From Pseudomonadales bacterium (GTDB lineage: Bacteria > Pseudomonadota > Gammaproteobacteria > Pseudomonadales > Azotimanducaceae), in the NCBI GenBank assembly GCA_028279305.1, contig JANQOA010000183.1, positions 1 to 64,000 of the forward strand: a DNA stretch of 64,000 nt, given 5' to 3'. Shown here one piece after another: positions 1 to 64,000 of the stretch (positions are counted from its first letter, which is position 1; every line of letters starts with the position of its first letter). The notes beneath the pieces were generated by a model, which saw only the letters and a list, made by a program, of their open reading frames with translations, ran no database searches and was not told the origin of the DNA. A program made the position numbers and the translations under genes.

Positions 1-724
1 CTTTGTCGTTGGTCTGGTTGAACAACAACTCGCGGCGCGCTTTTTCTTCCGCTTCGCTCAGCTCGCGCTTGCCCAGTTCCGCACCCACCTTGCGCCCGGT
101 TTGCACAGCCGGGCGCGCAGCCACTTCGTCCACCCAACGTTTCAGATGAGGGAACTTGTCCCACATGCTTTCATCAATCAGCCGGCCGATCAGAAACGCC
201 CACGGCCAGGTAATGATGTCGGCAATGGAGTAGTTGTCACCGGCCAGATAGCGGTTGGCGGAAAGCTGGGCGTCCATCACGCCGGACAGGCGGTCCACTT
301 CACCGACAAACCGCCGGGTGCCGTATTCAAGTTGTTTGGGATCGTCAGCGATGTTCTTGCCGTAGTTCTTGAAGTGGTTGGCGTTGCCCATCATCGGCCC
401 CAGGTTTGCCATCTGCCAGTGCAGCCACTGCAGAGCCCGGTACTTGCCGGCGGTATCAGCGGGCAGAAACTGGCCGGTTTTCTCCGCCAGGTATTCAAGG
501 ATGGCGCCAGACTCGAAGATCGTCAGCGGCAGCCCGCCGCCGGGGGGTTCGGGGTCGACAATGGCGGGCATGCGGTTATTCGGACTGATGCGCAGAAACT
601 CAGCCTTGAACTGGTCACCGCCGCCTATGTCAACTGGAATGATGTTGTAAGGCAGGCCGCATTCTTCCAGCATGATGGTGACCTTCCACCCGTTCGGTGT
701 CGGCCAGTAATGCACGTCAATCAT
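1..724 (-). CDS. Glutathione S-transferase family protein (3' end cut by window)
   Basis: The frame is open from an ATG at 724 to the window edge, giving about 241 residues without a stop. The N-terminus (MIDVHYWPTPNGWKVTIMLE) is a thioredoxin-fold GST start, followed by SGAILEYLAEKTG and a helical C-terminal domain containing SIADIITWPWAFLIGR. This matches the bacterial YfcG/YghU-type (Nu-class) GSTs, which act on glutathione-linked disulfides or peroxides. Assignment to that subgroup is inference; the GST fold itself is clear. It is followed on the same strand by nothing visible, because the window ends. Confidence 0.85.
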   Translation of the reverse strand, partial: MIDVHYWPTPNGWKVTIMLEECGLPYNIIPVDIGGGDQFKAEFLRISPNNRMPAIVDPEPPGGGLPLTIFESGAILEYLAEKTGQFLPADTAGKYRALQWLHWQMANLGPMMGNANHFKNYGKNIADDPKQLEYGTRRFVGEVDRLSGVMDAQLSANRYLAGDNYSIADIITWPWAFLIGRLIDESMWDKFPHLKRWVDEVAARPAVQTGRKVGAELGKRELSEAEEKARRELLFNQTNDK

Positions 725-754
725 GTATAAGCTCCCGGTAAGTGCTGCTTGCAG

Positions 755-1879
755 CTAGTTTGTGTGTTCGTTCACCCAGGCGGCAATGCGCTCCGCCACG
801 TCCTCGCGGGCATCATGGGGTTCTGTCAGATAGTGGTCGCCGGCGGTAAATTGCAGGCTCTTGTTAGTGCTGGCCAGGGCGTCGTGAATAGCGTGGGCAT
901 CGCTGGGAAAAACCCCGGTGTCCGCCATCGATTGAATCACAACGCTGGGCACGCGGATGCGGCTGAGGTGTTGGGCGCCGCGGCACTGGGAGGTACGCAG
1001 GCTCCACATGGACAGCCAGGTGCGCAGGGTGTTGCACAAGCCGATGCCGCGGGGTGAAAAATTGGCCCGCTTCGGGTCGCCGGCGTAACACACGCCAACC
1101 TGGCGGTCGGAGGGGTCGATGGTGCCGTCCATCAGGCGTAAATCAGCCCAGGTGCGCTGCATGGTAAAAGCCCGGTCCGGCTGGCCGTGACTGTTCACCC
1201 GCTGCAACTCATCCAGCACCCAATCGGTAATGCGGTGGTTGCGGTCCTGCTGGGCCTGACGGTAGCGCTGGATAAACGGCTCACTGTACGGCGGGCCGTT
1301 GTCCGGGTTGTACATATTCAGAGACTCGTCCACCGATGTCGGGTCGTTTTCGTCCGTCACCGACGGATCCATCCAGGCGGTGAGCACTTCGGGACGCCCG
1401 CCATGGGCGTTGAGAGAGATGTACAGGTCACACGCAGGCAGCGTGTTGACCGCCTCCGGCAGGGGCAGATCGTGGGTGGCGGTGATTACCGGTTCCGCCG
1501 CCTGGGACTGGTACGCGGCCATCAGCGAACCGCCGCCGGAATTGCCGACGATTACAACCGTTTCCGCGCCGGCCTGCTCGCGCAGCCAGGTGACGCCGGC
1601 ACCGATATCGATCAGCGCGTGTTCCAGCAGAAAAAAAGCTTCGTTGCCGCGGAAGCGGGTATTCCAGCCGAGAAAGCCGAAGCCGCGCGCCGCCAGCAGT
1701 TCACCGAGATAGTGTTCACTGAAATCCACATTGTAGTGGGTGGCGATAAACGCCACTTTTGGTACCTTATCCGCAGGGGAGTAATAAACGCCCTGACAAG
1801 GATTAAAACCGGCGCCGTTGCGCGCCGAGGTGGCTGAAACCGTTGAGACAAAACGGCGTGCTACTGAATTGTTGTCCAT
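755..1879 (-). CDS. Alpha/beta hydrolase
   Basis: A 374-residue alpha/beta hydrolase. The nucleophile elbow is VVIVGNSGGGS (GxSxG), and the C-terminal part has a typical acid strand (PSVVIQSMADTGVFPSDAH) and a late His (FTAGDHYLTEP). There is no signal peptide, so it is likely cytoplasmic. The substrate is unknown. It is divergent from the acyl-CoA synthetase at 1903 with only 23 bases between start codons, so the two share a control region and an esterase or acyl-thioesterase role in lipid metabolism is plausible (inference). Confidence 0.75.
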   Translation of the reverse strand: MDNNSVARRFVSTVSATSARNGAGFNPCQGVYYSPADKVPKVAFIATHYNVDFSEHYLGELLAARGFGFLGWNTRFRGNEAFFLLEHALIDIGAGVTWLREQAGAETVVIVGNSGGGSLMAAYQSQAAEPVITATHDLPLPEAVNTLPACDLYISLNAHGGRPEVLTAWMDPSVTDENDPTSVDESLNMYNPDNGPPYSEPFIQRYRQAQQDRNHRITDWVLDELQRVNSHGQPDRAFTMQRTWADLRLMDGTIDPSDRQVGVCYAGDPKRANFSPRGIGLCNTLRTWLSMWSLRTSQCRGAQHLSRIRVPSVVIQSMADTGVFPSDAHAIHDALASTNKSLQFTAGDHYLTEPHDAREDVAERIAAWVNEHTN

Positions 1880-1902
1880 GCGCTTTATTGTAGGAGTAAG
1901 AG

Positions 1903-3462
1903 ATGAGCATTAAAACACTGGCGGACTTAACCCGTGTACACCGTGCCGAACGCGCGGACCAGTTGGCGCTGAAATATGTGAACGACGGGCGCACCTGGAC
2001 TTACGGCGGGCTGGATGAAGAGGCCAACCGGGTCGCCAACGCGCTGGCGGCGATGGGTATCGGGGCCCAGGACCGGATTGCCTACCTGGATAAAAATGCA
2101 CCGGAGTACTTTGTGTATCTGTTCGGCGGCGCAAAACTCAATGCCGTGTCGGTAGCGGTGAACTGGCGCCTGGCGGTGCCGGAAATGGAATACATTCTGA
2201 ATCACAGCGAAGCCCGGATTCTGCTGATCGGTGAAGAGTTCCTGCCGGCGTTGGCGGACATGAACCTGACCACGGTAACCCGCATCGTGGTCATCGGCGA
2301 TGCCGGCGGCAGCGGCTACCCGACCTTTGAACAATGGCTGGCTGGAGTGGACGCCACGGATCCGCTGGTGCCGGTTGCGCCGGATGATGCCTGTTATCAG
2401 TTGTACACTTCGGGTACTACCGGTTTGCCTAAGGGAGTGGAGCTGACCCACGCCAATTTTATCCACTCCCTGGGCAGCTCCCTGTCATCCCTGAATATGC
2501 AGGCGGACTCGGTGAACCTGGTGTGCATGCCGCTGTTCCACATTTCCGGCAGCGGCTGGGGTGTGGTCGGCTTGTATCACGGCTGCAGTTCCATGCTGCT
2601 GCGGGATGTGGACCTGCCTTTGATCCTGCAGACCATCCCCGTGGAGGGTGTGACCCATACTATATTTGTGCCCGCGGTGCTGCAGTTTCTGCTCAGCGTG
2701 CCCGGTATTGAAGCCGTGGACTTTTCTTCTCTGCAGTCGATTACGTACGGTGCGTCGCCGATTACCGAAGCCGTGCTGGTACAGGCCATGGAGACCTTCA
2801 ACTGCCGTTTTTCCCAGGCTTACGGTTTGACCGAAACCACCGGCGCGGTCACCGTGCTGGGCCCTGAAGACCACGACCCGGGCGGTGCCCGGGCGCATCT
2901 GTTGCGCTCCTGCGGCAAACCCATTGCCAACCATAAGCTGAAAATTGTCGACGACAGCGGTAACGAACTGCCGGACGGAGAGGTGGGTGAGATCTGCGTG
3001 CAGGGGCCGCAGAATATGAAAGGCTATTGGCGCAACGACCAGGCCACCGCGGATACCGTGACTGATGACGGCTGGCTGAAAACCGGTGATGCCGGTTACC
3101 TGCAGGAGGGATACCTGTATATCCACGACCGGGTAAAAGACATGATCATCAGCGGCGGTGAGAACATTTATCCGGCGGAAATCGAAAACGTCTTAATGCA
3201 GCATGAGCAGATCAGCGATGCCGCGGTGATTGGCGTACCCAGCGAGCGCTGGGGCGAGACCGTCAAAGCCATTGTCACCCGCAGCGATGAAGCCCTGACC
3301 GAACAGGCGGTGATTGAACATTGCCGCAAGCGCCTGGCCGGTTACAAATGTCCCACCTCGGTAGACTGGATGCAGGAAATCCCGCGCAACCCGTCGGGCA
3401 AAATTCTCAAGGTGGAGTTGCGCAAACCCTATTGGCAGGGCAGGGAACGTCAGGTCTCGTAA
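1903..3462 (+). CDS. Acyl-CoA synthetase (AMP-dependent, FadD-like)
   Basis: A 519-residue ANL-superfamily ligase that activates a carboxylic acid to its CoA ester via an acyl-adenylate. It has the P-loop motif YTSGTTGLPKG near residue 168, the A5 motif YGLTETTG, the hinge motif GWLKTGDAGYL..YIHDRVKDMIISGGENIYPAE and the C-terminal catalytic lysine in NPSGKILK. Length and order fit medium/long-chain fatty acyl-CoA synthetases. The ATG at 1903 has an AGGAG ribosome-binding site. Its context of storage-lipid genes suggests a fatty-acid substrate, but chain length cannot be read from sequence. Confidence 0.88.
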   Translation: MSIKTLADLTRVHRAERADQLALKYVNDGRTWTYGGLDEEANRVANALAAMGIGAQDRIAYLDKNAPEYFVYLFGGAKLNAVSVAVNWRLAVPEMEYILNHSEARILLIGEEFLPALADMNLTTVTRIVVIGDAGGSGYPTFEQWLAGVDATDPLVPVAPDDACYQLYTSGTTGLPKGVELTHANFIHSLGSSLSSLNMQADSVNLVCMPLFHISGSGWGVVGLYHGCSSMLLRDVDLPLILQTIPVEGVTHTIFVPAVLQFLLSVPGIEAVDFSSLQSITYGASPITEAVLVQAMETFNCRFSQAYGLTETTGAVTVLGPEDHDPGGARAHLLRSCGKPIANHKLKIVDDSGNELPDGEVGEICVQGPQNMKGYWRNDQATADTVTDDGWLKTGDAGYLQEGYLYIHDRVKDMIISGGENIYPAEIENVLMQHEQISDAAVIGVPSERWGETVKAIVTRSDEALTEQAVIEHCRKRLAGYKCPTSVDWMQEIPRNPSGKILKVELRKPYWQGRERQVS

Positions 3463-3510
3463 CGGTGGTAAACTGGCGCGGCAATCTCATCACGGACACA
3501 AGCCCAAGAT

Positions 3511-4314
3511 ATGCAATATAAAGCTCTGGCCCTGGACCTGGACGGCACCACCCTGGTGGGGGAAGACTTACCCCCGGCCAACCGGGAGGCGCTGCGCAAA
3601 GCCGCGGACGCGGGATACGAAATTATTATCGCCACCGCGCGCTGGATTCAGGTGGCGCACCGCATCGCGGACGAGGTGGGCATAGACAGCCTGGCGATTG
3701 CCTGTTCCGGCGCCCAGGTGCACGACCGCAAGGAAGGCCGGGATATCTTCGATCAGCGCCTGCCGGGCGGCTTTGTGCAGGAGTTGTTCAATTTGTGTAA
3801 CGCGCAACGGTGTATTGCCACGGTCACCACGTCGGAGCGGGTGTGGCTGAAGCTGGATGGTGAACCGGACGCGGATCTGATGGGCCCGGAGATGCAGTGG
3901 GTGCCCCAACTGCAGCACAGTGACGATGATCTGCCGCGTATAGCGGCGATTCAGGGCACCGCGGTTTGCCGGCAGATTAAAGAGGAACTGAAACCCAGGT
4001 ATGCCGGGCAGGTGAATATCTTTGATTCCATTGGCCCCACCGGCAGGCTGGTGCTGACCATTACCAACAAGGCAGCCAGCAAGGGCGCGGCGCTGCAGGC
4101 GGCCTGCGACCATCTGCAGATTGCGCCGGCGCAGGTGGTCGCATTCGGCGATGCGGAAAACGACCTGGCCATGTTTGCCATTGCCGGTGCCAGCGTGGCC
4201 ATGGGCCAGGCGGAGGAAGAGATCAAAGCCGCCGCCGACTATGTGTCTGCCGCCAACTTTGAAGACGGCGTGGCAAAAGCCATCGACCGGCTGCTGGCTA
4301 ACGGTACGGTTTAG
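3511..4314 (+). CDS. HAD-superfamily phosphatase, Cof type
   Basis: A 267-residue Cof/YidA-type HAD hydrolase. Motif I is LDLDGTTL near the N-terminus (nucleophile Asp), a large C2-type cap follows, and motif IV is VVAFGDAENDLAMFAIAG near the C-terminus, with the motif III lysine in the NKAASKGAAL stretch. These enzymes dephosphorylate sugar phosphates, FMN or similar small molecules; the substrate here is not predictable. It is 48 bases downstream of the acyl-CoA synthetase on the same strand and may be co-transcribed. Confidence 0.85.
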   Translation: MQYKALALDLDGTTLVGEDLPPANREALRKAADAGYEIIIATARWIQVAHRIADEVGIDSLAIACSGAQVHDRKEGRDIFDQRLPGGFVQELFNLCNAQRCIATVTTSERVWLKLDGEPDADLMGPEMQWVPQLQHSDDDLPRIAAIQGTAVCRQIKEELKPRYAGQVNIFDSIGPTGRLVLTITNKAASKGAALQAACDHLQIAPAQVVAFGDAENDLAMFAIAGASVAMGQAEEEIKAAADYVSAANFEDGVAKAIDRLLANGTV

Positions 4315-4377
4315 TTGCTGACAGGGGCGTGCGCCTTCAGCATGCGGTGCTGCCAGTGCGCGGTTCCGGCGGTACCG

Positions 4378-5382
4378 CTAGTTGGGCAGCTCCAGAGCTG
4401 CTTCATCCCCACCCGCCAGCACCCGCTGGTGCATGGCGTTCATGGCTTTGAAGATCTGTTGGGTCGCTTCAGGCACTTCCGTGTAGTAATCAAAAAAGAT
4501 CGGATCCAGAATGTGAGAGGTCACCGGCCCGGGGTTGATCGTTTTGGTGCCCGGCGGGCGCATGGCTTTTAAACCGGTCATGTAAACGGGCACCACCGGC
4601 ACCCGCTTTTCCAGCGCCAGGATAGACACCCCGTGTTTGAACTTGGCCAGCTGCTTGCTGCGCGAGCGGGTGCCTTCGGGGAACAGCATCAGGTTGCAGC
4701 CCTGATCCAGCAGCCACTTGGGATAATCCAGGGCTTTGCTGCCGCCGCCGCGGTGGATCGGGTAGGAGCCGGTCACCAGGGATTGATACCAGGGCTGCAG
4801 GGTAATTTCCTTGCGGCCCTTGAGAAACCAGCGGTCCGCGGCGGCGCCGAAATAGATGTTGGAGCGGACATGTTCAGGCAGCGCGCCCAGCAACGCGTAC
4901 TGGTCCAGGTGGCTGGCGTGATTTGCCACCACAATCATGGGGCCGCGCAGGTCCGCAATTTTGTCCTGGCCGGTGACCTTGAACGGCGTGAAGTACTTCT
5001 GTTCCCAGCGGGTGAACGCATACCAGCGCATCAGCCGGCGGATACGCCGGGCCAGCGGCGAGATCTGCCAGGTGTGCGGCCCCGCGGTTTGCGCACTCTG
5101 CTCCATGAGCCGCTGAAACAGGGGCAGATCGATGCCGGGCAGAATTTCCGTGTGGGCGGTGGTTGACAGCTCCTGGGCCAGGGTGGCGCGGTAAGCCATG
5201 AAATTATTGGGGGCGTCGATAATGGTGCACTGGTCGTATTCGCCCAGCAGGTGATAACTTTCCAGCACCTTGGCTTCCCAACGTTCGATGGACTTGTTTA
5301 CCCCCAGCAGGTAGTCCGGGTCGTCATGGGCTTTCATGATCCCTTCGGAGTGGTATTTCAGCAGCAGGACAAAGTGCGCCAT
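4378..5382 (-). CDS. GYD-domain / PlsC-type acyltransferase fusion
   Basis: A 334-residue two-domain protein. Residues 1 to about 100 (MAHFVLLLKYHSEGIMKAHD..ILPGIDLPLFQRLM) resemble the free GYD protein encoded directly upstream at 5424-5750, including the G-E-Y-D / I-I-D-A-P-N core. Residues from about 110 form a lysophospholipid acyltransferase domain with NHASHLDQ (HX4D catalytic motif) and FPEGTRSRS (substrate motif). PlsC enzymes acylate lysophosphatidic acid in phospholipid and triacylglycerol synthesis. Fusion to a GYD domain is unusual. It lies 41 bases downstream of the GYD gene on the same strand, in a storage-lipid neighbourhood. Confidence 0.85.
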   Translation of the reverse strand: MAHFVLLLKYHSEGIMKAHDDPDYLLGVNKSIERWEAKVLESYHLLGEYDQCTIIDAPNNFMAYRATLAQELSTTAHTEILPGIDLPLFQRLMEQSAQTAGPHTWQISPLARRIRRLMRWYAFTRWEQKYFTPFKVTGQDKIADLRGPMIVVANHASHLDQYALLGALPEHVRSNIYFGAAADRWFLKGRKEITLQPWYQSLVTGSYPIHRGGGSKALDYPKWLLDQGCNLMLFPEGTRSRSKQLAKFKHGVSILALEKRVPVVPVYMTGLKAMRPPGTKTINPGPVTSHILDPIFFDYYTEVPEATQQIFKAMNAMHQRVLAGGDEAALELPN

Positions 5383-5423
5383 TGTTTACTCCTTCCCGTT
5401 TACTCCAATCCGGTTTGCTCCGT

Positions 5424-5750
5424 TCAGGTTTTTGCCGGTTCCTCCTGATTCGCCCGGGGCGGCGCCGCTTTCATGTTATTGAGAAATTCTTCGATCGGCA
5501 TGCCCGGCAGGGTGGTGATTTTGATGGTGCCCCGTGACCCCAGCTCCATCGAGATGCGCGCCATAATTTCGTTGCTGGGGGCGTCGATGACGTTCACAAA
5601 ATCGTACCCGCCCAGCACCGCGTATTGCGCCCGTACGCGCGCGCCCATGCTTTCCACTTCCTTGTTAACGGCGGACAGCCGGTCCGGACGTTCCTTGAGG
5701 GTTTTGCGCCCTTCGTCCGTGAGCGTGCTCAACATGATGTAAGTTGCCAT
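5424..5750 (-). CDS. GYD domain-containing protein
   Basis: A 108-residue small alpha/beta ferredoxin-like protein. It begins MATYIMLSTLTDEGRKTLKE and carries the family-defining LGGYDFVNVIDAPSN core and the LPGMPIEEF tail. The family's function is unknown. The start at 5750 has a very strong ribosome-binding site (GGGGGAGAGG). It lies between PHA synthase and the GYD-acyltransferase fusion, all on the minus strand, which suggests a shared role in membrane or storage lipid metabolism (inference). Confidence 0.85.
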   Translation of the reverse strand: MATYIMLSTLTDEGRKTLKERPDRLSAVNKEVESMGARVRAQYAVLGGYDFVNVIDAPSNEIMARISMELGSRGTIKITTLPGMPIEEFLNNMKAAPPRANQEEPAKT

Positions 5751-5776
5751 CCTCTCTCCCCCTTACATTCTTGGAA

Positions 5777-7549
5777 TTAGCTTTCTAACACATATCTGCC
5801 CGGTGCGGGATCTATTTCTGGATAGTTTTTGCTGCCATATTCAGTCGGTGCGGTGATTGCCGTTTGCGGGCTCTTGGCTTTCAGCCAGTCGATCCAATGA
5901 GGGATCCAACTGCCCGGGTGCTCGTCCACCCCCTGCAGCCACTGCTCCGGGTCACCCGGATAGGCATCGCCCACCCAGTGTTTCAGGTGCCGGTTATCAT
6001 CGCGGCTGGAAATAGTCTGGGTGTGGTTCTGGTTGGTCAATACAAATACCAGATCGGTGTCGAACAACTGGGTGCTGCGGTAGCAGGCTTTCCAGGGCGT
6101 TATATGGTCGGTTGAACCGGCCATGATGTACACCGGATAGTCTATTTTTGACAGGTCAACGCGCTGGCCCAGCACCCGCAGTTCGCGTTTGGCCAGCTTG
6201 TTTTCCAGGCTCAAGTCCAGGAACGCGCTGTGCAGGCCGGCCGGCAGCCGGGTGTAGTCGATGGACCAGAACAGCAGCGGGTGTTTGGGCGGTTCCTCAC
6301 CCATCAGGTAGTTGCTGCGCAGGAAACCCATGACGTTGTCTTCCCAGCGCAGCATGGCAAACATTTCAAATACGTTGCGTTCTTCGAACAGGCCGCGCAC
6401 CCGGGTCATCTGTTTCTGCGCTTCTACCGAGCGTTCGGACACAAACAGGCCGAAGTCGCTGTCTTCGGGCCGGTTGTCCAGCACATTCACAAACAACGAC
6501 AGCGAATTCACCCAATCGTCGCCGCGCGCCTGCAACGCGCCGGCAGCGGCGGCAGCGGTTAAACCGCCGGCGCACAAACCCATCAGATTGATTTTCTCAG
6601 CGCCGGTGATTTCACGCATGGCGGCGATACTCTGAATCACCCCTTCCGCGTAGGTATCCAGGTTCCAGTCGCGGTGTTCAACTTTGGGGTTGCGCCAGCT
6701 CACGGCAAATACCGGAATACCGGCTTCGATCAGCTTCCTGAACATGCTGCGGTCCGGGGTCAGATCGCCGAGGTAGAAGCGGTTGACCTGACTGAAGACG
6801 TACAGCAGCGGCGCATCCACCACCTCGTCGGTGGCCGGCTGATACTGGATCAGCTCCAGCAGCTCGTTGCGGAATACCACTGCACCTTCACTGGCGGCTA
6901 CATCTTTACCCACCTTGAAGGCGTGGCGGTCGGCAGCCGCGGGGTAACCGTGATTGTGGCGCAGGTCATCGAGCAGATTCTTAACCCCCTGGGCGATACT
7001 CTGGCCGCGGGTTTCACGCGCCTGGCGCAGGGCTTCCGGGTTGCCGGCCAGGGTGTTAACCGGCGCCAGGATGTCTTTGGCCGCGTCCATGACAAAACGG
7101 GCGCGTTCATAATCCATGCCTTCCAGGCCGGACTGTTCCAGCCAGGTATCCATGGACTGGGACCAGGCGACGTAAGACTGGCCGATCCGTTTAAACAGCG
7201 GATTCTCAAACCAGGCGGCGTCGCTGAAGCGCCTGTCGTCTCCCGCCGGGGCCAGTTCGCTGCGGCCGGTGACAATGTTGAACAGATTCGACAGCAGTTC
7301 CCTGTTAGCGTTAAAGGTGGCGGTGGGCTGCTGCATGGCGGTGGTGAAAATTTCGCCCCAGGTGTCTACAAACGCCTTGGCGTCCACACCCAGTGCTGTA
7401 TCCAGCGAGACGCCGGCTTCGCGCCGGGAGCCGGAGGCATTGGTTTCAATGTCCGGCCGCTGGCTGGCCTTTTGTTGTTTGGCCCGGCTGCTGGTGGTCC
7501 TGGTGCTGGTCTTGGTGCTGGCGGTTTTTCCCGCCTTGGCTTCAGCCAT
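5777..7549 (-). CDS. phaC: Polyhydroxyalkanoate synthase (class I-like)
   Basis: PHA synthase polymerises (R)-3-hydroxyacyl-CoA on the granule surface. The lipase-like box is GLCAGG, and the triad can be read as Cys326, Asp481 (GSTDHITPW) and His509 (TNQNHTQT), very close to the C319/D480/H508 numbering of the Ralstonia class I enzyme. The frame extends further upstream, but the start chosen is the ATG at 7549, which has AGGGAGG nine bases before it and gives 590 residues, the class I length. The first ~45 residues are Ala/Lys/Thr/Ser-rich and low complexity. No phaA or phaB is adjacent; an SDR and a WS/DGAT lie upstream on the same strand. Confidence 0.93.
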   Translation of the reverse strand: MAEAKAGKTASTKTSTRTTSSRAKQQKASQRPDIETNASGSRREAGVSLDTALGVDAKAFVDTWGEIFTTAMQQPTATFNANRELLSNLFNIVTGRSELAPAGDDRRFSDAAWFENPLFKRIGQSYVAWSQSMDTWLEQSGLEGMDYERARFVMDAAKDILAPVNTLAGNPEALRQARETRGQSIAQGVKNLLDDLRHNHGYPAAADRHAFKVGKDVAASEGAVVFRNELLELIQYQPATDEVVDAPLLYVFSQVNRFYLGDLTPDRSMFRKLIEAGIPVFAVSWRNPKVEHRDWNLDTYAEGVIQSIAAMREITGAEKINLMGLCAGGLTAAAAAGALQARGDDWVNSLSLFVNVLDNRPEDSDFGLFVSERSVEAQKQMTRVRGLFEERNVFEMFAMLRWEDNVMGFLRSNYLMGEEPPKHPLLFWSIDYTRLPAGLHSAFLDLSLENKLAKRELRVLGQRVDLSKIDYPVYIMAGSTDHITPWKACYRSTQLFDTDLVFVLTNQNHTQTISSRDDNRHLKHWVGDAYPGDPEQWLQGVDEHPGSWIPHWIDWLKAKSPQTAITAPTEYGSKNYPEIDPAPGRYVLES

Positions 7550-7586
7550 GCTGTGCGCCCTCCCTAGGAAACTGAAGTTGTTGTAA

Positions 7587-8378
7587 TCAGCCGTTCCTGG
7601 CTGCAAACGTAGCACGCCCAGCGATACCCGCCAAGGTGCGTTTAATCCAGCGCGGCTGGAATTCAGCCCAGTTCACCGCCAGCTGGTTGAGCAGGCCGGG
7701 CACGCGGATCGTCTCACCGTTGTGCAACGCCTGATAACCTTCCAGCGCCACCGAGCGCGCATCTCCCATGATCAGCTCTGAACCGGGATACTGATCCGTG
7801 CCCAGGTCGGTGACCATGTCGGTTCTGGTCAGGCCGGGACATAAGGCGGACACGCGGATGCCTTCGCAGCGCAGTTCTTCCGCCAGGCTTTCGCTGAACG
7901 ACAGCACAAACGCTTTTGAGGCGCTGTACAGCGCCATGCCGGGGATCGCCTGAAAGCCCACCACGGAGGCGACGTTTAGAATCTTGCCGCTGCCCCGCGC
8001 CAGCATATCCGGCAGGAAGGCGTGGGTGGTGTCGGTCAGGCAGCGCATGTTCAGGGCCAGCAGATTATGGATCTGGGTGCGCGACATGTCGGCAAAACGG
8101 CCTTGATAGGCGGCGCCGGCATTGTTGACCAGGGTGTCCACCTGCAGCCCGAGTTCCGCGGTGGCGTCGTACAGTTTCTGCGGCCCGCGGGCTTTACTCA
8201 GGTCCAGAACCAGCGGGTGTACGTTGACGCGGCCGTCATACTGTTCCGCCAGTGCTTCCAGCGGTGCCTGGCGGCGTGCTACCACAATCAGGTCATGATC
8301 TTTTTCGGCAAAAACTTTGGCCAGTTCATAACCGATGCCGGAGGAAGCGCCGGTGATCAGCGCGGTGGGTTTACTCAT
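7587..8378 (-). CDS. Short-chain dehydrogenase/reductase
   Basis: A classical SDR of 263 residues with TGASSGIG for NAD(P) binding, NNAG, and the catalytic YSASK. The frame is open to 8453, but the start chosen is ATG 8378, giving MSKPTALITG, the normal SDR N-terminus. This start overlaps the 3' end of the WS/DGAT gene by 8 bases, so the genes are translationally linked. The pair suggests a role in fatty acyl or hydroxyacyl reduction for storage-lipid synthesis; the substrate is not known. Confidence 0.85.
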   Translation of the reverse strand: MSKPTALITGASSGIGYELAKVFAEKDHDLIVVARRQAPLEALAEQYDGRVNVHPLVLDLSKARGPQKLYDATAELGLQVDTLVNNAGAAYQGRFADMSRTQIHNLLALNMRCLTDTTHAFLPDMLARGSGKILNVASVVGFQAIPGMALYSASKAFVLSFSESLAEELRCEGIRVSALCPGLTRTDMVTDLGTDQYPGSELIMGDARSVALEGYQALHNGETIRVPGLLNQLAVNWAEFQPRWIKRTLAGIAGRATFAARNG

Positions 8379-9843
8379 GCGGGGTACCTGCTTTTGCCGG
8401 GGAAGATTTGGAGGCTGTTTTTTCCGCCTGCCGCGCGCTTTGAAGTTCATCAAAGGCAGCCTGGATACAGGTTTCGAAGAAATCCGGATCCGGCAGCATC
8501 TCGCGGCAGCTGGTGAAAGAAATGGTCATACGGCCCTGATAGCTGAGGACCGGAAAAATTAAACCCATACCCTGGGCGATAGGTCCCAGACCGATACTCG
8601 ACAGCATCGGGGCGCCGCAGAAGTACAGGGGTGCCTGGGGCCCGGGCACATTGGTGATGCTGACGTTGAAGGTCGGCGCCGGAGCGCTGGCGGCGGTGTT
8701 GGCCATCAGGCGGCTGGCCATGGCGGCGGTGTAGGCGGGCACGAAGTTGCCGTAGTCGGTCATGGCTGCGGCGCCCACCGCTTCATGCATGATTTTGCTG
8801 GCGCTGGTTTGTTCATGCACATGCAGCAGGCGCTCGCGGGGCTCAGCAATGTGTGTGCCGATGGGTACAAACAGAGCGGACACTTTGTTGCCGGCGGAAG
8901 AAGTCGGGGTGGCTTCGGTACGCACGTTGACCGGCGCCATGGCCACCAGCGAATCCGCGTCCAGCTCGTTTTTTGATTCCAGATAGCGGCGCAGGGCACC
9001 GCCGCAAATGGTCAGCACCGCATCGTTTACGGTGGCGCCGGCAATCATTTTGCGGATATCACGGATATCGTCGAGGGAAAAATCCAGCGAGCCGATGACC
9101 CGGTGCGGGGTCACGCGGCCGTTAAAGCGGGTGCGCGGGACGTTGCGCCGTTGCAGGCTTTCCGCTGCGCGGTCCGCCATGCTGCCCATCGACCGCGCGG
9201 TTTGTGAAACCTGGCGGGTCCAGGCTTCCGCCATGCGCAGCGGCTGGGTCAGATTGTTGATGCCGGTGCGGAACAACAGCTCCGCGCCGCTGGGTTCCGG
9301 CTCCGGCCGCCACGGGCTGGCCGGCGGCTCAAAGCGGGTGGGCTCAGGCTGCAGGTCGTGCATCAACTCAAAAAAGTGTACGCCGGAAGCGCCGTCGATG
9401 GCGGCGTGATGGGTCTTGGACAACAGGCCGAAGCTGTTGGGCGCAATGCCTTCCAGGTTATCCAGGCCTTCGATGATGTAGAACTCCCACAACGGCTTGG
9501 ACATATCCAGCGGGTGGGAAAAAACCCGTGCAACCAGTTTCTTCAGCTCCGCCCAATCCGCCGGTTTGGGCAGGCCTATGCGGCGCACGTGATACTCCAG
9601 ATCAAAGTCCTGATCTTCCACCCAATAGGGGTAGTCGGCTTCCATGGGCACCCGCACGCATTTGCGGCGCGTCGTGACCGCCAGGTGCAGGCGCTCGTTG
9701 ATGGATTTGAGAATGGCTTCTTCCGTCAGCCGGGCGGCATCAGCGTGGGTGCCGTCATAGATGGAAAGAGATCCCACGTGCATGGGGGTGGCCGGCGATT
9801 CCTGGTAAAGGAAAGATGCGTCCTGGGCACTGAGTTGTTGCAT
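8371..9843 (-). CDS. Wax ester synthase / diacylglycerol acyltransferase (WS/DGAT)
   Basis: A 490-residue bifunctional acyltransferase using acyl-CoA to make wax esters or triacylglycerol at the membrane. It opens MQQLSAQDASFLYQE, has the catalytic HHAAIDG motif (HHxxxDG) at residues 145-151 and the family motif FNVSITNVPGPQ near residue 395. The start has AGGGAG six bases upstream. The C-terminus is followed within an 8-base overlap by an SDR gene. A second, more divergent WS/DGAT is at 10669-12168, so the strain has at least two. Confidence 0.92.
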   Translation of the reverse strand: MQQLSAQDASFLYQESPATPMHVGSLSIYDGTHADAARLTEEAILKSINERLHLAVTTRRKCVRVPMEADYPYWVEDQDFDLEYHVRRIGLPKPADWAELKKLVARVFSHPLDMSKPLWEFYIIEGLDNLEGIAPNSFGLLSKTHHAAIDGASGVHFFELMHDLQPEPTRFEPPASPWRPEPEPSGAELLFRTGINNLTQPLRMAEAWTRQVSQTARSMGSMADRAAESLQRRNVPRTRFNGRVTPHRVIGSLDFSLDDIRDIRKMIAGATVNDAVLTICGGALRRYLESKNELDADSLVAMAPVNVRTEATPTSSAGNKVSALFVPIGTHIAEPRERLLHVHEQTSASKIMHEAVGAAAMTDYGNFVPAYTAAMASRLMANTAASAPAPTFNVSITNVPGPQAPLYFCGAPMLSSIGLGPIAQGMGLIFPVLSYQGRMTISFTSCREMLPDPDFFETCIQAAFDELQSARQAEKTASKSSPAKAGTPHE

Positions 9844-10195
9844 GGGTGGCTCCCTGATTGGTTCAGCGTAACGTCCCAGCCGTGACCGTTGGATGATTCA
9901 CCGCCGGGGCTGCGGCCCTCCGTCATGCTGCAACGTGCTCAAGACCTTAACAAAGAAAAGATAGCGAAAGCAGGCCCGGAAGAGGGGAGGGAGGGAGAGA
10001 GTCTTCACTGGGCCTGCCTCGCATTTCGAAAAAATTCGCTGCAACAATTAGCAATTGGGCAGCGAAACATGGTCCATTTATTCTTGTCAGCGATTGTTGT
10101 TAGCACCGGCTGCCGTTACTGCGGGCAACCGGCCCTTTTACTGCTGCTTTTGGACCCCGGCCGACATCCATCCTGGCCGGATCGTTCGCTGCGAT
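9844..10195. other. Intergenic region between WS/DGAT and phasin
   Basis: About 350 bases with no convincing gene. It contains the phasin terminator (10029-10066), a purine-rich GA tract at about 9976-10002 flanked by GCAGGCCC/GGGCCTGC arms (from about 9970 to 10018), and presumably the promoter of the WS/DGAT gene close to 9844. Short plus-strand frames here lack support. Confidence 0.5.
10029..10066 (-). terminator. Rho-independent terminator of the phasin gene
   Basis: Read on the minus strand, the arms TTCGCTGC and GCAGCGAA (8 bp, 10059-10066 with 10035-10042) are followed by six U residues encoded at 10029-10034. The loop is 16 bases. It lies about 130 bases beyond the phasin stop codon. 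Confidence 0.65.
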
Positions 10196-10522
10196 TTATG
10201 CAGCCTTTTCTTCAGCCTCAGCTTCGTTGCTGAACGCGCCGCGAAGCACTTCACCGCTCTTTTCGAACGCTTCGCGAACCACGTCGCCGCGGCTCTGCAG
10301 ACGTTCGCTGACGCCGCTGTACAGGGTCTGACCGTATTCGCGCTGCAGCTCCAGGAAGCTGGTGACGTCGCGTACTTCGGACAGTTTCTTGGCGAATTCC
10401 TGATTGGTTTCAAAGTACTGGCGGATGCCTTCGCCGGTGATTTCAGTCATGCGGCGCGCCACGTGGCTGTTGATTTCGAACAGTTCGCGGCCCATTTTGA
10501 ATTGATTTTCCAGAACACTCAT
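10196..10522 (-). CDS. Phasin family protein
   Basis: A 108-residue, almost wholly helical amphipathic protein starting MSVLENQFKMGRELFEINSH and ending in an acidic/Ala-rich tail. This matches the phasin (PhaP/GranuleAP) family, which coats PHA granules and controls their size and number. It is a single gene with its own terminator and a TGC-rich palindromic region 47-77 bases before its start, as expected for a PhaR-controlled phasin. Confidence 0.88.
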   Translation of the reverse strand: MSVLENQFKMGRELFEINSHVARRMTEITGEGIRQYFETNQEFAKKLSEVRDVTSFLELQREYGQTLYSGVSERLQSRGDVVREAFEKSGEVLRGAFSNEAEAEEKAA

Positions 10523-10568
10523 TGTTTATTCCTCGGTAGTTATATGCTGCGATGCACAACGAGGGCTA

Positions 10569-10599
10569 TTGTGCAGCACACAATTGTGCAATGCAACAA
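10569..10599. promoter_or_regulatory. Candidate PhaR operator upstream of phasin
   Basis: A TGC/GCA-rich inverted-repeat cluster (TTGTGCA at 10569, TGCAATGCAACAA to 10599), with a further TGCTGC..TGCACAAC at 10546-10561. PhaR regulators are known to bind TGC-rich sites in front of phasin genes, and a phaR gene is present at 14224. The minus strand shares TTGCATTGCA with the site at 13333. Confidence 0.5.
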
Positions 10600-10668
10600 C
10601 TTTTTTCAAAAATTTCGCTTTTTTCGCAAAATGCATATTCAGGGGCGGGAATAGGGGCGCCTCCCGGG

Positions 10669-12168
10669 TCAGGCGACCCGGGGATGTTCGTCCAGATTTT
10701 CTTCCCCGGCCGCCGCGGCCTTGCTGCCGGCTTTGGCCGGCGCCGCCGGTTGCGGATTCAGCGCTACCACTTCGGCACTTAATGCCTGCACCAGGCTTGT
10801 ATACTCAGCCAGCAGTTCATCGCGCAGGCGGTCCGCGTCGGGCATGGTTTTGGCACAGGCGGTGACGCCGAAGTACAACTGACCGGCGTAACTCTGCACC
10901 GTGATGTTGACCGCGTTGCCGTGCGCGGGAATGGACACCGGGTAGTGGGTCAGCACCCGCGCGCCGTTTGAATACAGCCGTTTGCGCGGTCCGGGCACGT
11001 TGGAAATCACCACGTTAACAGATGGGTTGGCCCATTCCGCCAGCGGCGCCACGTTAGCCAGCATGGCCAGGCCCTGTACGCCCGCACCCATGCCCGGTGC
11101 CGTGACGTCGCCGGGCAGCAGGCCGATGCCGTCCGCCAGCACCTGTTTGGCGGTGCGCGCGGATTGGCTGACGGTTTGCAGCCGCGCCACCGGATCGTCT
11201 TCGAGGGTGTCCAGCGTGACCTTCATCATCGCCACCTGATTGTTTGCGCTCTTATCACCGGGCTTGCGCAAAGATACCGGACAACCGGCGACCAGCGAGG
11301 CTGACGGCAGCGCGCCGTGACTCAACAGGTATCTGCGCAAGGCGCCGCCGCAGAGGCTGACAAAAACGTCGTTAAGTGTGCTTTTTGTGCATTTTGACAG
11401 GTTTTTCACCATATCCATGGGGAGTTCCCCCATGGCGTAGGTGCGGCCTTTGTCGATGCTGCGGTTGAGGATGGTGGCGGGTACGCGGTCGCCGTACGCA
11501 CCCAACCCGCGGCTGGGGTCCAGGCTGCGCTGCCACAGGCGCTGGCGCGCCATGGCCCGTGCCGGCGCGCCGGTAAATGCATCCACGGCCTGGCTGGCCA
11601 GGGATTCCAACAGGCCTAATACGTGGTCCGCGTTGGAGCGGCTGGGGCCGGCGGTGGCCGGCAGCGGCGTTTTCAGTTCCCCGTGCGACGGCTCGGTGTC
11701 CATCAGCATCTGGGTGGAGGCCTGTGCCGCCATGCCGTCCAGGCAGGCGTGATGCACCCGGTTGTAATAAGCGATGCGGCCGTCCGCCAGGCCGGTGAGC
11801 ACCGCGATATCCCACAGCGGCCGGTGCCGCGACAAAGGCTGCTCATGCAGTTGCGCCACCGTTTGTTCCAGTTGGCGTTGACTGCCCGGCGCCGCCACGG
11901 CCACTTCATATATATGGTTATTGATGTCGAAGTGCGGGTCGGTGATCCAGTTGGGATGGTCCAGCCAGCCGTCCGCCCATTGCACCTTGTTGGTCAGGTA
12001 CGGCACCAGATGTGCGCGCTGACTCATATAGGTTTTTAAAGATTGAATGAACGCATCCGCCGTAACCCCCTCGGGTAATTCCAGCAGTTGAACCGACGCT
12101 ATGCTCATGGGCGTCACGGGCGTCTCTGCGTACAGAAATCCGGCATCGGTGGCGTTTAATTTAGTCAA
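10669..12168 (-). CDS. Wax ester synthase / diacylglycerol acyltransferase, second copy
   Basis: A second WS/DGAT paralogue, 499 residues from the start chosen. The catalytic motif is HHACLDG at residues 139-145 and VNVVISNVPGPRK follows later. The frame is open to an ATG at 12249, but family alignment begins at LNATDAGFLYAE. A TTG at 12168 with AAGGAGA seven bases upstream gives exactly this N-terminus, so TTG is preferred. It is divergent in sequence from the 8371-9843 copy, suggesting different acyl or alcohol preference. The C-terminus has a low-complexity Ala/Pro/Lys tail. Confidence 0.9.
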   Translation of the reverse strand: MTKLNATDAGFLYAETPVTPMSIASVQLLELPEGVTADAFIQSLKTYMSQRAHLVPYLTNKVQWADGWLDHPNWITDPHFDINNHIYEVAVAAPGSQRQLEQTVAQLHEQPLSRHRPLWDIAVLTGLADGRIAYYNRVHHACLDGMAAQASTQMLMDTEPSHGELKTPLPATAGPSRSNADHVLGLLESLASQAVDAFTGAPARAMARQRLWQRSLDPSRGLGAYGDRVPATILNRSIDKGRTYAMGELPMDMVKNLSKCTKSTLNDVFVSLCGGALRRYLLSHGALPSASLVAGCPVSLRKPGDKSANNQVAMMKVTLDTLEDDPVARLQTVSQSARTAKQVLADGIGLLPGDVTAPGMGAGVQGLAMLANVAPLAEWANPSVNVVISNVPGPRKRLYSNGARVLTHYPVSIPAHGNAVNITVQSYAGQLYFGVTACAKTMPDADRLRDELLAEYTSLVQALSAEVVALNPQPAAPAKAGSKAAAAGEENLDEHPRVA

Positions 12169-12479
12169 GATCGTCTCCTTTTCCTGTTCGGAACCTAACT
12201 GAGGGCCGCGCCGCGGCCATAGGGCAGCTATGCTGCAATCGTTCGACATACGTGCTTAAGCAATACACAAACAAAATACGTGCCAACACTAAGTTATTGA
12301 AAAATATAAGATAGTCGTTTTTCTAAAGGTGTTCGTGCGCAATTTGAGAGCTATTTGCGTTGTGGGAAGTCAACAACGCACCGCGGCGGTGCAGAAGGAA
12401 AAAACTGTGCACCGCAACAATTCGGAGCCTTTATGGGCCAATTGCTGCACAATTATGCAGCACGAATGTGACGCGGCGG
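12169..12479. other. Regulatory intergenic region with palindromes
   Basis: About 310 bases between the second WS/DGAT start and the 3' end of the upstream hydrolase, AT-rich in its first half. It holds two perfect inverted repeats: GCGGTGCA/TGCACCGC at 12386-12393 and 12408-12415, and TGCTGCA/TGCAGCA at 12443-12462. No gene is supported. Confidence 0.5.
12443..12462. promoter_or_regulatory. Candidate PhaR operator (TGCTGCA-N6-TGCAGCA)
   Basis: A perfect 7-bp inverted repeat with a 6-base AT-rich spacer, about 275 bases upstream of the second WS/DGAT start. The TGC-rich palindrome resembles known PhaR-binding sequences and the cluster in front of the phasin gene. Function is inference. Confidence 0.45.
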
Positions 12480-13286
12480 TTACAGCACGGCGGGCCGCGC
12501 CGGGTTTGGATACAACAGCTGGCGCACGCCGTAACGCTGGAACGGCGTAAATTCACCTTTCGGCTGGGCCAGCCGGTCGGCCATGGCAAACAACACGGTC
12601 GGGTTGAAACCCAGGCCGATGTGGCTGGCCACCACCTCGATGTTCTCGCGCTGGGGCCCCGCGGGCAGTTGCGAACGCCGCCACGGCACGACACTGTCGG
12701 TGCGGCTGAAGATACTTGATACCGGCAGGTTTTCCGATAGTTCCTGCAGCACGTGGCGCCCGTTGAGCGGCGCGGCGTTGCCGTTATTCAGCGGCGTGGC
12801 GTTCATCGCCCGGGCTGCGCGGCGCATGGCCAGGGCAATCGGCGGTGTGTCGGAGCCGTCCGCTTTGGGCGGCGTGATCGGGCTGCCCAGGGTGATGACG
12901 CTGCGCACCGCATATTCAGCCCGGTGCGCCACCGCCAGGGCATGCACGCCGCCCAGGCTCCAGCCGACAATGCTGACCTTCTGTCCGGATTCGCGGTGGA
13001 TGCGCAGCACCTGCTGCACCAGTGTCTCGTAACCGCCCATGGCGGTCACCCCGAGGTTGCGCTGCTGATCCCAGGGATGAGTCTGGTAGCCCAGGCGTTC
13101 CAGAAACTGGCGGATAACCCAGGTGCTGTCGTCGTCTGCCAGAAAACCCGGGATCACCATCACCGGGTGACCATCACCACGCTTGCTGAAGCTCAGAAAA
13201 GGTGCCGCGCTGAACAGGGATGAAATCTCCAGTCCGGCGCGGGGAAATTCAGTCAGGCTGAGCCAGGCTTGTGATGAAATGGGCAT
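12480..13286 (-). CDS. Alpha/beta hydrolase (lipase-like), paralogue A
   Basis: A 268-residue alpha/beta hydrolase without signal peptide. Motifs are GDGHPVMVIPGFL (oxyanion region), nucleophile elbow VGWSLGGV, TLGSP, a later SRTDSVVPW and ASHIGLG with the probable catalytic His. The same motif series occurs in the divergent gene at 13425-14231, so they are paralogues. Set within the PHA/wax-ester cluster and beside a candidate PhaR site, it may be a granule-associated lipase, esterase or intracellular depolymerase; this is inference. Confidence 0.8.
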   Translation of the reverse strand: MPISSQAWLSLTEFPRAGLEISSLFSAAPFLSFSKRGDGHPVMVIPGFLADDDSTWVIRQFLERLGYQTHPWDQQRNLGVTAMGGYETLVQQVLRIHRESGQKVSIVGWSLGGVHALAVAHRAEYAVRSVITLGSPITPPKADGSDTPPIALAMRRAARAMNATPLNNGNAAPLNGRHVLQELSENLPVSSIFSRTDSVVPWRRSQLPAGPQRENIEVVASHIGLGFNPTVLFAMADRLAQPKGEFTPFQRYGVRQLLYPNPARPAVL

Positions 13287-13332
13287 TGCAGATCTTCCTC
13301 GATTGCGTCTTGACTATTGTGAGGGCTTTATT

Positions 13333-13345
13333 TTGCATTGCAACA
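13333..13345. promoter_or_regulatory. Candidate PhaR box in the divergent hydrolase promoter
   Basis: TTGCATTGCAACA sits between the divergently transcribed hydrolase paralogues. It shares TTGCATTGCA with the minus strand of the phasin upstream region (about 10589-10598). Confidence 0.4.
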
Positions 13346-13424
13346 TTTTTTGTTGACCGGTTTGTAAAATAAGCACACACTGTGGTTTGCTTAGGCAGTT
13401 CCGGAAGGGGTTTGGGGCTAATTT

Positions 13425-14231
13425 ATGTATGAGTCGGTCGATGTTGTAACGCACAAGAGTAGAGCCCCGTCATTGTTGTATTTTGCCGCCGAGGCCAGCC
13501 GCGCGATGATGGAGGGAGCCACGTTAGGGTCCGTCTGGCCGTGGCTGCGTCCCGAAGCAACAGGTGACGGGCACCCGGTGATGTTGTTGCCGGGTTTCCT
13601 GGGCGGAGACGCGTCCACTGCTATTTGCCGCCAGTATCTGCGGCGCAGCGGCTACAACGCCCTGCCATGGCAGCTCGGCACCAATACCGGTAGAGAATCT
13701 CTGCAGAACGATTTGCTTAAGCGCTTTCTGCGCCTCAGGCACCACTACCGGCAGCCCATCTCCCTGGTCGGCCACAGTCTGGGCGGAGTATTTGCCAGGG
13801 AGTTGGCGCGGCAGTTTCCGGATGATGTGCGCTGTGTGGTCACCCTGGGCAGCCCGTTTGGCGTCATGGACGTCAGTGCGGTCAGTCAGGTGGTCAGAAT
13901 GGTGTTTGAACAGGTGTCCGGGGAATCCGTTGAGGAAAAACGGCAAAGTTTGTTGCATACCGATCCGGGCTCACCCACCGGCGTACCCAGCACCGCCATC
14001 TACAGCCGCTCTGACGGTGTGGTGCACTGGCAAAGCTGCATCGAAGAGGAAAGTGAGCTCACCGAAAATATAGAGGTTTATAGTTCACATTGCGGTATGG
14101 TGATCAACGCGAGCGTATTGGCCGCGTTGACCAACCGGTTGGCACAGCCGTTGGGCGGCTGGCGCAAATTCGACACCACGCGGCTGAGCCGACGCCTGTG
14201 TTACCCCAAGCAGAGGAAGTCCAGTGCATAG
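13425..14231 (+). CDS. Alpha/beta hydrolase (lipase-like), paralogue B
   Basis: A 268-residue paralogue of the gene at 12480-13286, sharing GDGHPVMLLPGFL, VGHSLGGVFA (nucleophile Ser), TLGSP, SRSDGVVHW and ENIEVYSSHCG. It overlaps the phaR start by 8 bases, so hydrolase, phaR and the following SDR form one operon. This linkage to the PHA regulator is the best hint that the hydrolase acts on PHA or neutral lipid; the reaction is not shown by the sequence. Confidence 0.82.
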   Translation: MYESVDVVTHKSRAPSLLYFAAEASRAMMEGATLGSVWPWLRPEATGDGHPVMLLPGFLGGDASTAICRQYLRRSGYNALPWQLGTNTGRESLQNDLLKRFLRLRHHYRQPISLVGHSLGGVFARELARQFPDDVRCVVTLGSPFGVMDVSAVSQVVRMVFEQVSGESVEEKRQSLLHTDPGSPTGVPSTAIYSRSDGVVHWQSCIEEESELTENIEVYSSHCGMVINASVLAALTNRLAQPLGGWRKFDTTRLSRRLCYPKQRKSSA

Positions 14232-14718
14232 ACTGAAAAAATACCCCAACCGCCGGCTGTACGATATGACGGACAGTCAATATGTGACGGTGGAAGACGT
14301 CCGCAAACTGATCATGAAAGGGGAAAGCATCCACGTTGTCGACAGCAAAAACGAGAGTGACATCACCCGCTCGGTGCTGCTGCAGATCCTGGCTGAACAG
14401 GAACAGGACGGCACCGGCACGGTACTGACTAACCGCACCATCGAACAGCTTATCCGTTTTTACGGCGACCGCTTCGGCCGCGTCGCCAGCCGTTACATCG
14501 AAGAAGCCATTTCCGCCTTTCTCGAGCACCAGGACATGTACCGCAGCCGCATGAAGCAGCTTAATGCGTTGAACCCGCTGAATATGATGCGGCAGGCGTT
14601 TGAAGCAGGCTTTAATCCCAAGGAGCGTCAGGAACCGGGGCCGGATGACCTCGATTCAGCCGCCCAGGGCGGCCCGGCAGGCCCAGCGGGGGCGGGAGAG
14701 AAAGGCCGGGAAGAATGA
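14224..14718 (+). CDS. phaR: PHA synthesis regulator PhaR
   Basis: A 164-residue protein with the PHB/PHA accumulation regulator DNA-binding domain at its N-terminus (LKKYPNRRLYDMTDSQYVT..VRKLI) and the accumulation-regulatory domain after it. PhaR represses phasin and its own gene and is released by nascent PHA granules. The start is GTG 14224, overlapping the hydrolase by 8 bases, preceded by GAGGAAG. The C-terminal 40 residues are Gly/Pro/Ala-rich. The stop overlaps the next ATG (ATGA). Confidence 0.93.
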   Translation: MHRLKKYPNRRLYDMTDSQYVTVEDVRKLIMKGESIHVVDSKNESDITRSVLLQILAEQEQDGTGTVLTNRTIEQLIRFYGDRFGRVASRYIEEAISAFLEHQDMYRSRMKQLNALNPLNMMRQAFEAGFNPKERQEPGPDDLDSAAQGGPAGPAGAGEKGREE

Positions 14719-15542
14719 GCGGTACCACGCTGACCGGCCTGCAGGGCAAGGTGGCGGTGGTGACCGGCGCCGGACGCATGCGCAGTATCGGCCGGCCGAT
14801 CGCCGTGGCGCTGGCGGCGGCGGGCTGTAATGTGGTGCTGACCGGCACCGGGCGCGATCCCGCGGACTATCCCCAGGATGAAAAAGATCAGGGCTGGCAG
14901 GACATCGCTTCGGTGGCGGCGGAAGTTCGTGAAGCCGGTGCCGAGGCGCTGGAAGCGGTCAGCAATGTGGCTGACCCGGAGGCGGTGGATGCTCTGGTGG
15001 CGCAGACCCTGGAGCATTTCGGGCGGGTGGATTTTGTGGTCAACAACGCCGGCGCTGCCCGCGGCAGCGACCGGGTGCCGGTGGTGGAGTTGTCCACCGA
15101 CGACTGGCACAAGGTCATGAATGTCAATCTGAACGGTACCTTCTATATGAGCCGGGCCTTCGGGCGCGCCCTGCTGGCGCAGAACGAAGGGGGGGCCATA
15201 GTCAATATATCTTCTATCGCGGGCAAAATGCTGCCGCCCAATACCGCGGCGTATGCCGCCAGCAAAGCAGGGATCCAGGCTTTGTCCGCGTCCATGGCCC
15301 GGGAGATGGGCCGTCACAACATCCGCGTAAACACCATTTGCCCGGGCATCATTGATACTTACCGCATGGATGACATGGGCCGCGGCGCGGCCTGGGACAA
15401 TATGCTGAAGATGATCCCCCTGGGCCGCCCCGGCTACGGTGAGGACATTGCCCATATGGTGGTCTTCCTGTGCAGCGACCAGGGTAACTGGATCACCGGC
15501 CAGGCCTACAACGTCGACGGCGGTACGGTGGTGCAGCACTAG
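14715..15542 (+). CDS. SDR family oxidoreductase
   Basis: A 275-residue SDR in the phaR operon, joined to phaR by an ATGA overlap. The NAD(P) motif is stretched (TGAGRMRSIGRPIAVAL), NNAGAA and catalytic YAASKAG are clear, and NISSIAGKM precedes the Tyr. The linkage to phaR suggests an acetoacetyl-CoA or 3-ketoacyl-CoA reductase supplying (R)-3-hydroxyacyl-CoA, but this is inference; many SDRs of this type reduce 3-oxoacyl-ACP or polyols. Confidence 0.82.
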   Translation: MSGTTLTGLQGKVAVVTGAGRMRSIGRPIAVALAAAGCNVVLTGTGRDPADYPQDEKDQGWQDIASVAAEVREAGAEALEAVSNVADPEAVDALVAQTLEHFGRVDFVVNNAGAARGSDRVPVVELSTDDWHKVMNVNLNGTFYMSRAFGRALLAQNEGGAIVNISSIAGKMLPPNTAAYAASKAGIQALSASMAREMGRHNIRVNTICPGIIDTYRMDDMGRGAAWDNMLKMIPLGRPGYGEDIAHMVVFLCSDQGNWITGQAYNVDGGTVVQH

Positions 15543-15719
15543 GCTGCTATCCGGATCGGCGGGTGCGCCCTGCCGTTCGATATATTTACCCAGGCTCGTG
15601 CACTTATGTGCCGTTTCTAATCCGCATTCGCAAACTGTTGTAATTTCGTTGTCCCTCCGTTGCTACTTAGAGAAATTGTCTGCATAGACTGCGCGCTCTT
15701 GCAACAACTGGAGGGTCTG

Positions 15720-16397
15720 ATGGATACCCCTGTTAATCCCCGCGGCGAAGCTGCGGTACCGCTGTTGAGGGCGGTGACCTGGTTCGCGACCGTGGTCACG
15801 CTCATGGTGCTGGGTGCCTACCCGGTCTGGGCGGAAAACAACGCGGATGAGGACGTCGCGGTGGAACCAGAGGGCGTGCTGGACGATTTTGTCTGGGAGC
15901 CGGGCCTCACTTCGTCGCACCTTTTGTCTCAGAGTGCTTACGGGCAAATAGAAACGCTCATCTCAACCGGATCGCAGGTCAAATGCCGCCCTGCGGACCA
16001 CCACACGGCGGAAGAAACCACCGCCAAATTCATGTTCCATTACTGCGACAATGGGGCTGAGCATGGCGATGTGAAAGTGTCGTTCGTGCTGCCTACCGGA
16101 GGCGTTCTATTTGAGGTGCTCTACCAGCCGCAGTTAGCGGCGAACGACGGTTTTGCCATATTCCTTGAAGAGATTGCCGAGTTGATGGCGGATTACAACA
16201 GCCCGCACCTGGCGCGAGTGGAAATTGCCCAATGGTTGCGGGGCAGCAGCCGCGCTGATCCGCCTTCGGATTTCTGTGCCGTTGAATTTGATCCTGCGCA
16301 AGACCTGACTGTGGACCTTCTGATCAAAAGCAACGGGAAGGTTCAATACGGTAACGGTTATGCGTCGGAAAACCATTGTCTGGGCGAAGCACAGTAG
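15720..16397 (+). CDS. Secreted hypothetical protein
   Basis: The frame opens at 15660, but ATG 15720 follows GGAGGG and gives a 225-residue protein with an N-terminal signal sequence (hydrophobic WFATVVTLMVLGAYPVWA, probable cleavage after VWA). The mature part has four or more Cys and no recognised domain. It lies 28 bases upstream of the M60-like metallopeptidase gene on the same strand, so the two are probably co-transcribed and exported together. No function assigned. Confidence 0.6.
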   Translation: MDTPVNPRGEAAVPLLRAVTWFATVVTLMVLGAYPVWAENNADEDVAVEPEGVLDDFVWEPGLTSSHLLSQSAYGQIETLISTGSQVKCRPADHHTAEETTAKFMFHYCDNGAEHGDVKVSFVLPTGGVLFEVLYQPQLAANDGFAIFLEEIAELMADYNSPHLARVEIAQWLRGSSRADPPSDFCAVEFDPAQDLTVDLLIKSNGKVQYGNGYASENHCLGEAQ

Positions 16398-16425
16398 TGC
16401 CTGCGCATTTGTTAAGGAACAGATC

Positions 16426-19239
16426 ATGAACACTAAGCAGTATTTTAAAACAAGTTGGTTATCCAAGCCGCTGGCCGCGTTTTTTGGCATCTGTCTGCTC
16501 GCGCAGGCACAGGCGGAAACAGTGGTAAGCATGAACTTCAACGGCAACTTTACAAATGGTGGAAGTGGTGACAACCCTACCTATCAAGTTATTGCGCCTT
16601 CGCTGTGGGATGGTAGTCCGCCCACTGGCGCAAACTTTGTTACCGAAGGCAGCCGTAACGCGATCAAACTCACTTTGAGTGAAGGGTTGTTTTTCAACAA
16701 CGACAGCATGACCCTGGCCACCAGCACTAAAATTCTAAGAGTCTCGATGGACTTCAAAGTGGACAACCTGGTGGACGTGCCGGGCGGCCACAATATCGTG
16801 CAGCTTTTCAACATCATGGATAAGTGGACACCGGGCGGGCATTCAAAAGCCGGTGTGCAGGTGACTTTTCAGCGGCAGGCCAATGGTAAGGGCGTGATCA
16901 AGTTCTACGCCCGCGACGGCCAGCAGGGTTTTGATTCAACGCCGATAATCAATACCGCCATGTTCGCCAACGTGGACACCGACACCTGGTGGCACATGAA
17001 ATTTGTGCTGGATGTGGAGCGCAAGGTGGTGACCGCAATGCTGAATGACCGGTATTTCCAGAAGAGTTTTGAGCGTTTCAACACCTCCGGCGTCGACCTG
17101 ACTCACGTGTTGGTTGCCGCGGCGGCCGATGAGGGCACCGCCTTTCGGGTGGGATGGGGCTCCCTTGATAAGCGTGATACGGAGATTTACCACGATGGTT
17201 CTGAGGGTACAAAGTACACTGCTGGGCTGTACATTGACGATTTTCAGTTGGACAACTCGCTACCGGACCCCTCCCACTTGGAATTTCAGGATACGCTGAA
17301 CCGGTTTACCGCGCATGTGGATGGTACTCAGGCACTGCAGGGTAGTGAGTTAGGGCAGCTGTATGAGCACGAGTTTCTGCCTTACATGGTGCTAAGCCAG
17401 CGGGGTTACTACCTGGAAGAAAACAAGGCCGAAATGGACAGCTATCTCAGTGCGTACGAGGAAGCCTATCCGCCCCTGTTCAGCAGCCGCTCTACGCAAC
17501 TGCCGCTGCATGAATACCCCATAGTCGACCGGGTGATGACCATCCTGCAGCATGACATCATGGTGACCCACTACAACAGCGGTGAGGTGGCGGATGTTGC
17601 GTCGCTGGTTTTCGAAGCCAGGGAAGCGTTTCCCGGCGTGGTGCAGAATGTAGAGAATGCCGTGCCGATCAGTGGTGCGCTGGTGAAGATAAACGGCAGC
17701 TACCAGGAGTATGCCGGAATCGCGCGCAATAGCCCCGCACACCGGCCCACTGGATACTGGGCGCGGGCCGGGCAGATGGTTGAAGTCTGCTTATCTGATA
17801 CCACGGCTGCGGCAAGCCTGGATGTGATAGTGGGTGCACATCCGCCGCTGAATCTGTCGCGTGTTACGAATCGTGCATACACCATTGTGACCGGATTCGA
17901 TTTCGACGAAACGGGATGCGCATCAATAGCGAACCCGTTCGGCGGTGGAATTTATGTACGCGTGCCGCATGGTACTCGTGAGGGATGGCTGGACGTGACG
18001 TTAACGGGCGGGGCGGTGGCGTCACCGTTCTTTGACAACCGTTCGGACAGTGTGCGTGCGCCCGGGAAGTCGAAAACCGGTTGGTGGGACTGGTACCGTA
18101 CGTTTTACGCCAGCGCTGTCTTGCCGCCTTGGAGTGATCTCGAGTCTGACAACGTGATGTTTACGGTGCCCTCAAATGCAGCGCGTAAAGTATTTGATGC
18201 TGCGAACGTTATGGACAAGTGGGATGCGGTGTACGACGCGGTAACCTTGTTTCAGGGTCGGACGGCGGGCCCTCGGCCTCGCTCAGAATATCTGGTTGTC
18301 GACAGCACCGCTTACTGTGGGGGTTGTGCCGGTTACTGGATGACCTTGCCCACCTGGACCGCCGGTCAACCCGTAACCAGCCGCATGATCGGCGGCAATT
18401 GGGATTACAGATATGGGCTGGGTGTATTCAACATTACCAAAGACCCGAACTTTTCCAGCGCCAGACGTTTTGACCATGCCCTGCACGAAAAAGGCCATAA
18501 CCTGCGTCACCCGACGCTCAAAGAAGCCAATGAGGAAGAGGCCAAAGCCAACGTCATCAAACTCGTAAGCCGCACCGAGGTATTCGGCAACAACTGGGAA
18601 CAAGCCCTGCTGTACCACAACCGTCAGGGTATGACGTTGGATGAAGTGGTGATGGACTGGCTGATCATGGATGAATTCTTAAGCGGTGAAACCATGCCGC
18701 TGCGGGCTTATCAGAGCAGGCCGATGATCAAATACATCGATCTGGCGCGGCTGTTCGGTGACGACTGGTCGGTGGTGGGTTCCATCATGCAGGAGTTTTA
18801 CAACGATCAGGATGTGTTTCCCCACTTCCGGGGTCACCGGGTGAAAGACAGCGACTTTGCCGCGATGGCCGTGCGCGCTTTTGAGAACCGCGGCGACCTC
18901 GGCGTTAATCCACTGCCGCTGTTGGAGTTCTGGGGTGTTATTCCCAAAGAGTCAACGGTAATTGACGCGGCAGGGTTAAACGAGAGCAGCGCCATCCGGG
19001 CACAGCTATTGGAAGAATATGGCAACCTTGTGCCAGACACGCAGGCGGCGTTCTTCAGTACCTATAGCCATCTCATCAACCACCGGAAGCTGGTTGCTAC
19101 CCGGGATCGCTTCAGGGAGGCTCACGACAATTGGGGAACGGCGGTTATTAATGTAGGTGGGACGGACTACATAGGCTATCCGGACGCCATTCAGGCTCGG
19201 ATTGATCAGGTGATCAGTAAGTATTTCACATCTCCCTAA
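16426..19239 (+). CDS. Secreted M60-like zinc metallopeptidase with lectin-like N-terminal domain
   Basis: A 937-residue protein from ATG 16426 (signal peptide 1-30, cleavage after AQAQA). Residues ~31-290 look like a concanavalin/LamG-type jelly roll (ETVVSMNFNGNF ... GLYIDDFQL). The C-terminal half has HEKGH at 687-691 (HExxH zinc motif) followed by an acidic stretch EANEEEAKAN that can supply the third ligand, plus the surrounding pattern of enhancin/M60 (SslE-like) peptidases, which cleave mucin-type glycoproteins. Host or algal glycoprotein as substrate is inference. Codon use is less GC-biased than neighbouring metabolic genes. A terminator follows. Confidence 0.78.
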   Translation: MNTKQYFKTSWLSKPLAAFFGICLLAQAQAETVVSMNFNGNFTNGGSGDNPTYQVIAPSLWDGSPPTGANFVTEGSRNAIKLTLSEGLFFNNDSMTLATSTKILRVSMDFKVDNLVDVPGGHNIVQLFNIMDKWTPGGHSKAGVQVTFQRQANGKGVIKFYARDGQQGFDSTPIINTAMFANVDTDTWWHMKFVLDVERKVVTAMLNDRYFQKSFERFNTSGVDLTHVLVAAAADEGTAFRVGWGSLDKRDTEIYHDGSEGTKYTAGLYIDDFQLDNSLPDPSHLEFQDTLNRFTAHVDGTQALQGSELGQLYEHEFLPYMVLSQRGYYLEENKAEMDSYLSAYEEAYPPLFSSRSTQLPLHEYPIVDRVMTILQHDIMVTHYNSGEVADVASLVFEAREAFPGVVQNVENAVPISGALVKINGSYQEYAGIARNSPAHRPTGYWARAGQMVEVCLSDTTAAASLDVIVGAHPPLNLSRVTNRAYTIVTGFDFDETGCASIANPFGGGIYVRVPHGTREGWLDVTLTGGAVASPFFDNRSDSVRAPGKSKTGWWDWYRTFYASAVLPPWSDLESDNVMFTVPSNAARKVFDAANVMDKWDAVYDAVTLFQGRTAGPRPRSEYLVVDSTAYCGGCAGYWMTLPTWTAGQPVTSRMIGGNWDYRYGLGVFNITKDPNFSSARRFDHALHEKGHNLRHPTLKEANEEEAKANVIKLVSRTEVFGNNWEQALLYHNRQGMTLDEVVMDWLIMDEFLSGETMPLRAYQSRPMIKYIDLARLFGDDWSVVGSIMQEFYNDQDVFPHFRGHRVKDSDFAAMAVRAFENRGDLGVNPLPLLEFWGVIPKESTVIDAAGLNESSAIRAQLLEEYGNLVPDTQAAFFSTYSHLINHRKLVATRDRFREAHDNWGTAVINVGGTDYIGYPDAIQARIDQVISKYFTSP

Positions 19240-19260
19240 CTGGACTAGTGTTGCCTGGGA

Positions 19261-19286
19261 AAGCCCGCTTCGGCGGGCTTTTTTTA
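19261..19286 (+). terminator. Rho-independent terminator
   Basis: AAGCCCGC-TTCG-GCGGGCTT (8-bp stem, UUCG tetraloop) followed by a run of T. It closes the transcription unit of the M60-like peptidase, 21 bases past its stop. Confidence 0.93.
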
Positions 19287-19434
19287 TGTCCCGATACATT
19301 GCGGGTGCGCTGAAAAAATACTGACTGATCGCTTGGACATAGTTGACCTTTCGTTAATTTACCGTTGAGACCCGCATTGCAGAATTGCATAGGGTGATGT
19401 CACCTAGAAAACAACATAGATCGAGGCCTTTTCA

Positions 19435-22400
19435 ATGAGTCGATGGACCCTGACTGAAACTATTCGTGGCAACTCAACCCGGGTGCCGTTGGAGGATTTG
19501 GGCGGTGCCGGGGGTAACTGGAGTACCAAGCAGAACGCTGAGTATGTCTTGAAAGCTGATGATCAGGCCGTAGACGGGGACGTGCAGGTCCGCCAGCAGG
19601 GGCAGAATCTGCGTGTAGAAGTTGATGGTCAGGTTGTACTCACTCTGGTTGATTTTTTTGCGCCGGGCGCCAGCAGTACTTTGCAGGTGGCGTTGCCCTT
19701 CATGGTGGGTGAGGTGGCTTCAGACGACGCTGATGCCGGCGACACGCAGGGTGTGCTGTGGTCCCACGCGGGCGCGGGTGCTGAAAGCAATGCGGACTGG
19801 CTCGCCTGGGCCAGCTTGTTGGCGGTGGCTGGAGCGGGTGCTTATGTCATAGAAGACGACGATGATTCAGATCCGGTATTTGTTCCCCCGGGAGCACCGG
19901 ACGACACACCGGACGACATGCCAGACGACACGCCCGACACGCCGGACGACACGCCGGATGCCCCCACAGAGCTGCCGGTGCTGGCTTTACAGTTGCAAAC
20001 CGACAGTGGTGTGCCGGACGACTTGGTGACCAACGTGGGCACCGTAGAACTGATAGACGCGACGCTGGTCGTCCCTGAGGCCTCATTGCAGTACAGCACA
20101 GACGGCGGTAACACCTGGGTGGATTCTTTTGCGGCGGTTGAAGGTGCCAATGGAGTGCAAGTACGGCAGGCGGACAGCAACGGCAATACCAGCGCTGCGT
20201 CTCCGATTCTGGAGTTCACTCTGGATACCATGATTGAAACACCGGTTTTGAGCTTGCAGAACGGTTTTGGCGTCGGTAATCCGCCAACTGCAAACCGTCC
20301 GGCCTTTGCGCTATCCGGTCTGGAAACCGGCGCGGTTTTGGAATTCCGCATTGACGGCGGCGAGTGGATGATCATGAACGGTGTTGATGATCTGGGCGCG
20401 GCGTTTCTGAGCGTTGCGGATGGTCAGTACTTATTGGAGGTACGCCAGACTGATATTGCCGGCAACACTAGTGGTGCCGCAGGTTTGGAATTCATTTTGG
20501 ACTCTTCCGTGCTGCTGCTGCCCCAGATCCTGATTGTGCCGGCAGAAGATACGGGGGAATCGGACAGGGATTTTTATACCAGCAACGGTGCGCTGCAACT
20601 GGTACGTCCCGATATACTCTGGCCGGACGCGGTGGTGCAGTGGAGTACGGACGGAGGTACAACATGGAACGATGGGTTGGATACCTTTGTTGCCGCGGAA
20701 GGCGAAAACACCGTGCTGGCCCGGCAGATCGTCCGATTTGAGGACGGCAGTTTGTTTGGCGTAGGCATTCAGACAGAGCTTGTTTTTACCTTCGACAGCC
20801 AGGTACGGGTGTTGGAACTGGCGGCAGATCTGGATGCCAATGGTTTTCCGGTTATAAGCAACGTCGAAGATGATGCGGTTGTCGAGTACCGGGTGAACTA
20901 TTCCGGCTCTGATCCTAATGAGGGGTGGAGCAGGGAGTATGTCCCGCAAGAAGGCACCATGTTGCTTGAGGTCCGCCAGATTGATCTGGCCGGTAACATC
21001 AGCGCCGCTGCCTCCAGGACTTTCGATTTCACTACACCCGTGCCACCAGCGGAACAGGTGGTGGTCTTTAATCTAAGCGACATCTACAGCCCCGACTCTA
21101 ACACTCAGTATCTTGAAGGTGGTGTGTCCTCCGAGTATCTGGGTCAGCGTACGTTTGATGTAAGGGTAGAGTACTGGATCTACATCGTGGTGGACGAAGC
21201 CAACTTTACCAAAGACGCGCAGAGCCGCCTGCTGGCTTTCGACATGTTGGAAGGCAATACCTGGTCCGGTGGGGAAAATCTAGGTGCGGACGACCATATT
21301 GTGCTGATCTCCAGTGACGGCAGCCCCGTTCAGGGATGGGGCCGATCCGGTATCACTGGCGCGGTCTTCACGGCGGGTGAGCAGGCCGCATGGTTGACCG
21401 CTGCTGGCGGTTCAAGACCGTCAGCCGCAGCTCTCAATGGTGGTGGGTTGTTCAGACGTTTCTATGACAATGACATCAACTCGCTGGATCTGTGGGCAGG
21501 GAACGCCGTATGGACCGGTGCACAACGCCCGCAACTGGACTATTCCAGCTATTGGGTGGATCTGCAGGCGGGTGAGGACAGATCCGTAGACGGCAACGTC
21601 ACCGACGACCGCAATTTCACGTTGTTTGAAAATCCGGGTAACCCGCTGGGTGATGGCTGGAACGTCTGGTTCAGTCTGACACCGAATGATCCGAATTCCT
21701 GGGTGGACAATTTTGATGAGTTGAGTCTGGATCGAACTGCAGACGTTCACGATATCTGGATGGTCCAGAGGTCGGTGGATGGGTTCGAATCGCGTCCGAT
21801 TCTTTACCGGGTAGAAATAGATCAGAACGTCAACGCTGAGTCGCGGGTGGTGGTGTTCGATCTGTTGCAAGGTTCGTCATCGGTCGACACGGATGGGAAT
21901 CGAGAATTTGATCTAGGCGTCACCTATAACGTTTACATTGTAATTGATGCGGAGGGTGATGGTACCGCACCATTTCAGTTGAACTCCGCGGAGAAATGGT
22001 CCGGCACCGATAACCTTGGTGATGACGACAAGGTGATCCTGATATCGTCAGATGGGGCGCCGATTATAGGCAGTAGGGGTGGACACATCGGCTCCAACGT
22101 TTTCTTATCGCAATCTGGTCCAATATCCTCTTGGTACGTCAACTGGGGCACGTTTTCCAGTCCGGCCGCCCGGCTCGACTATTTGGGTAACCTGCAGCGA
22201 TACACTGGTGGTGGTGGAACCAGCCCCGTTGAGCTTTTTGCGACCCCGCTCCACGTCTTCTTCACCCAGGTTGATACCAACAATGGCAGCCCCCAGATTG
22301 ATGTATCCCAATATTGGATTGAACGCGAACTGTTCCTGCGCGGTGATGAGTTGGACAACATCGACGCTGCGACGGACATTGCCCCTGCGGCGGTGTTGCC

Positions 22401-23067
22401 CGCGGGCTTTGAAGGCTGGCAGGTACAGTTTTCCGCAAATGGTGAAAGCGGCTGGAGCTCTGACTCCGCCAGCCATGATGAAGTCATTGCAGGTCTTCTA
22501 AGCGGCGGCAGTTTCGGTGACGACATTTCGGTTCACGTCCGGCTGCACAATCCGGACACTGGCACTAACACACCGTCACTGCAGGTGGGTTTCCAACTCA
22601 ACGAAACGGTGAATTTTGATCTGGTTGATGGAACGTCCAGTGCCGGTGTCTCAGGCAGTCGCACCTTCGATGCGGACACGACATACACCATATTTGTTGT
22701 AGTTGACCCGGAGTCGAATGCTGTTTCACTGGATGCTGGCCAGCAGTGGACGGGTGCTGATAAGCTGGGCGCTGACGATACCATTGTATTAATTTCAAAC
22801 GATGAGAGTTTATCTGTTCAAGGCTTCGGTGGCGGTACCATCACCAGCGCAGGCTTTGCTGCCGGTTCGCCTGCAGGATTACAATGGCGCACCAATAGCG
22901 GCTCGCTCGATTTGGCAGGCTTTCTTGTTAGCAGCGGCGGATTTGTCCGCCGTCATTCCGACAGATCTTCGTTCGTGGATCTCTGGACCAACACTGCGCC
23001 TTTACCCGCTATGCAAATCGGCTACTCAAACTACACCCACTACCGCACCACTCTCGGTGTAACCTAG
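19435..23067 (+). CDS. Large surface/exported protein with Ig-like domains and a repeated novel domain
   Basis: A 1210-residue acidic protein without a classical signal peptide. Residues 1-110 resemble the prefix domain of BapA-type adhesins; 122-139 are hydrophobic; 154-177 are a PDDTPDD-type linker. Four Ig-like domains follow (about 182-536), with the signature VRQxDxxGNTS. Then a ~160-residue domain with the core WSGxDxLGxDDxxxLISxDG occurs three times (starting near 542, 803, 1059), separated by Ig-like spacers. A type I secretion route is possible, but no RTX repeats or transporter genes are seen here. Gene preceded by GGTGATGTCACC palindrome at 19393 and followed by a terminator. Confidence 0.75.
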   Translation: MSRWTLTETIRGNSTRVPLEDLGGAGGNWSTKQNAEYVLKADDQAVDGDVQVRQQGQNLRVEVDGQVVLTLVDFFAPGASSTLQVALPFMVGEVASDDADAGDTQGVLWSHAGAGAESNADWLAWASLLAVAGAGAYVIEDDDDSDPVFVPPGAPDDTPDDMPDDTPDTPDDTPDAPTELPVLALQLQTDSGVPDDLVTNVGTVELIDATLVVPEASLQYSTDGGNTWVDSFAAVEGANGVQVRQADSNGNTSAASPILEFTLDTMIETPVLSLQNGFGVGNPPTANRPAFALSGLETGAVLEFRIDGGEWMIMNGVDDLGAAFLSVADGQYLLEVRQTDIAGNTSGAAGLEFILDSSVLLLPQILIVPAEDTGESDRDFYTSNGALQLVRPDILWPDAVVQWSTDGGTTWNDGLDTFVAAEGENTVLARQIVRFEDGSLFGVGIQTELVFTFDSQVRVLELAADLDANGFPVISNVEDDAVVEYRVNYSGSDPNEGWSREYVPQEGTMLLEVRQIDLAGNISAAASRTFDFTTPVPPAEQVVVFNLSDIYSPDSNTQYLEGGVSSEYLGQRTFDVRVEYWIYIVVDEANFTKDAQSRLLAFDMLEGNTWSGGENLGADDHIVLISSDGSPVQGWGRSGITGAVFTAGEQAAWLTAAGGSRPSAAALNGGGLFRRFYDNDINSLDLWAGNAVWTGAQRPQLDYSSYWVDLQAGEDRSVDGNVTDDRNFTLFENPGNPLGDGWNVWFSLTPNDPNSWVDNFDELSLDRTADVHDIWMVQRSVDGFESRPILYRVEIDQNVNAESRVVVFDLLQGSSSVDTDGNREFDLGVTYNVYIVIDAEGDGTAPFQLNSAEKWSGTDNLGDDDKVILISSDGAPIIGSRGGHIGSNVFLSQSGPISSWYVNWGTFSSPAARLDYLGNLQRYTGGGGTSPVELFATPLHVFFTQVDTNNGSPQIDVSQYWIERELFLRGDELDNIDAATDIAPAAVLPAGFEGWQVQFSANGESGWSSDSASHDEVIAGLLSGGSFGDDISVHVRLHNPDTGTNTPSLQVGFQLNETVNFDLVDGTSSAGVSGSRTFDADTTYTIFVVVDPESNAVSLDAGQQWTGADKLGADDTIVLISNDESLSVQGFGGGTITSAGFAAGSPAGLQWRTNSGSLDLAGFLVSSGGFVRRHSDRSSFVDLWTNTAPLPAMQIGYSNYTHYRTTLGVT
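19894..19965 (+). repeat. In-frame short repeat encoding a PDDTPDD linker
   Basis: Degenerate 12-15 base units (CCGGACGACACG type) encode an Asp/Pro/Thr linker after the hydrophobic segment of the large surface protein. Such linkers commonly separate the membrane-proximal and repeat regions of adhesins. Confidence 0.7.
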
Positions 23068-23079
23068 CTCACCCCTCTC

Positions 23080-23101
23080 AGGCCCGCCCCGGCGGGCCTT
23101 C
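23080..23101 (+). terminator. Rho-independent terminator-like hairpin
   Basis: AGGCCCGCC-CC-GGCGGGCCT (9-bp stem) immediately after the stop of the large surface protein; the T-run is short (TTCT). Confidence 0.75.
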
Positions 23102-23162
23102 TGGTCCCTCCCCCAGGCGTGATACCCTCCGGGATGTCTTCACGCGAAATGGGGGAAGGGCC

Positions 23163-24044
23163 TTGGGAGTGGGAAACCGTCTGGATGAAAAAGTAGCTGT
23201 GGTCACCGGCGGTGCCAGCGGCATGGGCCGCAGCACCGTGTTGCGTTTTCTGCAGGAAGGCGCCCGGGTGGTGGTGGCGGACTACAATACCGAAACCGGT
23301 GAACAGGTGGTTGCGGAAGCAGCCGGTCAGGGTTTTGCGGACCAGGTGCGGTTCATCAAGACCGACGTCGCCAATGAGGCTGATATCCAAGCCATGCTGG
23401 CCTGTGCCGCGGACGCTTTCGGCCGCCTGGATATTGTGTTCAACAACGCCGGGGTGGGCGGCGCCATCGGCCCGCTGACCGAAACCACGGTGGAAGCCTG
23501 GGATTACACCATGGACGTGCTGGCCAAAGGGGTGTTTCTGGGTATTAAACATGCTGCCCGTATCATGCGCGAGCAGCGTGACGGCGGCTCCATCATCAAC
23601 ACCGCTTCCATTGCCGGTTTAAGCGGTGACGGCGGCCCGCTGGTGTACTCCGCGGCCAAAGCCGCGGTGATCAGTTTAACCAAGTCCTCAGCGGTGGAAC
23701 TGGCGCCGGACAAGATCCGGGTTAATGCCATCTGCCCGGGGTTTATTGCTACGCCGTTGGCTGCCGGAGACCGTCTGCAACAGGCCCGGGAACGTTTTGC
23801 CGGCGCTCAGCCCTGGCCCGAACATGGAGACGGCGACCATATTGCCGGCGCGGCTTTGTTTCTGGCCAGCGACGATGCCAGATTTGTCACCGGCGAATCG
23901 ATTATTGTCGACGGCGGTCTGACCGCAGCCGGGCCGGAACTCTCCAAACGTTTCCCGCGCTCGTCAGCCCGGGATTCCAACGTCAGCGGGATAACCAAAG
24001 GCACCACCGGTGAAGCGCCGGAGATCCGGCGGCTGGACGAATAG
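23163..24044 (+). CDS. SDR family oxidoreductase
   Basis: A 293-residue SDR with TGGASGMGR, NNAGVG, and catalytic YSAAKAA, and the usual C-terminal GESIIVDGG motif. The start is either TTG 23163 or GTG 23169; both follow a GGGGGAAGGG region. After the SDR core there is a ~40-residue extension (PELSKRFPRSSARDSN...) not typical of the family. The following MFS gene overlaps its end, so they form a two-gene unit. Confidence 0.83.
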   Translation: MGVGNRLDEKVAVVTGGASGMGRSTVLRFLQEGARVVVADYNTETGEQVVAEAAGQGFADQVRFIKTDVANEADIQAMLACAADAFGRLDIVFNNAGVGGAIGPLTETTVEAWDYTMDVLAKGVFLGIKHAARIMREQRDGGSIINTASIAGLSGDGGPLVYSAAKAAVISLTKSSAVELAPDKIRVNAICPGFIATPLAAGDRLQQARERFAGAQPWPEHGDGDHIAGAALFLASDDARFVTGESIIVDGGLTAAGPELSKRFPRSSARDSNVSGITKGTTGEAPEIRRLDE

Positions 24045-25455
24045 CTTGAGTACCCCGGCTGTTTCCCTGGCGGGCACCCCCGCCGCGCCGCCACTGGGCT
24101 ACCTCAGTTGGACTTTTGGCCAGGGTGCGCGTGATCCCTACTACATCATGGTAGTGATCTACATCTTCTATCCCTACTTCAGCAACACCGTGGTGGGGGA
24201 CCCGGTACGGGGCCAGGCACTCATCGGCTACCTCACCGCCGGTGCCGGATTTATCCTCGCCGCCACCGCGCCGTTTCTGGGTGCCATTGCGGACAAAGAC
24301 GGACGCCGCAAACCCTGGGTGTTGGGTACCGTGCTGGTGATGGGGGTGGGGGCCATGCTGCTGTGGTTTGTTAAACCCGCCGGGGCAGGGCTGGGCATCA
24401 CCCTGTCGTTGATTCTGTTACTGCTGATCAAAGTGGCGTTTACCACCTCGGAGGTATTCCACAACGCCATGCTGCCTTCGGTGGCGCCGGTTAACCGGGT
24501 GGGGCTGATCTCCGGTCTGGCGTTCTCGCTGGGCAACGTGGGTGGCCTGTTGCTGATGCTGTTTGTGTTGTTTGCGTTCTCCATGCCTGGGACTCAGGCG
24601 TGGTCCTTTCTGCCGGCTGAGCCTTTATTCGGCATTGATCAGGCCGCCCATGAACACAACCGGATTGTCGGGCCCATTGCCGGTGTGTGGATGCTGCTGA
24701 TGACGCTGCCGGTACTGTTGTTTACGCCGGACGGACGCGCCTCCAGCACACCCATGTGGCAACTTGCGCGGCAGGGTGTGGCAGACGTCGTGCAGACCTT
24801 GCGGCAAGTGAAACACTATTCGAACATCGGCATTTACCTGCTGGCGCGGATGTTTTTTATCGACGGCATGGTCGGTGTGATGACCTTCGGCGGCGTGTAT
24901 GCCTCCGGCACCTTCGGCTGGGATACCACCACCCTGCTGATTTTCGGCTTATGCACCAGTGCGTCCGCCATGCTGGGGGCCTATATCGGCGGCCGGCTGG
25001 ACGACAAGGTAGGCTCCATCCGCGCTCTGCAGATTGCCATCGGGGTGAGTTCAGCGGTGCTGCTTACCCTGGTTTCAGTGCAGCCTGATACCGTACTTTA
25101 CGTGGTGCATGTGGGCACGGACCCGGTCTGGGACGCACCTTATTTCAGCACCTTTGCGGAGTTGTTTTACTTCTGCACCAACCAGGTGTTTGCGATGTTT
25201 TTTGTCACCGGTCTTTCCGCCTCGCGCACGTTGATGGCAAAAATCTCACCGCCGGAAATGGCCACACAGTTTTTTGGCTTGTTTGCGCTGTCTGCCACGG
25301 TAACGGCCTTTCTGGCGCCGCTGCTGGTAGCCGCCACCACCGAATGGTTCAACTCCCAACGGGTGGGATTTGCCTCGCTGGCATCGCTGATGATCATCGG
25401 CGCACTGCTGTTGTTGCGGGTGAAAGAAGAACAGGCCAAGGTGGCCGGCACCTGA
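24010..25455 (+). CDS. MFS transporter, UMF1/Atg22-like
   Basis: A 481-residue membrane protein with about 12 hydrophobic segments. The loop ADKDGRRKPWVLGT between the second and third helices is the MFS motif A typical of the UMF1 (Atg22-like) group, some of which export amino acids. The frame starts at GTG 24010, overlapping the SDR by 35 bases; TTG 24046, just after the SDR stop, is an alternative that removes a basic stretch. Substrate unknown. Confidence 0.82.
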   Translation: MKRRRSGGWTNSLSTPAVSLAGTPAAPPLGYLSWTFGQGARDPYYIMVVIYIFYPYFSNTVVGDPVRGQALIGYLTAGAGFILAATAPFLGAIADKDGRRKPWVLGTVLVMGVGAMLLWFVKPAGAGLGITLSLILLLLIKVAFTTSEVFHNAMLPSVAPVNRVGLISGLAFSLGNVGGLLLMLFVLFAFSMPGTQAWSFLPAEPLFGIDQAAHEHNRIVGPIAGVWMLLMTLPVLLFTPDGRASSTPMWQLARQGVADVVQTLRQVKHYSNIGIYLLARMFFIDGMVGVMTFGGVYASGTFGWDTTTLLIFGLCTSASAMLGAYIGGRLDDKVGSIRALQIAIGVSSAVLLTLVSVQPDTVLYVVHVGTDPVWDAPYFSTFAELFYFCTNQVFAMFFVTGLSASRTLMAKISPPEMATQFFGLFALSATVTAFLAPLLVAATTEWFNSQRVGFASLASLMIIGALLLLRVKEEQAKVAGT

Positions 25456-25487
25456 GGTCCGCAGCCGGGGGCGTTGTTGCGTTGAAG

Positions 25488-25512
25488 CCAGGCTGAGTGG
25501 GGCTGAGCCTGG
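25488..25512. terminator. Possible bidirectional hairpin between convergent genes
   Basis: CCAGGCT/AGCCTGG, 7 bp with an 11-base loop, lies between the convergent MFS and P450 genes. No T-run follows on either strand, so termination activity is uncertain. Confidence 0.35.
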
Positions 25513-25518
25513 TTGGCG

Positions 25519-26847
25519 TCAGGCTCTGATGGTCACCGGCAGTTCGCGGATGCCGTTGATAAAACTGGACTTCAGCATCACGGGTTCGCCGGTCACTTCG
25601 ATGTGGTCGAAGCGCTTCATGATCTCTTCCCACAGCACCCGCAGTTGCATTTCCCCCAGGCGGTTACCCACGCAGCGGTGAATGCCAAAACCGAAAGACA
25701 GGTGTTTGCGCGGATTGTCCCGGTCGATGATGAACTGGTCCGCCTTGTCGATGGCGGACTGGTCGCGGTTGCCGGACAGGTACCACATGACCACCCGCTC
25801 GCCGGCTTTGATCTGCTTGCCGCCCAGTTCACTGTCCTTGAGGGCGGTGCGCGCCATGTGCGCCACCGGTGACTGCCAGCGGATAATTTCCGGCACCATG
25901 GAGTTGATCAGAGACGGATTTTCACGCAGCTTCTGGTACTCGTCAGCAAACTGATTCAGGGCCAGCACGCCGCCTGAGATGGAGTTCCGGGTGGTATCGT
26001 TGCCGCCGACAATCAGCAGCAGGATGTTGCCCAGATATTCGTTGGGCGGCATGTTGCGGGTGCTTTCGCCGTGTACCAGCATGGAGATCAGGTCCGTGCC
26101 TGGTTCGTTCTGCGCCAGGCGTTCCTGCCATACGGCGGCAAAATATTCGTAACACTTCCACAGGTCGGCAAAACCTTCCTCGATGGTGTTGTAGAATTCC
26201 GGGTTGCTCAGATTCTGTACCGCATCGGACCAGTGGATGAGCTTGTGGCGGTCTTCCTGGGGTACGTCAAACAGGGTTGCCAGCATCTGGCCGGTGAGTT
26301 CCACCGAAACCTCGCGCACCCAGTTGAATTCTTCGTTGCGGGGCAGGTTGTCCAGAATGTCACCGGCGCGCTGGCGAATCAGGGATTCCAGCGCGGCAAT
26401 TTTGGTCGGGGTGAACGCCGGCGCCACAACCTTGCGCTGCTCGTCGTGTTTGGGCTGGTCTTCCTGGATGAACATCGGCAGATCGTATTCGTCCGCGCCT
26501 TCCGGCTGTTCCATGCCGCCCAACGATATGCCTCCGCGGCGGAAGTCGGAGGAAAAGGTCTGGTGGTTGGTGTCCACGGCCATGATGTCGTCGAAGCGGG
26601 TCACCGACCAGTACGGTCCGAACTGACTGACCTCGGTGTAGTGGACGGGGTCTTCGGCCCGCAGCCGCTCAAAGTAGGGTAGCTGTCTGCCGTCTTCAAA
26701 AAGGTCCGGGTGGCCGGGGTCCAGCTTTTCCAAAGGCAGGGAGTAGGGGTCAACGGAGGTATCGATTGCCCATTCAGCCAGTAACTCTTCGTTGGGGCGG
26801 GTAAATACCTCAGCCCTGTTGACCGCGTTCTGGTCCGTATCGCTCAT
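25519..26847 (-). CDS. Cytochrome P450, CYP153-like
   Basis: A 442-residue soluble P450. The I-helix is LLIVGGNDTTRNSISGG, the ExxR region is PEIIRWQSPVAHMARTA, and the haem loop FGFGIHRCVGNRLGEMQLRVLWEEI places the ligand at Cys392. The GGNDTTRNS and HRCVGNRL patterns match CYP153 enzymes, which hydroxylate alkanes or fatty acids at the terminal carbon. No ferredoxin or ferredoxin reductase gene is adjacent, so electrons must come from partners elsewhere. Set among fatty-acid genes, a role in hydrocarbon or fatty acid omega-oxidation fits. Other bacterial families (steroid P450s) cannot be fully excluded. Confidence 0.85.
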   Translation of the reverse strand: MSDTDQNAVNRAEVFTRPNEELLAEWAIDTSVDPYSLPLEKLDPGHPDLFEDGRQLPYFERLRAEDPVHYTEVSQFGPYWSVTRFDDIMAVDTNHQTFSSDFRRGGISLGGMEQPEGADEYDLPMFIQEDQPKHDEQRKVVAPAFTPTKIAALESLIRQRAGDILDNLPRNEEFNWVREVSVELTGQMLATLFDVPQEDRHKLIHWSDAVQNLSNPEFYNTIEEGFADLWKCYEYFAAVWQERLAQNEPGTDLISMLVHGESTRNMPPNEYLGNILLLIVGGNDTTRNSISGGVLALNQFADEYQKLRENPSLINSMVPEIIRWQSPVAHMARTALKDSELGGKQIKAGERVVMWYLSGNRDQSAIDKADQFIIDRDNPRKHLSFGFGIHRCVGNRLGEMQLRVLWEEIMKRFDHIEVTGEPVMLKSSFINGIRELPVTIRA

Positions 26848-26929
26848 CGATCATGCGCCCTGCTGTGTCAGTATTTACAGTTTAGCGGACACACCCGGAC
26901 AGGTTAATGGGATGAGTATCCTAGTGCCC

Positions 26930-27331
26930 TTAAGCGGCGCTGGCGTTGGACTGTGATTTACGGCGGTCTTTGCGCCTGTGGCGGCGGTCGTGTTCATGCC
27001 ATACCCGTCCCGGCAGCCCGTGGTCGCTGTCTCTGCGCATCTCCTGGCGCCGGTCTTCGTAGTGCCGGTAACGGCACCGGCATTGTTCCGGGTGAGTGCA
27101 ACCGCCGAGTGGCAATACCGGCGCGTACGCGGCTAAAAACTTCTCATTTTTCAAGCGCTTAGAGGCTGCACAGCAAGGGCTGCGGCTGTATACGGAGACG
27201 GCGCGGTAAGGGTGGCGGGCGGCAGGCGTCTGACTGGATTTGCTGCGCCGCTGGCTGGTGCGTTTGCCCATAGACTTGCCTTTCGCGGCCTTAGGCTTGG
27301 AAAAAAGACTTGTTACCCAACTAAATAACAT
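26930..27331 (-). CDS. Small Arg/Cys-rich conserved protein
   Basis: A 133-residue strongly basic protein. The core reads SPCCAASKRLKNEKFLAAYAP.LPLGGCTHPEQCRCRYRHYEDRRQEMRRDSDHGLP. The spaced Cys (C, C..C.C) look like a small metal-binding knuckle. I recall similar short proteins in other proteobacteria, all of unknown function. The first 40 residues are a poorly conserved basic leader, so a later start is possible. It stands alone between the P450 and an AT-rich gap. Confidence 0.6.
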   Translation of the reverse strand: MLFSWVTSLFSKPKAAKGKSMGKRTSQRRSKSSQTPAARHPYRAVSVYSRSPCCAASKRLKNEKFLAAYAPVLPLGGCTHPEQCRCRYRHYEDRRQEMRRDSDHGLPGRVWHEHDRRHRRKDRRKSQSNASAA

Positions 27332-27671
27332 GGTACCCCTGAACAGTCCTTTGTGTACTCGCCCTGATTTTTGTGCTTTGCGTGGTGAGTTATTGTTGTT
27401 CTTTTCCAGCCGAGCAGGCGATCACTGTTATAATGTCACTTTATACGCCAATTTTGCGCGTTTTTCCTGTTTCCCCTCAAATATGTGCCTTTTTCCTGCC
27501 GATTTTGCGTTCATTTTACGTGGAGTTGGCACGCCTCCAGGCAGGAACACTTACATAAGCATAAAAAAGGCAAACAATTTGCGCAATAGTTTGTGTTAGG
27601 TACTTTTTGTCGCAATTTGGCGTCTTTTTCGCCTGGAGATTCAAGTTTAAGCATTAGATACCGCAAGTCTG
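27332..27671. other. AT-rich intergenic region
   Basis: About 340 bases, visibly richer in A/T than its surroundings, with many T-tracts. A TATAAT hexamer is at 27429-27434 but lacks a well-placed -35. Short frames exist on both strands but none has a ribosome-binding site or recognisable product. An inverted repeat TCTGTCA/TGACAGA at 27668-27687 straddles the sulfatase stop codon. Confidence 0.4.
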
Positions 27672-29360
27672 TCATTTGTGTGACAGATCCGCCAAGGATT
27701 TCCGCACGACGGTACTTTCGCGCCAACCGTAGCGCACGGATTTGACCTCAATGGCGTCAGCCCGAGACGGAATATCCGCAGTCTGCAGAGTTCCGGTATA
27801 CAACCGCCAGGGGTCTTCCCCGGCAAACCGGTAACCGGTGGACGAGCCCAGCGGGTGAGTGAGGCGGATACTAGAGCCGCCCAGCCGGACCTGGGGCGGC
27901 GGTGTCTGCGGGATGGCATCCTCCAGAAGCAGAGATTCACGCAACTGGGCTTCCGCAATGGCGCCGGTGTCGCCGATGTGCAGCAGGAAGTGCTGCAGCA
28001 CATCCTGCAGCCTGGCTTTGTGCGCCTGGTATTGCGGTTCCATGGCCAGGTTGGTCAGTTCATGGGGGTCGCTTGGCAGGTGGTAAAGCTGTTCCGTCCC
28101 CGCGGGCTGAAACCAGCGCTGCTGCGCGGGGTTAAGTTCCTCCGCCAGGTACGCCCTGCGCATGGCCCGCACCATATCCAGGTTGTCACGGTAGGCCAGC
28201 GCATGCCCGCCGGCCACTCCGGGGTGCCAGCTGTGAATATATTTGAATTCGCCATCGCTGACCGCACGCTGGCGGTCGGTGACTTCGTCGATCCGGTCAC
28301 GGCCGGCAAAGATGTGCCGGCGCTGGCTTTGAAAGATATTGTGCCCGTGCAGATAAGGCGGCCGGGGCACTCCGGCCAGGGTCAGAATGGTTGGCGCCAG
28401 GTCGACAAAAGACACCAGCCGGGTGTCCGTTGCACCGGGCGCCGCGGTGTTGTGCTGTTGCCGCAGCGCTGCGGGCAGGCGCACCAGCAACGGCACCCGC
28501 AGGCCGGATTCGTAAAGTTCGCGCTTGGCCCGCGGCAGGCCGTCACCGTGATCCGAAGTCCAGATGACCACTGTGTTGTGCAGCAGGCCATCCGTCGCCA
28601 GCTCACCGAGAATACGCCCCACCCGCTGATCCATGCGGTGAATATTGTCGTAGTGGCGGGCCAGGTCCCGGCGTACTTCCGGCAAATCCGGATAGTAGGG
28701 CGGCAAGATCACCCGTGCCGGCTCGGTCACGGCTTTGGCGACCAGCCCGAATGCCTGGCGCATTTGTTGAGTCTGTTGATGGGTGTCACTGTGCGGCGGG
28801 CCGGTGGGGCGCATGACGCCGCTTTCGTGAGTTTCCAGGAAGTTGATCATGCCGAAAAATGGTTGCCGGCCGCGGCGCTGGCGCCAGGCGGTGTCCGCGG
28901 CGCCTTCCGCATCCCAGATACTGAAAGGCCCGCTGCCGGCGGTCACGCCGCTGAACTGGTAGTCCAGCTTGCGGTCGGTGAAGGTGTAATAGCCGGCCTG
29001 TCGCAGCAGTTCCGGAAACGCGCGCACTTCGGGGCCGGGTCTGGCCAGGTAGGGGCCCAGCGGCCCGCTTGAGGTGCGCATATGCTGGGCGGCAAAACTG
29101 ATCTGATGCTGACCGGTGATCAGCGCCGCGCGGCTGGGTGCGCAAACCCCGGCGGTGGTATAGGCGCGGGTGTAGCGCACCGCCTGGGCAGCCAGCGCGT
29201 CCAGGCTTGGGGTGTCGGCCACCGGGTCGCCGTAACCGCCCAGGCGTGGGCTGAGATCTTCAGCCACCAGCAGCAGAATGTTCGGCGGTGCTTGTGCAAC
29301 AGCGGCGGGAATGATGCCGGCCAGCACCAGCAACAGCCATTGCACAGCAGGACGTTTCAT
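27672..29360 (-). CDS. Secreted sulfatase (type I, formylglycine-dependent)
   Basis: A 562-residue sulfatase from ATG 29360; a longer frame exists but this start overlaps the SLC13 stop as ATGA and gives a clean signal peptide (MKRPAVQWLLLVLAGIIPAAVAQA). It has NILLLVAEDLSPRLGGYG (metal-binding Asp), the Cys-type activation motif VCAPSRAALITG (C73, converted to formylglycine), and WTSDHGDGL. The family desulfates polysaccharides, steroids or lipids; the substrate is open. The maturase is not in the window. Operon with an SLC13 permease and an MscS channel. Confidence 0.88.
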   Translation of the reverse strand: MKRPAVQWLLLVLAGIIPAAVAQAPPNILLLVAEDLSPRLGGYGDPVADTPSLDALAAQAVRYTRAYTTAGVCAPSRAALITGQHQISFAAQHMRTSSGPLGPYLARPGPEVRAFPELLRQAGYYTFTDRKLDYQFSGVTAGSGPFSIWDAEGAADTAWRQRRGRQPFFGMINFLETHESGVMRPTGPPHSDTHQQTQQMRQAFGLVAKAVTEPARVILPPYYPDLPEVRRDLARHYDNIHRMDQRVGRILGELATDGLLHNTVVIWTSDHGDGLPRAKRELYESGLRVPLLVRLPAALRQQHNTAAPGATDTRLVSFVDLAPTILTLAGVPRPPYLHGHNIFQSQRRHIFAGRDRIDEVTDRQRAVSDGEFKYIHSWHPGVAGGHALAYRDNLDMVRAMRRAYLAEELNPAQQRWFQPAGTEQLYHLPSDPHELTNLAMEPQYQAHKARLQDVLQHFLLHIGDTGAIAEAQLRESLLLEDAIPQTPPPQVRLGGSSIRLTHPLGSSTGYRFAGEDPWRLYTGTLQTADIPSRADAIEVKSVRYGWRESTVVRKSLADLSHK

Positions 29361-31171
29361 AAGTACAGGCTGGTCAGCACCCAGGTCAGGGTCAGCCACA
29401 TTAACACGGTCAGCGGCACCCCCACTTTGACAAACTCGTTAAACGTATAGTTGCCGGCGCTCATGACCAGCAGATTGGTCTTGTAAGCCATCGGCGTAGC
29501 GTAACTCATGTTGGCGCCGAACAGCACCGCCAGCACAAAAGGCTCCGCGGGCAGTTGCAGGGCTTCCGCAATGCCGATTGCGATGGGCGTGCCGATCACC
29601 GCTGCGGCATTGTTGCTGACAATATTGGTCAGCACCGCCAGCAGCAGCATCAGGGCGGACAACACCACGGTGGGGCTGGCGCCCGCGGTAAAATACAGGA
29701 ACACCTGGGTCAGATATTCGGTGGCGCCGGTAATCTGCAGTGCCAGGCCCAGCGCCAGACTGGCCGCCACCACAAAGTACACCGACGGCGAAATGGCGCG
29801 GATGGCGGCACCCAGACCCAGACAGCGGGTGCCGAGCATGACGGCACAGCCGGCGGTGGCGGCAATGGCGATGGGCATGACCCCGGTGGCGGCCAATACA
29901 ACCACGGCGGCAAGGATGGCCAGCGCCAGGGAAGACTTTTCCGAACTGGGTAACTCCACGTTGCTGTCCAGCACCAGAAACTCGGTGGAGCTTTTGATGC
30001 GGCGGATCTGGTCTCTTGCGCCCTGCACCAGCAGCACGTCGCCCGGCTGCAGGATCACTTCGTGGATTTCCTCTTTGGCGCGCCAGATGTCTTTGCCGGC
30101 ACGGTGCAGGGCCAGCACGGCAAGCTGGTAACGGTCGATGAAGCGTGCATAAGACAGGTTGGCGCGGTCCAGGCTGGAACCCTGCACAACGGCTATTTCC
30201 GCCAGGGTCTGATTGCCGGCGGACAGCGGGTGCTCTTCGTCAACCGCGGTGTCGCCGGAATACAATACCGCGCGCAGCGACTCTTCAAAGGATTTCAGGT
30301 TCTGCGGCGTATCACGCACGCGCAAACGGTCACCGCCCCGCAGTTGCACGTCGGGCAGCGGCATCACCACGGTGTCGCCGCGGCGGATGCGTACCACCTG
30401 CATGTCACCGCCGGTCAAAGCAATGGTTTCCGCCAGGGTTTTGCCGCTGGCCAGGGATTCGTCGGTGAGCAGCAGGCGGGCGTCGAACAGGCGCGGCGAG
30501 GGGTCGGACAGCTTGGAGACCCGTCCCGGCAGCAGACGCGGCGCAATCAGCCACAGGTAGATGATGGCCACGGCGCCGGCAATGCTGGCCGGTAGCGCAA
30601 AGTCAAACAGGCCGAATTTCTGCATGCCCAGGTCTTCCGCCACACTGACGACCAACAGGTTTGTCGACGTGCCGATGGTGGTGGCCATGCCCCCCACCAG
30701 GGTGGCAAAACCCATGGGCATGAGGATGCGCGAGGGTGAAGTGTTGTTGCGCAGGCAGACGCTGATGAGGATGGGCAACAGCAGCACAACAATGGGGGTA
30801 TTGTTGACAAAAGCGGACAACACCGCGCCCACAAGCAGGGTTGCCAGCAGCGACAGGAACGGCGCCTGGCCCCACAACCGTCCGAGGATGCGGCCCACCG
30901 GCTCCAGCGCGCCGGTGCGCACCAGCCCCTGTCCCAGTACCATGAGTGCGCACACGGCGATCAGGGCTTCGTGGGCAAAGCCGTAAAACAGGGTGGTGGC
31001 CTCAAAGTCGGCAAACGGGAACACGGAAAAGAAAACCACCAGCGCCACCAGCAATCCCAGCGAGGTGATTTCCAGCATCCATTTGTCTTTGCTGAACATA
31101 TACAGCGCCACAATGGTGGTGACCAGCATCACCAGAGCGTGCAGGTTGGGCAGTTCGGGAAACTCAGTCAT
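29357..31171 (-). CDS. SLC13/DASS permease with two RCK (TrkA-C) domains
   Basis: A 604-residue inner-membrane protein from ATG 31171. Two blocks of hydrophobic helices (with SAFVNNTPIVVLLLP and NIVSNNAAAVIGTPIAI, the two SNT/NNT-type substrate loops of DASS transporters) flank a soluble middle with two TrkA-C domains (about 215-420). Such proteins carry sulfate, dicarboxylates or similar anions. It overlaps MscS by 8 bases and the sulfatase by 4, so sulfate released by the sulfatase is the most natural substrate (inference). Two upstream in-frame starts were passed over because they lie deep inside the MscS gene. Confidence 0.85.
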   Translation of the reverse strand: MTEFPELPNLHALVMLVTTIVALYMFSKDKWMLEITSLGLLVALVVFFSVFPFADFEATTLFYGFAHEALIAVCALMVLGQGLVRTGALEPVGRILGRLWGQAPFLSLLATLLVGAVLSAFVNNTPIVVLLLPILISVCLRNNTSPSRILMPMGFATLVGGMATTIGTSTNLLVVSVAEDLGMQKFGLFDFALPASIAGAVAIIYLWLIAPRLLPGRVSKLSDPSPRLFDARLLLTDESLASGKTLAETIALTGGDMQVVRIRRGDTVVMPLPDVQLRGGDRLRVRDTPQNLKSFEESLRAVLYSGDTAVDEEHPLSAGNQTLAEIAVVQGSSLDRANLSYARFIDRYQLAVLALHRAGKDIWRAKEEIHEVILQPGDVLLVQGARDQIRRIKSSTEFLVLDSNVELPSSEKSSLALAILAAVVVLAATGVMPIAIAATAGCAVMLGTRCLGLGAAIRAISPSVYFVVAASLALGLALQITGATEYLTQVFLYFTAGASPTVVLSALMLLLAVLTNIVSNNAAAVIGTPIAIGIAEALQLPAEPFVLAVLFGANMSYATPMAYKTNLLVMSAGNYTFNEFVKVGVPLTVLMWLTLTWVLTSLYL

Positions 31172-32180
31172 CGCGGTCGCGGTAGTTTTCCAGCACGGCG
31201 TCAAGACGGCCGATTTGCCGTTCGTGACGGGCAATGGCCTCAGCGTTGGCGGCTTCGTCAGCATCGCGCAGTTCTTTCAGTTCGTCGCTGAGGCGGGCTT
31301 TGCGCTCGCGGAAGCGGCTCAGGCGTCCGGCCAGTTCGGACTTGTCGAACATGGCTTTTTCAGCTTTGCCGTTGTCCGCATCCGGGCTGTCACCGAACAC
31401 CTTGACCGGAATAACCGCGGCGTCAGGCGACAGCGGCCGCTGGTTCATAACCGCCGGGGTCATGATCTCCACACCGTCTTCGTGCAGCACGTCCAATACC
31501 GCGCCGCGCAGGCTGCTGCGGCTGCTGATGGCGGTGCTGCCGTCTTCCAGCAGACCGCTGATCCGATATGTCACCGCATAGTCGCCCAGGGTGGTGATCA
31601 GCACAAACGGCTCGGTCAGGTTGGCCTGTTCCGCGGCGGCCAGCAACAGGCGCCTGACCCGGCGCCGGTGCACGTCGTAGCCGATGGATAACTCCGTGGA
31701 AATCAGCGTGCCTTTCTGATCCACCACCTGCACCGGGTTGGTTATGATGTACAGGTTGGGCAGGTGGATCAGGTCCCGGTCTTCACTTTGAATCTCGGTG
31801 TGCAGCAGGCCCTTGGTTTTGACCCCGCCGAAGTAGTCGCCCACGCGGATGTAGTCACCTTCATTAAAACCGCCGGTGGCTTTCAGCATCAGCCCGGCCA
31901 TGGCATTGCTGACAAATGTTGTGGATGACAAGCCGACCAATGTCGTCAGCAGCAGTGCCATGATCTGGAAGATGAGGGTTTTGTCCTGCAGCGGCAGCGC
32001 GCCGACAAAAGCAAATGCCGCAGTAATGGCAATGGCGACAAAAAAAAGCTGGCGGTACAGACCCAGGGTGGGGCGGTTGGCCAGGGTTTTATTCAAGAAC
32101 CAGAAGGCCGCGGCCGCCACCAGCAGGGTGCCCAGGGGGGGTACGATCCATTGTATGTCCGGCGGCAGAATCTGATCCAT
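31164..32180 (-). CDS. MscS-family mechanosensitive ion channel
   Basis: A 338-residue channel protein. Three to four N-terminal transmembrane helices lead into the pore-lining region SSTTFVSNAMAGLMLKATGGFNEGDYIRVGDYFGGV, which is the MscS TM3/beta-domain junction. A predicted coiled coil (RLSRFRERKARLSDELKELRDADE) forms the C-terminus. It opens on membrane tension to release solutes. It is first in the operon with the SLC13 permease and sulfatase and is divergent from the thrS leader. Confidence 0.86.
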   Translation of the reverse strand: MDQILPPDIQWIVPPLGTLLVAAAAFWFLNKTLANRPTLGLYRQLFFVAIAITAAFAFVGALPLQDKTLIFQIMALLLTTLVGLSSTTFVSNAMAGLMLKATGGFNEGDYIRVGDYFGGVKTKGLLHTEIQSEDRDLIHLPNLYIITNPVQVVDQKGTLISTELSIGYDVHRRRVRRLLLAAAEQANLTEPFVLITTLGDYAVTYRISGLLEDGSTAISSRSSLRGAVLDVLHEDGVEIMTPAVMNQRPLSPDAAVIPVKVFGDSPDADNGKAEKAMFDKSELAGRLSRFRERKARLSDELKELRDADEAANAEAIARHERQIGRLDAVLENYRDRDD

Positions 32181-32193
32181 GCGGTTATTGTAC

Positions 32194-32223
32194 TTGGAAA
32201 CAGCGCGACCCGGGTCGCATAAT
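32194..32223 (+). promoter_or_regulatory. Candidate promoter of the thrS leader transcript
   Basis: TTGGAA (32194-32199), an 18-base spacer and CATAAT (32218-32223). A transcript would start near 32230, about 54 bases before the leader ORF. Confidence 0.55.
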
Positions 32224-32251
32224 CCGCGCCTTTAATTCAACCGAGGGTACA

Positions 32252-32282
32252 AAATTGCGCGTTTGGATGATAAATTGCGCGT
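32252..32282 (+). repeat. Direct repeat AAATTGCGCGT x2 in the thrS leader
   Basis: The 11-mer occurs at 32252-32262 and again at 32272-32282, exactly 20 bases apart, just before the leader ORF start. It could be an operator or part of the leader RNA fold; no function is shown. Confidence 0.5.
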
Positions 32283-32283
32283 C

Positions 32284-32373
32284 ATGAACGTTGAGCAGAA
32301 CAAGCGTGGGCTGAAAATCAGGCAGCGCACGCAGACGCGAACTACCGGAACCACTACGACCAGAGGTTGGTGA
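32284..32373 (+). CDS. Thr-rich leader peptide (attenuator ORF) of thrS
   Basis: A 29-residue ORF, ATG 32284 to TGA 32371-32373. Residues 16-26 are TQTRTTGTTTT: eight Thr codons (ACG, ACC and ACT mixed) in eleven positions, near the C-terminus. It is followed by a hairpin (32399-32425) and a strong terminator (32436-32467), then by a threonyl-tRNA synthetase. This is the classic geometry of ribosome-mediated attenuation, in which stalling at Thr codons prevents the terminator. A ribosome-binding site is weak (GGA about 17 bases upstream), but a 6-residue ORF starting at 32267 ends in an ATGA overlap with this ATG and could couple translation. Confidence 0.8.
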   Translation: MNVEQNKRGLKIRQRTQTRTTGTTTTRGW

Positions 32374-32398
32374 GTCGCGCGCGAACGTAATATTTGAC

Positions 32399-32425
32399 AA
32401 GCGGCGGCTCCCCAGGTTGCCGCTT
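32399..32425 (+). promoter_or_regulatory. Leader hairpin between peptide stop and terminator
   Basis: AAGCGGC pairs with GCCGCTT (7 bp, 13-base loop). Its 3' arm and the next bases (32423-32428, CTTCCC) can instead pair with GGGAGG (32441-32446) of the terminator, so an alternative antiterminator fold is possible. Confidence 0.5.
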
Positions 32426-32435
32426 CCCCAACAAG

Positions 32436-32467
32436 ACCCCGGGAGGCACGGCCACCGGGGTTTTTTT
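32436..32467 (+). terminator. Intrinsic terminator (attenuator) before thrS
   Basis: ACCCCGG (32436-32442) pairs with CCGGGGT (32455-32461), an inner GGC/GCC extends the stem, and seven T residues follow (32461-32467). It lies 40 bases upstream of the thrS ATG and downstream of the Thr-rich leader ORF. Confidence 0.9.
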
Positions 32468-32506
32468 GTTGAGCGGCAGAATTAAGCATTGCAGACAGGT
32501 ACAACA

Positions 32507-34408
32507 ATGAAGGTATTTGAACACGAAGGGGATTCCCAGGCGCAGGATGAACTGTACAAGGTGCGCCACAGTCTGGCGCATGTCATGGCGCAGGCGGTGC
32601 TGGAGATGCGGCCCGGCAGCACCCTGGGCTTTGGTCCGCCGATCAGTGACGGGTTTTACTACGACTTCATCCTCAGCGAACCGCTCACCGAAGAGGATTT
32701 TCCGGAACTGACCCGCCGCATGAAAAAAATCATCAAGAAAGGTCAGCGGTTCGACCACGAAGAGTTGCCGGCCGCGGAAGCCCTGCAGCGGATTGCGGAA
32801 ATGGGTGAACCCTATAAACAGGAGTACGGGGCGGAGTTGATCGACAAACACGGCCTCAGCAGCTTGTCCTTTTACCGCAACGGACCTTTTCTGGACATGT
32901 GTGAAGGTCCCCATGTGCACACCACCAGGGACATTCCCCGCGACGGCTTTAAGCTGCGCTCGGTGGCGGGCGCCTATTGGCGCGGGGATTCGGACAACGT
33001 GATGATGACCCGCATTTATGCATGGGCGTTTCTGGATGCGGAAACCCTGGACAAACACGTTACCGCCTTTGAGGAAGCACAAGCCCGGGACCACAAGAAG
33101 CTGGGCCGCGAGCTGAGTATCTTCACCATCGATCAGGACATCGGCAAGGGTTTGCCTTTGTGGCTGCCCAACGGCACGGTTATCCGTGAAGAGCTTGAAA
33201 ACCTGGCCAAAGAGCTGGAGTTCAAAGCCGGTTATCAGCGTGTTGCCACCCCGCACCTGGCCAAGGAGTCCCTTTATCATACCACCGGCCATCTGCCCTA
33301 CTACGCGGAAGATATGTACCCCTCAATGGAGTTGTTTGAGTCCGTGGAGGCGGAGGGGTCGGAGGAGGCGGGTGAAGCCGGGGCGGCGGCCGGCGATGCG
33401 GCGCAGCCGGAGCAGCGCTTGAAAGAAGCTTACCGGCTGCGGCCCATGAACTGCCCGCATCACCACAAGATTTTTGCCGCGGAACCGCGCAGCTACCGGG
33501 ATCTGCCCATGCGCCTGGCGGAGTACGGCCAGGTGTACCGCTTTGAAGATTCGGGTGCGGTGGGTGGACTTGTCAGAGTGCGGGGCATGGCGATGAACGA
33601 TGCGCACATTTACTGCACCCGGGAGCAGATCAAAGACGAATTCAAGGCGGTGATCGAAATGTCGCGCACCGCTTACCGGATTCTGGGGCTGGATGACTTT
33701 CAGATCCGCCTGTCCCGCTGGGACCCTGAAGATCCCAAGGGCAAAGACAAATACGTCGACAACCCGGCCGCCTGGGAGGCTTCCGAAGCGATTCTGGTTG
33801 AAGTGCTGCGGGAAATGCAGACCGACTACAAAGAAGGGGTTGGCGAAGCTGCCTTTTACGGTCCGAAGCTGGACTTCCAGTTTGTCACCGTCACCGGCCG
33901 GGAAGAGAGCGTGTCTACCGTGCAGTTGGACTTTGCCGTGCCCGAACGCATGGGTTTGAAGTATGTCGGCGCGGACGGTGAGGAACACGTGCCGTATTGT
34001 ATTCACCGCGCGCCGTTCAGCACCCATGAACGCTTTGTGGCGTTTCTGATTGAGCACTACGCCGGCGCGTTTCCAACCTGGCTGGCGCCGCTGCAGGTGC
34101 AGGTGCTGACGGTATCGGAACAGTTCGACGAATATGCCGGCGGCCTGGTTGACCGCCTGCGCGGCCAGATGGTGCGCGCGGAATTGGCGCCTTCAAACGA
34201 TACGCTGCCGAAAAAGATCCGCTCCGGCACCACCCGCAAGATTCCTAACCTGCTGATTGTCGGTGAGCGGGAGGCAGCGGATGGAACGGTCACGCTGCGC
34301 CGTTACGGCCACAGGGACCAGCACACCATGAGCGTGGATGACTTTGAAAAGGCGCTGCTCACCACCATACGGGAGCGGCGCCTGGAATTTGCCCTGCCGG
34401 AAGGTTAA
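32507..34408 (+). CDS. thrS: Threonyl-tRNA synthetase, TGS-less variant
   Basis: A 633-residue class II synthetase charging tRNA-Thr. The N-terminal TGS domain of the usual enzyme is missing: only ~20 residues precede the editing motif RHSLAH, and the second editing motif MCEGPHV (Cys, His) is intact. The zinc Cys/His residues are kept in RPMNCPHH, NDAHIYC and CIHRAPF. An acidic/Ala-rich insert of about 25 residues (ESVEAEGSEEAGEAGAAAGD) precedes motif 2. PMNCPHH and VGGLVRVRGMAMNDAH differ from the common PMNCPGH and HGLMRVRGFTQDDAH. infC does not follow, unlike the typical thrS-infC order. ATG 32507 is chosen over an in-frame TTG at 32489. Confidence 0.93.
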   Translation: MKVFEHEGDSQAQDELYKVRHSLAHVMAQAVLEMRPGSTLGFGPPISDGFYYDFILSEPLTEEDFPELTRRMKKIIKKGQRFDHEELPAAEALQRIAEMGEPYKQEYGAELIDKHGLSSLSFYRNGPFLDMCEGPHVHTTRDIPRDGFKLRSVAGAYWRGDSDNVMMTRIYAWAFLDAETLDKHVTAFEEAQARDHKKLGRELSIFTIDQDIGKGLPLWLPNGTVIREELENLAKELEFKAGYQRVATPHLAKESLYHTTGHLPYYAEDMYPSMELFESVEAEGSEEAGEAGAAAGDAAQPEQRLKEAYRLRPMNCPHHHKIFAAEPRSYRDLPMRLAEYGQVYRFEDSGAVGGLVRVRGMAMNDAHIYCTREQIKDEFKAVIEMSRTAYRILGLDDFQIRLSRWDPEDPKGKDKYVDNPAAWEASEAILVEVLREMQTDYKEGVGEAAFYGPKLDFQFVTVTGREESVSTVQLDFAVPERMGLKYVGADGEEHVPYCIHRAPFSTHERFVAFLIEHYAGAFPTWLAPLQVQVLTVSEQFDEYAGGLVDRLRGQMVRAELAPSNDTLPKKIRSGTTRKIPNLLIVGEREAADGTVTLRRYGHRDQHTMSVDDFEKALLTTIRERRLEFALPEG

Positions 34409-34436
34409 GGCCGGAAGGTTAGGGCCGGAAGGTTAG
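34395..34436 (+). repeat. Three tandem 14-base repeats at the thrS 3' end
   Basis: Unit GGCCGGAAGGTTAG at 34409-34422 and 34423-34436, preceded by a near copy at 34395-34408 that contains the last codons and TAA stop of thrS. Decayed copies (CCCGGAAGGATAG, CGGGGAAGGTAG) continue to about 34484, where AGCCTTC/GAAGGCT arms can form a hairpin. Confidence 0.75.
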
Positions 34437-34489
34437 CGTTCCCGGAAGGATAGCCTTCGGGGAAGGTAGCTTTCTGTGAAGGCTGCTGG

Positions 34490-36814
34490 TCAGCCGTCGG
34501 TGCGGGCTTGCTGTGACGGCAAATCCGCCGCAGCGCTCATCTTGTTGTCCGCGGGTACCGGTTCCAGCTGGGCAATCTGCCGGGTCAGGCTGATCAGGTC
34601 CAACAGCACCTTGCCGGCTTCCTCCAGCATGGCGTCGTCTTCGATCAGTTCTATTTCAGCTTCCGCGGCGTCAGCCTTCGGGGCCGGGTCTTCTTGGGTT
34701 ATGCCGGCGCTGGCGTGTGCCGCGTCAATCGGGGCTTCGTCAGCCGCGGACTTGTCCTCGTTCTCAGCGTCATGCAGCTCTTCAAGGTGATCCAGACTCT
34801 TGGCCGGGGTTTTCCCCTTGGCAATGCGCAGGCTGTTTTCCAGATCCAGACGCCATTGATCATCTTGCGCTTTTTCCGCGCGGCGCTGGGATTCGTTCAG
34901 GGAAAGATGAGTGCGTGCGGACGCCTGTTTGCTTTTGGCGGACAGCGCGCGGATGTAGTTGAAGTCGACGTTGTCGGCGACCCGGCCGTCGTGGCGCAGG
35001 CGCAATTCTTCAAGCAGCGGCGCCAGTTCCATGGACTGATCGTAGACGGCGGGTTTAATCATGTCCCAGGGCATGGCGTCGTCCAGGGAGCTTTCGCCTA
35101 CCTCTTCCACGTCAAACAGTTCCGGGAAGGCGACGTCCGGGATGATGCCCTGATGCTGGGTACTCTGCCCGGATACCCGGTAAAACTTGGCCGCGGTAAT
35201 CTTCAACTGGCCGCGGTTCAGCGGAATCAGGGTCTGCACGGTGCCCTTGCCGAAGGTCTGGCTGCCGATAATCAGCCCGCGCCCGTAATCCTGAATGGCA
35301 CCGGCAAAAATCTCCGAGGCGGAAGCCGACAGGCGGTTCACCATCACCGCCAGCGGCCCTTCCCAGGCAATGGACTTGTCGGTGTCGGCATATACGTTGG
35401 GGCGCCGGCGCGCGCTTTTAACCTGCACGGTAGGCCCTGACTCGATAAACAAACCCGTCAACGTGTCGGCTTCCTGCAGGGAGCCGCCGCCGTTGTCGCG
35501 CAGATCGATAATCAGGCCGTCGATGTTTTCTTCTTTCAGCTTGTTAATCAGTTTGGCCACGTCGCGGGTGGTGCTGCGGTAGTTGGGGTCACCCTGCTGG
35601 CTGGCGCGGAAATCCACATAAAAGGTAGGCACGTCGATGACGCCGATGCGCAGCTCTTTATCTATTTTGGTGTCATGCAGGGTCAGCAGCTTGGCCTGGG
35701 CCGCCTGTTCTTCCAGTTGTACCGTGTTACGGGTGATGGTCACTACCTTGCTGGTATCGTCTTCGCTGCCGGCGGGAATCACTTCCAGGCGCACGGTGGA
35801 ACCCTTGGGCCCGCGAATCAGTTCAACCACATCGTCCAGACGCCAGCCGACCACATCAATCAGCGGGCCCTGGCCGCCCTGGCCGACGCTGACAATTTTG
35901 TCCTCTACCTGAATGGCGCCGGCTTTGTCCGCAGGCCCGGCGGGTACCAGGCGCACCACCTCAGTGTAATCGTCCTCACTCTTCAGGACTGCGCCAATGC
36001 CCTCCAGGGACAGCGACATGTTGATGTTGAAATTCTGTGAGGTGCGCGGAGAAAAATACTGGGTGTGGGGATCGTAGGTGCTGGCAAAGGCATTGATGTA
36101 TACCTGGAAAGCGTCCTCACTTTTGTTCTGCACAGTCTGCTTCAGGCGGTTGCGGTAGCGTTTGGTCAGCAACTCGCTGATTTCTTCAAATTCCTTGTCG
36201 TTCAGCCGCATGCTCAGTACCGCCGCTTTCAGGCGCTTGCGCCAGTACTCGTCCTGGGCGGCCTCATCAGCCGGCCAGGCGGAATTTTCGCGGTCGATTT
36301 CCAGTGATTCGTCAACCGCAAAATCGAGGTCCTGCAAGCCCTGCTTAACCTGGTCGAGCAGAAACTGCAGGCGGTCGACGGCGCGGCTCTGATAACGGTT
36401 GAAGATGATAAAAGCGGGTTCCAGATCGCCGCGCTTCAGCGAGTCGTCCAGGGCATAGCGGTACTGTTCAAACTCCTCGATGTCAGCAGCCAGAAAATAG
36501 GCCCGGCCGGCATCCAGGGTGTTCAGGTATTTGTCAAAAATTTCGCTGGAGATGCCGTCGTCCAACGGTTTCTTTACGTAGTGGTTGTGGCGCAACTGCT
36601 CAACCACCGTGAGGCTGGTGCGCGGGTGCACGTCCAGGGGCTTCAACAGGGGCGGCGTAACCTTGGCGTCAACCGTCTCTTCAGGATGGATGCCGTCGCT
36701 GCCTGACTGGGCCCAGGCGGTAACTGAAGCGGCAACCGCCAGCAGCCAGACGCTGCCGCGTATGCGCGGTTGTGAAAACCATCGACGGATCAACCGATTA
36801 AACTGCAAAAACAT
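34490..36814 (-). CDS. prc: Carboxy-terminal processing protease Prc (Tsp), S41
   Basis: A 774-residue periplasmic protease with an N-terminal signal sequence (WLLAVAASVTAWAQS). A long N-terminal helical domain is followed by a PDZ domain (GIGAVLKSEDDYTEV..AGAIQVEDKIVSVGQG) and the S41 protease domain. The Ser-Lys dyad is Ser498 in SASASEIFAGA and Lys523 in FGKGTVQ. A C-terminal DUF3340-like helical region ends in an acidic Ala/Glu/Asp-rich tail longer than in E. coli. It degrades misfolded periplasmic proteins and cleaves wall-enzyme substrates. Convergent with thrS. Confidence 0.93.
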   Translation of the reverse strand: MFLQFNRLIRRWFSQPRIRGSVWLLAVAASVTAWAQSGSDGIHPEETVDAKVTPPLLKPLDVHPRTSLTVVEQLRHNHYVKKPLDDGISSEIFDKYLNTLDAGRAYFLAADIEEFEQYRYALDDSLKRGDLEPAFIIFNRYQSRAVDRLQFLLDQVKQGLQDLDFAVDESLEIDRENSAWPADEAAQDEYWRKRLKAAVLSMRLNDKEFEEISELLTKRYRNRLKQTVQNKSEDAFQVYINAFASTYDPHTQYFSPRTSQNFNINMSLSLEGIGAVLKSEDDYTEVVRLVPAGPADKAGAIQVEDKIVSVGQGGQGPLIDVVGWRLDDVVELIRGPKGSTVRLEVIPAGSEDDTSKVVTITRNTVQLEEQAAQAKLLTLHDTKIDKELRIGVIDVPTFYVDFRASQQGDPNYRSTTRDVAKLINKLKEENIDGLIIDLRDNGGGSLQEADTLTGLFIESGPTVQVKSARRRPNVYADTDKSIAWEGPLAVMVNRLSASASEIFAGAIQDYGRGLIIGSQTFGKGTVQTLIPLNRGQLKITAAKFYRVSGQSTQHQGIIPDVAFPELFDVEEVGESSLDDAMPWDMIKPAVYDQSMELAPLLEELRLRHDGRVADNVDFNYIRALSAKSKQASARTHLSLNESQRRAEKAQDDQWRLDLENSLRIAKGKTPAKSLDHLEELHDAENEDKSAADEAPIDAAHASAGITQEDPAPKADAAEAEIELIEDDAMLEEAGKVLLDLISLTRQIAQLEPVPADNKMSAAADLPSQQARTDG

Positions 36815-36864
36815 ATTGTGATTTCACCCACCACAGACGTATAGATAATATTCCCCGCCAAGCA

Positions 36865-36888
36865 GCGCATCTGTCTGCTAAGATGCGC
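36865..36888. repeat. Perfect inverted repeat
   Basis: GCGCATCT/AGATGCGC, 8 bp with an 8-base loop, in the 285-base region between the prc and FKBP starts. No T-run, so it is not a typical terminator; it could be an operator or an RNA hairpin. Confidence 0.5.
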
Positions 36889-37103
36889 CCTGCGGCTCGC
36901 GTGTTAGCAAGCACCATACTTTCTAGTGTGACTCACCGGCGGCCGGTTAAGTTCCAGTAGCGCCTGTGAAGCCATGCTGAAAGGGTATCCCCCAATACGC
37001 CTCAGCAGACTATCAAATATGCTCCAAGGTCCTGTGTGGAGAATGTAACCCGGTAGTAATGCACGCCGCAACTCGACGTAGATAGACAACTGAGGAATTT
37101 GTG

Positions 37104-37838
37104 ATGAAAAAGACCGTATACGGCGTTCTGCTGGGGGTTTCAGCAGGCCTGATGCTACTGGGTTGCGAAAGAGCCGCAATTGCTGAGGATCAATCGCCGG
37201 AAAATAATGACAACAAAGCTGCCATAATACCTCTTGAAGACGACATAGCCAAGGCCAGTTATCTGCTCGGTAACAGCCAGGCTGCGCAGTTACAGAATCA
37301 GACCGCCGGCGTGCTGGACGCCCGGGCTTTTACCGCCGGCGTGAGCGACGCCCTGAATGGACAGGCGAACAGAGTCGGCACGGAAGATGCGGAAGCTTTG
37401 TTGCAGGCCTTTCAGACCGCTATTGCCGCCAAGCAGCAGGAGGCCTATGCAGGGGAAACTGCCTCCGGCGATGCTTTCCGCAGCGAGTTTGCCAAGCAGC
37501 CCGGCGTAGTCAGCCTGCCGTCGGGGCTCCTTTACCAGGTCATGGTCGACAGCGAAGGGCCCAAGCCCGCTTTGACCGACACCGTCACCACCCACTATCA
37601 CGGCACCCTGACCAGCGGCGAGGTCTTCGACAGCTCCGTGCAGCGCGATCAGCCGGCCAGTTTTCCGGTTAACGGGGTGATTAAAGGTTGGACGGAAGCG
37701 CTGCAACTGATGTCCGTGGGCTCAAAGTGGAAGCTGGTGATCCCGCCGGATCTGGCTTACGGCGCCCGCGGCGCCGGCGGCTCCATCCCGCCCCAGGCGA
37801 CCCTGGTCTTTGAAGTTGAATTGCTGGCCATCAACTGA
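37104..37838 (+). CDS. FKBP-type peptidyl-prolyl isomerase, lipoprotein
   Basis: A 244-residue Mip/FkpA-like isomerase. The N-terminus ends in the lipobox LMLLGC, predicting an outer-membrane or periplasmic lipoprotein. Residues ~45-125 form the dimerisation domain (ASYLLGNSQAAQLQNQ), and the C-terminal FKBP domain has VTTHYHGTLTSGEVFDSS and PPDLAYGARGAGGSIPPQATLVFEVELL. It assists folding of exported proteins. ATG 37104 follows GAGGAA; an upstream GTG at 37101 is less likely. Being beside prc suggests an envelope quality-control neighbourhood. Confidence 0.9.
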   Translation: MKKTVYGVLLGVSAGLMLLGCERAAIAEDQSPENNDNKAAIIPLEDDIAKASYLLGNSQAAQLQNQTAGVLDARAFTAGVSDALNGQANRVGTEDAEALLQAFQTAIAAKQQEAYAGETASGDAFRSEFAKQPGVVSLPSGLLYQVMVDSEGPKPALTDTVTTHYHGTLTSGEVFDSSVQRDQPASFPVNGVIKGWTEALQLMSVGSKWKLVIPPDLAYGARGAGGSIPPQATLVFEVELLAIN

Positions 37839-37853
37839 GGAGTTGGTGGCAGG

Positions 37854-38534
37854 CTAAGGGTCCGGCTCCACCGCCGCACCAATCGCTTCAGCCAGGTAAG
37901 TTAACTGGCTGAAGTAGAGTTTTACGTCCTTAAGGTCGATATCCGCCGGGTTGATATTATTGAAGCTGCTGCCGCGCAGGTCGGCACCGCGCAGGGTTAA
38001 CCCGGCGGCGGTGCAGTTGTGCAGTTCGTTGTGATCCAGGGACGCGCCGCTGAAGTCGCAGTAATCCAGGCAGGCTTCCAGCATGCGGCAGTGGCTGACC
38101 GTGGCATTCACCAGGTAGTTGTTGGCCAGGTTTGCGTAACTGAGGTTGCAGTGGTTAACGGTGAGCTCAACCAGATCAGAGTTGCCCACCGGCAGGCGGA
38201 AGTCGCTCTTGGACAGGTCTGCGCCCTGCATCTGGCAGTGCTCAAAAGTTAAGCCGTAACCCTTTATACGGGTAAACTCCACCACGGTCAGGTTGCAGTG
38301 GCTGAAGCTGGCGTCCTGAAGCTGCGCCTGGCTGAAATCCGCCGGTTCGGTGGAATTGTCGTTGTTAAAGCGGCAATGCTGGAAGCGGCAGCCGCGCAAG
38401 GTGGCGGCGCGGAAATTACAGGCGACAAAACCGCAGCCCTCAAATACACAATCCGTCAGATCCCGGCGGGCGAAGTCTTCCGCGCGCCAATCCTGATCCC
38501 GGTAGTGGTGTCCCTGTTTTACATCAGCGGCCAA
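37854..38534 (-). CDS. Qnr-like pentapeptide repeat protein
   Basis: A right-handed beta-helix protein of 226 residues. It has pentapeptide repeats with Cys at regular places (DCVFEGCGFVACNF, FSHCNL, FEHCQMQGADL, LNHCNLSYANL-like, CDFSGASL, LRGADLRG) and two interruptions (around NNDNSTEP and RLPVGNSD) where Qnr proteins have loops A and B. The ending DLKDVKLYFSQLTYLAEAIGAAV resembles the Qnr C-terminus. Qnr proteins protect DNA gyrase from quinolones and toxins. The frame runs to 39383 but that part is antisense to the MFS gene; TTG 38534 with GGGGAG upstream is the best start. Confidence 0.78.
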   Translation of the reverse strand: MAADVKQGHHYRDQDWRAEDFARRDLTDCVFEGCGFVACNFRAATLRGCRFQHCRFNNDNSTEPADFSQAQLQDASFSHCNLTVVEFTRIKGYGLTFEHCQMQGADLSKSDFRLPVGNSDLVELTVNHCNLSYANLANNYLVNATVSHCRMLEACLDYCDFSGASLDHNELHNCTAAGLTLRGADLRGSSFNNINPADIDLKDVKLYFSQLTYLAEAIGAAVEPDP

Positions 38535-38640
38535 ATGCTCTCCCCGGAAGATACGGCCCGCGTTGGGCCTGCAGGTGTGTGTCCCTTGCACTTTAATCGA
38601 TATTGCACCGAAATTGGTTGATAATGGCGCAGGGGGATCA

Positions 38641-39861
38641 GTGTCCGAATCCAGTGAAGTTAATATCTGGCGCTCCGGCCAGTTTCGTGCATATTTAAAC
38701 GGTACCGCTTTTTCAGGCATGGCGTTTGCCATGCAACAATTGCTGCTGAACTGGATTCTTGTCGGCATATTGCTGCTGCCCGCGGACCAGGTGGGACTGA
38801 TCCAGGCTGTTATCGGCATTCCCGGGGTGTTCCTGATGTTGATGGGGGGCGCGGTAGCGGACCGCGCGGATCCACGAAATCTGCTGGTTGGCATATACCT
38901 GCTGGCGCCGGTATTCCCGTTGTTCCTGATCGCCATGCACGGCGCTGACCTGTTTGACGTCTGGAGCGTCATGATCTGGGGGTTGGGTATCGGGGTTGCC
39001 CAGTCGTATTCCATGCCGGCGCAGCAGGCCATTCTGAACCGGGTCACCGGCAGCCAGGTGCAGCAGGGGGTGACCGCGGCTACCGCCGCCGGTTTTGTCG
39101 TGCAGGTGATCGGCCTGATATTCGCCGGCCAGATTGACCGCTTCGGGGTAGCGCCGGTGCTGCTCAGCCAGGGGGTGGTGCTGCTGCTGGCGGCGTGGGC
39201 CATGCTTGGCGTCAGCCGGGCGCCGCAGACGGCGCCGGCGGCCAACGGGCAGAACGCGCTGCGCGGCATCCGCGAGGGCCTGCAGGCCGTATACAGGCAT
39301 AAAGTGATCCTGCAGGTGCTGGTGATCAACTTTCTATCCAGCATCTTTAACGCCGGTTCGTTTGTGACCGTGTTCCCGTACATCGTGAAACGTGTCTATA
39401 ACGGTGACGCGCTGGATCTTTCCGGGTTGATGGCTTTGTTTTTTGCCGGTGCAGCCATATCCAATGCCATCCTTCTGCGTTTCATGCCCATGCAGCGCCC
39501 GGGACGGGTTTACCTGCTGATGCAGTTGTCGCGGATCGTGGTGCTGTTTCTGTTCTACATTAAAGGTGACTGGTGGCTGCTGGTGCTGGCTTCGTTCGGC
39601 TGGGGCTTCAACATGGGGGTGACCAGCAATCTGGCGCGCACCATTGTGCAGGAGTCCGCGGCGCCTGAATTCCGCGGCCGCATCCTGTCCGTATTCAGCG
39701 TCGGCATGGTCGGCAGCGCACCGATCGGCGCCATTGTCTTAGGTTGGATGATCGAAAGATTCGGCACCCTGGAAGCCTTGTGGCCGGCCATGATCCTGTC
39801 GCTGCTGTTGTTCGTGTACGGGCTGTTTACGCCGGTGTGGCGTTACCGCAGCGACACATGA
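38641..39861 (+). CDS. MFS exporter, EntS/MFS_3-like
   Basis: A 406-residue membrane protein with about 11-12 hydrophobic helices and the motif A-like loop GGAVADRADPRNLL. The family exports siderophores, macrolides and other small molecules. GTG 38641 with AGGGGGATCA directly before it is chosen over an earlier frame start at 38563. It is divergent from the Qnr-like gene with about 105 bases between starts, so an efflux pump and a gyrase-protection-type protein share a control region. Confidence 0.85.
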   Translation: MSESSEVNIWRSGQFRAYLNGTAFSGMAFAMQQLLLNWILVGILLLPADQVGLIQAVIGIPGVFLMLMGGAVADRADPRNLLVGIYLLAPVFPLFLIAMHGADLFDVWSVMIWGLGIGVAQSYSMPAQQAILNRVTGSQVQQGVTAATAAGFVVQVIGLIFAGQIDRFGVAPVLLSQGVVLLLAAWAMLGVSRAPQTAPAANGQNALRGIREGLQAVYRHKVILQVLVINFLSSIFNAGSFVTVFPYIVKRVYNGDALDLSGLMALFFAGAAISNAILLRFMPMQRPGRVYLLMQLSRIVVLFLFYIKGDWWLLVLASFGWGFNMGVTSNLARTIVQESAAPEFRGRILSVFSVGMVGSAPIGAIVLGWMIERFGTLEALWPAMILSLLLFVYGLFTPVWRYRSDT

Positions 39862-39911
39862 TCTTTTCTGATCTGGGGCCTGACCTGGTAACTGACTTGA
39901 GGCCCGACGGG

Positions 39912-40883
39912 TTATTTAACCTGCACGCTGACCTCAGCGGACATTGCCCCTTCCACGCCGTCGCCATCCACCGTGCTGACCGCAAAGTAATAGGTGCCGG
40001 GTAACAAGTCCGCCCACCACTCCGTGGTGTCCGGGGGCACCCGGACGTTGTCGGAGTAATTGCTGGGCGCGGTACCCCAGTAGATGTTGTAGCCGCCGAT
40101 TGACTCCAGCGGTGAACCGTCCGCTTTGCTGGTGGGGGCGCGCCAGGCGAGCAGGCTGGTGCGTATATCCACGGCGGCCATGGCCACGGCGCTGTTATTA
40201 CCCTGGTAGCAGGTCAGTTGAAAGGTGGCGGAGTCGGTCAACGGCGGGGTGACAAATGCACCGGACACCGGCTGCGGGCCGGTCCAGCCGCCGCTGGCCA
40301 CACAGTAGTCGGCGTTGGCTGAGGTCCAGGTGAGTTCCACACTCCGGTCGGGTGCCACCGTGGCGTCGCTGATCTGCAGGTCCACGCTGACCCCGTTCTG
40401 GTTGTGCACCTGTACTTCGGCTTCAGCCAGCGCGCCGCTGCCGCCGTTGGCGCCGGAGCAGCTCAGCATGAAGCGTTGGTTTTCGGTCAGCGGGCCGACT
40501 ACGGTACTGCCGCTGACAATCTGGGCCCCCTGCCAGCCGCCGGAGGCTACGCAGGATGCCGCGTTGTTGCTCTGCCAGCTTAAGGTGACGTAGCCACCCT
40601 GCTGCACAACCGCCGGCACAGCCTGCAGGCTGACGCTGGGTGCGGCCGCCTGGGTTGCGGTTTGCGGGTTGTTGCTCAGGTAGTCATTGATGTTCTGCTG
40701 GAGTCCGCCGGGCAGGAAGTGAGAGGTGAGTTCCGCCGTCAGCCCATAAGAAATGCCTAAACCGGCGGTACTCAGGGTCAAAATGGGGCTTGTGCCTGGG
40801 GTTTGCGCAAAGCTGATAGAAGCTGAGAGGGTCATCAGCGCGCCGAATGCGGTGCGCAGGCACGTGCAATAGTGATTTTTCAT
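39912..40883 (-). CDS. Secreted protein with two Ig-like repeats and a fibronectin III-like domain
   Basis: A 323-residue exported protein (signal peptide to ASISFAQ). Two ~85-residue repeats share the pattern VxLxWxSxNAxxCVASGGWxGxQxVSG..V.PLT...F.L.C, each with a Cys pair that could form a disulfide. The C-terminal ~90 residues (LAWRAPTSKADGSPLESIGGYNIYWG ... YYFAVSTVDGDG) are a fibronectin type III-like domain. This looks like an extracellular binding or adhesion module; the ligand is unknown. Confidence 0.72.
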   Translation of the reverse strand: MKNHYCTCLRTAFGALMTLSASISFAQTPGTSPILTLSTAGLGISYGLTAELTSHFLPGGLQQNINDYLSNNPQTATQAAAPSVSLQAVPAVVQQGGYVTLSWQSNNAASCVASGGWQGAQIVSGSTVVGPLTENQRFMLSCSGANGGSGALAEAEVQVHNQNGVSVDLQISDATVAPDRSVELTWTSANADYCVASGGWTGPQPVSGAFVTPPLTDSATFQLTCYQGNNSAVAMAAVDIRTSLLAWRAPTSKADGSPLESIGGYNIYWGTAPSNYSDNVRVPPDTTEWWADLLPGTYYFAVSTVDGDGVEGAMSAEVSVQVK

Positions 40884-41081
40884 GGGGATTAACGGGTACT
40901 TCTAAGAATTTGTGAGGAAATTATGGACCGCGGTTGTTTGCAGACAGATAGATCGTTTGCGAGAGCGGCTAGTGTGTGGGGCGAACCTTAATGTGAGCTG
41001 AACGGCCTGATTAGGGGCGCGCACTTTAACCCGTTGCACAGCACGGGTAAAGTGCGCGGCAAAGGTGTCAGGACTTAAGTT

Positions 41082-41726
41082 GTGAGCGCGGACAAACACG
41101 AAGTGCGGCGTGAATATGAGGATGCGGCGTTGTCGTCCGCGGATCTGGCTGCAGACCCGTTGCAGCAGTTTTCACTGTGGATGCAGGCGGCTGAAGAGCG
41201 CAATATCCTGGACGCCACCGCCATGACCCTGGCCACTGTTGATGCTGACGGACAGCCGCAAGCGCGCATCGTGCTGTTGAAAGCTTACGGCGCGGAGGGG
41301 TTTACCTTTTATACGGATACCCGCAGCGCCAAAGGGCTGCAGATGCAGCACAACGCCAGGGTCAGCCTGTTGTTTTACTGGCGGGAACTTGAACGTCAGG
41401 TGCGGATCTGCGGCCGCGCCAGCCGCCTGGATGATGCCGCAGCGCAGGCTTACTTTGCCAGCCGGCCGCGGGACAGCCAGCTTTCCGCCGCCGCCAGCGA
41501 GCAATCCCGGCCCATTGCAAGCCGCCAGGCGCTGGAAGCCAGGGTGGCGGAACTGCAGGCCAGATATCCGGAAGGCGCGGTGCCCAAACCCGACGCCTGG
41601 GGGGGTTATGTTGTCCAGGCTGAAAGTTATGAGTTCTGGCAGGGCCGGGTTGGGCGCTTACACGACCGCTTCTTTTATCTGGCGGATAGCAGCGGACGCT
41701 GGTCCCTGCAGCGGCTGCAGCCCTAG
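41082..41726 (+). CDS. pdxH: Pyridoxamine 5'-phosphate oxidase
   Basis: A 214-residue FMN enzyme that oxidises PNP/PMP to pyridoxal 5'-phosphate. Typical blocks are NAMTLATVD-like (ATAMTLATVDADGQPQARIVLLK), FYTDTRSAKGLQM, the LFYWRELERQVRICG strand, SRPRDSQLSAAASEQSRPI, and the C-terminal EFWQGRVGRLHDRFFY..W..QRLQP. Length matches the family. The start is GTG 41082 with AGGA eight bases upstream. Confidence 0.95.
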   Translation: MSADKHEVRREYEDAALSSADLAADPLQQFSLWMQAAEERNILDATAMTLATVDADGQPQARIVLLKAYGAEGFTFYTDTRSAKGLQMQHNARVSLLFYWRELERQVRICGRASRLDDAAAQAYFASRPRDSQLSAAASEQSRPIASRQALEARVAELQARYPEGAVPKPDAWGGYVVQAESYEFWQGRVGRLHDRFFYLADSSGRWSLQRLQP

Positions 41727-41744
41727 GCCGCCGGCAACCGTAAC

Positions 41745-42944
41745 CTAGTCCGGCAGCCCCAGCACGCGTTTGGCAATAATATTCATCTGCACTTCCTTGG
41801 TGCCGCCGGCTATGGTCAGGGACTTCTGCCGCAGCCACTCCCGGGTGGCTTCAATCTCCCGGTCCTGAAACGCATCACCCTGCCAGCCGACGCCGCGGGT
41901 GCCCATGGCTTCAATCAGCAGTTCGTCAGCCGCCTGGGTGATCAGCGCGTTGGATAACTTGACCGCGGACGAGGCAAAACCCGGCGCTCTGGCCTGGGTT
42001 TCCTCAATTACCCGGGCCTGGGTCAGGCGTTGGGCGGTGTAGTCCATTTCATGCCGGGTCAAGCGCTCGCGGAGGTCCGGGTCGGCAATAATGTTCTGCC
42101 CGGCGGCGGTCTGCTGGATCTCAACGTAAGGTTTTACCTGCTCCGGCAGGCGGCTTTCCGCGGTGCGCCCGCCCTGGGAACCGGAGGTATTGATACCGGC
42201 ATGGGTGGACCGTTCGAACTGCAGCAGCCGTTTGCCCACCGTCCAGCCGTTGTTAACACCGCCGATGATATCGGTGGCCGGCGCTACCGCGTCTTCAAAC
42301 AGGGTTTCGTTAAAAGGTGATGCGCCGGAAATGAGACGGATAGGGTGCACCTGCACCCCGGGCTGGTCCATGTCCACCAGAATCAGGCTGATGCCTTCGT
42401 GTTTAGGCTTGTCAAAATCGGTGCGTACCAGGACAAAAATGTAGTCGCAGTCCATGGCGTCCGAGGTCCAGGTTTTGCGCCCGTTGATCACATAGTTGTC
42501 ACCGTCCAGCTCGGCCCGGGTGGACAGGCTGGCCAGGTCGGAGCCGGCGCCGGGTTCCGAGTAACCCATGGCCCAGCCGCCGTCGCCGCGGGCAATGGGC
42601 GGCAGCCAGCGGGCTTTCTGTTCGTCCGTGCCCAGTTCCAGAATGGTGGGCCCGATGTAGTTCACGCCGCGCCCGGTCAACGGGGTGCGGGCGCGGATGC
42701 GTTTCAGCTCTTCGATCAGGATCGGATAGAGCTGCCGGTCCAGCTCCGCGCCGCCGTACATCTTCGGCCAGGTGGGCACCGTCCAGCCGCGCTCCGCCAT
42801 GCGTTCCAGCCACAATGCGGCGTCAGCCTCAAGCTGCACTTTGCGGCTGCCCCAGGGCACCTGTCCCGGACCGCGGGCACCGGCGGGGCAGTTTTCCTCC
42901 AGCCAGGCCCGTGTGTCAGCGCGGAATTCGCTTGCCTCACTCAT
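41745..42944 (-). CDS. Acyl-CoA dehydrogenase
   Basis: A 399-residue flavoprotein of the acyl-CoA dehydrogenase family, oxidising acyl-CoA to the enoyl-CoA. It has GYSEPGAGSDLASLSTRAE (FAD/acyl-CoA binding) and KTWTSDAMDCDYIFVLVRTD, and the ending ATREWLRQKSLTIAGGTKEVQMNIIAKRVLGLP. The start overlaps the stop of the lipoprotein gene upstream (ATGA). It forms a minus-strand unit with that gene and a thiolase, suggesting a chain-shortening pathway for a special acyl substrate. Confidence 0.9.
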   Translation of the reverse strand: MSEASEFRADTRAWLEENCPAGARGPGQVPWGSRKVQLEADAALWLERMAERGWTVPTWPKMYGGAELDRQLYPILIEELKRIRARTPLTGRGVNYIGPTILELGTDEQKARWLPPIARGDGGWAMGYSEPGAGSDLASLSTRAELDGDNYVINGRKTWTSDAMDCDYIFVLVRTDFDKPKHEGISLILVDMDQPGVQVHPIRLISGASPFNETLFEDAVAPATDIIGGVNNGWTVGKRLLQFERSTHAGINTSGSQGGRTAESRLPEQVKPYVEIQQTAAGQNIIADPDLRERLTRHEMDYTAQRLTQARVIEETQARAPGFASSAVKLSNALITQAADELLIEAMGTRGVGWQGDAFQDREIEATREWLRQKSLTIAGGTKEVQMNIIAKRVLGLPD

Positions 42945-43705
42945 GATTCCCCCTTGTTGTGCGGGCAGACAGCCGCCACTTTATTACCAATAAACCCAAA
43001 ACAGAAATGGTCCCCGCAGGCTGCCGCCAGGGTTTCCATCTGCGCGGTGTTGAGGTTATCCCGCGGCATCAGATCCGTCATCAGGTTGCTGCTGGAGACA
43101 CGGACATTTTCACACGGCGGCCAGCTGTAAAGGCCGGGATACCGCTGGGTCAATTCGTCATAAGCCGCCTGTTCCGGACTTTTCTCCGCTTCCGCGGGAT
43201 TGTGGTGCCGGGGGGTCAGCAGGGCCATCAGGCTGGCGGAACGGTACCAGTACAACCGGTATTGGCCGTTGTCCTTCTTCAGCACAACAATCTCTTCGCT
43301 TTCTTCCGCCTCTTCCCTCTCTGCAATATTTTGGCCGGCCCGCTCGCGGCTGTGGAAAGTCAGCTCAAAAAACTCCCCGCACACTTCAGCCATACATTCC
43401 CTGGGCCGCGCCTGAGTCAGCTCGCGGCTTGCCGGTTCTATCCGCGCGGCGTGCTCCAGCAACTCATCACAGGTGAACTGGGCGTGTTTCAGCAAGCCCA
43501 GGGCGTGGCACAGATGTTCGCCGCGGGCGCCGGCAGCGGCCTGGCCGAACCACTGTTCAGCGTAAGCCAGCGCCTCCTCCGCGGGGTCTGCCGCAGGCGC
43601 GCAGCCGGTGCATAGCAGCATGCACAGGCTGGCGCCCAGGGCAACGGCGCGCGTTTTTATACGCGCTCGATAATAATGGCCGGCGCCATGCCGCCACCGG
43701 TGCAC
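42941..43705 (-). CDS. Putative lipoprotein, function unknown
   Basis: A protein of up to 254 residues from GTG 43705, overlapping the thiolase end by 49 bases. A lipobox LLCTGC near residue 34 and a preceding hydrophobic stretch indicate a lipoprotein; a shorter start at ATG 43621 would lack the basic n-region. The mature part has several Cys and no recognised domain. It is linked by ATGA overlap to the acyl-CoA dehydrogenase gene. Confidence 0.6.
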   Translation of the reverse strand: MHRWRHGAGHYYRARIKTRAVALGASLCMLLCTGCAPAADPAEEALAYAEQWFGQAAAGARGEHLCHALGLLKHAQFTCDELLEHAARIEPASRELTQARPRECMAEVCGEFFELTFHSRERAGQNIAEREEAEESEEIVVLKKDNGQYRLYWYRSASLMALLTPRHHNPAEAEKSPEQAAYDELTQRYPGLYSWPPCENVRVSSSNLMTDLMPRDNLNTAQMETLAAACGDHFCFGFIGNKVAAVCPHNKGES

Positions 43706-44895
43706 ATGGTGACCAGGCCGGTGTTCAGGTCGCGGCGTTCCAGTTCGTCGAGCATGGTGCCGATGAGAATGGAACCGGTGGCTGCGATGGGGTGGCCCAG
43801 GGCCATGGCGCCGCCGTTGACGTTAACAATTTCCGGGTCCAGCTCCAGGTCGCGGATGAACTTGGCCGCCACCACGGAAAATGCTTCGTTCACCTCAAAC
43901 AGGTCAATGTCGCTGGTGGTCATTCCGGCCCGCTCCAGCACTTTGCGCGCCGCGGGTACCGGTTCGTTCAACATCAGGGTCGGGTCGCCGCCGACGGTGG
44001 CCATGGCTTTGATGCGGGCGCGGGGTTTCCAGCCCTGACCATCGGCATAGGCCTTAGTGGAAAGAATCAACGCGGCTGCGCCGTCCACTACGCCGGAGCT
44101 GTTGCCGGCATGATGCACGTGATTGATGTTCAGGTCCGGGTACTTGCGTTTCACAAGCTGGTCGAAGGTTTCACCGGTGGTGTCGATAGGCAGGCCCATA
44201 AACTGGTCGAATACCGTTTTCAACTCCGCCAGGGTTTCCATGGTGGTGCCGGGCCGGGGGAATTCTTCCCGGTCCAGGGCCACGGTGCCGTCATCGTTGT
44301 ATACCGGCATCACGCTGCGCTCAAAATGGCCGTTTTCGATGGCGTGCTGGGCGCGCTTCTGGGATTCCACCGCCAGCCGGTCAACGTCTTCGCGGCTGAA
44401 CCCCTCCAGGGTGGCAATCATGTCCGCGCAGATGCCCTGGTGGGGTTGCGGATGAATATCGCGCAGGTGCAGGTTGCCGCCGTCCACGGTGCGGTTGTTG
44501 GTGGAATTGCCGAGGGTGGCGGTATACGACATCATTTCCACGCCGCCGGCCACACACAGGTCGTCCATGCCGCTCATAATATTGGCGGCGGCCAGGTTCA
44601 CCGAGGTGATGCCCGAACCGCAGAAACGGTCCAGGGTGACGGCGCTGGCACGGGTGCTCCAGCCGGCATCCAGAGCCGCCATGCGGCCGATGCAGGAGCC
44701 CTGCTTGTCCACCTGGGAGCTGCAGCCCACCACCACATCGTCAATGTCGTCGGTATTCAGGCTGTTGCGTTCAGCAATGCCTTCAAACACTTTGGCCAGC
44801 AGGCGGCTGGGGTGGAATTCGGACAGCGCACCTTTGCCTGCCTTGCCAATGCCGCGCGGGGTGCGCGCTGCGTCGATAATGTATGCGTCTGTCAT
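43657..44895 (-). CDS. Acetyl-CoA C-acyltransferase (thiolase)
   Basis: A 412-residue thiolase cleaving 3-ketoacyl-CoA with CoA, or forming it in reverse. The nucleophile is Cys92 in DRFCGSGITS; NGGAMALGHPIAATGS holds the His and CTGGGMAPA the second Cys. The beginning MTDAYIIDAARTPRGIGKAGKGALSEFHPSRLLA is typical of the FadA/AtoB-like group. It is first in a minus-strand unit with a lipoprotein and an acyl-CoA dehydrogenase. Confidence 0.92.
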   Translation of the reverse strand: MTDAYIIDAARTPRGIGKAGKGALSEFHPSRLLAKVFEGIAERNSLNTDDIDDVVVGCSSQVDKQGSCIGRMAALDAGWSTRASAVTLDRFCGSGITSVNLAAANIMSGMDDLCVAGGVEMMSYTATLGNSTNNRTVDGGNLHLRDIHPQPHQGICADMIATLEGFSREDVDRLAVESQKRAQHAIENGHFERSVMPVYNDDGTVALDREEFPRPGTTMETLAELKTVFDQFMGLPIDTTGETFDQLVKRKYPDLNINHVHHAGNSSGVVDGAAALILSTKAYADGQGWKPRARIKAMATVGGDPTLMLNEPVPAARKVLERAGMTTSDIDLFEVNEAFSVVAAKFIRDLELDPEIVNVNGGAMALGHPIAATGSILIGTMLDELERRDLNTGLVTMCTGGGMAPAIIIERV

Positions 44896-45008
44896 GGGTG
44901 TTGTTCTCCCTGTTGCCGGTTTGCATTATTGGTTCGCTGATCAAGAACCGGCTATTTTAGCCGAGTTGAGGCGCATGCGGGAAAAAACTCCGCACACAAA
45001 CTCGAGGC

Positions 45009-45039
45009 AAAAAAAAGCCCCTTCATGAGAAGGGGCTTT
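45009..45039 (-). terminator. Rho-independent terminator of the TonB receptor gene
   Basis: On the minus strand, AAAGCCCCTTC pairs with GAAGGGGCTTT (11 bp, ATGA loop read as TCAT) and is followed by a T8 run. It lies 26 bases past the receptor stop. Confidence 0.93.
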
Positions 45040-45064
45040 CTGTTGGCAGGGATTACACCCGCAT

Positions 45065-48000
45065 TTACATGCTGGCACCCACTTTAACGAACCAGACACG
45101 GCCGCGCGGGTCGTGCAGCGTGCCGTCGTAACCGGTGATGACCGGTACAAACGGCGGCTCTTCGTTGGTGACGTTCTGTACACCCAGGGTCAGCGAAGAG
45201 TCGGACAGGAAGCCGGTCTCGCCGAAGTTGTAGGTGTACTGAATGTCCGCGGTGGTCCAGTTATCGATGGTCGGATCGAGGAAATCGTCCGCAAAATCAG
45301 CACCATGGGCGAGGCCTGCGGTTGCCGCGAAGAACGTGGCTCCACTCTGCAGGTTGTGATCAACCCCATCCGTGTACTTCACGATCAGGAATGCGCGGTG
45401 ATTGTCCAAGGTCCAGCCGATTGTTGCGTTGGCCTTCCATTCGGGCAACGGCCGCGCAACCGGGTTGAAGTTGTTGTAGTCACCCACCGCATCGAACACG
45501 GTAGTTACCCCGGTGCGCTGGTTGTTGACCTCAACTTCATACTCGCGCAGGTAAGCGCCCTGAATACCAAAACGCCAGTTACCAAAATCGGTATCCCAGC
45601 GGTAGGCGATGTTCACATCGATACCGCTCACCTCGGCACCGTTGGCGTTGGCAAAACGGGGCAGTACCCGCAGCAGGCCGCCGGTGGGGTTGCGGATCAA
45701 CTGTTCGCGGTTACCGGCGCCGGCGTTAACGGCATCCAGCAGGGTGCCGCCGTTGGCTGCAACAAATGCGTTCAGCTCTGCCAGGTCTTCCGCCAGCAGG
45801 GTCTCATGATCCTCCCGGGTGATGATGTCTTCGTACTCGTAGTCGTAGTAGTCGACGTCCACCTGCAGGCCTTCAAAGATGCCGTCCTGGGGTACCCAGG
45901 AGAAGCCGATATTGAAGTTGTCGGAAGATTCCGGCTGCAGATCGATGTTACCGGTGGAGACAGCGGGCCGGAAGGCGGTGCCGCCCAGGCCGGTGTCAGC
46001 CAGGTTATGTACCGTGGTGAGGGCGCCGAACAACTGCTGGATGGACGGTACGCGGAACGAGCTGCCTGCTGAGGCGCGGAAGGACAGTGAATCCGTCGGA
46101 CGCCACAATACCGTGATTTTCGGATCGGTGGTGTCTTCGTCAATTTCGTCAAAGTCCTCAAAGCGTCCCGCCAGGTTAATTTCCAGCGAGTCGGTGATCG
46201 GAATCCCCAACTCGACAAAAAACGCGGTGGTGGTCAGCTCGCCGCTCCAGTCCTGCACACCAAAGGCGAAGTCCAGGTTGTTGGACAGCGTGGCGCCGTC
46301 ATAAACCGCATCACCGGTGTCCCGTCGTCGCTGGAAACCTACCGCCAGACCGATGGGGCCGGCCCCGGTGTCGGCAATTTCGCCGGAAGCAACAATGTCG
46401 ATCACCCGCTGACGATACTCAATGTCGCTGGTCACGCGGCCCAGCAGGTAGTCATACAACTCCGGCGGGTTAACCAGGGTCAGGTCGGTCTGGAAAGAAC
46501 CGTCCCGGGCGAATACCGAGTTGCCGAACGGGTTGAAGTAGTAGCAGTTTTCACCCTGGGGATCATTGAACACACCACCGGATGCCGCGTAGCGCAGGTT
46601 ACCGCCGCCGGGTACACCGTTGACGATGTCACAGTTCGGACCGCCCAGACCCTGGATGGACAGTTCCATCTGCGCGGACAGGGTGTCCTGGGACTGGGTA
46701 GTGGCGGTGTCGTGTTCACTGGCGGTGTAAGACGCATCGATGGTCCAGCTACGGCCGAACAGTTCGGTATCGATCACCGCACCCATCACAATCCGCTGGT
46801 CGGAACGGGTGGTGTTGGTGAAGGTATCCAGCGGTCGCAAGTTATCCGGCGTATTGCGGGTACCGCCCAGCAGACGGGTCTGGTTGCCAACCGGAATCGG
46901 CACAACACCACGGCGGTCGGCGTCTTCGATGTTACCGAAGTGGGTGACCGGGATGGTGAGAATCGGTGCGTTCGGGTTCAGGGAGTTCAAGCGGTCGAAT
47001 TCTGAATCGTTGGCGGCAAATTCGAAATAGGCTTCAAAGCTGTCCGTCACATCATATTGGCCGGTGACGTGGATCTTGCGCAGAGATTCTTCCGCCTGCA
47101 GGGCAAAGAAAGAACCGAAGTCATACGCACAAAGCACGTCGGTGCCCGCGGCAGGGAACGTGCCCAACGGGCCGCCTTCTTCCAGTGCGGCTGCGGTTTC
47201 ACAGTCCACATCAGCCTGGCCGTATCTTGTGCCCAGCGGATCACGCGGATAGAACAGCGGGTTGCCGGGGCCCAGCGCGGGGATCGGCGTTTCGTTGTTT
47301 GCACCCACTACCTCGCCCGGGAACAGCCCGTTTGCCGCCCAGACGGGTGCGGCGCGGGGTACGATCCGCCCGGGTTGACCGGTGCCGGAAGCGGTTGAAC
47401 CGCCGTACCGTTCATAGCGGTCGTCAACGTTGATTTCATCCCGGTTCAGGAAAGAAGCGGACGCCACGATGCCGCCGCGGTCTCCCTGCACGCCGAAGAT
47501 GACCCCCATCTGGTTGGCGTCACCCTCGCCGGTTTCGTCATCAGTCGTGAACTGATAGTTGATGTCAAAACCTTCGAAATCTTTTTTGGTGATGAAGTTC
47601 ACTACGCCGGCAATTGCGTCGGAACCGTACAGGGCGGAAGCACCGTCCTTAACAATTTCGATACGCTCCAGGGCAATGTTCGGGATCAGACCGTTGATGT
47701 TCACAGACGCGTTACCGCGGTCGTTGAACCACGATGCAACCTGGCGCTTGCCGTTGACCAGCGGCAGGGTAGCGCCGTGGCCGAGGTTACGCAGGTTGAT
47801 GGAGCTGCGGCCGTCCGCACCCTCACCCTGGAAGGTGGAGGCTCTGGTCTGGCTGCCGGACTGCCAGGGTAAGGCTGAAATCACTTCTGCAACGTCAGCA
47901 GCGCCCAGGTCTTCGATGTCCGCGGAAGTCACAACGGACAGCGGCGATGGTGAATCCTGCGCTGTGCGCTTCAGGTAAGAGCCGGTGACAACAATCTCTT

Positions 48001-48112
48001 CGATTGCTTCATCGTCATCAGCGGCCAGCGCGGATTGCGTACCTACTGACAACAGCAAGGTACACGCGCTCAGAACGAGAAATTGAATTCTTCGCAATAG
48101 AACTCTCCCCAA
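45065..48112 (-). CDS. TonB-dependent outer-membrane receptor
   Basis: A 1015-residue receptor with signal peptide (LSACTLLLSVGTQSALA), a TonB box-like EEIVVTGSYLKR, a plug domain (LSVVTSADIEDLGAADVAEVISALPWQSG ... LERIEIVKDGASALYGSDAIAGVVNFITK) and a long beta-barrel ending in a C-terminal aromatic-poor strand VWFVKVGASM. The class with plug wording GSYLKR..SPSPLSVV is typical of large receptors for glycans or hydrophobic compounds in marine gammaproteobacteria; the ligand is unknown. A single-gene unit with a strong terminator. Confidence 0.92.
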   Translation of the reverse strand: MGRVLLRRIQFLVLSACTLLLSVGTQSALAADDDEAIEEIVVTGSYLKRTAQDSPSPLSVVTSADIEDLGAADVAEVISALPWQSGSQTRASTFQGEGADGRSSINLRNLGHGATLPLVNGKRQVASWFNDRGNASVNINGLIPNIALERIEIVKDGASALYGSDAIAGVVNFITKKDFEGFDINYQFTTDDETGEGDANQMGVIFGVQGDRGGIVASASFLNRDEINVDDRYERYGGSTASGTGQPGRIVPRAAPVWAANGLFPGEVVGANNETPIPALGPGNPLFYPRDPLGTRYGQADVDCETAAALEEGGPLGTFPAAGTDVLCAYDFGSFFALQAEESLRKIHVTGQYDVTDSFEAYFEFAANDSEFDRLNSLNPNAPILTIPVTHFGNIEDADRRGVVPIPVGNQTRLLGGTRNTPDNLRPLDTFTNTTRSDQRIVMGAVIDTELFGRSWTIDASYTASEHDTATTQSQDTLSAQMELSIQGLGGPNCDIVNGVPGGGNLRYAASGGVFNDPQGENCYYFNPFGNSVFARDGSFQTDLTLVNPPELYDYLLGRVTSDIEYRQRVIDIVASGEIADTGAGPIGLAVGFQRRRDTGDAVYDGATLSNNLDFAFGVQDWSGELTTTAFFVELGIPITDSLEINLAGRFEDFDEIDEDTTDPKITVLWRPTDSLSFRASAGSSFRVPSIQQLFGALTTVHNLADTGLGGTAFRPAVSTGNIDLQPESSDNFNIGFSWVPQDGIFEGLQVDVDYYDYEYEDIITREDHETLLAEDLAELNAFVAANGGTLLDAVNAGAGNREQLIRNPTGGLLRVLPRFANANGAEVSGIDVNIAYRWDTDFGNWRFGIQGAYLREYEVEVNNQRTGVTTVFDAVGDYNNFNPVARPLPEWKANATIGWTLDNHRAFLIVKYTDGVDHNLQSGATFFAATAGLAHGADFADDFLDPTIDNWTTADIQYTYNFGETGFLSDSSLTLGVQNVTNEEPPFVPVITGYDGTLHDPRGRVWFVKVGASM

Positions 48113-48333
48113 TTTTTTGATTACTCTCTCCTGGGTGCGGGGTGAGATCTGGGCCTCAGCCGCCGTGCCCTGGTATGTGCTTCTACCTAGTCAAATGTTG
48201 TGACCCAAATGCGTGATTCCGGATTTGTGATTTGCTTATTACAAAATCCGCACATCTGTTTCTATTTGTTACAGAAGAAACTTCGCGTGTTTTAACCATG
48301 ACGGGGAGGGATGTCAAGGCTTTAAGCCGCGGG

Positions 48334-48972
48334 TTATTTGATGCGTTTCACCCGGGTGCTGGTGCCTTTGGCGTTGCGCAGGATGTAGCCGCCGATAGTA
48401 CCGCTTTTAATGGTGACCTCGTCGCCCTTTTTAAACGGCAGATCGCGCGCGGCAACCTGTATCCAGATCTGGCCGTTGGCCAGCCTGAACACCATCTTTT
48501 TCTGGTCCTCAGCCTTGATCGCCGCCAGCGTAGAGGTGATTTCCACCTTGGTCGGGGCGTCAAAGATGCCGCCTTTTTTCGGCAGCGGGGCCAGATCCGG
48601 GTTTTCTTCCTCTGCGCCGGCTGGCGCGCTGCTGCCGGACTCTGCGGCCGGTGCCGGAGCTGTTGCCGGACGGGGGGCGGCGGGGGCTGCACCGGTAGTC
48701 CCGGCCTCACCCTGGCGGGGTCTGATGGGTTCCGAAACAATGCGCGGTGCTTCTGAGGGAATATAGTTGGGTTTACTGTCATCCCGGGGATAGCGGCGGT
48801 CAAAACAGGCCAGCCGCTCGCGGGCGTTTTCAATCTGCGAGCAGTCTGCCTCTTCTGCCCCTGCCCCGGCATCCTCGGCGGCCGCTGCCGCAACCCCAAA
48901 CAGTGTGCTGCTGATGAGTACTAATATGGACACTGCCCCAGCTACTTTGACAGGCACTACGTGTTTCCGCAT
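48334..48972 (-). CDS. Exported hypothetical protein with CFDRRYP motif
   Basis: A 212-residue protein with a signal peptide (VSILVLISSTLFGVAAAAA). Mature residues begin with DCSQIENARERLACFDRRYP, a two-Cys motif seen in many small exported proteobacterial proteins. A Pro/Ala-rich linker of about 50 residues leads to a compact C-terminal domain (VEITSTLAAIKAEDQKKMVFRLANGQIW) that looks like a small beta-barrel. Function unknown. Confidence 0.7.
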   Translation of the reverse strand: MRKHVVPVKVAGAVSILVLISSTLFGVAAAAAEDAGAGAEEADCSQIENARERLACFDRRYPRDDSKPNYIPSEAPRIVSEPIRPRQGEAGTTGAAPAAPRPATAPAPAAESGSSAPAGAEEENPDLAPLPKKGGIFDAPTKVEITSTLAAIKAEDQKKMVFRLANGQIWIQVAARDLPFKKGDEVTIKSGTIGGYILRNAKGTSTRVKRIK

Positions 48973-49006
48973 CTTAACTTAACCTCTTAAACTTGCCGCT
49001 GTACGG

Positions 49007-49798
49007 TTACCTGCCCTTAAACTCCGGCGGGCGTTTTTCCATAAAAGACGCCATGCCTTCTTTGAAGTCCTGGGATTGAAACAGCGGCAACAGCTGCAGG
49101 AACACGTGGTGTACATGGTCGTTGAAATTTTCATTCATGCCCATACGCATCATGCGCTTGGATGCCTGCACCGCCAGCGGCGCGTTTTTTGCGATGTCAG
49201 CGGCCAGTTCCAGCGCCCGGGCATGTACTTCGTTGTTGTTCACTACCCGCGACACCAGGCCCATGTCCTCACATTCCGCCGCCAGCAGGGTTTTGCCGGT
49301 GAAAATGATTTCCGAGGCTTTGGACCAACCGATCAGGCGCGGCAGGATCCAGGTGCCGCCGGATTCCGGCACTACGCCCCGCGCGGTAAACGCCGCCGCC
49401 AGTTTGGCGCTATCTGCCATAATGCGGATATCACAGCCTAACGCCAGATCCATGCCGTAACCGGCGGCAGAACCGTTGATGGCGGCAATAGTGGGGGTGT
49501 CCAGGTTGTGCAGCACCGTGGGCGGGGTGTTGCGCAGGTCCAGATTGGCCGGCGCACGCTGGCCGTCGCTGAGGTTGCTGGTAATGTCGCTGCCGCGCAG
49601 ATCCAGGCCGGCGCAGAAAAATTTGCCGGTACCCGTCACAATTATGGCGCGCACATCGGCATCCGCGTCAGCGTCCAGCAGCATTTGTGTCAGGCTGCTC
49701 AACATCGGCCCGGAGATTGTGTTCTGCTGCTCCGGCCGGTTGAAAGTTATGGTGGCGGTGTGGTCTGCCACCTCATACAGCACGGCATCGTCGGACAT
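49007..49798 (-). CDS. Enoyl-CoA hydratase/isomerase (crotonase)
   Basis: A 263-residue crotonase. AGLDLRGSD and INGSAAGYGMDLALGCDIRI form the oxyanion hole, and FTARGVVPESGGTWILPRLIG carries the second active-site region with Glu. It hydrates enoyl-CoA or isomerises double bonds in beta-oxidation. It is a single gene, divergent from the 85-residue ORF at 49951. Confidence 0.9.
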   Translation of the reverse strand: MSDDAVLYEVADHTATITFNRPEQQNTISGPMLSSLTQMLLDADADADVRAIIVTGTGKFFCAGLDLRGSDITSNLSDGQRAPANLDLRNTPPTVLHNLDTPTIAAINGSAAGYGMDLALGCDIRIMADSAKLAAAFTARGVVPESGGTWILPRLIGWSKASEIIFTGKTLLAAECEDMGLVSRVVNNNEVHARALELAADIAKNAPLAVQASKRMMRMGMNENFNDHVHHVFLQLLPLFQSQDFKEGMASFMEKRPPEFKGR

Positions 49799-49950
49799 GT
49801 TGTTCCTCTTTCGGCGTTATGTGAGTGCGGAAAAGCCGCCACCCTACATTCGCCCGGAGTTAATGACAACTGGTGCAAATTAATCTTAAAAAAGTTGGCG
49901 ATACGCCGTTGAGCCAACTAGATTTTATAAAAGGATGTGATGTAGGCATT

Positions 49951-50208
49951 ATGGAAAAAGATCAACAACCCAGTACCGCGCGCGATCAACAACCTTTTAA
50001 TGGCGCGGTTGATCTGCTCGAGATTTATCACGCTCGTCAGATGCGCGATCAGATCATCGCTCAACTGCGGCGCATCCGCGCCAGCAACGAGGGGTTGCCG
50101 ATGAATCACTTCATGCATAAGCGCGAAATCCGCGGCTATTACGAAGCGTTGTTGCTGACCGTGGTGGAAATGCTCCATCAAATGGGTGACGACGACCTGC
50201 CGGGCTAG
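49951..50208 (+). CDS. Small hypothetical protein
   Basis: An 85-residue soluble, helical protein from ATG 49951 (TAGG five bases upstream). The frame extends to 49873 but those residues are not supported. It reads AVDLLEIYHARQMRDQIIAQLRRIRASNEG then a C-terminal helix. No family recognised. It converges with the Nudix gene, overlapping it by 4 bases. Confidence 0.5.
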   Translation: MEKDQQPSTARDQQPFNGAVDLLEIYHARQMRDQIIAQLRRIRASNEGLPMNHFMHKREIRGYYEALLLTVVEMLHQMGDDDLPG

Positions 50209-50999
50209 TTGGGCCGCGGCGGCATTTTCTCTTCACTCACCGCATACCCGGCTTCCACGGGTATACACAAATAATTCCCGTCTTCCCGCTGCTCGGTCCA
50301 GGGCAGCACCGGCACAATGTCCGCTGCCGCGGTTGCGCTGATGGCGCTGTTGCAGTCTGTCCAGGCAGCGAGTTTTTCGATGTTACGCAGGGTCGGGAAT
50401 ATCACCGTTCTTTTGCCGCTGTTGGCCTCTTCAAGTGCCTGTTGGGGGGTGATCCAGACCGAATCCACACTTTCATAACCGTCGTGTAAAGCCACATGGT
50501 CCGCCGGCGCCAGCGCCAGATAAAAATGGGTGTCGAAGCGTTTCGGCATCATGGACGGTGTTATCCAGTGGGCAAAATGGGTCAGGGTGTCGCAGGCCAG
50601 GACCAGTTTTTCCTCTTGCAGGAAGGCCAACAGGCCCAGTTCGCCGCTGTTCATGGGTTCGCGGTACTGCTGAAGTTCTGCCAGACGCGCACCGCTGATC
50701 AGGTTGCCGTCACCGGCGGGCCGCGCCAGCAGCACGCCGCACTCTTCGAAGGCTTCACGAATGGCGCTGACCTGGATGGCGCGCATGTTGCTGTCGGCAG
50801 GCGCGCCGTTGAGATACGGCAGCAGGGCCTCGTCAAAGTCCTGGGGATCCGCTTTGCCGCCGGGGAACACCAACGCTCCGCTGGCAAAATCAATCTGGTG
50901 ATGGCGCACGACCATAAAAACCTGCATACCTTCTGCGCTGTCCCGCAGCAACAGAATGGTGGCAGCCGGTACCGCGGGCGCGGGTGTGGCTTCAGCCAT
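50205..50999 (-). CDS. Nudix hydrolase, NUDT19/CoA-diphosphatase-like
   Basis: A 264-residue Nudix protein. FPGGKADPQDFDEALLPYL precedes the core helix AIREAFEECGVLLA (REUXEEXGU), with an insertion between the Gly and the Glu-rich helix as in the NUDT19 group, which hydrolyses CoA and acyl-CoA. A later AHWITPSMMPKRFDTHFYLA block is also typical. Given the acyl-CoA genes nearby, CoA-ester hydrolysis is plausible but not proven. Confidence 0.84.
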   Translation of the reverse strand: MAEATPAPAVPAATILLLRDSAEGMQVFMVVRHHQIDFASGALVFPGGKADPQDFDEALLPYLNGAPADSNMRAIQVSAIREAFEECGVLLARPAGDGNLISGARLAELQQYREPMNSGELGLLAFLQEEKLVLACDTLTHFAHWITPSMMPKRFDTHFYLALAPADHVALHDGYESVDSVWITPQQALEEANSGKRTVIFPTLRNIEKLAAWTDCNSAISATAAADIVPVLPWTEQREDGNYLCIPVEAGYAVSEEKMPPRPN

Positions 51000-51066
51000 G
51001 GAGACTCCTTAACTGGTAATCAGTGGGTAGCAATCGAATTGGGGGGAGCAGGTCGGGCCGTAGCCG

Positions 51067-51963
51067 TCAGCGGCCGGCCACCTCCTGGATAAACCGGTCC
51101 ATGGTGGCCCGTTTCTGGGCCGCATCCCCCAGGGTAAAGTCCGGCACAATCAGCTCGTTTACACCGGCATCCGCGTATGCGGCGACGATGTCTTTGATCT
51201 CAGCCACGGTACCGACATTGGCCGGCATGGGTGTCTGGGCGTTGCGCATTTTGTCCAGAAAAGCCTGATCGTCGCTCATGAACAGCAGTGCCACCGCGCT
51301 GCGCTGGATGTCCGCGGGGTTGCGGCCGGCGTCCCGGCAATGCTGGTCGAGGATGCTCATTTTGTGCCGCAGAATGTCCACGTCACCCCATACATTCCAC
51401 TCATCCGCATATTTGGCGGTAATTTTCAGGGTCACTTTTTCACCACCGCCGCCGATCAGCAGCGGCAGCGGCTGCTGCACGGGCTTGGGCTCCAGGGAGG
51501 CGCCCTCAAGCTGGTAATGGCGGCCGCTGAAGTTCGCGCTGGATTCGCTGAACAGCGCTTTGATCACCTGGCAGGCCTCATCCAGCCGGTCCAGCCGTTC
51601 GTTGACGGTGTAAAACTCCAGGCCGTATTGCCGGTGTTCGTTTTCCTGCCAGCCGCTGCCCAGACCCAGCACCACGCGGCCGCCGGTAATGTGGTCCAGG
51701 GTGGCTGCCATTTTTGCCAGCACCGCCGGATGCCGGTAAGTATTGCCGCTGACCAGGGTGCCGATACGCAGCCGGGGTACCTGTGCGCCCAGCGCGGCCA
51801 GGGTGGTCCAGGCTTCCGGCCAGGGCGCGGAGGTGTCCTCAGCATTGGGCATGAAGTGATCCGCATACCACACGCCGTCCCAGCCGGTTTGTTCAGCATG
51901 CCGGGCCAGGGCCAGAACTTCGTTGTAGGGCAGGCTGGGGGTGGGCCAGAAACTGAAACGCAT
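51067..51963 (-). CDS. LLM-class flavin/F420-dependent oxidoreductase
   Basis: A 298-residue luciferase-like TIM-barrel protein from ATG 51963 (MRFSFWPTPSLPYNEVLALA). It has GWDGVWYADHFMPN, LRIGTLVSGNTYRHPAVLAKMAATLDHITGGRVVLGLGSGW and a final PDFTLGDA. The annotated-type members use F420 or FMN; neither cofactor nor substrate is certain. A longer frame to 52089 would overlap the divergent GNAT gene and is rejected. Confidence 0.85.
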   Translation of the reverse strand: MRFSFWPTPSLPYNEVLALARHAEQTGWDGVWYADHFMPNAEDTSAPWPEAWTTLAALGAQVPRLRIGTLVSGNTYRHPAVLAKMAATLDHITGGRVVLGLGSGWQENEHRQYGLEFYTVNERLDRLDEACQVIKALFSESSANFSGRHYQLEGASLEPKPVQQPLPLLIGGGGEKVTLKITAKYADEWNVWGDVDILRHKMSILDQHCRDAGRNPADIQRSAVALLFMSDDQAFLDKMRNAQTPMPANVGTVAEIKDIVAAYADAGVNELIVPDFTLGDAAQKRATMDRFIQEVAGR

Positions 51964-52037
51964 GAGTGTCCTTAAGGGTAGCGGATTAGAAGAGCAAAGA
52001 TATTCGCTTATGTGTGAGGCTATGGCAAACTCGCGCC

Positions 52038-52568
52038 ATGGAGGAGCTGTCGACAACCCGCCTGCGGCTGGTGCCGTTTGATATGTCACATATAAATGTG
52101 GTGCACGAGATGAGTGTCGACCCGGAAGTACGGCGTTATCTGTGGGAAGGCAAGATCATCCCGGTGCAGCAGATCGAAGACATGGTCAGCGAAAGCATTG
52201 AGTGTTTTGAGCGCTTCGGCTCGGGTTTTTATGCGATGTATGTCAACGCCCCGGACGATCCCAATGACGGCGCGTTTGTCGGTTACTGCGGGCACCGGCA
52301 GTTCACCGGCGGTGAAGATATTGAACTGCTGTTTGCCATGCGCCCCAAATTCTGGGGGCGGGGCTACGGCCAGGAGGCGGCCAGGGCAGTGCTGCATCAC
52401 GGCTTTGCCGATTGCGGGTTTGCCCGGGTGATCGCGGCCACGGATACCCCCAACCAACGCTCTGTGAATGTACTGCAGAGTCTGGGAATGTCATTTATGG
52501 AGCGCCGCGAATGGCGCGGCCTGGATACGGTCTTCTACCAGTTGACCGCCAGTGAATACGAAAACTGA
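52038..52568 (+). CDS. GNAT family N-acetyltransferase (RimJ-like)
   Basis: A 176-residue acetyltransferase: STTRLRLVPFDMSHINVVHEM at the start, RPKFWGRGYGQEAARAVLHHGF (acetyl-CoA pyrophosphate loop R-G-x-G-Y-G-type) and DTPNQRSVNVLQSLGMSF. This is the RimJ/RimL group that acetylates protein N-termini or small amines. ATG 52038 is preferred to the GTG at 52014. The stop lies just before the DUF503 gene. Confidence 0.84.
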   Translation: MEELSTTRLRLVPFDMSHINVVHEMSVDPEVRRYLWEGKIIPVQQIEDMVSESIECFERFGSGFYAMYVNAPDDPNDGAFVGYCGHRQFTGGEDIELLFAMRPKFWGRGYGQEAARAVLHHGFADCGFARVIAATDTPNQRSVNVLQSLGMSFMERREWRGLDTVFYQLTASEYEN

Positions 52569-52572
52569 GCTG

Positions 52573-52857
52573 ATGAAAGTTGCAAAATTGCGGGCCGGGT
52601 TCTACCTGCACGGCTGCACGTCACTGAAGGAAAAACGCCAGCGGTTGGGCCGTCTGCGCGACAAGTTCGGCAAAAACACCACCCTGGGCGTGTGTGAGTC
52701 CGCCCATATGGATGTGCTGCGCCGCGCTGAATGGACATTTGTGGCCTGTGCGTCAGCCGATCATGTGGTCCAGCAGGTGTTGGCCGACGTTGAACAATAT
52801 CTCACCACTTCGGTGGACGCTGAAGTGGTGGACCTGGAAAGAGAATGGCTGGTTTGA
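52573..52857 (+). CDS. DUF503 family protein
   Basis: A 94-residue protein starting at ATG 52573: MKVAKLRAGFYLHGCTSLKEKRQRL is the DUF503 (YlxP-like) signature, with a central DVLRRAEWTFV and a C-terminal VDLEREWLV. YlxP-type genes are often near rbfA/infB; here it follows a GNAT gene instead. Function is unknown. Confidence 0.82.
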   Translation: MKVAKLRAGFYLHGCTSLKEKRQRLGRLRDKFGKNTTLGVCESAHMDVLRRAEWTFVACASADHVVQQVLADVEQYLTTSVDAEVVDLEREWLV

Positions 52858-52878
52858 CCGGCGCGCGGGGGCGTTAAC

Positions 52879-53307
52879 GTGTCCCTGCTGGTGGTGCTGG
52901 GGGTCAGCCTGGCGGTGTTTCTGTATCTGCGCGCCATGCGCAGTAACCGCCGTGCCTGGCTTAAGAAGCTGGATCTGCCGGGGCGCTGGCGATTGCTGCC
53001 GGCACCCGCGGCTGACGGCGAAGAAAGCCTCCCGCAAAGCGAAGAACTGCTGCTGAAAGGAGGGGTGCAGCAGGGTGACTACGTGTGGACGCAACAGGCG
53101 CCGGCGGGCCAGTCACTGCAGAACCGGCAGGGGCGCTGGCGGGTGGTGGGCAACCGCCTGGAACTGACGGAAGACGGCGGCGAAACCGTGGTATTGCAGC
53201 TGCACCTGTTTCAGCCGGGGCAGATCGGTCTGGAGGACAGCCGCGGCAGGCGGCGCATCTTCAGCAAATCCGTGGATAATGTGGTGCCTCTGCGTAAGCG
53301 AGGCTAG
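52879..53307 (+). CDS. Membrane-anchored hypothetical protein
   Basis: A 142-residue protein from GTG 52879. One N-terminal transmembrane helix (LLVVLGVSLAVFLYL) is followed by a soluble domain with a beta-rich pattern (GRWRLLPAP, GRWRVVGNRLELTED, LHLFQPGQIGLED). No family recognised. It runs on from the DUF503 gene with a 21-base gap. Confidence 0.55.
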   Translation: MSLLVVLGVSLAVFLYLRAMRSNRRAWLKKLDLPGRWRLLPAPAADGEESLPQSEELLLKGGVQQGDYVWTQQAPAGQSLQNRQGRWRVVGNRLELTEDGGETVVLQLHLFQPGQIGLEDSRGRRRIFSKSVDNVVPLRKRG

Positions 53308-53466
53308 TCAGCGCGCGGCGCGGCGGTCCGGCAGGTCCGGGTTTCTGCGCGGCAATACATCCTCCGCCACGCGGTCTTCGTTACGGCGGTCCTCAAGGGC
53401 CATGCGGCGGGTTTTGGGGCCCGTGCGGCGTTCCGGATGGTGTGGCGAAGGCTGGGATGCTTGCAT
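53308..53466 (-). CDS. Small Arg-rich ORF, 52 residues
   Basis: A minus-strand ORF from ATG 53466 to TGA 53308. The product is MQASQPSPHHPERRTGPK..RRMALEDRRNEDRVAEDVLPRRNPDLPDRRAAR. The EDxLPRRNPDLPDRR ending resembles short conserved proteins I have seen in other gammaproteobacteria, but this is from memory. It is convergent with the previous gene (stops adjacent) and divergent from the DUF815 ATPase. The ribosome-binding site is weak. Confidence 0.45.
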   Translation of the reverse strand: MQASQPSPHHPERRTGPKTRRMALEDRRNEDRVAEDVLPRRNPDLPDRRAAR

Positions 53467-53586
53467 GGTCAACTTGGGCCTGGCGCTGGTAAAACGGGCG
53501 CAAAATTATATCACGACAAGCTTTTTCAGCCACCGTAGTTGAGTACAATGCGCGCCCACGAGAACGCGCACAGAGCACCCATTCAA

Positions 53587-54507
53587 ATGACGGAAAAAGG
53601 CTTGTCCGACAAGCTGCTTGCATTGATCGAGCAGGGGGTCACACGCGCCCTGCTGCTGTTGCCGGAGCGCCACAGCATCGATTGGCAAAACACCCCGGCG
53701 GCGCGCTGGCAGCACGGCCACGGCGTCGGCCAGTTGCGGGCCTACAGCCAGATTGACGCTCTGGCGTTAAGCGATCTGTTGCACATCGACGACCAGAAGC
53801 AGCAACTGGTGCGCAACACACAGCAGCTGTTATCCGGCCTGCCCGCCAACAACGCGCTGCTGTGGGGCGCGCGGGGTACGGGAAAGTCATCCCTTGTTCA
53901 CGCCCTGTTGAATGAATTCGCCGCAGAGGGTTTGCGCCTGGTTGAGGTGGGGCGGGACCACCTGGAAGACCTGGCCGGTATCGTTGAGATACTGTCCGCA
54001 CTCCCCTACAAGTTTGTGCTGTTCTGTGATGACCTGTCCTTTGAGGCGGACGATCCGTCTTACAAAGCGCTGAAAAGCGCGTTGGAAGGTTCAATCTTCA
54101 AAACAGCCACCAACGTGGTGATTTACGCCACCTCCAACCGCCGCCATCTGGTGCCGGAACATATGAGTGACAACCAGCAATCCCACCTCGTGGACGGCGA
54201 GTTGCATCATGGTGAAGCGGTGGAGGAAAAAATCTCGTTATCAGACCGTTTTGGCATCTGTTTGTCGTTCTACCCGTTCCGCCAGCAGGCCTACCTGGAA
54301 GTGGTGGCGCACTGGGTCAGCCAACTGGCGGCGCAGCATCAGCTGCAGGTGGACCTGCAAGACGAACAATTGCGCCTGGAAGCCCTGCAATGGGCGCTCG
54401 CCCGCGGCGCCCGCAACGGCCGCACGGCCCAGTATTTTGCCCGGGATTGGGTAGGGCGGTTGGGTCTGGCTGACCCTCAGCGGCCCGGCTCCGGGGGCGG
54501 CGCTTAA
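53587..54507 (+). CDS. DUF815 AAA+ ATPase
   Basis: A 306-residue P-loop ATPase of the DUF815 family. Walker A is WGARGTGKSSLVHALL, Walker B VLFCDDLSFE, sensor 1 region IYATSNRRHLVPEHM, then SLSDRFGICLSFYPF. The family's role is not established. ATG 53587 (MTEKGLSDKLLALIEQ) is chosen; upstream in-frame starts at 53539/53548 coincide with a TACAAT that looks like a -10 promoter element (53545-53550). Confidence 0.85.
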   Translation: MTEKGLSDKLLALIEQGVTRALLLLPERHSIDWQNTPAARWQHGHGVGQLRAYSQIDALALSDLLHIDDQKQQLVRNTQQLLSGLPANNALLWGARGTGKSSLVHALLNEFAAEGLRLVEVGRDHLEDLAGIVEILSALPYKFVLFCDDLSFEADDPSYKALKSALEGSIFKTATNVVIYATSNRRHLVPEHMSDNQQSHLVDGELHHGEAVEEKISLSDRFGICLSFYPFRQQAYLEVVAHWVSQLAAQHQLQVDLQDEQLRLEALQWALARGARNGRTAQYFARDWVGRLGLADPQRPGSGGGA

Positions 54508-54551
54508 ACAACGCTCTAGACTCTTTAGATTAAAAAGGAAAAGGAAACGCA

Positions 54552-55568
54552 GTGAAAAATTCCACACATCTGTTTGCGGTTGCGATAGCAGGACTGCTGT
54601 TGTACGGCGCGCAAGCCTCCGCGGACACGCTCATCCTGAAAAACGGCGACCGCCTGAGCGGCAAGGTGGACAGCATTGCCGGCGGGGCGGTGCTCTTGAT
54701 TACCGAATACGCCGGGGCCGTACCGGTAAATCTGGATGCGGTGGCGGAACTGGAGACCGAACAGGCTTTTAACATTAACGTGAACGGGCAGAAGACGTCC
54801 GGTAAGTTTGTCGCGGACGGCGGCGTCCAGGCGCTCAGCACCGATAACGGCAATGTACCGCTGGACCTCAGCCAGGTGCGTACCGCGGGGGTCAGCAACC
54901 TCAGCCTGGCCGGCTTTGCACCTGAGTGGTCATCACGCGCGGACCTGTCCGCCATTATCTCCAACGGCAACTCGGACACGGCAAGTTACAACACCCTGGT
55001 TGAGTCGAGTTACAAAAGAGGCAACGTTGAGCACGCGGTGGCCCTGCTGGTGAGCCAGGAAGAAGCGGAGGGGGAAAAAACCAAAGACCAGTTGGACCTG
55101 GACTACGGCTACAAACGGTTTCTTTCAGAGAAGTGGTTTGCCTCGGGTAACGCGGAGTACTTCCAGGACCAGTTGAAAGACATCGATCAGCGCATCACCC
55201 TGGGCGCCGGCATGGGTTACCAGTTCTGGGACAACAGTTTCGGCGCGTTTTCCACCGAGCTGGGCGTCAGCGCGGTGCAGGAAGAACTGGACGGAGAAGA
55301 CGAAACCAACCCCGCGCTGCGCTGGGGGCTGGACTACAACCGCTTCCTGTTCAGTAAACGTATGGAGATTTTCCACAAGCAGTCGGTGTTATTTATCCCG
55401 GATTCAGACCGCGGCGAGGTGCTGGCGTCGTCATCCGGGGTGCGTTACGCGTTGAACCACCGTATCGATACCACCGCCCGGGTGGACGTGAACCATGAAA
55501 CCGAGCCGCCGGAAGGCAGCAGCAAAACCGACGTGACCTACACGCTGGGTGTGGGTATTAAGTTCTGA
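54552..55568 (+). CDS. DUF481 outer-membrane beta-barrel protein
   Basis: A 338-residue exported protein (signal peptide to GAQASA) starting at GTG 54552 after AAGGAAACGCA. A small N-terminal domain (DTLILKNGDRLSGKVDSI, seen in many DUF481 proteins) is followed by a DUF481 barrel (WSSRADLSAIISNGNSDTASY ... TYTLGVGIKF, ending in Phe as expected for barrel insertion). Salt-stress induced YdiY is a relative. Function is unknown. Confidence 0.85.
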   Translation: MKNSTHLFAVAIAGLLLYGAQASADTLILKNGDRLSGKVDSIAGGAVLLITEYAGAVPVNLDAVAELETEQAFNINVNGQKTSGKFVADGGVQALSTDNGNVPLDLSQVRTAGVSNLSLAGFAPEWSSRADLSAIISNGNSDTASYNTLVESSYKRGNVEHAVALLVSQEEAEGEKTKDQLDLDYGYKRFLSEKWFASGNAEYFQDQLKDIDQRITLGAGMGYQFWDNSFGAFSTELGVSAVQEELDGEDETNPALRWGLDYNRFLFSKRMEIFHKQSVLFIPDSDRGEVLASSSGVRYALNHRIDTTARVDVNHETEPPEGSSKTDVTYTLGVGIKF

Positions 55569-56226
55569 CCGGTTGTTTGTACTGGGCTTCCAGCCGTTCG
55601 ATGTCTTCAGCCAGGGACTCGGTGAGACTCTTGGCCATCAACGGCGGTAATTGCCGGCACAAACTGCGCGCCTGGTAAGCAAAGTTCAGGGCTTTCTGAT
55701 AGGCGCGCACGTTTTCCGCATCGCGGGCCGCCTGGCGGGCGTTCTCCACGGCAATCTGCTGCGCAATAAAGGTGGCTGAAGCCCGGGCCAGATCCCCCGG
55801 CTTTTGCGCAAGATCCTTGCATGCAATGGCATCGCGGAGAATCTTCGCCAATTTCTCAAGGGCCAGGGTGGCGTACTTGCGCTTCTGCTTGTCGCGGATG
55901 CGTACCTTCTGAAACCCGGACGGCATCCGGTTCAGGCTGTGCAACTGCTGCTGCAGGGTATGCAGGATGGGATGGCGCGGGTTGATTTCCGCCAGGGTCG
56001 CTACATGCCGGTTCAACAGCAACACCAGCCCGCGGCGCAGATCGCGGTTGATCAGCCCGTCCGGCACATGCTCCAGCGCCGTGAATACCGCCTGGCACGT
56101 GCTCAGCGCACGGCTCATGCGCGCCGCCTGCCGCGCCGACTTCCTGCGGCCCAGCAGGTGGTACACACCCCAGCCGAGCCCGGCGGCCAGTGCCGCCACC
56201 GCAAATCCAACAACTGCCTCTGTCAT
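55558..56226 (-). CDS. Membrane-anchored coiled-coil hypothetical protein
   Basis: A 222-residue protein from ATG 56226 (GGGG before it). One N-terminal transmembrane segment (AVVGFAVAALAAGLGWGVYHLL) is followed by a basic helical, possibly coiled-coil, domain. No family recognised. It converges with the DUF481 gene, overlapping by 11 bases. Confidence 0.6.
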   Translation of the reverse strand: MTEAVVGFAVAALAAGLGWGVYHLLGRRKSARQAARMSRALSTCQAVFTALEHVPDGLINRDLRRGLVLLLNRHVATLAEINPRHPILHTLQQQLHSLNRMPSGFQKVRIRDKQKRKYATLALEKLAKILRDAIACKDLAQKPGDLARASATFIAQQIAVENARQAARDAENVRAYQKALNFAYQARSLCRQLPPLMAKSLTESLAEDIERLEAQYKQPVRT

Positions 56227-56323
56227 CGTCAACCCCACTTATACCTTTATATGTACGCTGCCAAAACTGACAGCAACTAGAGCAAGTGTAGTAACGGCTG
56301 GGCATCCCGCAATGTGCGGGGTC

Positions 56324-56351
56324 TTGACTGTGTGGGGCGACATTGTAGAAT
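56324..56351 (+). promoter_or_regulatory. Promoter of tRNA-Glu
   Basis: TTGACT (56324-56329), 16-base spacer, TAGAAT (56346-56351), then a GC-rich discriminator (GCGCCGC), the usual form of a stable-RNA, stringently controlled promoter. Confidence 0.75.
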
Positions 56352-56368
56352 GCGCCGCTCTCTCAAAT

Positions 56369-56475
<107 letters not shown>

Positions 56476-56486
<11 letters not shown>

Positions 56487-56576
56487 GGCGCTGATGGCCC
56501 GTCGAACCTCGCTCGACTTGACGGCAAAGCTAGTACGCTTTGCCTGTCTCGCGACCGATGAAGCAGTGCTTCATCG
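56476..56576. other. Structured element between the tRNA-tail repeats
   Basis: Stacked inverted repeats: GGTCGCG (56476-56482) with CGCGACC (56550-56556) enclose GGGC/GCCC (56486-56500), GTCGA/TCGAC (56501-56517) and GGCAAAGC/GCTTTGCC (56523-56544); CGATGAAGC/GCTTCATCG (56556-56576) follows. The whole looks like a branched RNA fold. No protein-coding frame is supported. Confidence 0.6.
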
Positions 56577-56577
56577 T

Positions 56578-56639
56578 GACTCCCCTAGGGGACGCCATCC
56601 TTTTGATACGTAGGTTACCCTCCGATCCCGTCACGGCTG
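56578..56639 (+). repeat. Direct repeat copy 2: tRNA-Glu 3' end and flank
   Basis: Second copy of the tRNA-tail repeat, 153 bases after the first, with no tRNA 5' part. It runs into its own inverted repeat GTCACGG/CCGTGAC (56630-56636, 56654-56660). Confidence 0.85.
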
Positions 56640-56790
56640 TGTGCGCGAGCCCCCCGTGACAACTATTGCTGGGCACTCTGTCCTTTTTCACCACGTTGTT
56701 TGTGCTGCCGGGCCGTATATTGGCGGCAACTTTTTATAGGCGGCATGTCAGGGTGGCGGTCTCTCGGCTGCTTGGAACTGGAGGGTGGTG
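56640..56790. other. Leader of the amidohydrolase gene
   Basis: About 150 bases between the second repeat and the amidohydrolase start. It holds the GTCACGG/CCGTGAC hairpin (56630-56660) and a GGAGGG ribosome-binding site before 56791. No gene is seen. A terminator for the tRNA transcript is not obvious. Confidence 0.4.
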
Positions 56791-58482
56791 ATGTTCGATC
56801 TTGTACTTAGAGGCGGAACCTTGGTTGATGGTTCGGGGGGTGGAACGTACCTTGGGGATGTTGCCGTGCAGGATGGCGTGATCGTTGCGCTAGGCAATGA
56901 GGTCGGTGCGGCCAAGCGTGAAATTGATGCCACCGGGCTTGTAGTGACGCCGGGGTTTGTCGATGTCCATACGCATCTGGATGCCCAGATTGGCTGGGAC
57001 CCTGTATTAACGCCACTCAGCTGGCATGGTGTGACGACGGCGCTGATGGGCAACTGCGGCGTTACGTTTGCTCCTTGCGCGCCGCATGACAGATCATTGC
57101 TGGCAGAAATGATGGAAACCGTAGAAGACATTCCCCGGCAGGCAATTCTGGAAGGCCTGCCATGGGATTGGGAAGATTACGGCGAGTATTTAGATTCGAT
57201 TGAAAAAAGGCGGCCGGCCATCAATGTCGCCGGGCTGGTCGGGCATTGCGCGGTTCGTTTCAACGTTATGGGTGAACGCGCTGTGGAGGAACTTGCCAGC
57301 CCCGATGAAATCAGGCAGATGGCGGCAATTGTGGCAAAGTCCATGGATGACGGAGCGATGGGGTTTTCCACCAGCCGTTTACCTGGCCATATGCTACCCG
57401 ACGGCCGTTCGATACCCGGTACGTTTGCAGCGCATGAAGAGCTACTCGCTATCGGCGAAGAGGTCGCGCGCCGGGATGGGCTTATGCAGAACGTGTTGGA
57501 TTTTACCAGACGCGACATGGGTAACGGTGAACTGCTGCGCCGACTGGCTGATGAGTGCGGTAATCGCGTCTTGTTCAGCTACACGCTGGGAGCGGAAGAC
57601 GACGCAGCGAAGAAGAATGCCGCTCACTTAGATCGTGTGAGGGACGGTGACCTAGATATCACCGCGCTAACGTTGCCCAGGGGCACGGGGTTCATCCATG
57701 GCCTTCAGTCGCATTTGCCGGCCTATGACATCTGGGGGCAAACACAGCCGTTAGGACCTACTTGGGAAGGCTTACGCGCGATGGACTTCGCGGCACGGAA
57801 ACAAGCGATTAAGAATCCGCAAACAAGAGCTGCCTTGATCGAAGAAGCAAAAAGTGCGGACACCTCCAAGCTTTACTGGGTCTACGGGAGCTTTTGGATG
57901 GGTTCCGGCGATACGCCGGACTATCTCGCGCCAACTTCGCAGAGCCTTGCGGATCTCGCCCGCGCCGCGGGAGAGCATTGGGTTGAGACCTATCTCCGAT
58001 TAGCAGATGAGAGTAGCGGTACGGGACTGTTCACCTGGCGTTGGTTCAGCGCAAACATTAATGCGGTGAGAGAGTTTTTGCAGCATGACCGGGTGTTGCC
58101 GGGTCTAAGCGATGCTGGCGCGCACGTAGCGATGGTGATGGATTGTGCGGTGTACACGTTTGTTTTGTCTCATTGGGTTCGTGACGCGGGGGTTTATACG
58201 CTGCAAGAAGGTGTGCGGCGGATTACTTCGGCACCGGCGCGGGTGATCGGTTTGCGTGATCGTGGGTTGCTCAAACCGGGATTCAAGGCTGATATCAATC
58301 TCATTGACCTGGAAAATCTAGGCGAAGGCTATCCCAGACTTGTGCGGGATTTCCCTGGTGAGGCGCCGCGTTTTGTGCAGAACTCTCGCGGCTACGTGAT
58401 GACCCTGGTGAATGGCGTGCCCGCCTTCGAACATGGAGAGCATACAGGCGCGCACACGGGCGAGGTGATCAGGAAACGCTGA
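56791..58482 (+). CDS. N-acyl-D-amino-acid deacylase-like amidohydrolase
   Basis: A 563-residue amidohydrolase. MFDLVLRGGTLVDGSGG and the metal motif DVHTHLDAQIGWDP are those of D-aminoacylase-type enzymes; VGHCAVRFNVMG and the late SDAGAHVAMV (catalytic Asp region) fit too. These cleave N-acyl-D-amino acids or related amides using zinc. ATG 56791 has GGAGG seven bases upstream. It is the first gene after the tRNA-Glu repeats and is convergent with the carboxylase operon. Confidence 0.86.
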   Translation: MFDLVLRGGTLVDGSGGGTYLGDVAVQDGVIVALGNEVGAAKREIDATGLVVTPGFVDVHTHLDAQIGWDPVLTPLSWHGVTTALMGNCGVTFAPCAPHDRSLLAEMMETVEDIPRQAILEGLPWDWEDYGEYLDSIEKRRPAINVAGLVGHCAVRFNVMGERAVEELASPDEIRQMAAIVAKSMDDGAMGFSTSRLPGHMLPDGRSIPGTFAAHEELLAIGEEVARRDGLMQNVLDFTRRDMGNGELLRRLADECGNRVLFSYTLGAEDDAAKKNAAHLDRVRDGDLDITALTLPRGTGFIHGLQSHLPAYDIWGQTQPLGPTWEGLRAMDFAARKQAIKNPQTRAALIEEAKSADTSKLYWVYGSFWMGSGDTPDYLAPTSQSLADLARAAGEHWVETYLRLADESSGTGLFTWRWFSANINAVREFLQHDRVLPGLSDAGAHVAMVMDCAVYTFVLSHWVRDAGVYTLQEGVRRITSAPARVIGLRDRGLLKPGFKADINLIDLENLGEGYPRLVRDFPGEAPRFVQNSRGYVMTLVNGVPAFEHGEHTGAHTGEVIRKR

Positions 58483-58556
58483 CCATCGCGGGCTATGTGT
58501 TTAATTGCGGAGGTGCGATCGCGAGTCGAGCTTGACCCGGCAAGGTTGCAAATTGC

Positions 58557-59294
58557 TCACTGCAGCCCCAGGCCTTTGGCCACTGCGGTGACCGTTTCCG
58601 GGTGATTGAAGCTGAAGATAAATGCCCGCCTGGGTCGCTCGGATCTGTTAGCGCCTGTGAAGTGCGGTGTGTGGTAACCGTGGATAGTTGCATTTCCCGC
58701 TGCAACCGGCGCAGCAATCCGTGTGTTGAGATTCAGCTTTGTGCCGGGTTCGACAATTGCGGTGAGCCGTTCGCTGCTGTGCGGATCCCCAGAACATACG
58801 TGGTGTTCATACATCGGTTGGCGCTGCACGCCCGGAATAAACTCCATGCAGCCCATATCCTCGGTGACATCGTCCAGCGCCAGCCAGAATGTCAGCACGT
58901 ACTCGTTGGGCACTTGCATACCCGTGGGCGCGGTCGGCTCAGCCGTATATGAAATATCCTGGTGCCACGGTGTTTCGTGTTGGTGGCCGGCAGGTTTGTA
59001 AATCAACATGGAATACACAAACTCCGGCTGGCCCCAGCCTTGTATCTTGGCTGCGATGTTGCGTGCCTTGTCGACTGCCTGATTGTCTGCGAACACCGGT
59101 TCGTATAAGTGAGGCATGATAATTTGCCGGGTCAAACCGCCCAGTTTGCGGTCGGTGGTCGGGCATTGGGTTGCGCCTGAAAGCATGCGTTCGTAGGCCG
59201 CTTGTAGATCTTTCAGGGTGGTTTGATCAGCCAGGTTTTCGGCGATGGCAAAGCCGTCGCGATGGAAGTTGGCGTTCATGTCCGTCTGCTGCAT
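58557..59294 (-). CDS. Phytanoyl-CoA dioxygenase family protein
   Basis: A 245-residue Fe(II)/2-oxoglutarate oxygenase-like protein. PWHQDISYT supplies the HxD iron ligands and GYHTPHFTGANRSERPRRAFIFSF the distal His and the 2-oxoglutarate Arg. Family members hydroxylate branched acyl-CoA or other small molecules. ATG 59294 begins four bases after the stop of the upstream dehydrogenase gene (the earlier frame start at 59540 lies inside that gene). Confidence 0.83.
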   Translation of the reverse strand: MQQTDMNANFHRDGFAIAENLADQTTLKDLQAAYERMLSGATQCPTTDRKLGGLTRQIIMPHLYEPVFADNQAVDKARNIAAKIQGWGQPEFVYSMLIYKPAGHQHETPWHQDISYTAEPTAPTGMQVPNEYVLTFWLALDDVTEDMGCMEFIPGVQRQPMYEHHVCSGDPHSSERLTAIVEPGTKLNLNTRIAAPVAAGNATIHGYHTPHFTGANRSERPRRAFIFSFNHPETVTAVAKGLGLQ

Positions 59295-59298
59295 GTGA

Positions 59299-60501
59299 TC
59301 ATGCTCCAACCGATTGGTTGAACGGCACTTCTTTGTCAACGCGCGGCTCAGGGGGCATCCCCAGTACCCGCTCGCCGATGATGTTGCGCAGGATTTCATC
59401 CGTGCCGCCCTCCAGGCGGTTGCCGACCACGCGGAGAAAGTCGTAGTGCACATCCCAACCTGCAACTCCCGCGGTTTGGGCTCCAGCCATATCCAACAGT
59501 TCAATTGCTTCGCCCAACAGGGTTTGTCTGCGGGAACCAAACAGGAGCTTGCTGATTGAAGCCTCCGGTCCCGGTACTCCGCCGTTGGACAGCGTTGATT
59601 GCATACGTGCGGAATAATTCTCCAAACCCCGCGACCATACGAACCAATCGGCGAGCAGTTTACGAACCGCTGCGTTGTGAATTGCCGGTTGACCGTCGAT
59701 CTGCACGGCTTGTGTTAACGCCAGGGCTTGATCGAAGTTGGTCACCAGGCTGGCTGCCACGGTGACTCGCTCATTCATCAGAGTCGCCACACAAACACGC
59801 CAGCCGTCGCCGGGTTCACCCACCCGATTGCAGTCCGGGATGCGTACATCTTCAAGGAAGACCTCATTGAACTCCTCTCTCCCGGCGGCTTGACGGATCG
59901 GACGCACGGTGACGCCGGGAGTCTTCATGTCCAGCAGGAAATAGGTGAGGCCTTTGTGCTTGGGGGCATCCGGGTCGCTGCGGGTGACGAGGATGGCCCA
60001 GTCGGAGTATTGAGCGAGACTCGTCCACACTTTTTGTCCGTTGATCACCCAGTCGTCGCCGTCACGTTCCGAGCGCGTTGTTATACCGGCGAGATCCGAA
60101 CCCGCAGCGGGTTCGCTGAACAGCTGACACCAGACTTTCTCACCTCGCGCAATGGGTGACAGATGTTGTGCCTTCTGCTCCTCATTCCCGCATGACATGA
60201 TGGTTGCCGCCGCCATGCCCAGGGTGATGGTCAAACCGCCGGTGAGAATAGCCATACCCGCAGCCTGTTCCTCCTGGCTGAAGATCAATTGGTTGATGGC
60301 GGGAGCATCCTGGCCTCCGTACGCCTTGGGCCAGGATAAACATCCCCAGCCAGCTGCCTGCTTGGCCTGTTGCCAGCGACGAATGGCGGCAAAAGGTATC
60401 CCCGCTTCGAAATCGGGGGTGGGATCAAATTTGTTCTGCTGAATCCAGGCGCGTGCCCGGGCTCTGAATTCCGCTTCGGCGGGCGTGTCGTCAAAATCCA
60501 T
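59299..60501 (-). CDS. Acyl-CoA dehydrogenase
   Basis: A 400-residue acyl-CoA dehydrogenase with QLFSEPAAGSDLAGITTRSERDGDDWVINGQKVWTSLAQYSDWAILVTRSD (FAD/substrate region) and GGTDEILRNIIGERVLGMP at the C-terminus. It belongs to the group working with a second, partner-like dehydrogenase, encoded directly upstream at 60511-61629 (9-base gap). Such FadE pairs can form heteromers acting on bulky or sterol-like acyl-CoAs; this is inference. Confidence 0.9.
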   Translation of the reverse strand: MDFDDTPAEAEFRARARAWIQQNKFDPTPDFEAGIPFAAIRRWQQAKQAAGWGCLSWPKAYGGQDAPAINQLIFSQEEQAAGMAILTGGLTITLGMAAATIMSCGNEEQKAQHLSPIARGEKVWCQLFSEPAAGSDLAGITTRSERDGDDWVINGQKVWTSLAQYSDWAILVTRSDPDAPKHKGLTYFLLDMKTPGVTVRPIRQAAGREEFNEVFLEDVRIPDCNRVGEPGDGWRVCVATLMNERVTVAASLVTNFDQALALTQAVQIDGQPAIHNAAVRKLLADWFVWSRGLENYSARMQSTLSNGGVPGPEASISKLLFGSRRQTLLGEAIELLDMAGAQTAGVAGWDVHYDFLRVVGNRLEGGTDEILRNIIGERVLGMPPEPRVDKEVPFNQSVGA

Positions 60502-60510
60502 GGGTCTTCC

Positions 60511-61629
60511 TCATGCGACGTGTTGTTGTTCCAGGCGGCTCACAAGCCTGTTCTCCCAGCGGTAACGGCCGCCAATGACTTGACCGAGCAGTCGAGCGCG
60601 GCGGTAGTAAAGGTGCAGGTCAGCCTCCCAGGTAAAACCCATGCCACCATGGATTTGAGTTGCTTCTTTAGTACAAAAGAAGGCTGCATGGGACGCGCTC
60701 AAGCGAGCGGTGGCAGCCGCAATCGGCAAAGATTCATCGGCTGTGGACAGCGCCCATGCCCCGAAGTAGGCATTCGAACGGGCCAACTCGAGTTCAGCGT
60801 ACATGTCGGCAAGGCGGTGCTTTACAGCCTGGAAGGAGCCGATCGAGCGGCCAAAGGCTTTACGTTCCAACGCATAGGCTGTAGCTAAGTCAAGGCTGGC
60901 CTGGGCTACGCCGATTTGCTCAAACGCAAAAGGAATGGCGGCTCGCTCCAATACCGCCTGAAGCACATTTGAGTCGCCGTACTCCAGCTTCTGTGCAACG
61001 ACCGCCTCGAAGCGGATGTCCGCTTGCGGACGACTGCCGTCAATCGAATCCTCGGGAGATCTGTCGACCTCCGGCACCTGCAAGTTGACCCAGAACAAAC
61101 CCACGCCCTGGGGGCTGCTGGCCGAGACGACGGCATGGTCAGCAGCCATACCATCAGGTACCGAAATCTTGTGGCCGGTTAGTTGCCACTCTCCACCTGT
61201 TTCGGTTGCCACGGAATTCGCAGCAAAACCAGATGCGATCCCCGGCCCTTCTGTGATCGCCAGGGTGGCGATGTGCTCGCCCGTTGCCATCAACGGCAGG
61301 AAAGCGGCCTGCTGTGCGTCACTGCCGGCCAGCAGCACCGCCTCAGCGGCCAGATAGATTGAGGAGTTGAATGGAATCGGGGCAAGCGTGCGCCCCAGCT
61401 CTTCAGCGATGACACACAGCTCCAGATAGCCCAGCCCCAGACCACCATAGGCCTCGGGTATGGTGACGCCAGGCCAGCCCAGATCGCATGCGCCACGCCA
61501 CAGGGTTGCGTCGTAAGCCTGATTGTCATCCAGCATCGCTCGTACCGTTTCGCGGCAGCCGCCTGCTTCGAGAAACCGGTGTGCCTGAGCGCGCAATAAT
61601 TCCTGCTCTTCAGAAAACTCAAAGTTCAT
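60511..61629 (-). CDS. Acyl-CoA dehydrogenase, second subunit-like
   Basis: A 372-residue acyl-CoA dehydrogenase, more divergent than its neighbour. FEFSEEQELLRAQAHRFLEAGG at the start, GFAANSVATETGGEWQLTGHKISVPDGMAADHAVV, a helical core (ALERKAFGRSIGSFQAVKHRLADMYAELELARSNAYFGAW) and IHGGMGFTWEADLHLYYRRARLLGQV at the end. It lies 10 bases after the carboxylase stop and forms a FadE-type pair with the next gene. Confidence 0.9.
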   Translation of the reverse strand: MNFEFSEEQELLRAQAHRFLEAGGCRETVRAMLDDNQAYDATLWRGACDLGWPGVTIPEAYGGLGLGYLELCVIAEELGRTLAPIPFNSSIYLAAEAVLLAGSDAQQAAFLPLMATGEHIATLAITEGPGIASGFAANSVATETGGEWQLTGHKISVPDGMAADHAVVSASSPQGVGLFWVNLQVPEVDRSPEDSIDGSRPQADIRFEAVVAQKLEYGDSNVLQAVLERAAIPFAFEQIGVAQASLDLATAYALERKAFGRSIGSFQAVKHRLADMYAELELARSNAYFGAWALSTADESLPIAAATARLSASHAAFFCTKEATQIHGGMGFTWEADLHLYYRRARLLGQVIGGRYRWENRLVSRLEQQHVA

Positions 61630-61639
61630 CTTTCTATGC

Positions 61640-64000
61640 TTACCAAGTATCTATGTGGTTACGTTTCTTGCGCGGAAACCCCGGGTCGAGGTTGACGTTG
61701 TCCAGAGTCAGTAATAGCCGCGTACGGGTCTCGGCCGGATCGATGACATCGTCTATTTCCACATGTGCGGCCGCGTTCTCAGCGCGGCCGTGGTGATAGG
61801 CGCCGGCTACCGCGCGCTGATAGAAGGCTTCCCGCTTGTCATCGTCCTCAATTGCTTCCAGTTCTTTGCGCAAACCGAGTTTGATGGCGCCTTCCAAGCC
61901 CATGCCGCCAAACTCTCCGGCAGGCCAGCTCACTGACAATTCGGTGGCTGCGAACGTGCCGCCGGCCATAGCCATTGCACCCAAGCCGTAAGCTTTACGC
62001 AGTACAACCGTTAGGATGGGTGCGGTCATTCCGCCGGCGGTAACAAACAGGCGCGCGAAACGCCGCACGGTAGCGGTCTTCTCACTGTCGGGGCCAACCA
62101 TAAAGCCGGGGGTGTCGCAAAGTGAAATGAGGGGCAAGCCGAATGCATCGCAAAGCTGCATAAAGCGGGCAGCCTTGTCCGCGGCTGGCCCGTCGATAGC
62201 GCCGCTCAAGTGTTTGGGGTTATTGGCTAAAACGCCTATGGGTTGCCCTGCTAAACGCGCCAAGCTGGTGATGATGCCATGGCCGAATCCGGCTCGCAGT
62301 TCAAGTACACTGTCTCTGTCCACAAGTGTTTTAACGATCTGGCGCACGTCATAAACACGCAGCCGGTTTTCCGGAAGGAGCGAGCGCAACAGACGTTGAT
62401 CCGCCGCCTGGGCCTGATCGGTTTTGCCTTGAAAGTAGGACAGATAGCGTTTCGCCACAGCCACCGCGGCTGCTTCGTCGTCTACAACCAGGTCGATGAC
62501 GCCGTTTGGTTCCTGCATCGACACGGGGCCGACTTCGTCTGCTTGTACTTTGCCCAGGCCGCCACCCTCAATCATGGCAGGACCGCCCATGCCGATGGAG
62601 GAATTGCGCGTAGCAATGATTACGTCGCAACATCCAAGCAACGCGGCGTTACCGGCAAAACACCGGCCGGAATTGATCCCTACGAGCGGAACGCTTCCGC
62701 TTAGCTCGGCAAATCGTCGGAAGGTGGTGATGTCCAGACCGGCCACACCGTTTGCGTCTACGTCGCCTGGCCGTCCACCGCCGCCTTCGCTGAACAACAC
62801 CACCGGTAAGCCTGCCCGTTGGGCTACTTCGAGCATGCGGTCGGTCTTGTGATGATTGACGGTGCCTTGCGTGCCGGCGAGCACCGTGTAGTCATAAGCG
62901 AGAACGGCGCAACGCGATCTGCTGCCGTCGAATTGTTCCCCGTTAACGGAACCCACTCCGGTGATAATGCCGTCGGCCGGGGTATTGCGGATTAGATCCT
63001 CTTCGCTGCGGCGACTCCGTTGCGCGGCCACAGCCAGGCCGCCGTATTCTGAAAACGAATCTGTATCGAACAGATCCTCTATATTTTCCCGGGCGGTACG
63101 CTGACCATTTGCGTGGCGCCTGGCCACGGCGTCAGGGCGGGCGTGATCATGCAGCCATTCGCGCCGTTCCAGCAGTTTGGTCAGCGCCGGCGGCATGGCG
63201 TCGGGGTCGGCCGTCTGGTCTTCGATTGTTTGTTCTGCGGGCTCGACAGCCGTTTCGATCGATACCAGGGGCTGGTCCAACGTAACCAGGTCGTCGGCAA
63301 GGACGTAGACGCTTGTCACGGTTCCGGCACACGGACTGGTGATGGGGTATTCCATCTTCATCGCGTCGAGCACCAATAAGGTTTGTCCCGCCAGTACTGG
63401 CGCCCCCTCCGTCACGGCAACTTCAACTACCGTCCCTTGCAATTCCGAGGTTACTGTTGCCATACCATCATCATTCACAGGGTTGGGTGATGCAGATGTG
63501 TCTGAAGCCGTTGCCGCGCGCAGTTCGTCCCAGCGATCGTCTACGAAACGGGTGTACAGATTGCCCAAAGTCAGTTCCGGGTGCTCGAGTAGAACCTGCA
63601 AGAACCGTCCGTTGTGTTCAACACCAGTCAATTCCAGTTGCTTGAGGGCACGTATTGCCTTACGCCGCAATGCGGTCAGGTCGTCAGCGGGCACGCTGAC
63701 AATGAGCTTTGCAATCAGGCTGTCGTAACCCGCCGGTAACGGGTAGCCAATGTAGCCGCCGCTATCCAATCGTATACCGGCGCCACTCGGCCATGTGTAA
63801 CGCTCGATGGTGCCAATGCTGGGGATGACTCGGCCATCAGGGCCGGGGCGCTCCAGATTGATACGCATCTGCATAGATAACGCGGAAGGATTCAGTTTGT
63901 CCTGAGTCAGGCCAATCGCTTGCAGTTTGGCGCCGGCCGCAATGTGCAGCTGTGCCTGGACCAGGTCAATCCCATAAGCTTCTTCCGTGATGGTGTGCTC
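61640..64000 (-). CDS. Fused biotin-dependent acyl-CoA carboxylase (5' end beyond window)
   Basis: The frame is open to the last base, so the protein start lies outside the window; at least 786 residues are visible. Order: biotin-carboxylase C-terminal lobe (EEAYGIDLVQAQLHIAAG ... YDSLIAKLIVSVPADD), a biotinyl domain with VLDAMKMEYPITSPCAGTV (biotin Lys), then a complete carboxyltransferase (CT) with NSGRCFAGNAALLGCCDV, SLCDTPGFMVG and AGGTFAATELSVSWPAGEFGGMGLEG. This single-chain BC-BCCP-CT layout carboxylates an acyl-CoA such as propionyl-, butyryl- or a longer-chain CoA. Confidence 0.9.
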   Translation of the reverse strand, partial: EHTITEEAYGIDLVQAQLHIAAGAKLQAIGLTQDKLNPSALSMQMRINLERPGPDGRVIPSIGTIERYTWPSGAGIRLDSGGYIGYPLPAGYDSLIAKLIVSVPADDLTALRRKAIRALKQLELTGVEHNGRFLQVLLEHPELTLGNLYTRFVDDRWDELRAATASDTSASPNPVNDDGMATVTSELQGTVVEVAVTEGAPVLAGQTLLVLDAMKMEYPITSPCAGTVTSVYVLADDLVTLDQPLVSIETAVEPAEQTIEDQTADPDAMPPALTKLLERREWLHDHARPDAVARRHANGQRTARENIEDLFDTDSFSEYGGLAVAAQRSRRSEEDLIRNTPADGIITGVGSVNGEQFDGSRSRCAVLAYDYTVLAGTQGTVNHHKTDRMLEVAQRAGLPVVLFSEGGGGRPGDVDANGVAGLDITTFRRFAELSGSVPLVGINSGRCFAGNAALLGCCDVIIATRNSSIGMGGPAMIEGGGLGKVQADEVGPVSMQEPNGVIDLVVDDEAAAVAVAKRYLSYFQGKTDQAQAADQRLLRSLLPENRLRVYDVRQIVKTLVDRDSVLELRAGFGHGIITSLARLAGQPIGVLANNPKHLSGAIDGPAADKAARFMQLCDAFGLPLISLCDTPGFMVGPDSEKTATVRRFARLFVTAGGMTAPILTVVLRKAYGLGAMAMAGGTFAATELSVSWPAGEFGGMGLEGAIKLGLRKELEAIEDDDKREAFYQRAVAGAYHHGRAENAAAHVEIDDVIDPAETRTRLLLTLDNVNLDPGFPRKKRNHIDTW

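Follow-up and report, generated by a model that had tools for sequence, protein, structure and literature searches.

The window analysed here, a 64-kb stretch of DNA, belongs to contig C29 of a draft genome (G000) that totals 5.7 Mb over 399 contigs, with a completeness of 97.4% and a contamination of 6.6%. Its plus strand, on which all features described below lie unless stated otherwise, carries thrS2, a gene for a threonine–tRNA ligase without a TGS domain (32507–34408, with the stop codon at 34406–34408), preceded by a short open reading frame (ORF), a hairpin and an intrinsic terminator. On the upstream side, this element and thrS2 are flanked by a mechanosensitive-channel-like gene on the minus strand (31164–32180), a name that, as for all neighbouring genes, is a reading of the translation alone. 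The thrS2 frame encodes 633 amino acids from the ATG at 32507; the ORF list also allows an alternative start, TTG, at 32489.

The element begins with a predicted leader peptide ORF of 29 codons plus stop (32284–32373; ATG at 32284, TGA at 32371–32373), which translates as MNVEQNKRGLKIRQRTQTRTTGTTTTRGW followed by the stop and has comparable counterparts in relatives. Direct reading of the sequence bears out the original prediction that eight of eleven of its codons specify Thr: they are ACG, ACG, ACT, ACC, ACC, ACT, ACG and ACC, within leader codons 16–26 (32329–32361), and Thr is kept in relatives with mixed codons. Downstream of the leader lie a hairpin, here called hairpin B (32400–32424), and the terminator (32437–32467), CCCCGGGAGGCACGGCCACCGGGG with a run of seven T, which is read from the sequence as CCCCGG..CCGGGG plus T7 and recurs as a motif in relatives. 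Both had been placed to within one base, at 32399–32425 and 32436–32467, and the distance from the terminator to thrS2, predicted as about 40 bases, is 39 nt from its 3′ end to the ATG.

A −10-like element, TAAATT (32271–32276), lies 7 nt before the leader ATG and is the predicted promoter of a leaderless leader mRNA. The window's own promoter match is weak, with four of six positions for the −10 and only three of six for the −35. Of 30 non-redundant leaders, 24 have a hexamer resembling a −10 element that ends 6–10 nt ahead of the ATG, with TATCAT and TATGAT as frequent forms; the mean number of −10-like matches per offset is 3.6 at 5–11 nt before the ATG compared with 0.32 elsewhere, and a −35-like match at four or more of six positions is found in 15. 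A search of the 15 nt directly upstream of the ATG for four Shine-Dalgarno-like motifs found none in any of the 30. Given the −10-like hexamer near the ATG and the lack of these motifs, the leader is probably translated from a leaderless mRNA. The window also holds a second promoter-like site at 32194–32223.

The synthetase ThrRS2 and its distribution

Judged by its sequence, the thrS2 product is a divergent threonyl-tRNA synthetase (ThrRS), for which we coin the label ThrRS2, and not that of the usual gammaproteobacterial thrS. It matches TIGR00418 at 590.9 bits (cut-off 383.65), and its only Pfam matches are tRNA_SAD, tRNA-synt_2b and HGTP_anticodon, with no TGS domain; residue 14 aligns with residue 66 of chain 1qf6_A. 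Among solved structures, it matches 1nyq (538.8 bits) better than 1qf6 (397.7 bits), which we take to be the Staphylococcus aureus and Escherichia coli enzymes, respectively. The residues aligned with Cys334, His385 and His511 of 1qf6_A, presumably the Zn ligands, are kept, and the positions that match the Zn ligands and the editing residues, roles that we assume, are invariant in 16 aligned ThrRS2 sequences. At two positions that we take to belong to the drug site of E. coli ThrRS, Tyr462 is kept and Leu489 is replaced by Val. In a tree of 43 chosen sequences, supported by SH-aLRT only and including one short, long-branched row (L055), the 13 ThrRS2 rows sit on one fully supported branch, which adjoins sequences from Bdellovibrionota, PVC and Myxococcota bins and stands well apart from the eight canonical gammaproteobacterial ThrRS. 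The relatives of ThrRS2 include the gammaproteobacterial bins CALHVX010000110.1 (73%) and JAPOYV010000079.1 (70%).

A canonical thrS is also found in the window's genome (contig C177, open frame 643; 42 and 39% identity over two matched parts), and in the tree it groups beside canonical ThrRS of the same genus. The C177 pieces have a G+C content of 0.55–0.56, compared with 0.59 for the window; because of this lower value and the 6.6% contamination of the bin, this copy may be a contaminant, a caveat that concerns G000 alone. Both types also occur together in G008, a genome of 30 contigs that is 99% complete and 4% contaminated.

ThrRS2 is present in 114 of 206 genomes and 25 of 37 genera of the window's family, and in 23 of 40 genomes of its genus (E 1e-200). 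Among 390 genomes drawn from the order, the 14 that carry it all belong to the window's family. At E 1e-60, 105 of the 114 genomes, among them the single-contig genomes G561, G351, G562, G577 and G419, give a single TIGR00418 match and thus seem to have no ThrRS other than ThrRS2. Because at most six candidates were scored per genome and many genomes are incomplete, this search may have overlooked second copies. The other nine have two matches. Judged by their scores, the two matches in G040 are fragments of a single gene, and for G485 only the first match is among those listed. Both ThrRS types are among the matches listed for at least seven genomes (G000, G006, G008, G010, G477, G484 and G500).

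Conservation of the leader and terminator

To place the element in its family context, we considered the upstream DNA of 111 ThrRS2 genes (33, plus 78 of 79 sought). Of these regions, 55 carry a terminator motif, CCYCG..CCGGGG-TTT, which in most cases encloses AGGC..GCC. An ATG-initiated ORF with at least four Thr in 11 codons lies before the terminator at 43 of these 55 loci, compared with such an ORF in 3 of the 56 upstream regions without the motif (Fisher p ~3e-16, a figure that ignores kinship). The original prediction would have been refuted had related genomes retained neither the Thr run nor the terminator, but both persist side by side: the 43 loci with the two parts come from 15 genera, so that the complete arrangement is found in at least 15 of the family's 25 genera with ThrRS2. 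The median spacing from stop codon to terminator in the Thr-rich leaders is 49 nt.

The leaders contain up to nine Thr in 11 codons and, the persistent Thr run apart, the peptides of all but close relatives have little in common (compare MNPIGQTTATTTTTTTRGGAP, MNAVNAINYTTTTTPTLSWVSRRE and MRRQTTTTTTTRIGSASRAVMIA). Over 30 leaders, the Thr codons comprise 76 ACC, 76 ACG, 36 ACT and 6 ACA, and AC doublets number 184 in frame versus 18 and 4 off frame, the in-frame count being inflated by the choice of ORFs for Thr. When other residues are put through the same test at the 55 motif loci, the next enriched are Arg (13), Ala (10) and Gly (7).

Several loci depart from this pattern in one part or the other. 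By eye, two motif loci with no qualifying ATG ORF (L164 and L194) have Thr-rich ORFs that start with GTG, the Thr leader of L006 is displaced by an insert, and three consecutive Thr codons are visible at L140, L174 and L181. A convincing Thr run is absent from six of the 55 motif loci (L137, L139, L157, L160, L173 and L177); at L139, three Thr scattered over a long ORF were not taken as a leader. The three motif-less upstream regions with a Thr-rich ORF (L166, L185 and L223) have, by eye, divergent or interrupted terminators. Within the genus, the motif occurs at 8 of 23 ThrRS2 loci. A stricter terminator pattern gives five matches in 5 of 40 genus genomes, each directly before ThrRS2, and has no second copy in the window's genome; owing to its stringency, it overlooks three of the eight loci with the motif in the genus. 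Upstream of canonical thrS, a Thr-rich ORF was found in none of 22 cases, 10 from the genus and 12 from the order. With 56 of the 111 ThrRS2 upstream regions lacking the motif, control by the attenuator is dispensable in this family.

Six of the seven genomes listed with both ThrRS types have the terminator motif together with a Thr-rich ORF. A restriction of the attenuator to genomes that also have a canonical thrS was considered and rejected as a general rule, as genomes whose only match is ThrRS2, such as G019, G047 and G570, have both parts as well.

These data bear on whether the ORF is simply coincidental, the hairpin ahead of thrS2 being no more than a conventional terminator or a processing site. 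Such a reading might appeal to the six motif loci without a convincing Thr run, and to a simple terminator scan that calls no terminator at 32437–32467, an omission explained by a loop longer than the 3–8 nt that the scan permits. It is, however, contradicted by the conservation of the Thr-rich ORF with the motif, and the use of synonymous Thr codons in frame and the covariation of the antiterminator described below also speak against it, so that we regard coincidence as extremely unlikely.

Folding, covariation and the proposed switch

The 291-nt leader folds with an energy of −103 kcal/mol, compared with −87.0 kcal/mol for dinucleotide shuffles (z −3.18; 1 of 200 shuffles as good), and its full-length minimum-energy structure is a mixture of two states and purely neither. 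Masking the footprint of a ribosome separates these states when the window RNA is folded as far as the loop of the terminator. If the masked ribosome sits on the final Thr codon, region 2 (32372–32382), which shares bases with the leader stop codon, forms a helix with region 3 (32401–32410), and region 4 (32415–32428) forms an antiterminator with region 5 (32441–32453) by pairing of 32415–32419 with 32449–32453 and of 32422–32428 with 32441–32447. Region 5 corresponds to a GGRAGGC..GCC sequence inside the terminator that is common in relatives; the antiterminator overlaps the terminator stem, and hence the two are mutually exclusive. The CTTCCC:GGGAGG pairing of the original prediction turns out to be the core of this longer antiterminator. 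Masking at the leader stop instead gives hairpin B, formed by region 3 and the stretch of region 4 from 32415; the hairpin would sequester the antiterminator, and the outer 5′ arm of the terminator is mostly free.

In the window, antiterminator pairing is 11.9 in the stalled state versus 3.5 at the stop, a difference as large as which was seen in 1 of 40 shuffles. The stalled value was the higher one at 13 of the 14 loci of a first set and at 38 of 45 loci when a stall at the last Thr codon was compared with the stop, by more than 0.05 at 35 and by more than 2 units at 23; the opposite direction was found at 7 of the 45. The mean difference over these loci is 3.0, compared with 0.8 in shuffles, and at 11 loci at most 2 of 40 shuffles were as large as observed, but the observed difference is equalled or exceeded by a mean of 32% of shuffles per locus, so footprint folding is often not conclusive for single loci. 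In untranslated RNA, antiterminator pairing is low in the window (4.3) and high at several other loci. The 1:2 hairpin is weak or variable in these leaders. Overall, the models suggest a six-region switch, with modest support per locus, in which the alternative helix at the leader stop could let a ribosome some 40 nt upstream govern the antiterminator.

Covariation is better evidence than footprint folding. Over 30 non-redundant loci, antiterminator strands have an energy of −17.9 kcal/mol with their own partners versus −15.0 kcal/mol with swapped ones, an advantage of 2.9 kcal/mol that none of 20000 permutations equalled. The remaining pairings were assessed on 23 of the 30 loci, seven having been dropped for short regions or long spacing: permutation p is 0.008 for hairpin B, a marginal 0.04 for 2:3 and 0.11 for the control pairing 2:4. 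In our leader RNA alignment A2, hairpin B is poorly aligned. The central claim of the original prediction, attenuation of a ThrRS gene through a Thr leader, is supported by the conservation and by the 4:5 covariation.

We consider it very probable that the element acts as a ribosome-mediated transcription attenuator through which tRNA-Thr charging governs whether thrS2 is transcribed. The transcript would begin with the leader AUG or shortly upstream of it. Given plenty of Thr-tRNA, the ribosome would pass the Thr codons, reach the leader stop and cover region 2, upon which hairpin B (3:4) would form and the terminator (5:6) would halt RNA polymerase. A shortage of Thr-tRNA would stall the ribosome in the Thr run, and region 2 would pair with region 3, freeing region 4 for the 4:5 antiterminator and allowing thrS2 to be transcribed. 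The Thr run, the terminator, their conservation and the 4:5 covariation are seen in the sequences themselves, the ribosome-dependent switching is modelled, and thrS2 would be expected to respond to Thr-tRNA charging in vivo.

Because ribosome position alone sets the fold in the model, and because a leaderless start is predicted, the element could also act as a general sensor of translation stress, with any slow translation of the leader raising thrS2 rather than Thr-tRNA charging specifically. However, the residue enriched in the leaders is Thr (43 of 55 loci, versus 13 for Arg) and the regulated gene is that for a ThrRS, which makes a sensor of this kind very unlikely compared with a Thr-specific attenuator.

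Relation to known regulatory systems

The mechanism is classical. The E. coli thrL leader (Thr_leader in Rfam) senses Thr and Ile and controls thr biosynthesis; the thrS2 leader shares the use of Thr codons as the sensor, but the E. coli attenuator differs in responding to Thr plus Ile and in serving a biosynthetic operon, and the thrS2 leader has no Thr_leader match. Rfam at its gathering score gave only a tRNA in the whole window, with no Thr_leader or T-box, and even at E 10 no Thr_leader, riboswitch or T-box family was matched in 32150–32560. The E. coli his attenuator has six regions that alternate between 1:2/3:4/5:6 and 2:3/4:5, and the thrS2 leader resembles this layout of two alternating helix sets, unlike it in its Thr codons, its target and its weak or variable 1:2 hairpin. 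The leader peptide of E. coli pheST carries Phe codons. In Bacillus subtilis, thrS and thrZ are T-box genes; like Anabaena thrS2, they exemplify conditional ThrRS control in two-ThrRS genomes, exerted by a T-box and a zinc repressor, respectively, and not by a leader peptide. The Anabaena gene is under Zur, according to the part of the report consulted (PMC4787780).

For synthetase genes, the consulted parts of two papers describe attenuation of E. coli pheST and candidate trpS and leuS attenuators in Streptomyces (PMC1262725, PMC4082710); in these, as proposed here, a leader with cognate codons attenuates a synthetase gene, and the amino acids and synthetases differ. A Thr leader for thrS had been thought not to have been described, which does not hold, as a proposal for Streptomyces lividans precedes ours. 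In the sections of that 2021 paper that we consulted (PMC8079986), RNA-seq places leader peptides before alaS, thrS, trpS and leuS; thrL (SLIV_19412, before thrS SLIV_19410) is leaderless and encodes an 18-residue peptide that contains two Thr; a single hairpin lies downstream, no U-rich stretch accompanies it, and the authors call termination unclear. The present element likewise has a proposed leaderless Thr leader upstream of thrS, but as far as those sections go it differs in its up to nine Thr in 11 codons, its strong terminator, its co-varying antiterminator and its gammaproteobacterial, TGS-less ThrRS. No thrS leader is described in the consulted parts of PMC2965389 or PMC4833913, and in titles and abstract openings of the open-licence literature we found no Thr leader for thrS beyond S. 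lividans, and none in Proteobacteria. The use of the mechanism on thrS therefore has one tentative precedent, in Streptomyces, and what is new, as far as our searches go, is a complete, co-varying and family-wide Thr attenuator on a TGS-less ThrRS.

The leaderless layout predicted here is also that of Sinorhizobium meliloti trpL, where, in the part of the report available to us, the transcript is leaderless and opens with the leader peptide ORF (PMC7298713), in that case with Trp and a biosynthetic operon. Given this similarity, the thrS2 leader peptide or the terminated leader RNA might also act in trans, as reported for trpL. Outside close relatives, however, the leader peptides share little but their Thr runs, which argues against a conserved product acting in trans, and we judge such an additional role highly improbable.

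Control of E. coli ThrRS is a textbook case of protein-operator feedback. The synthetase itself binds the mRNA that encodes it, and this control requires the N-terminal region of the protein, as stated in the consulted part of PMC7373986. The thrS2 attenuator shares with this operator the feedback on ThrRS supply, but the N-terminal region that the operator needs is absent from ThrRS2, and the attenuator may stand in for this E. coli-type translational autoregulation. With slightly less than even confidence, we propose that many members of the family exchanged a native thrS with protein-operator feedback through the N-terminal domain for a horizontally acquired TGS-less ThrRS that is unable to autoregulate in this manner, and restored feedback by means of a six-region Thr attenuator on a leaderless mRNA, thrS2 being a back-up where the canonical gene was kept.

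The element would suit a new Rfam family, and it takes the tentative Streptomyces proposal to a fully formed case in another group. The textbook need for ThrRS feedback is apparently met by leader-peptide attenuation in a ThrRS without the required domain, and with 111 comparable upstream regions, apparent losses and species with one or two ThrRS, the replacement of a regulatory circuit becomes directly testable. If the proposed scenario is true, then in species that kept the canonical enzyme, starvation or inhibition of this main ThrRS would automatically induce thrS2.

Apparently interrupted attenuators

The predicted attenuator upstream of the gene for ThrRS2, the divergent threonyl-tRNA synthetase without a TGS domain (thrS2; 32507..34408, plus strand), consists of a Thr-codon leader ORF, hairpin B (32400..32424), an antiterminator and an intrinsic terminator. 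In the ThrRS2 upstream region L006 (genome G009), hairpin B harbors a palindromic insert of ~160 nt with terminal inverted repeats, which is missing from the corresponding region of a close relative (L130, G046). The insert looks like a miniature mobile element residing inside a regulatory RNA. Inspection by eye revealed an apparently displaced 3' arm of the terminator in L185 (G561), as well as a common repeat placed between leader and terminator in L173 (G476) and L174 (G474); the attenuators of these three loci seem to be interrupted by insertions or repeats.

Other thrS genes

The usual gene order in gammaproteobacteria is thrS followed by infC. On contig C177 of G000, the genome containing the window, our reading of the sequence places a short-chain-dehydrogenase-like gene after the canonical thrS (L002/L003), with no infC in that place. 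The single-contig genomes G433 and G434 (genus g143) each gave two matches to the thrS model (best E near 1e-105) and no single full match, and their thrS gene may be split or frameshifted.

Possible decay and relocation

A strong hairpin precedes ThrRS2 in L008 (G003), where the upstream region contains neither a Thr-rich leader nor the conserved terminator motif (CCYCG..CCGGGG-TTT), possibly representing a decayed attenuator. Four loci of genus g16 (L138 and L141-L143) have no attenuator before ThrRS2, and what reads as an aconitase-like C-terminus lies closely 5' of the gene, as if thrS2 had been relocated into a different operon.
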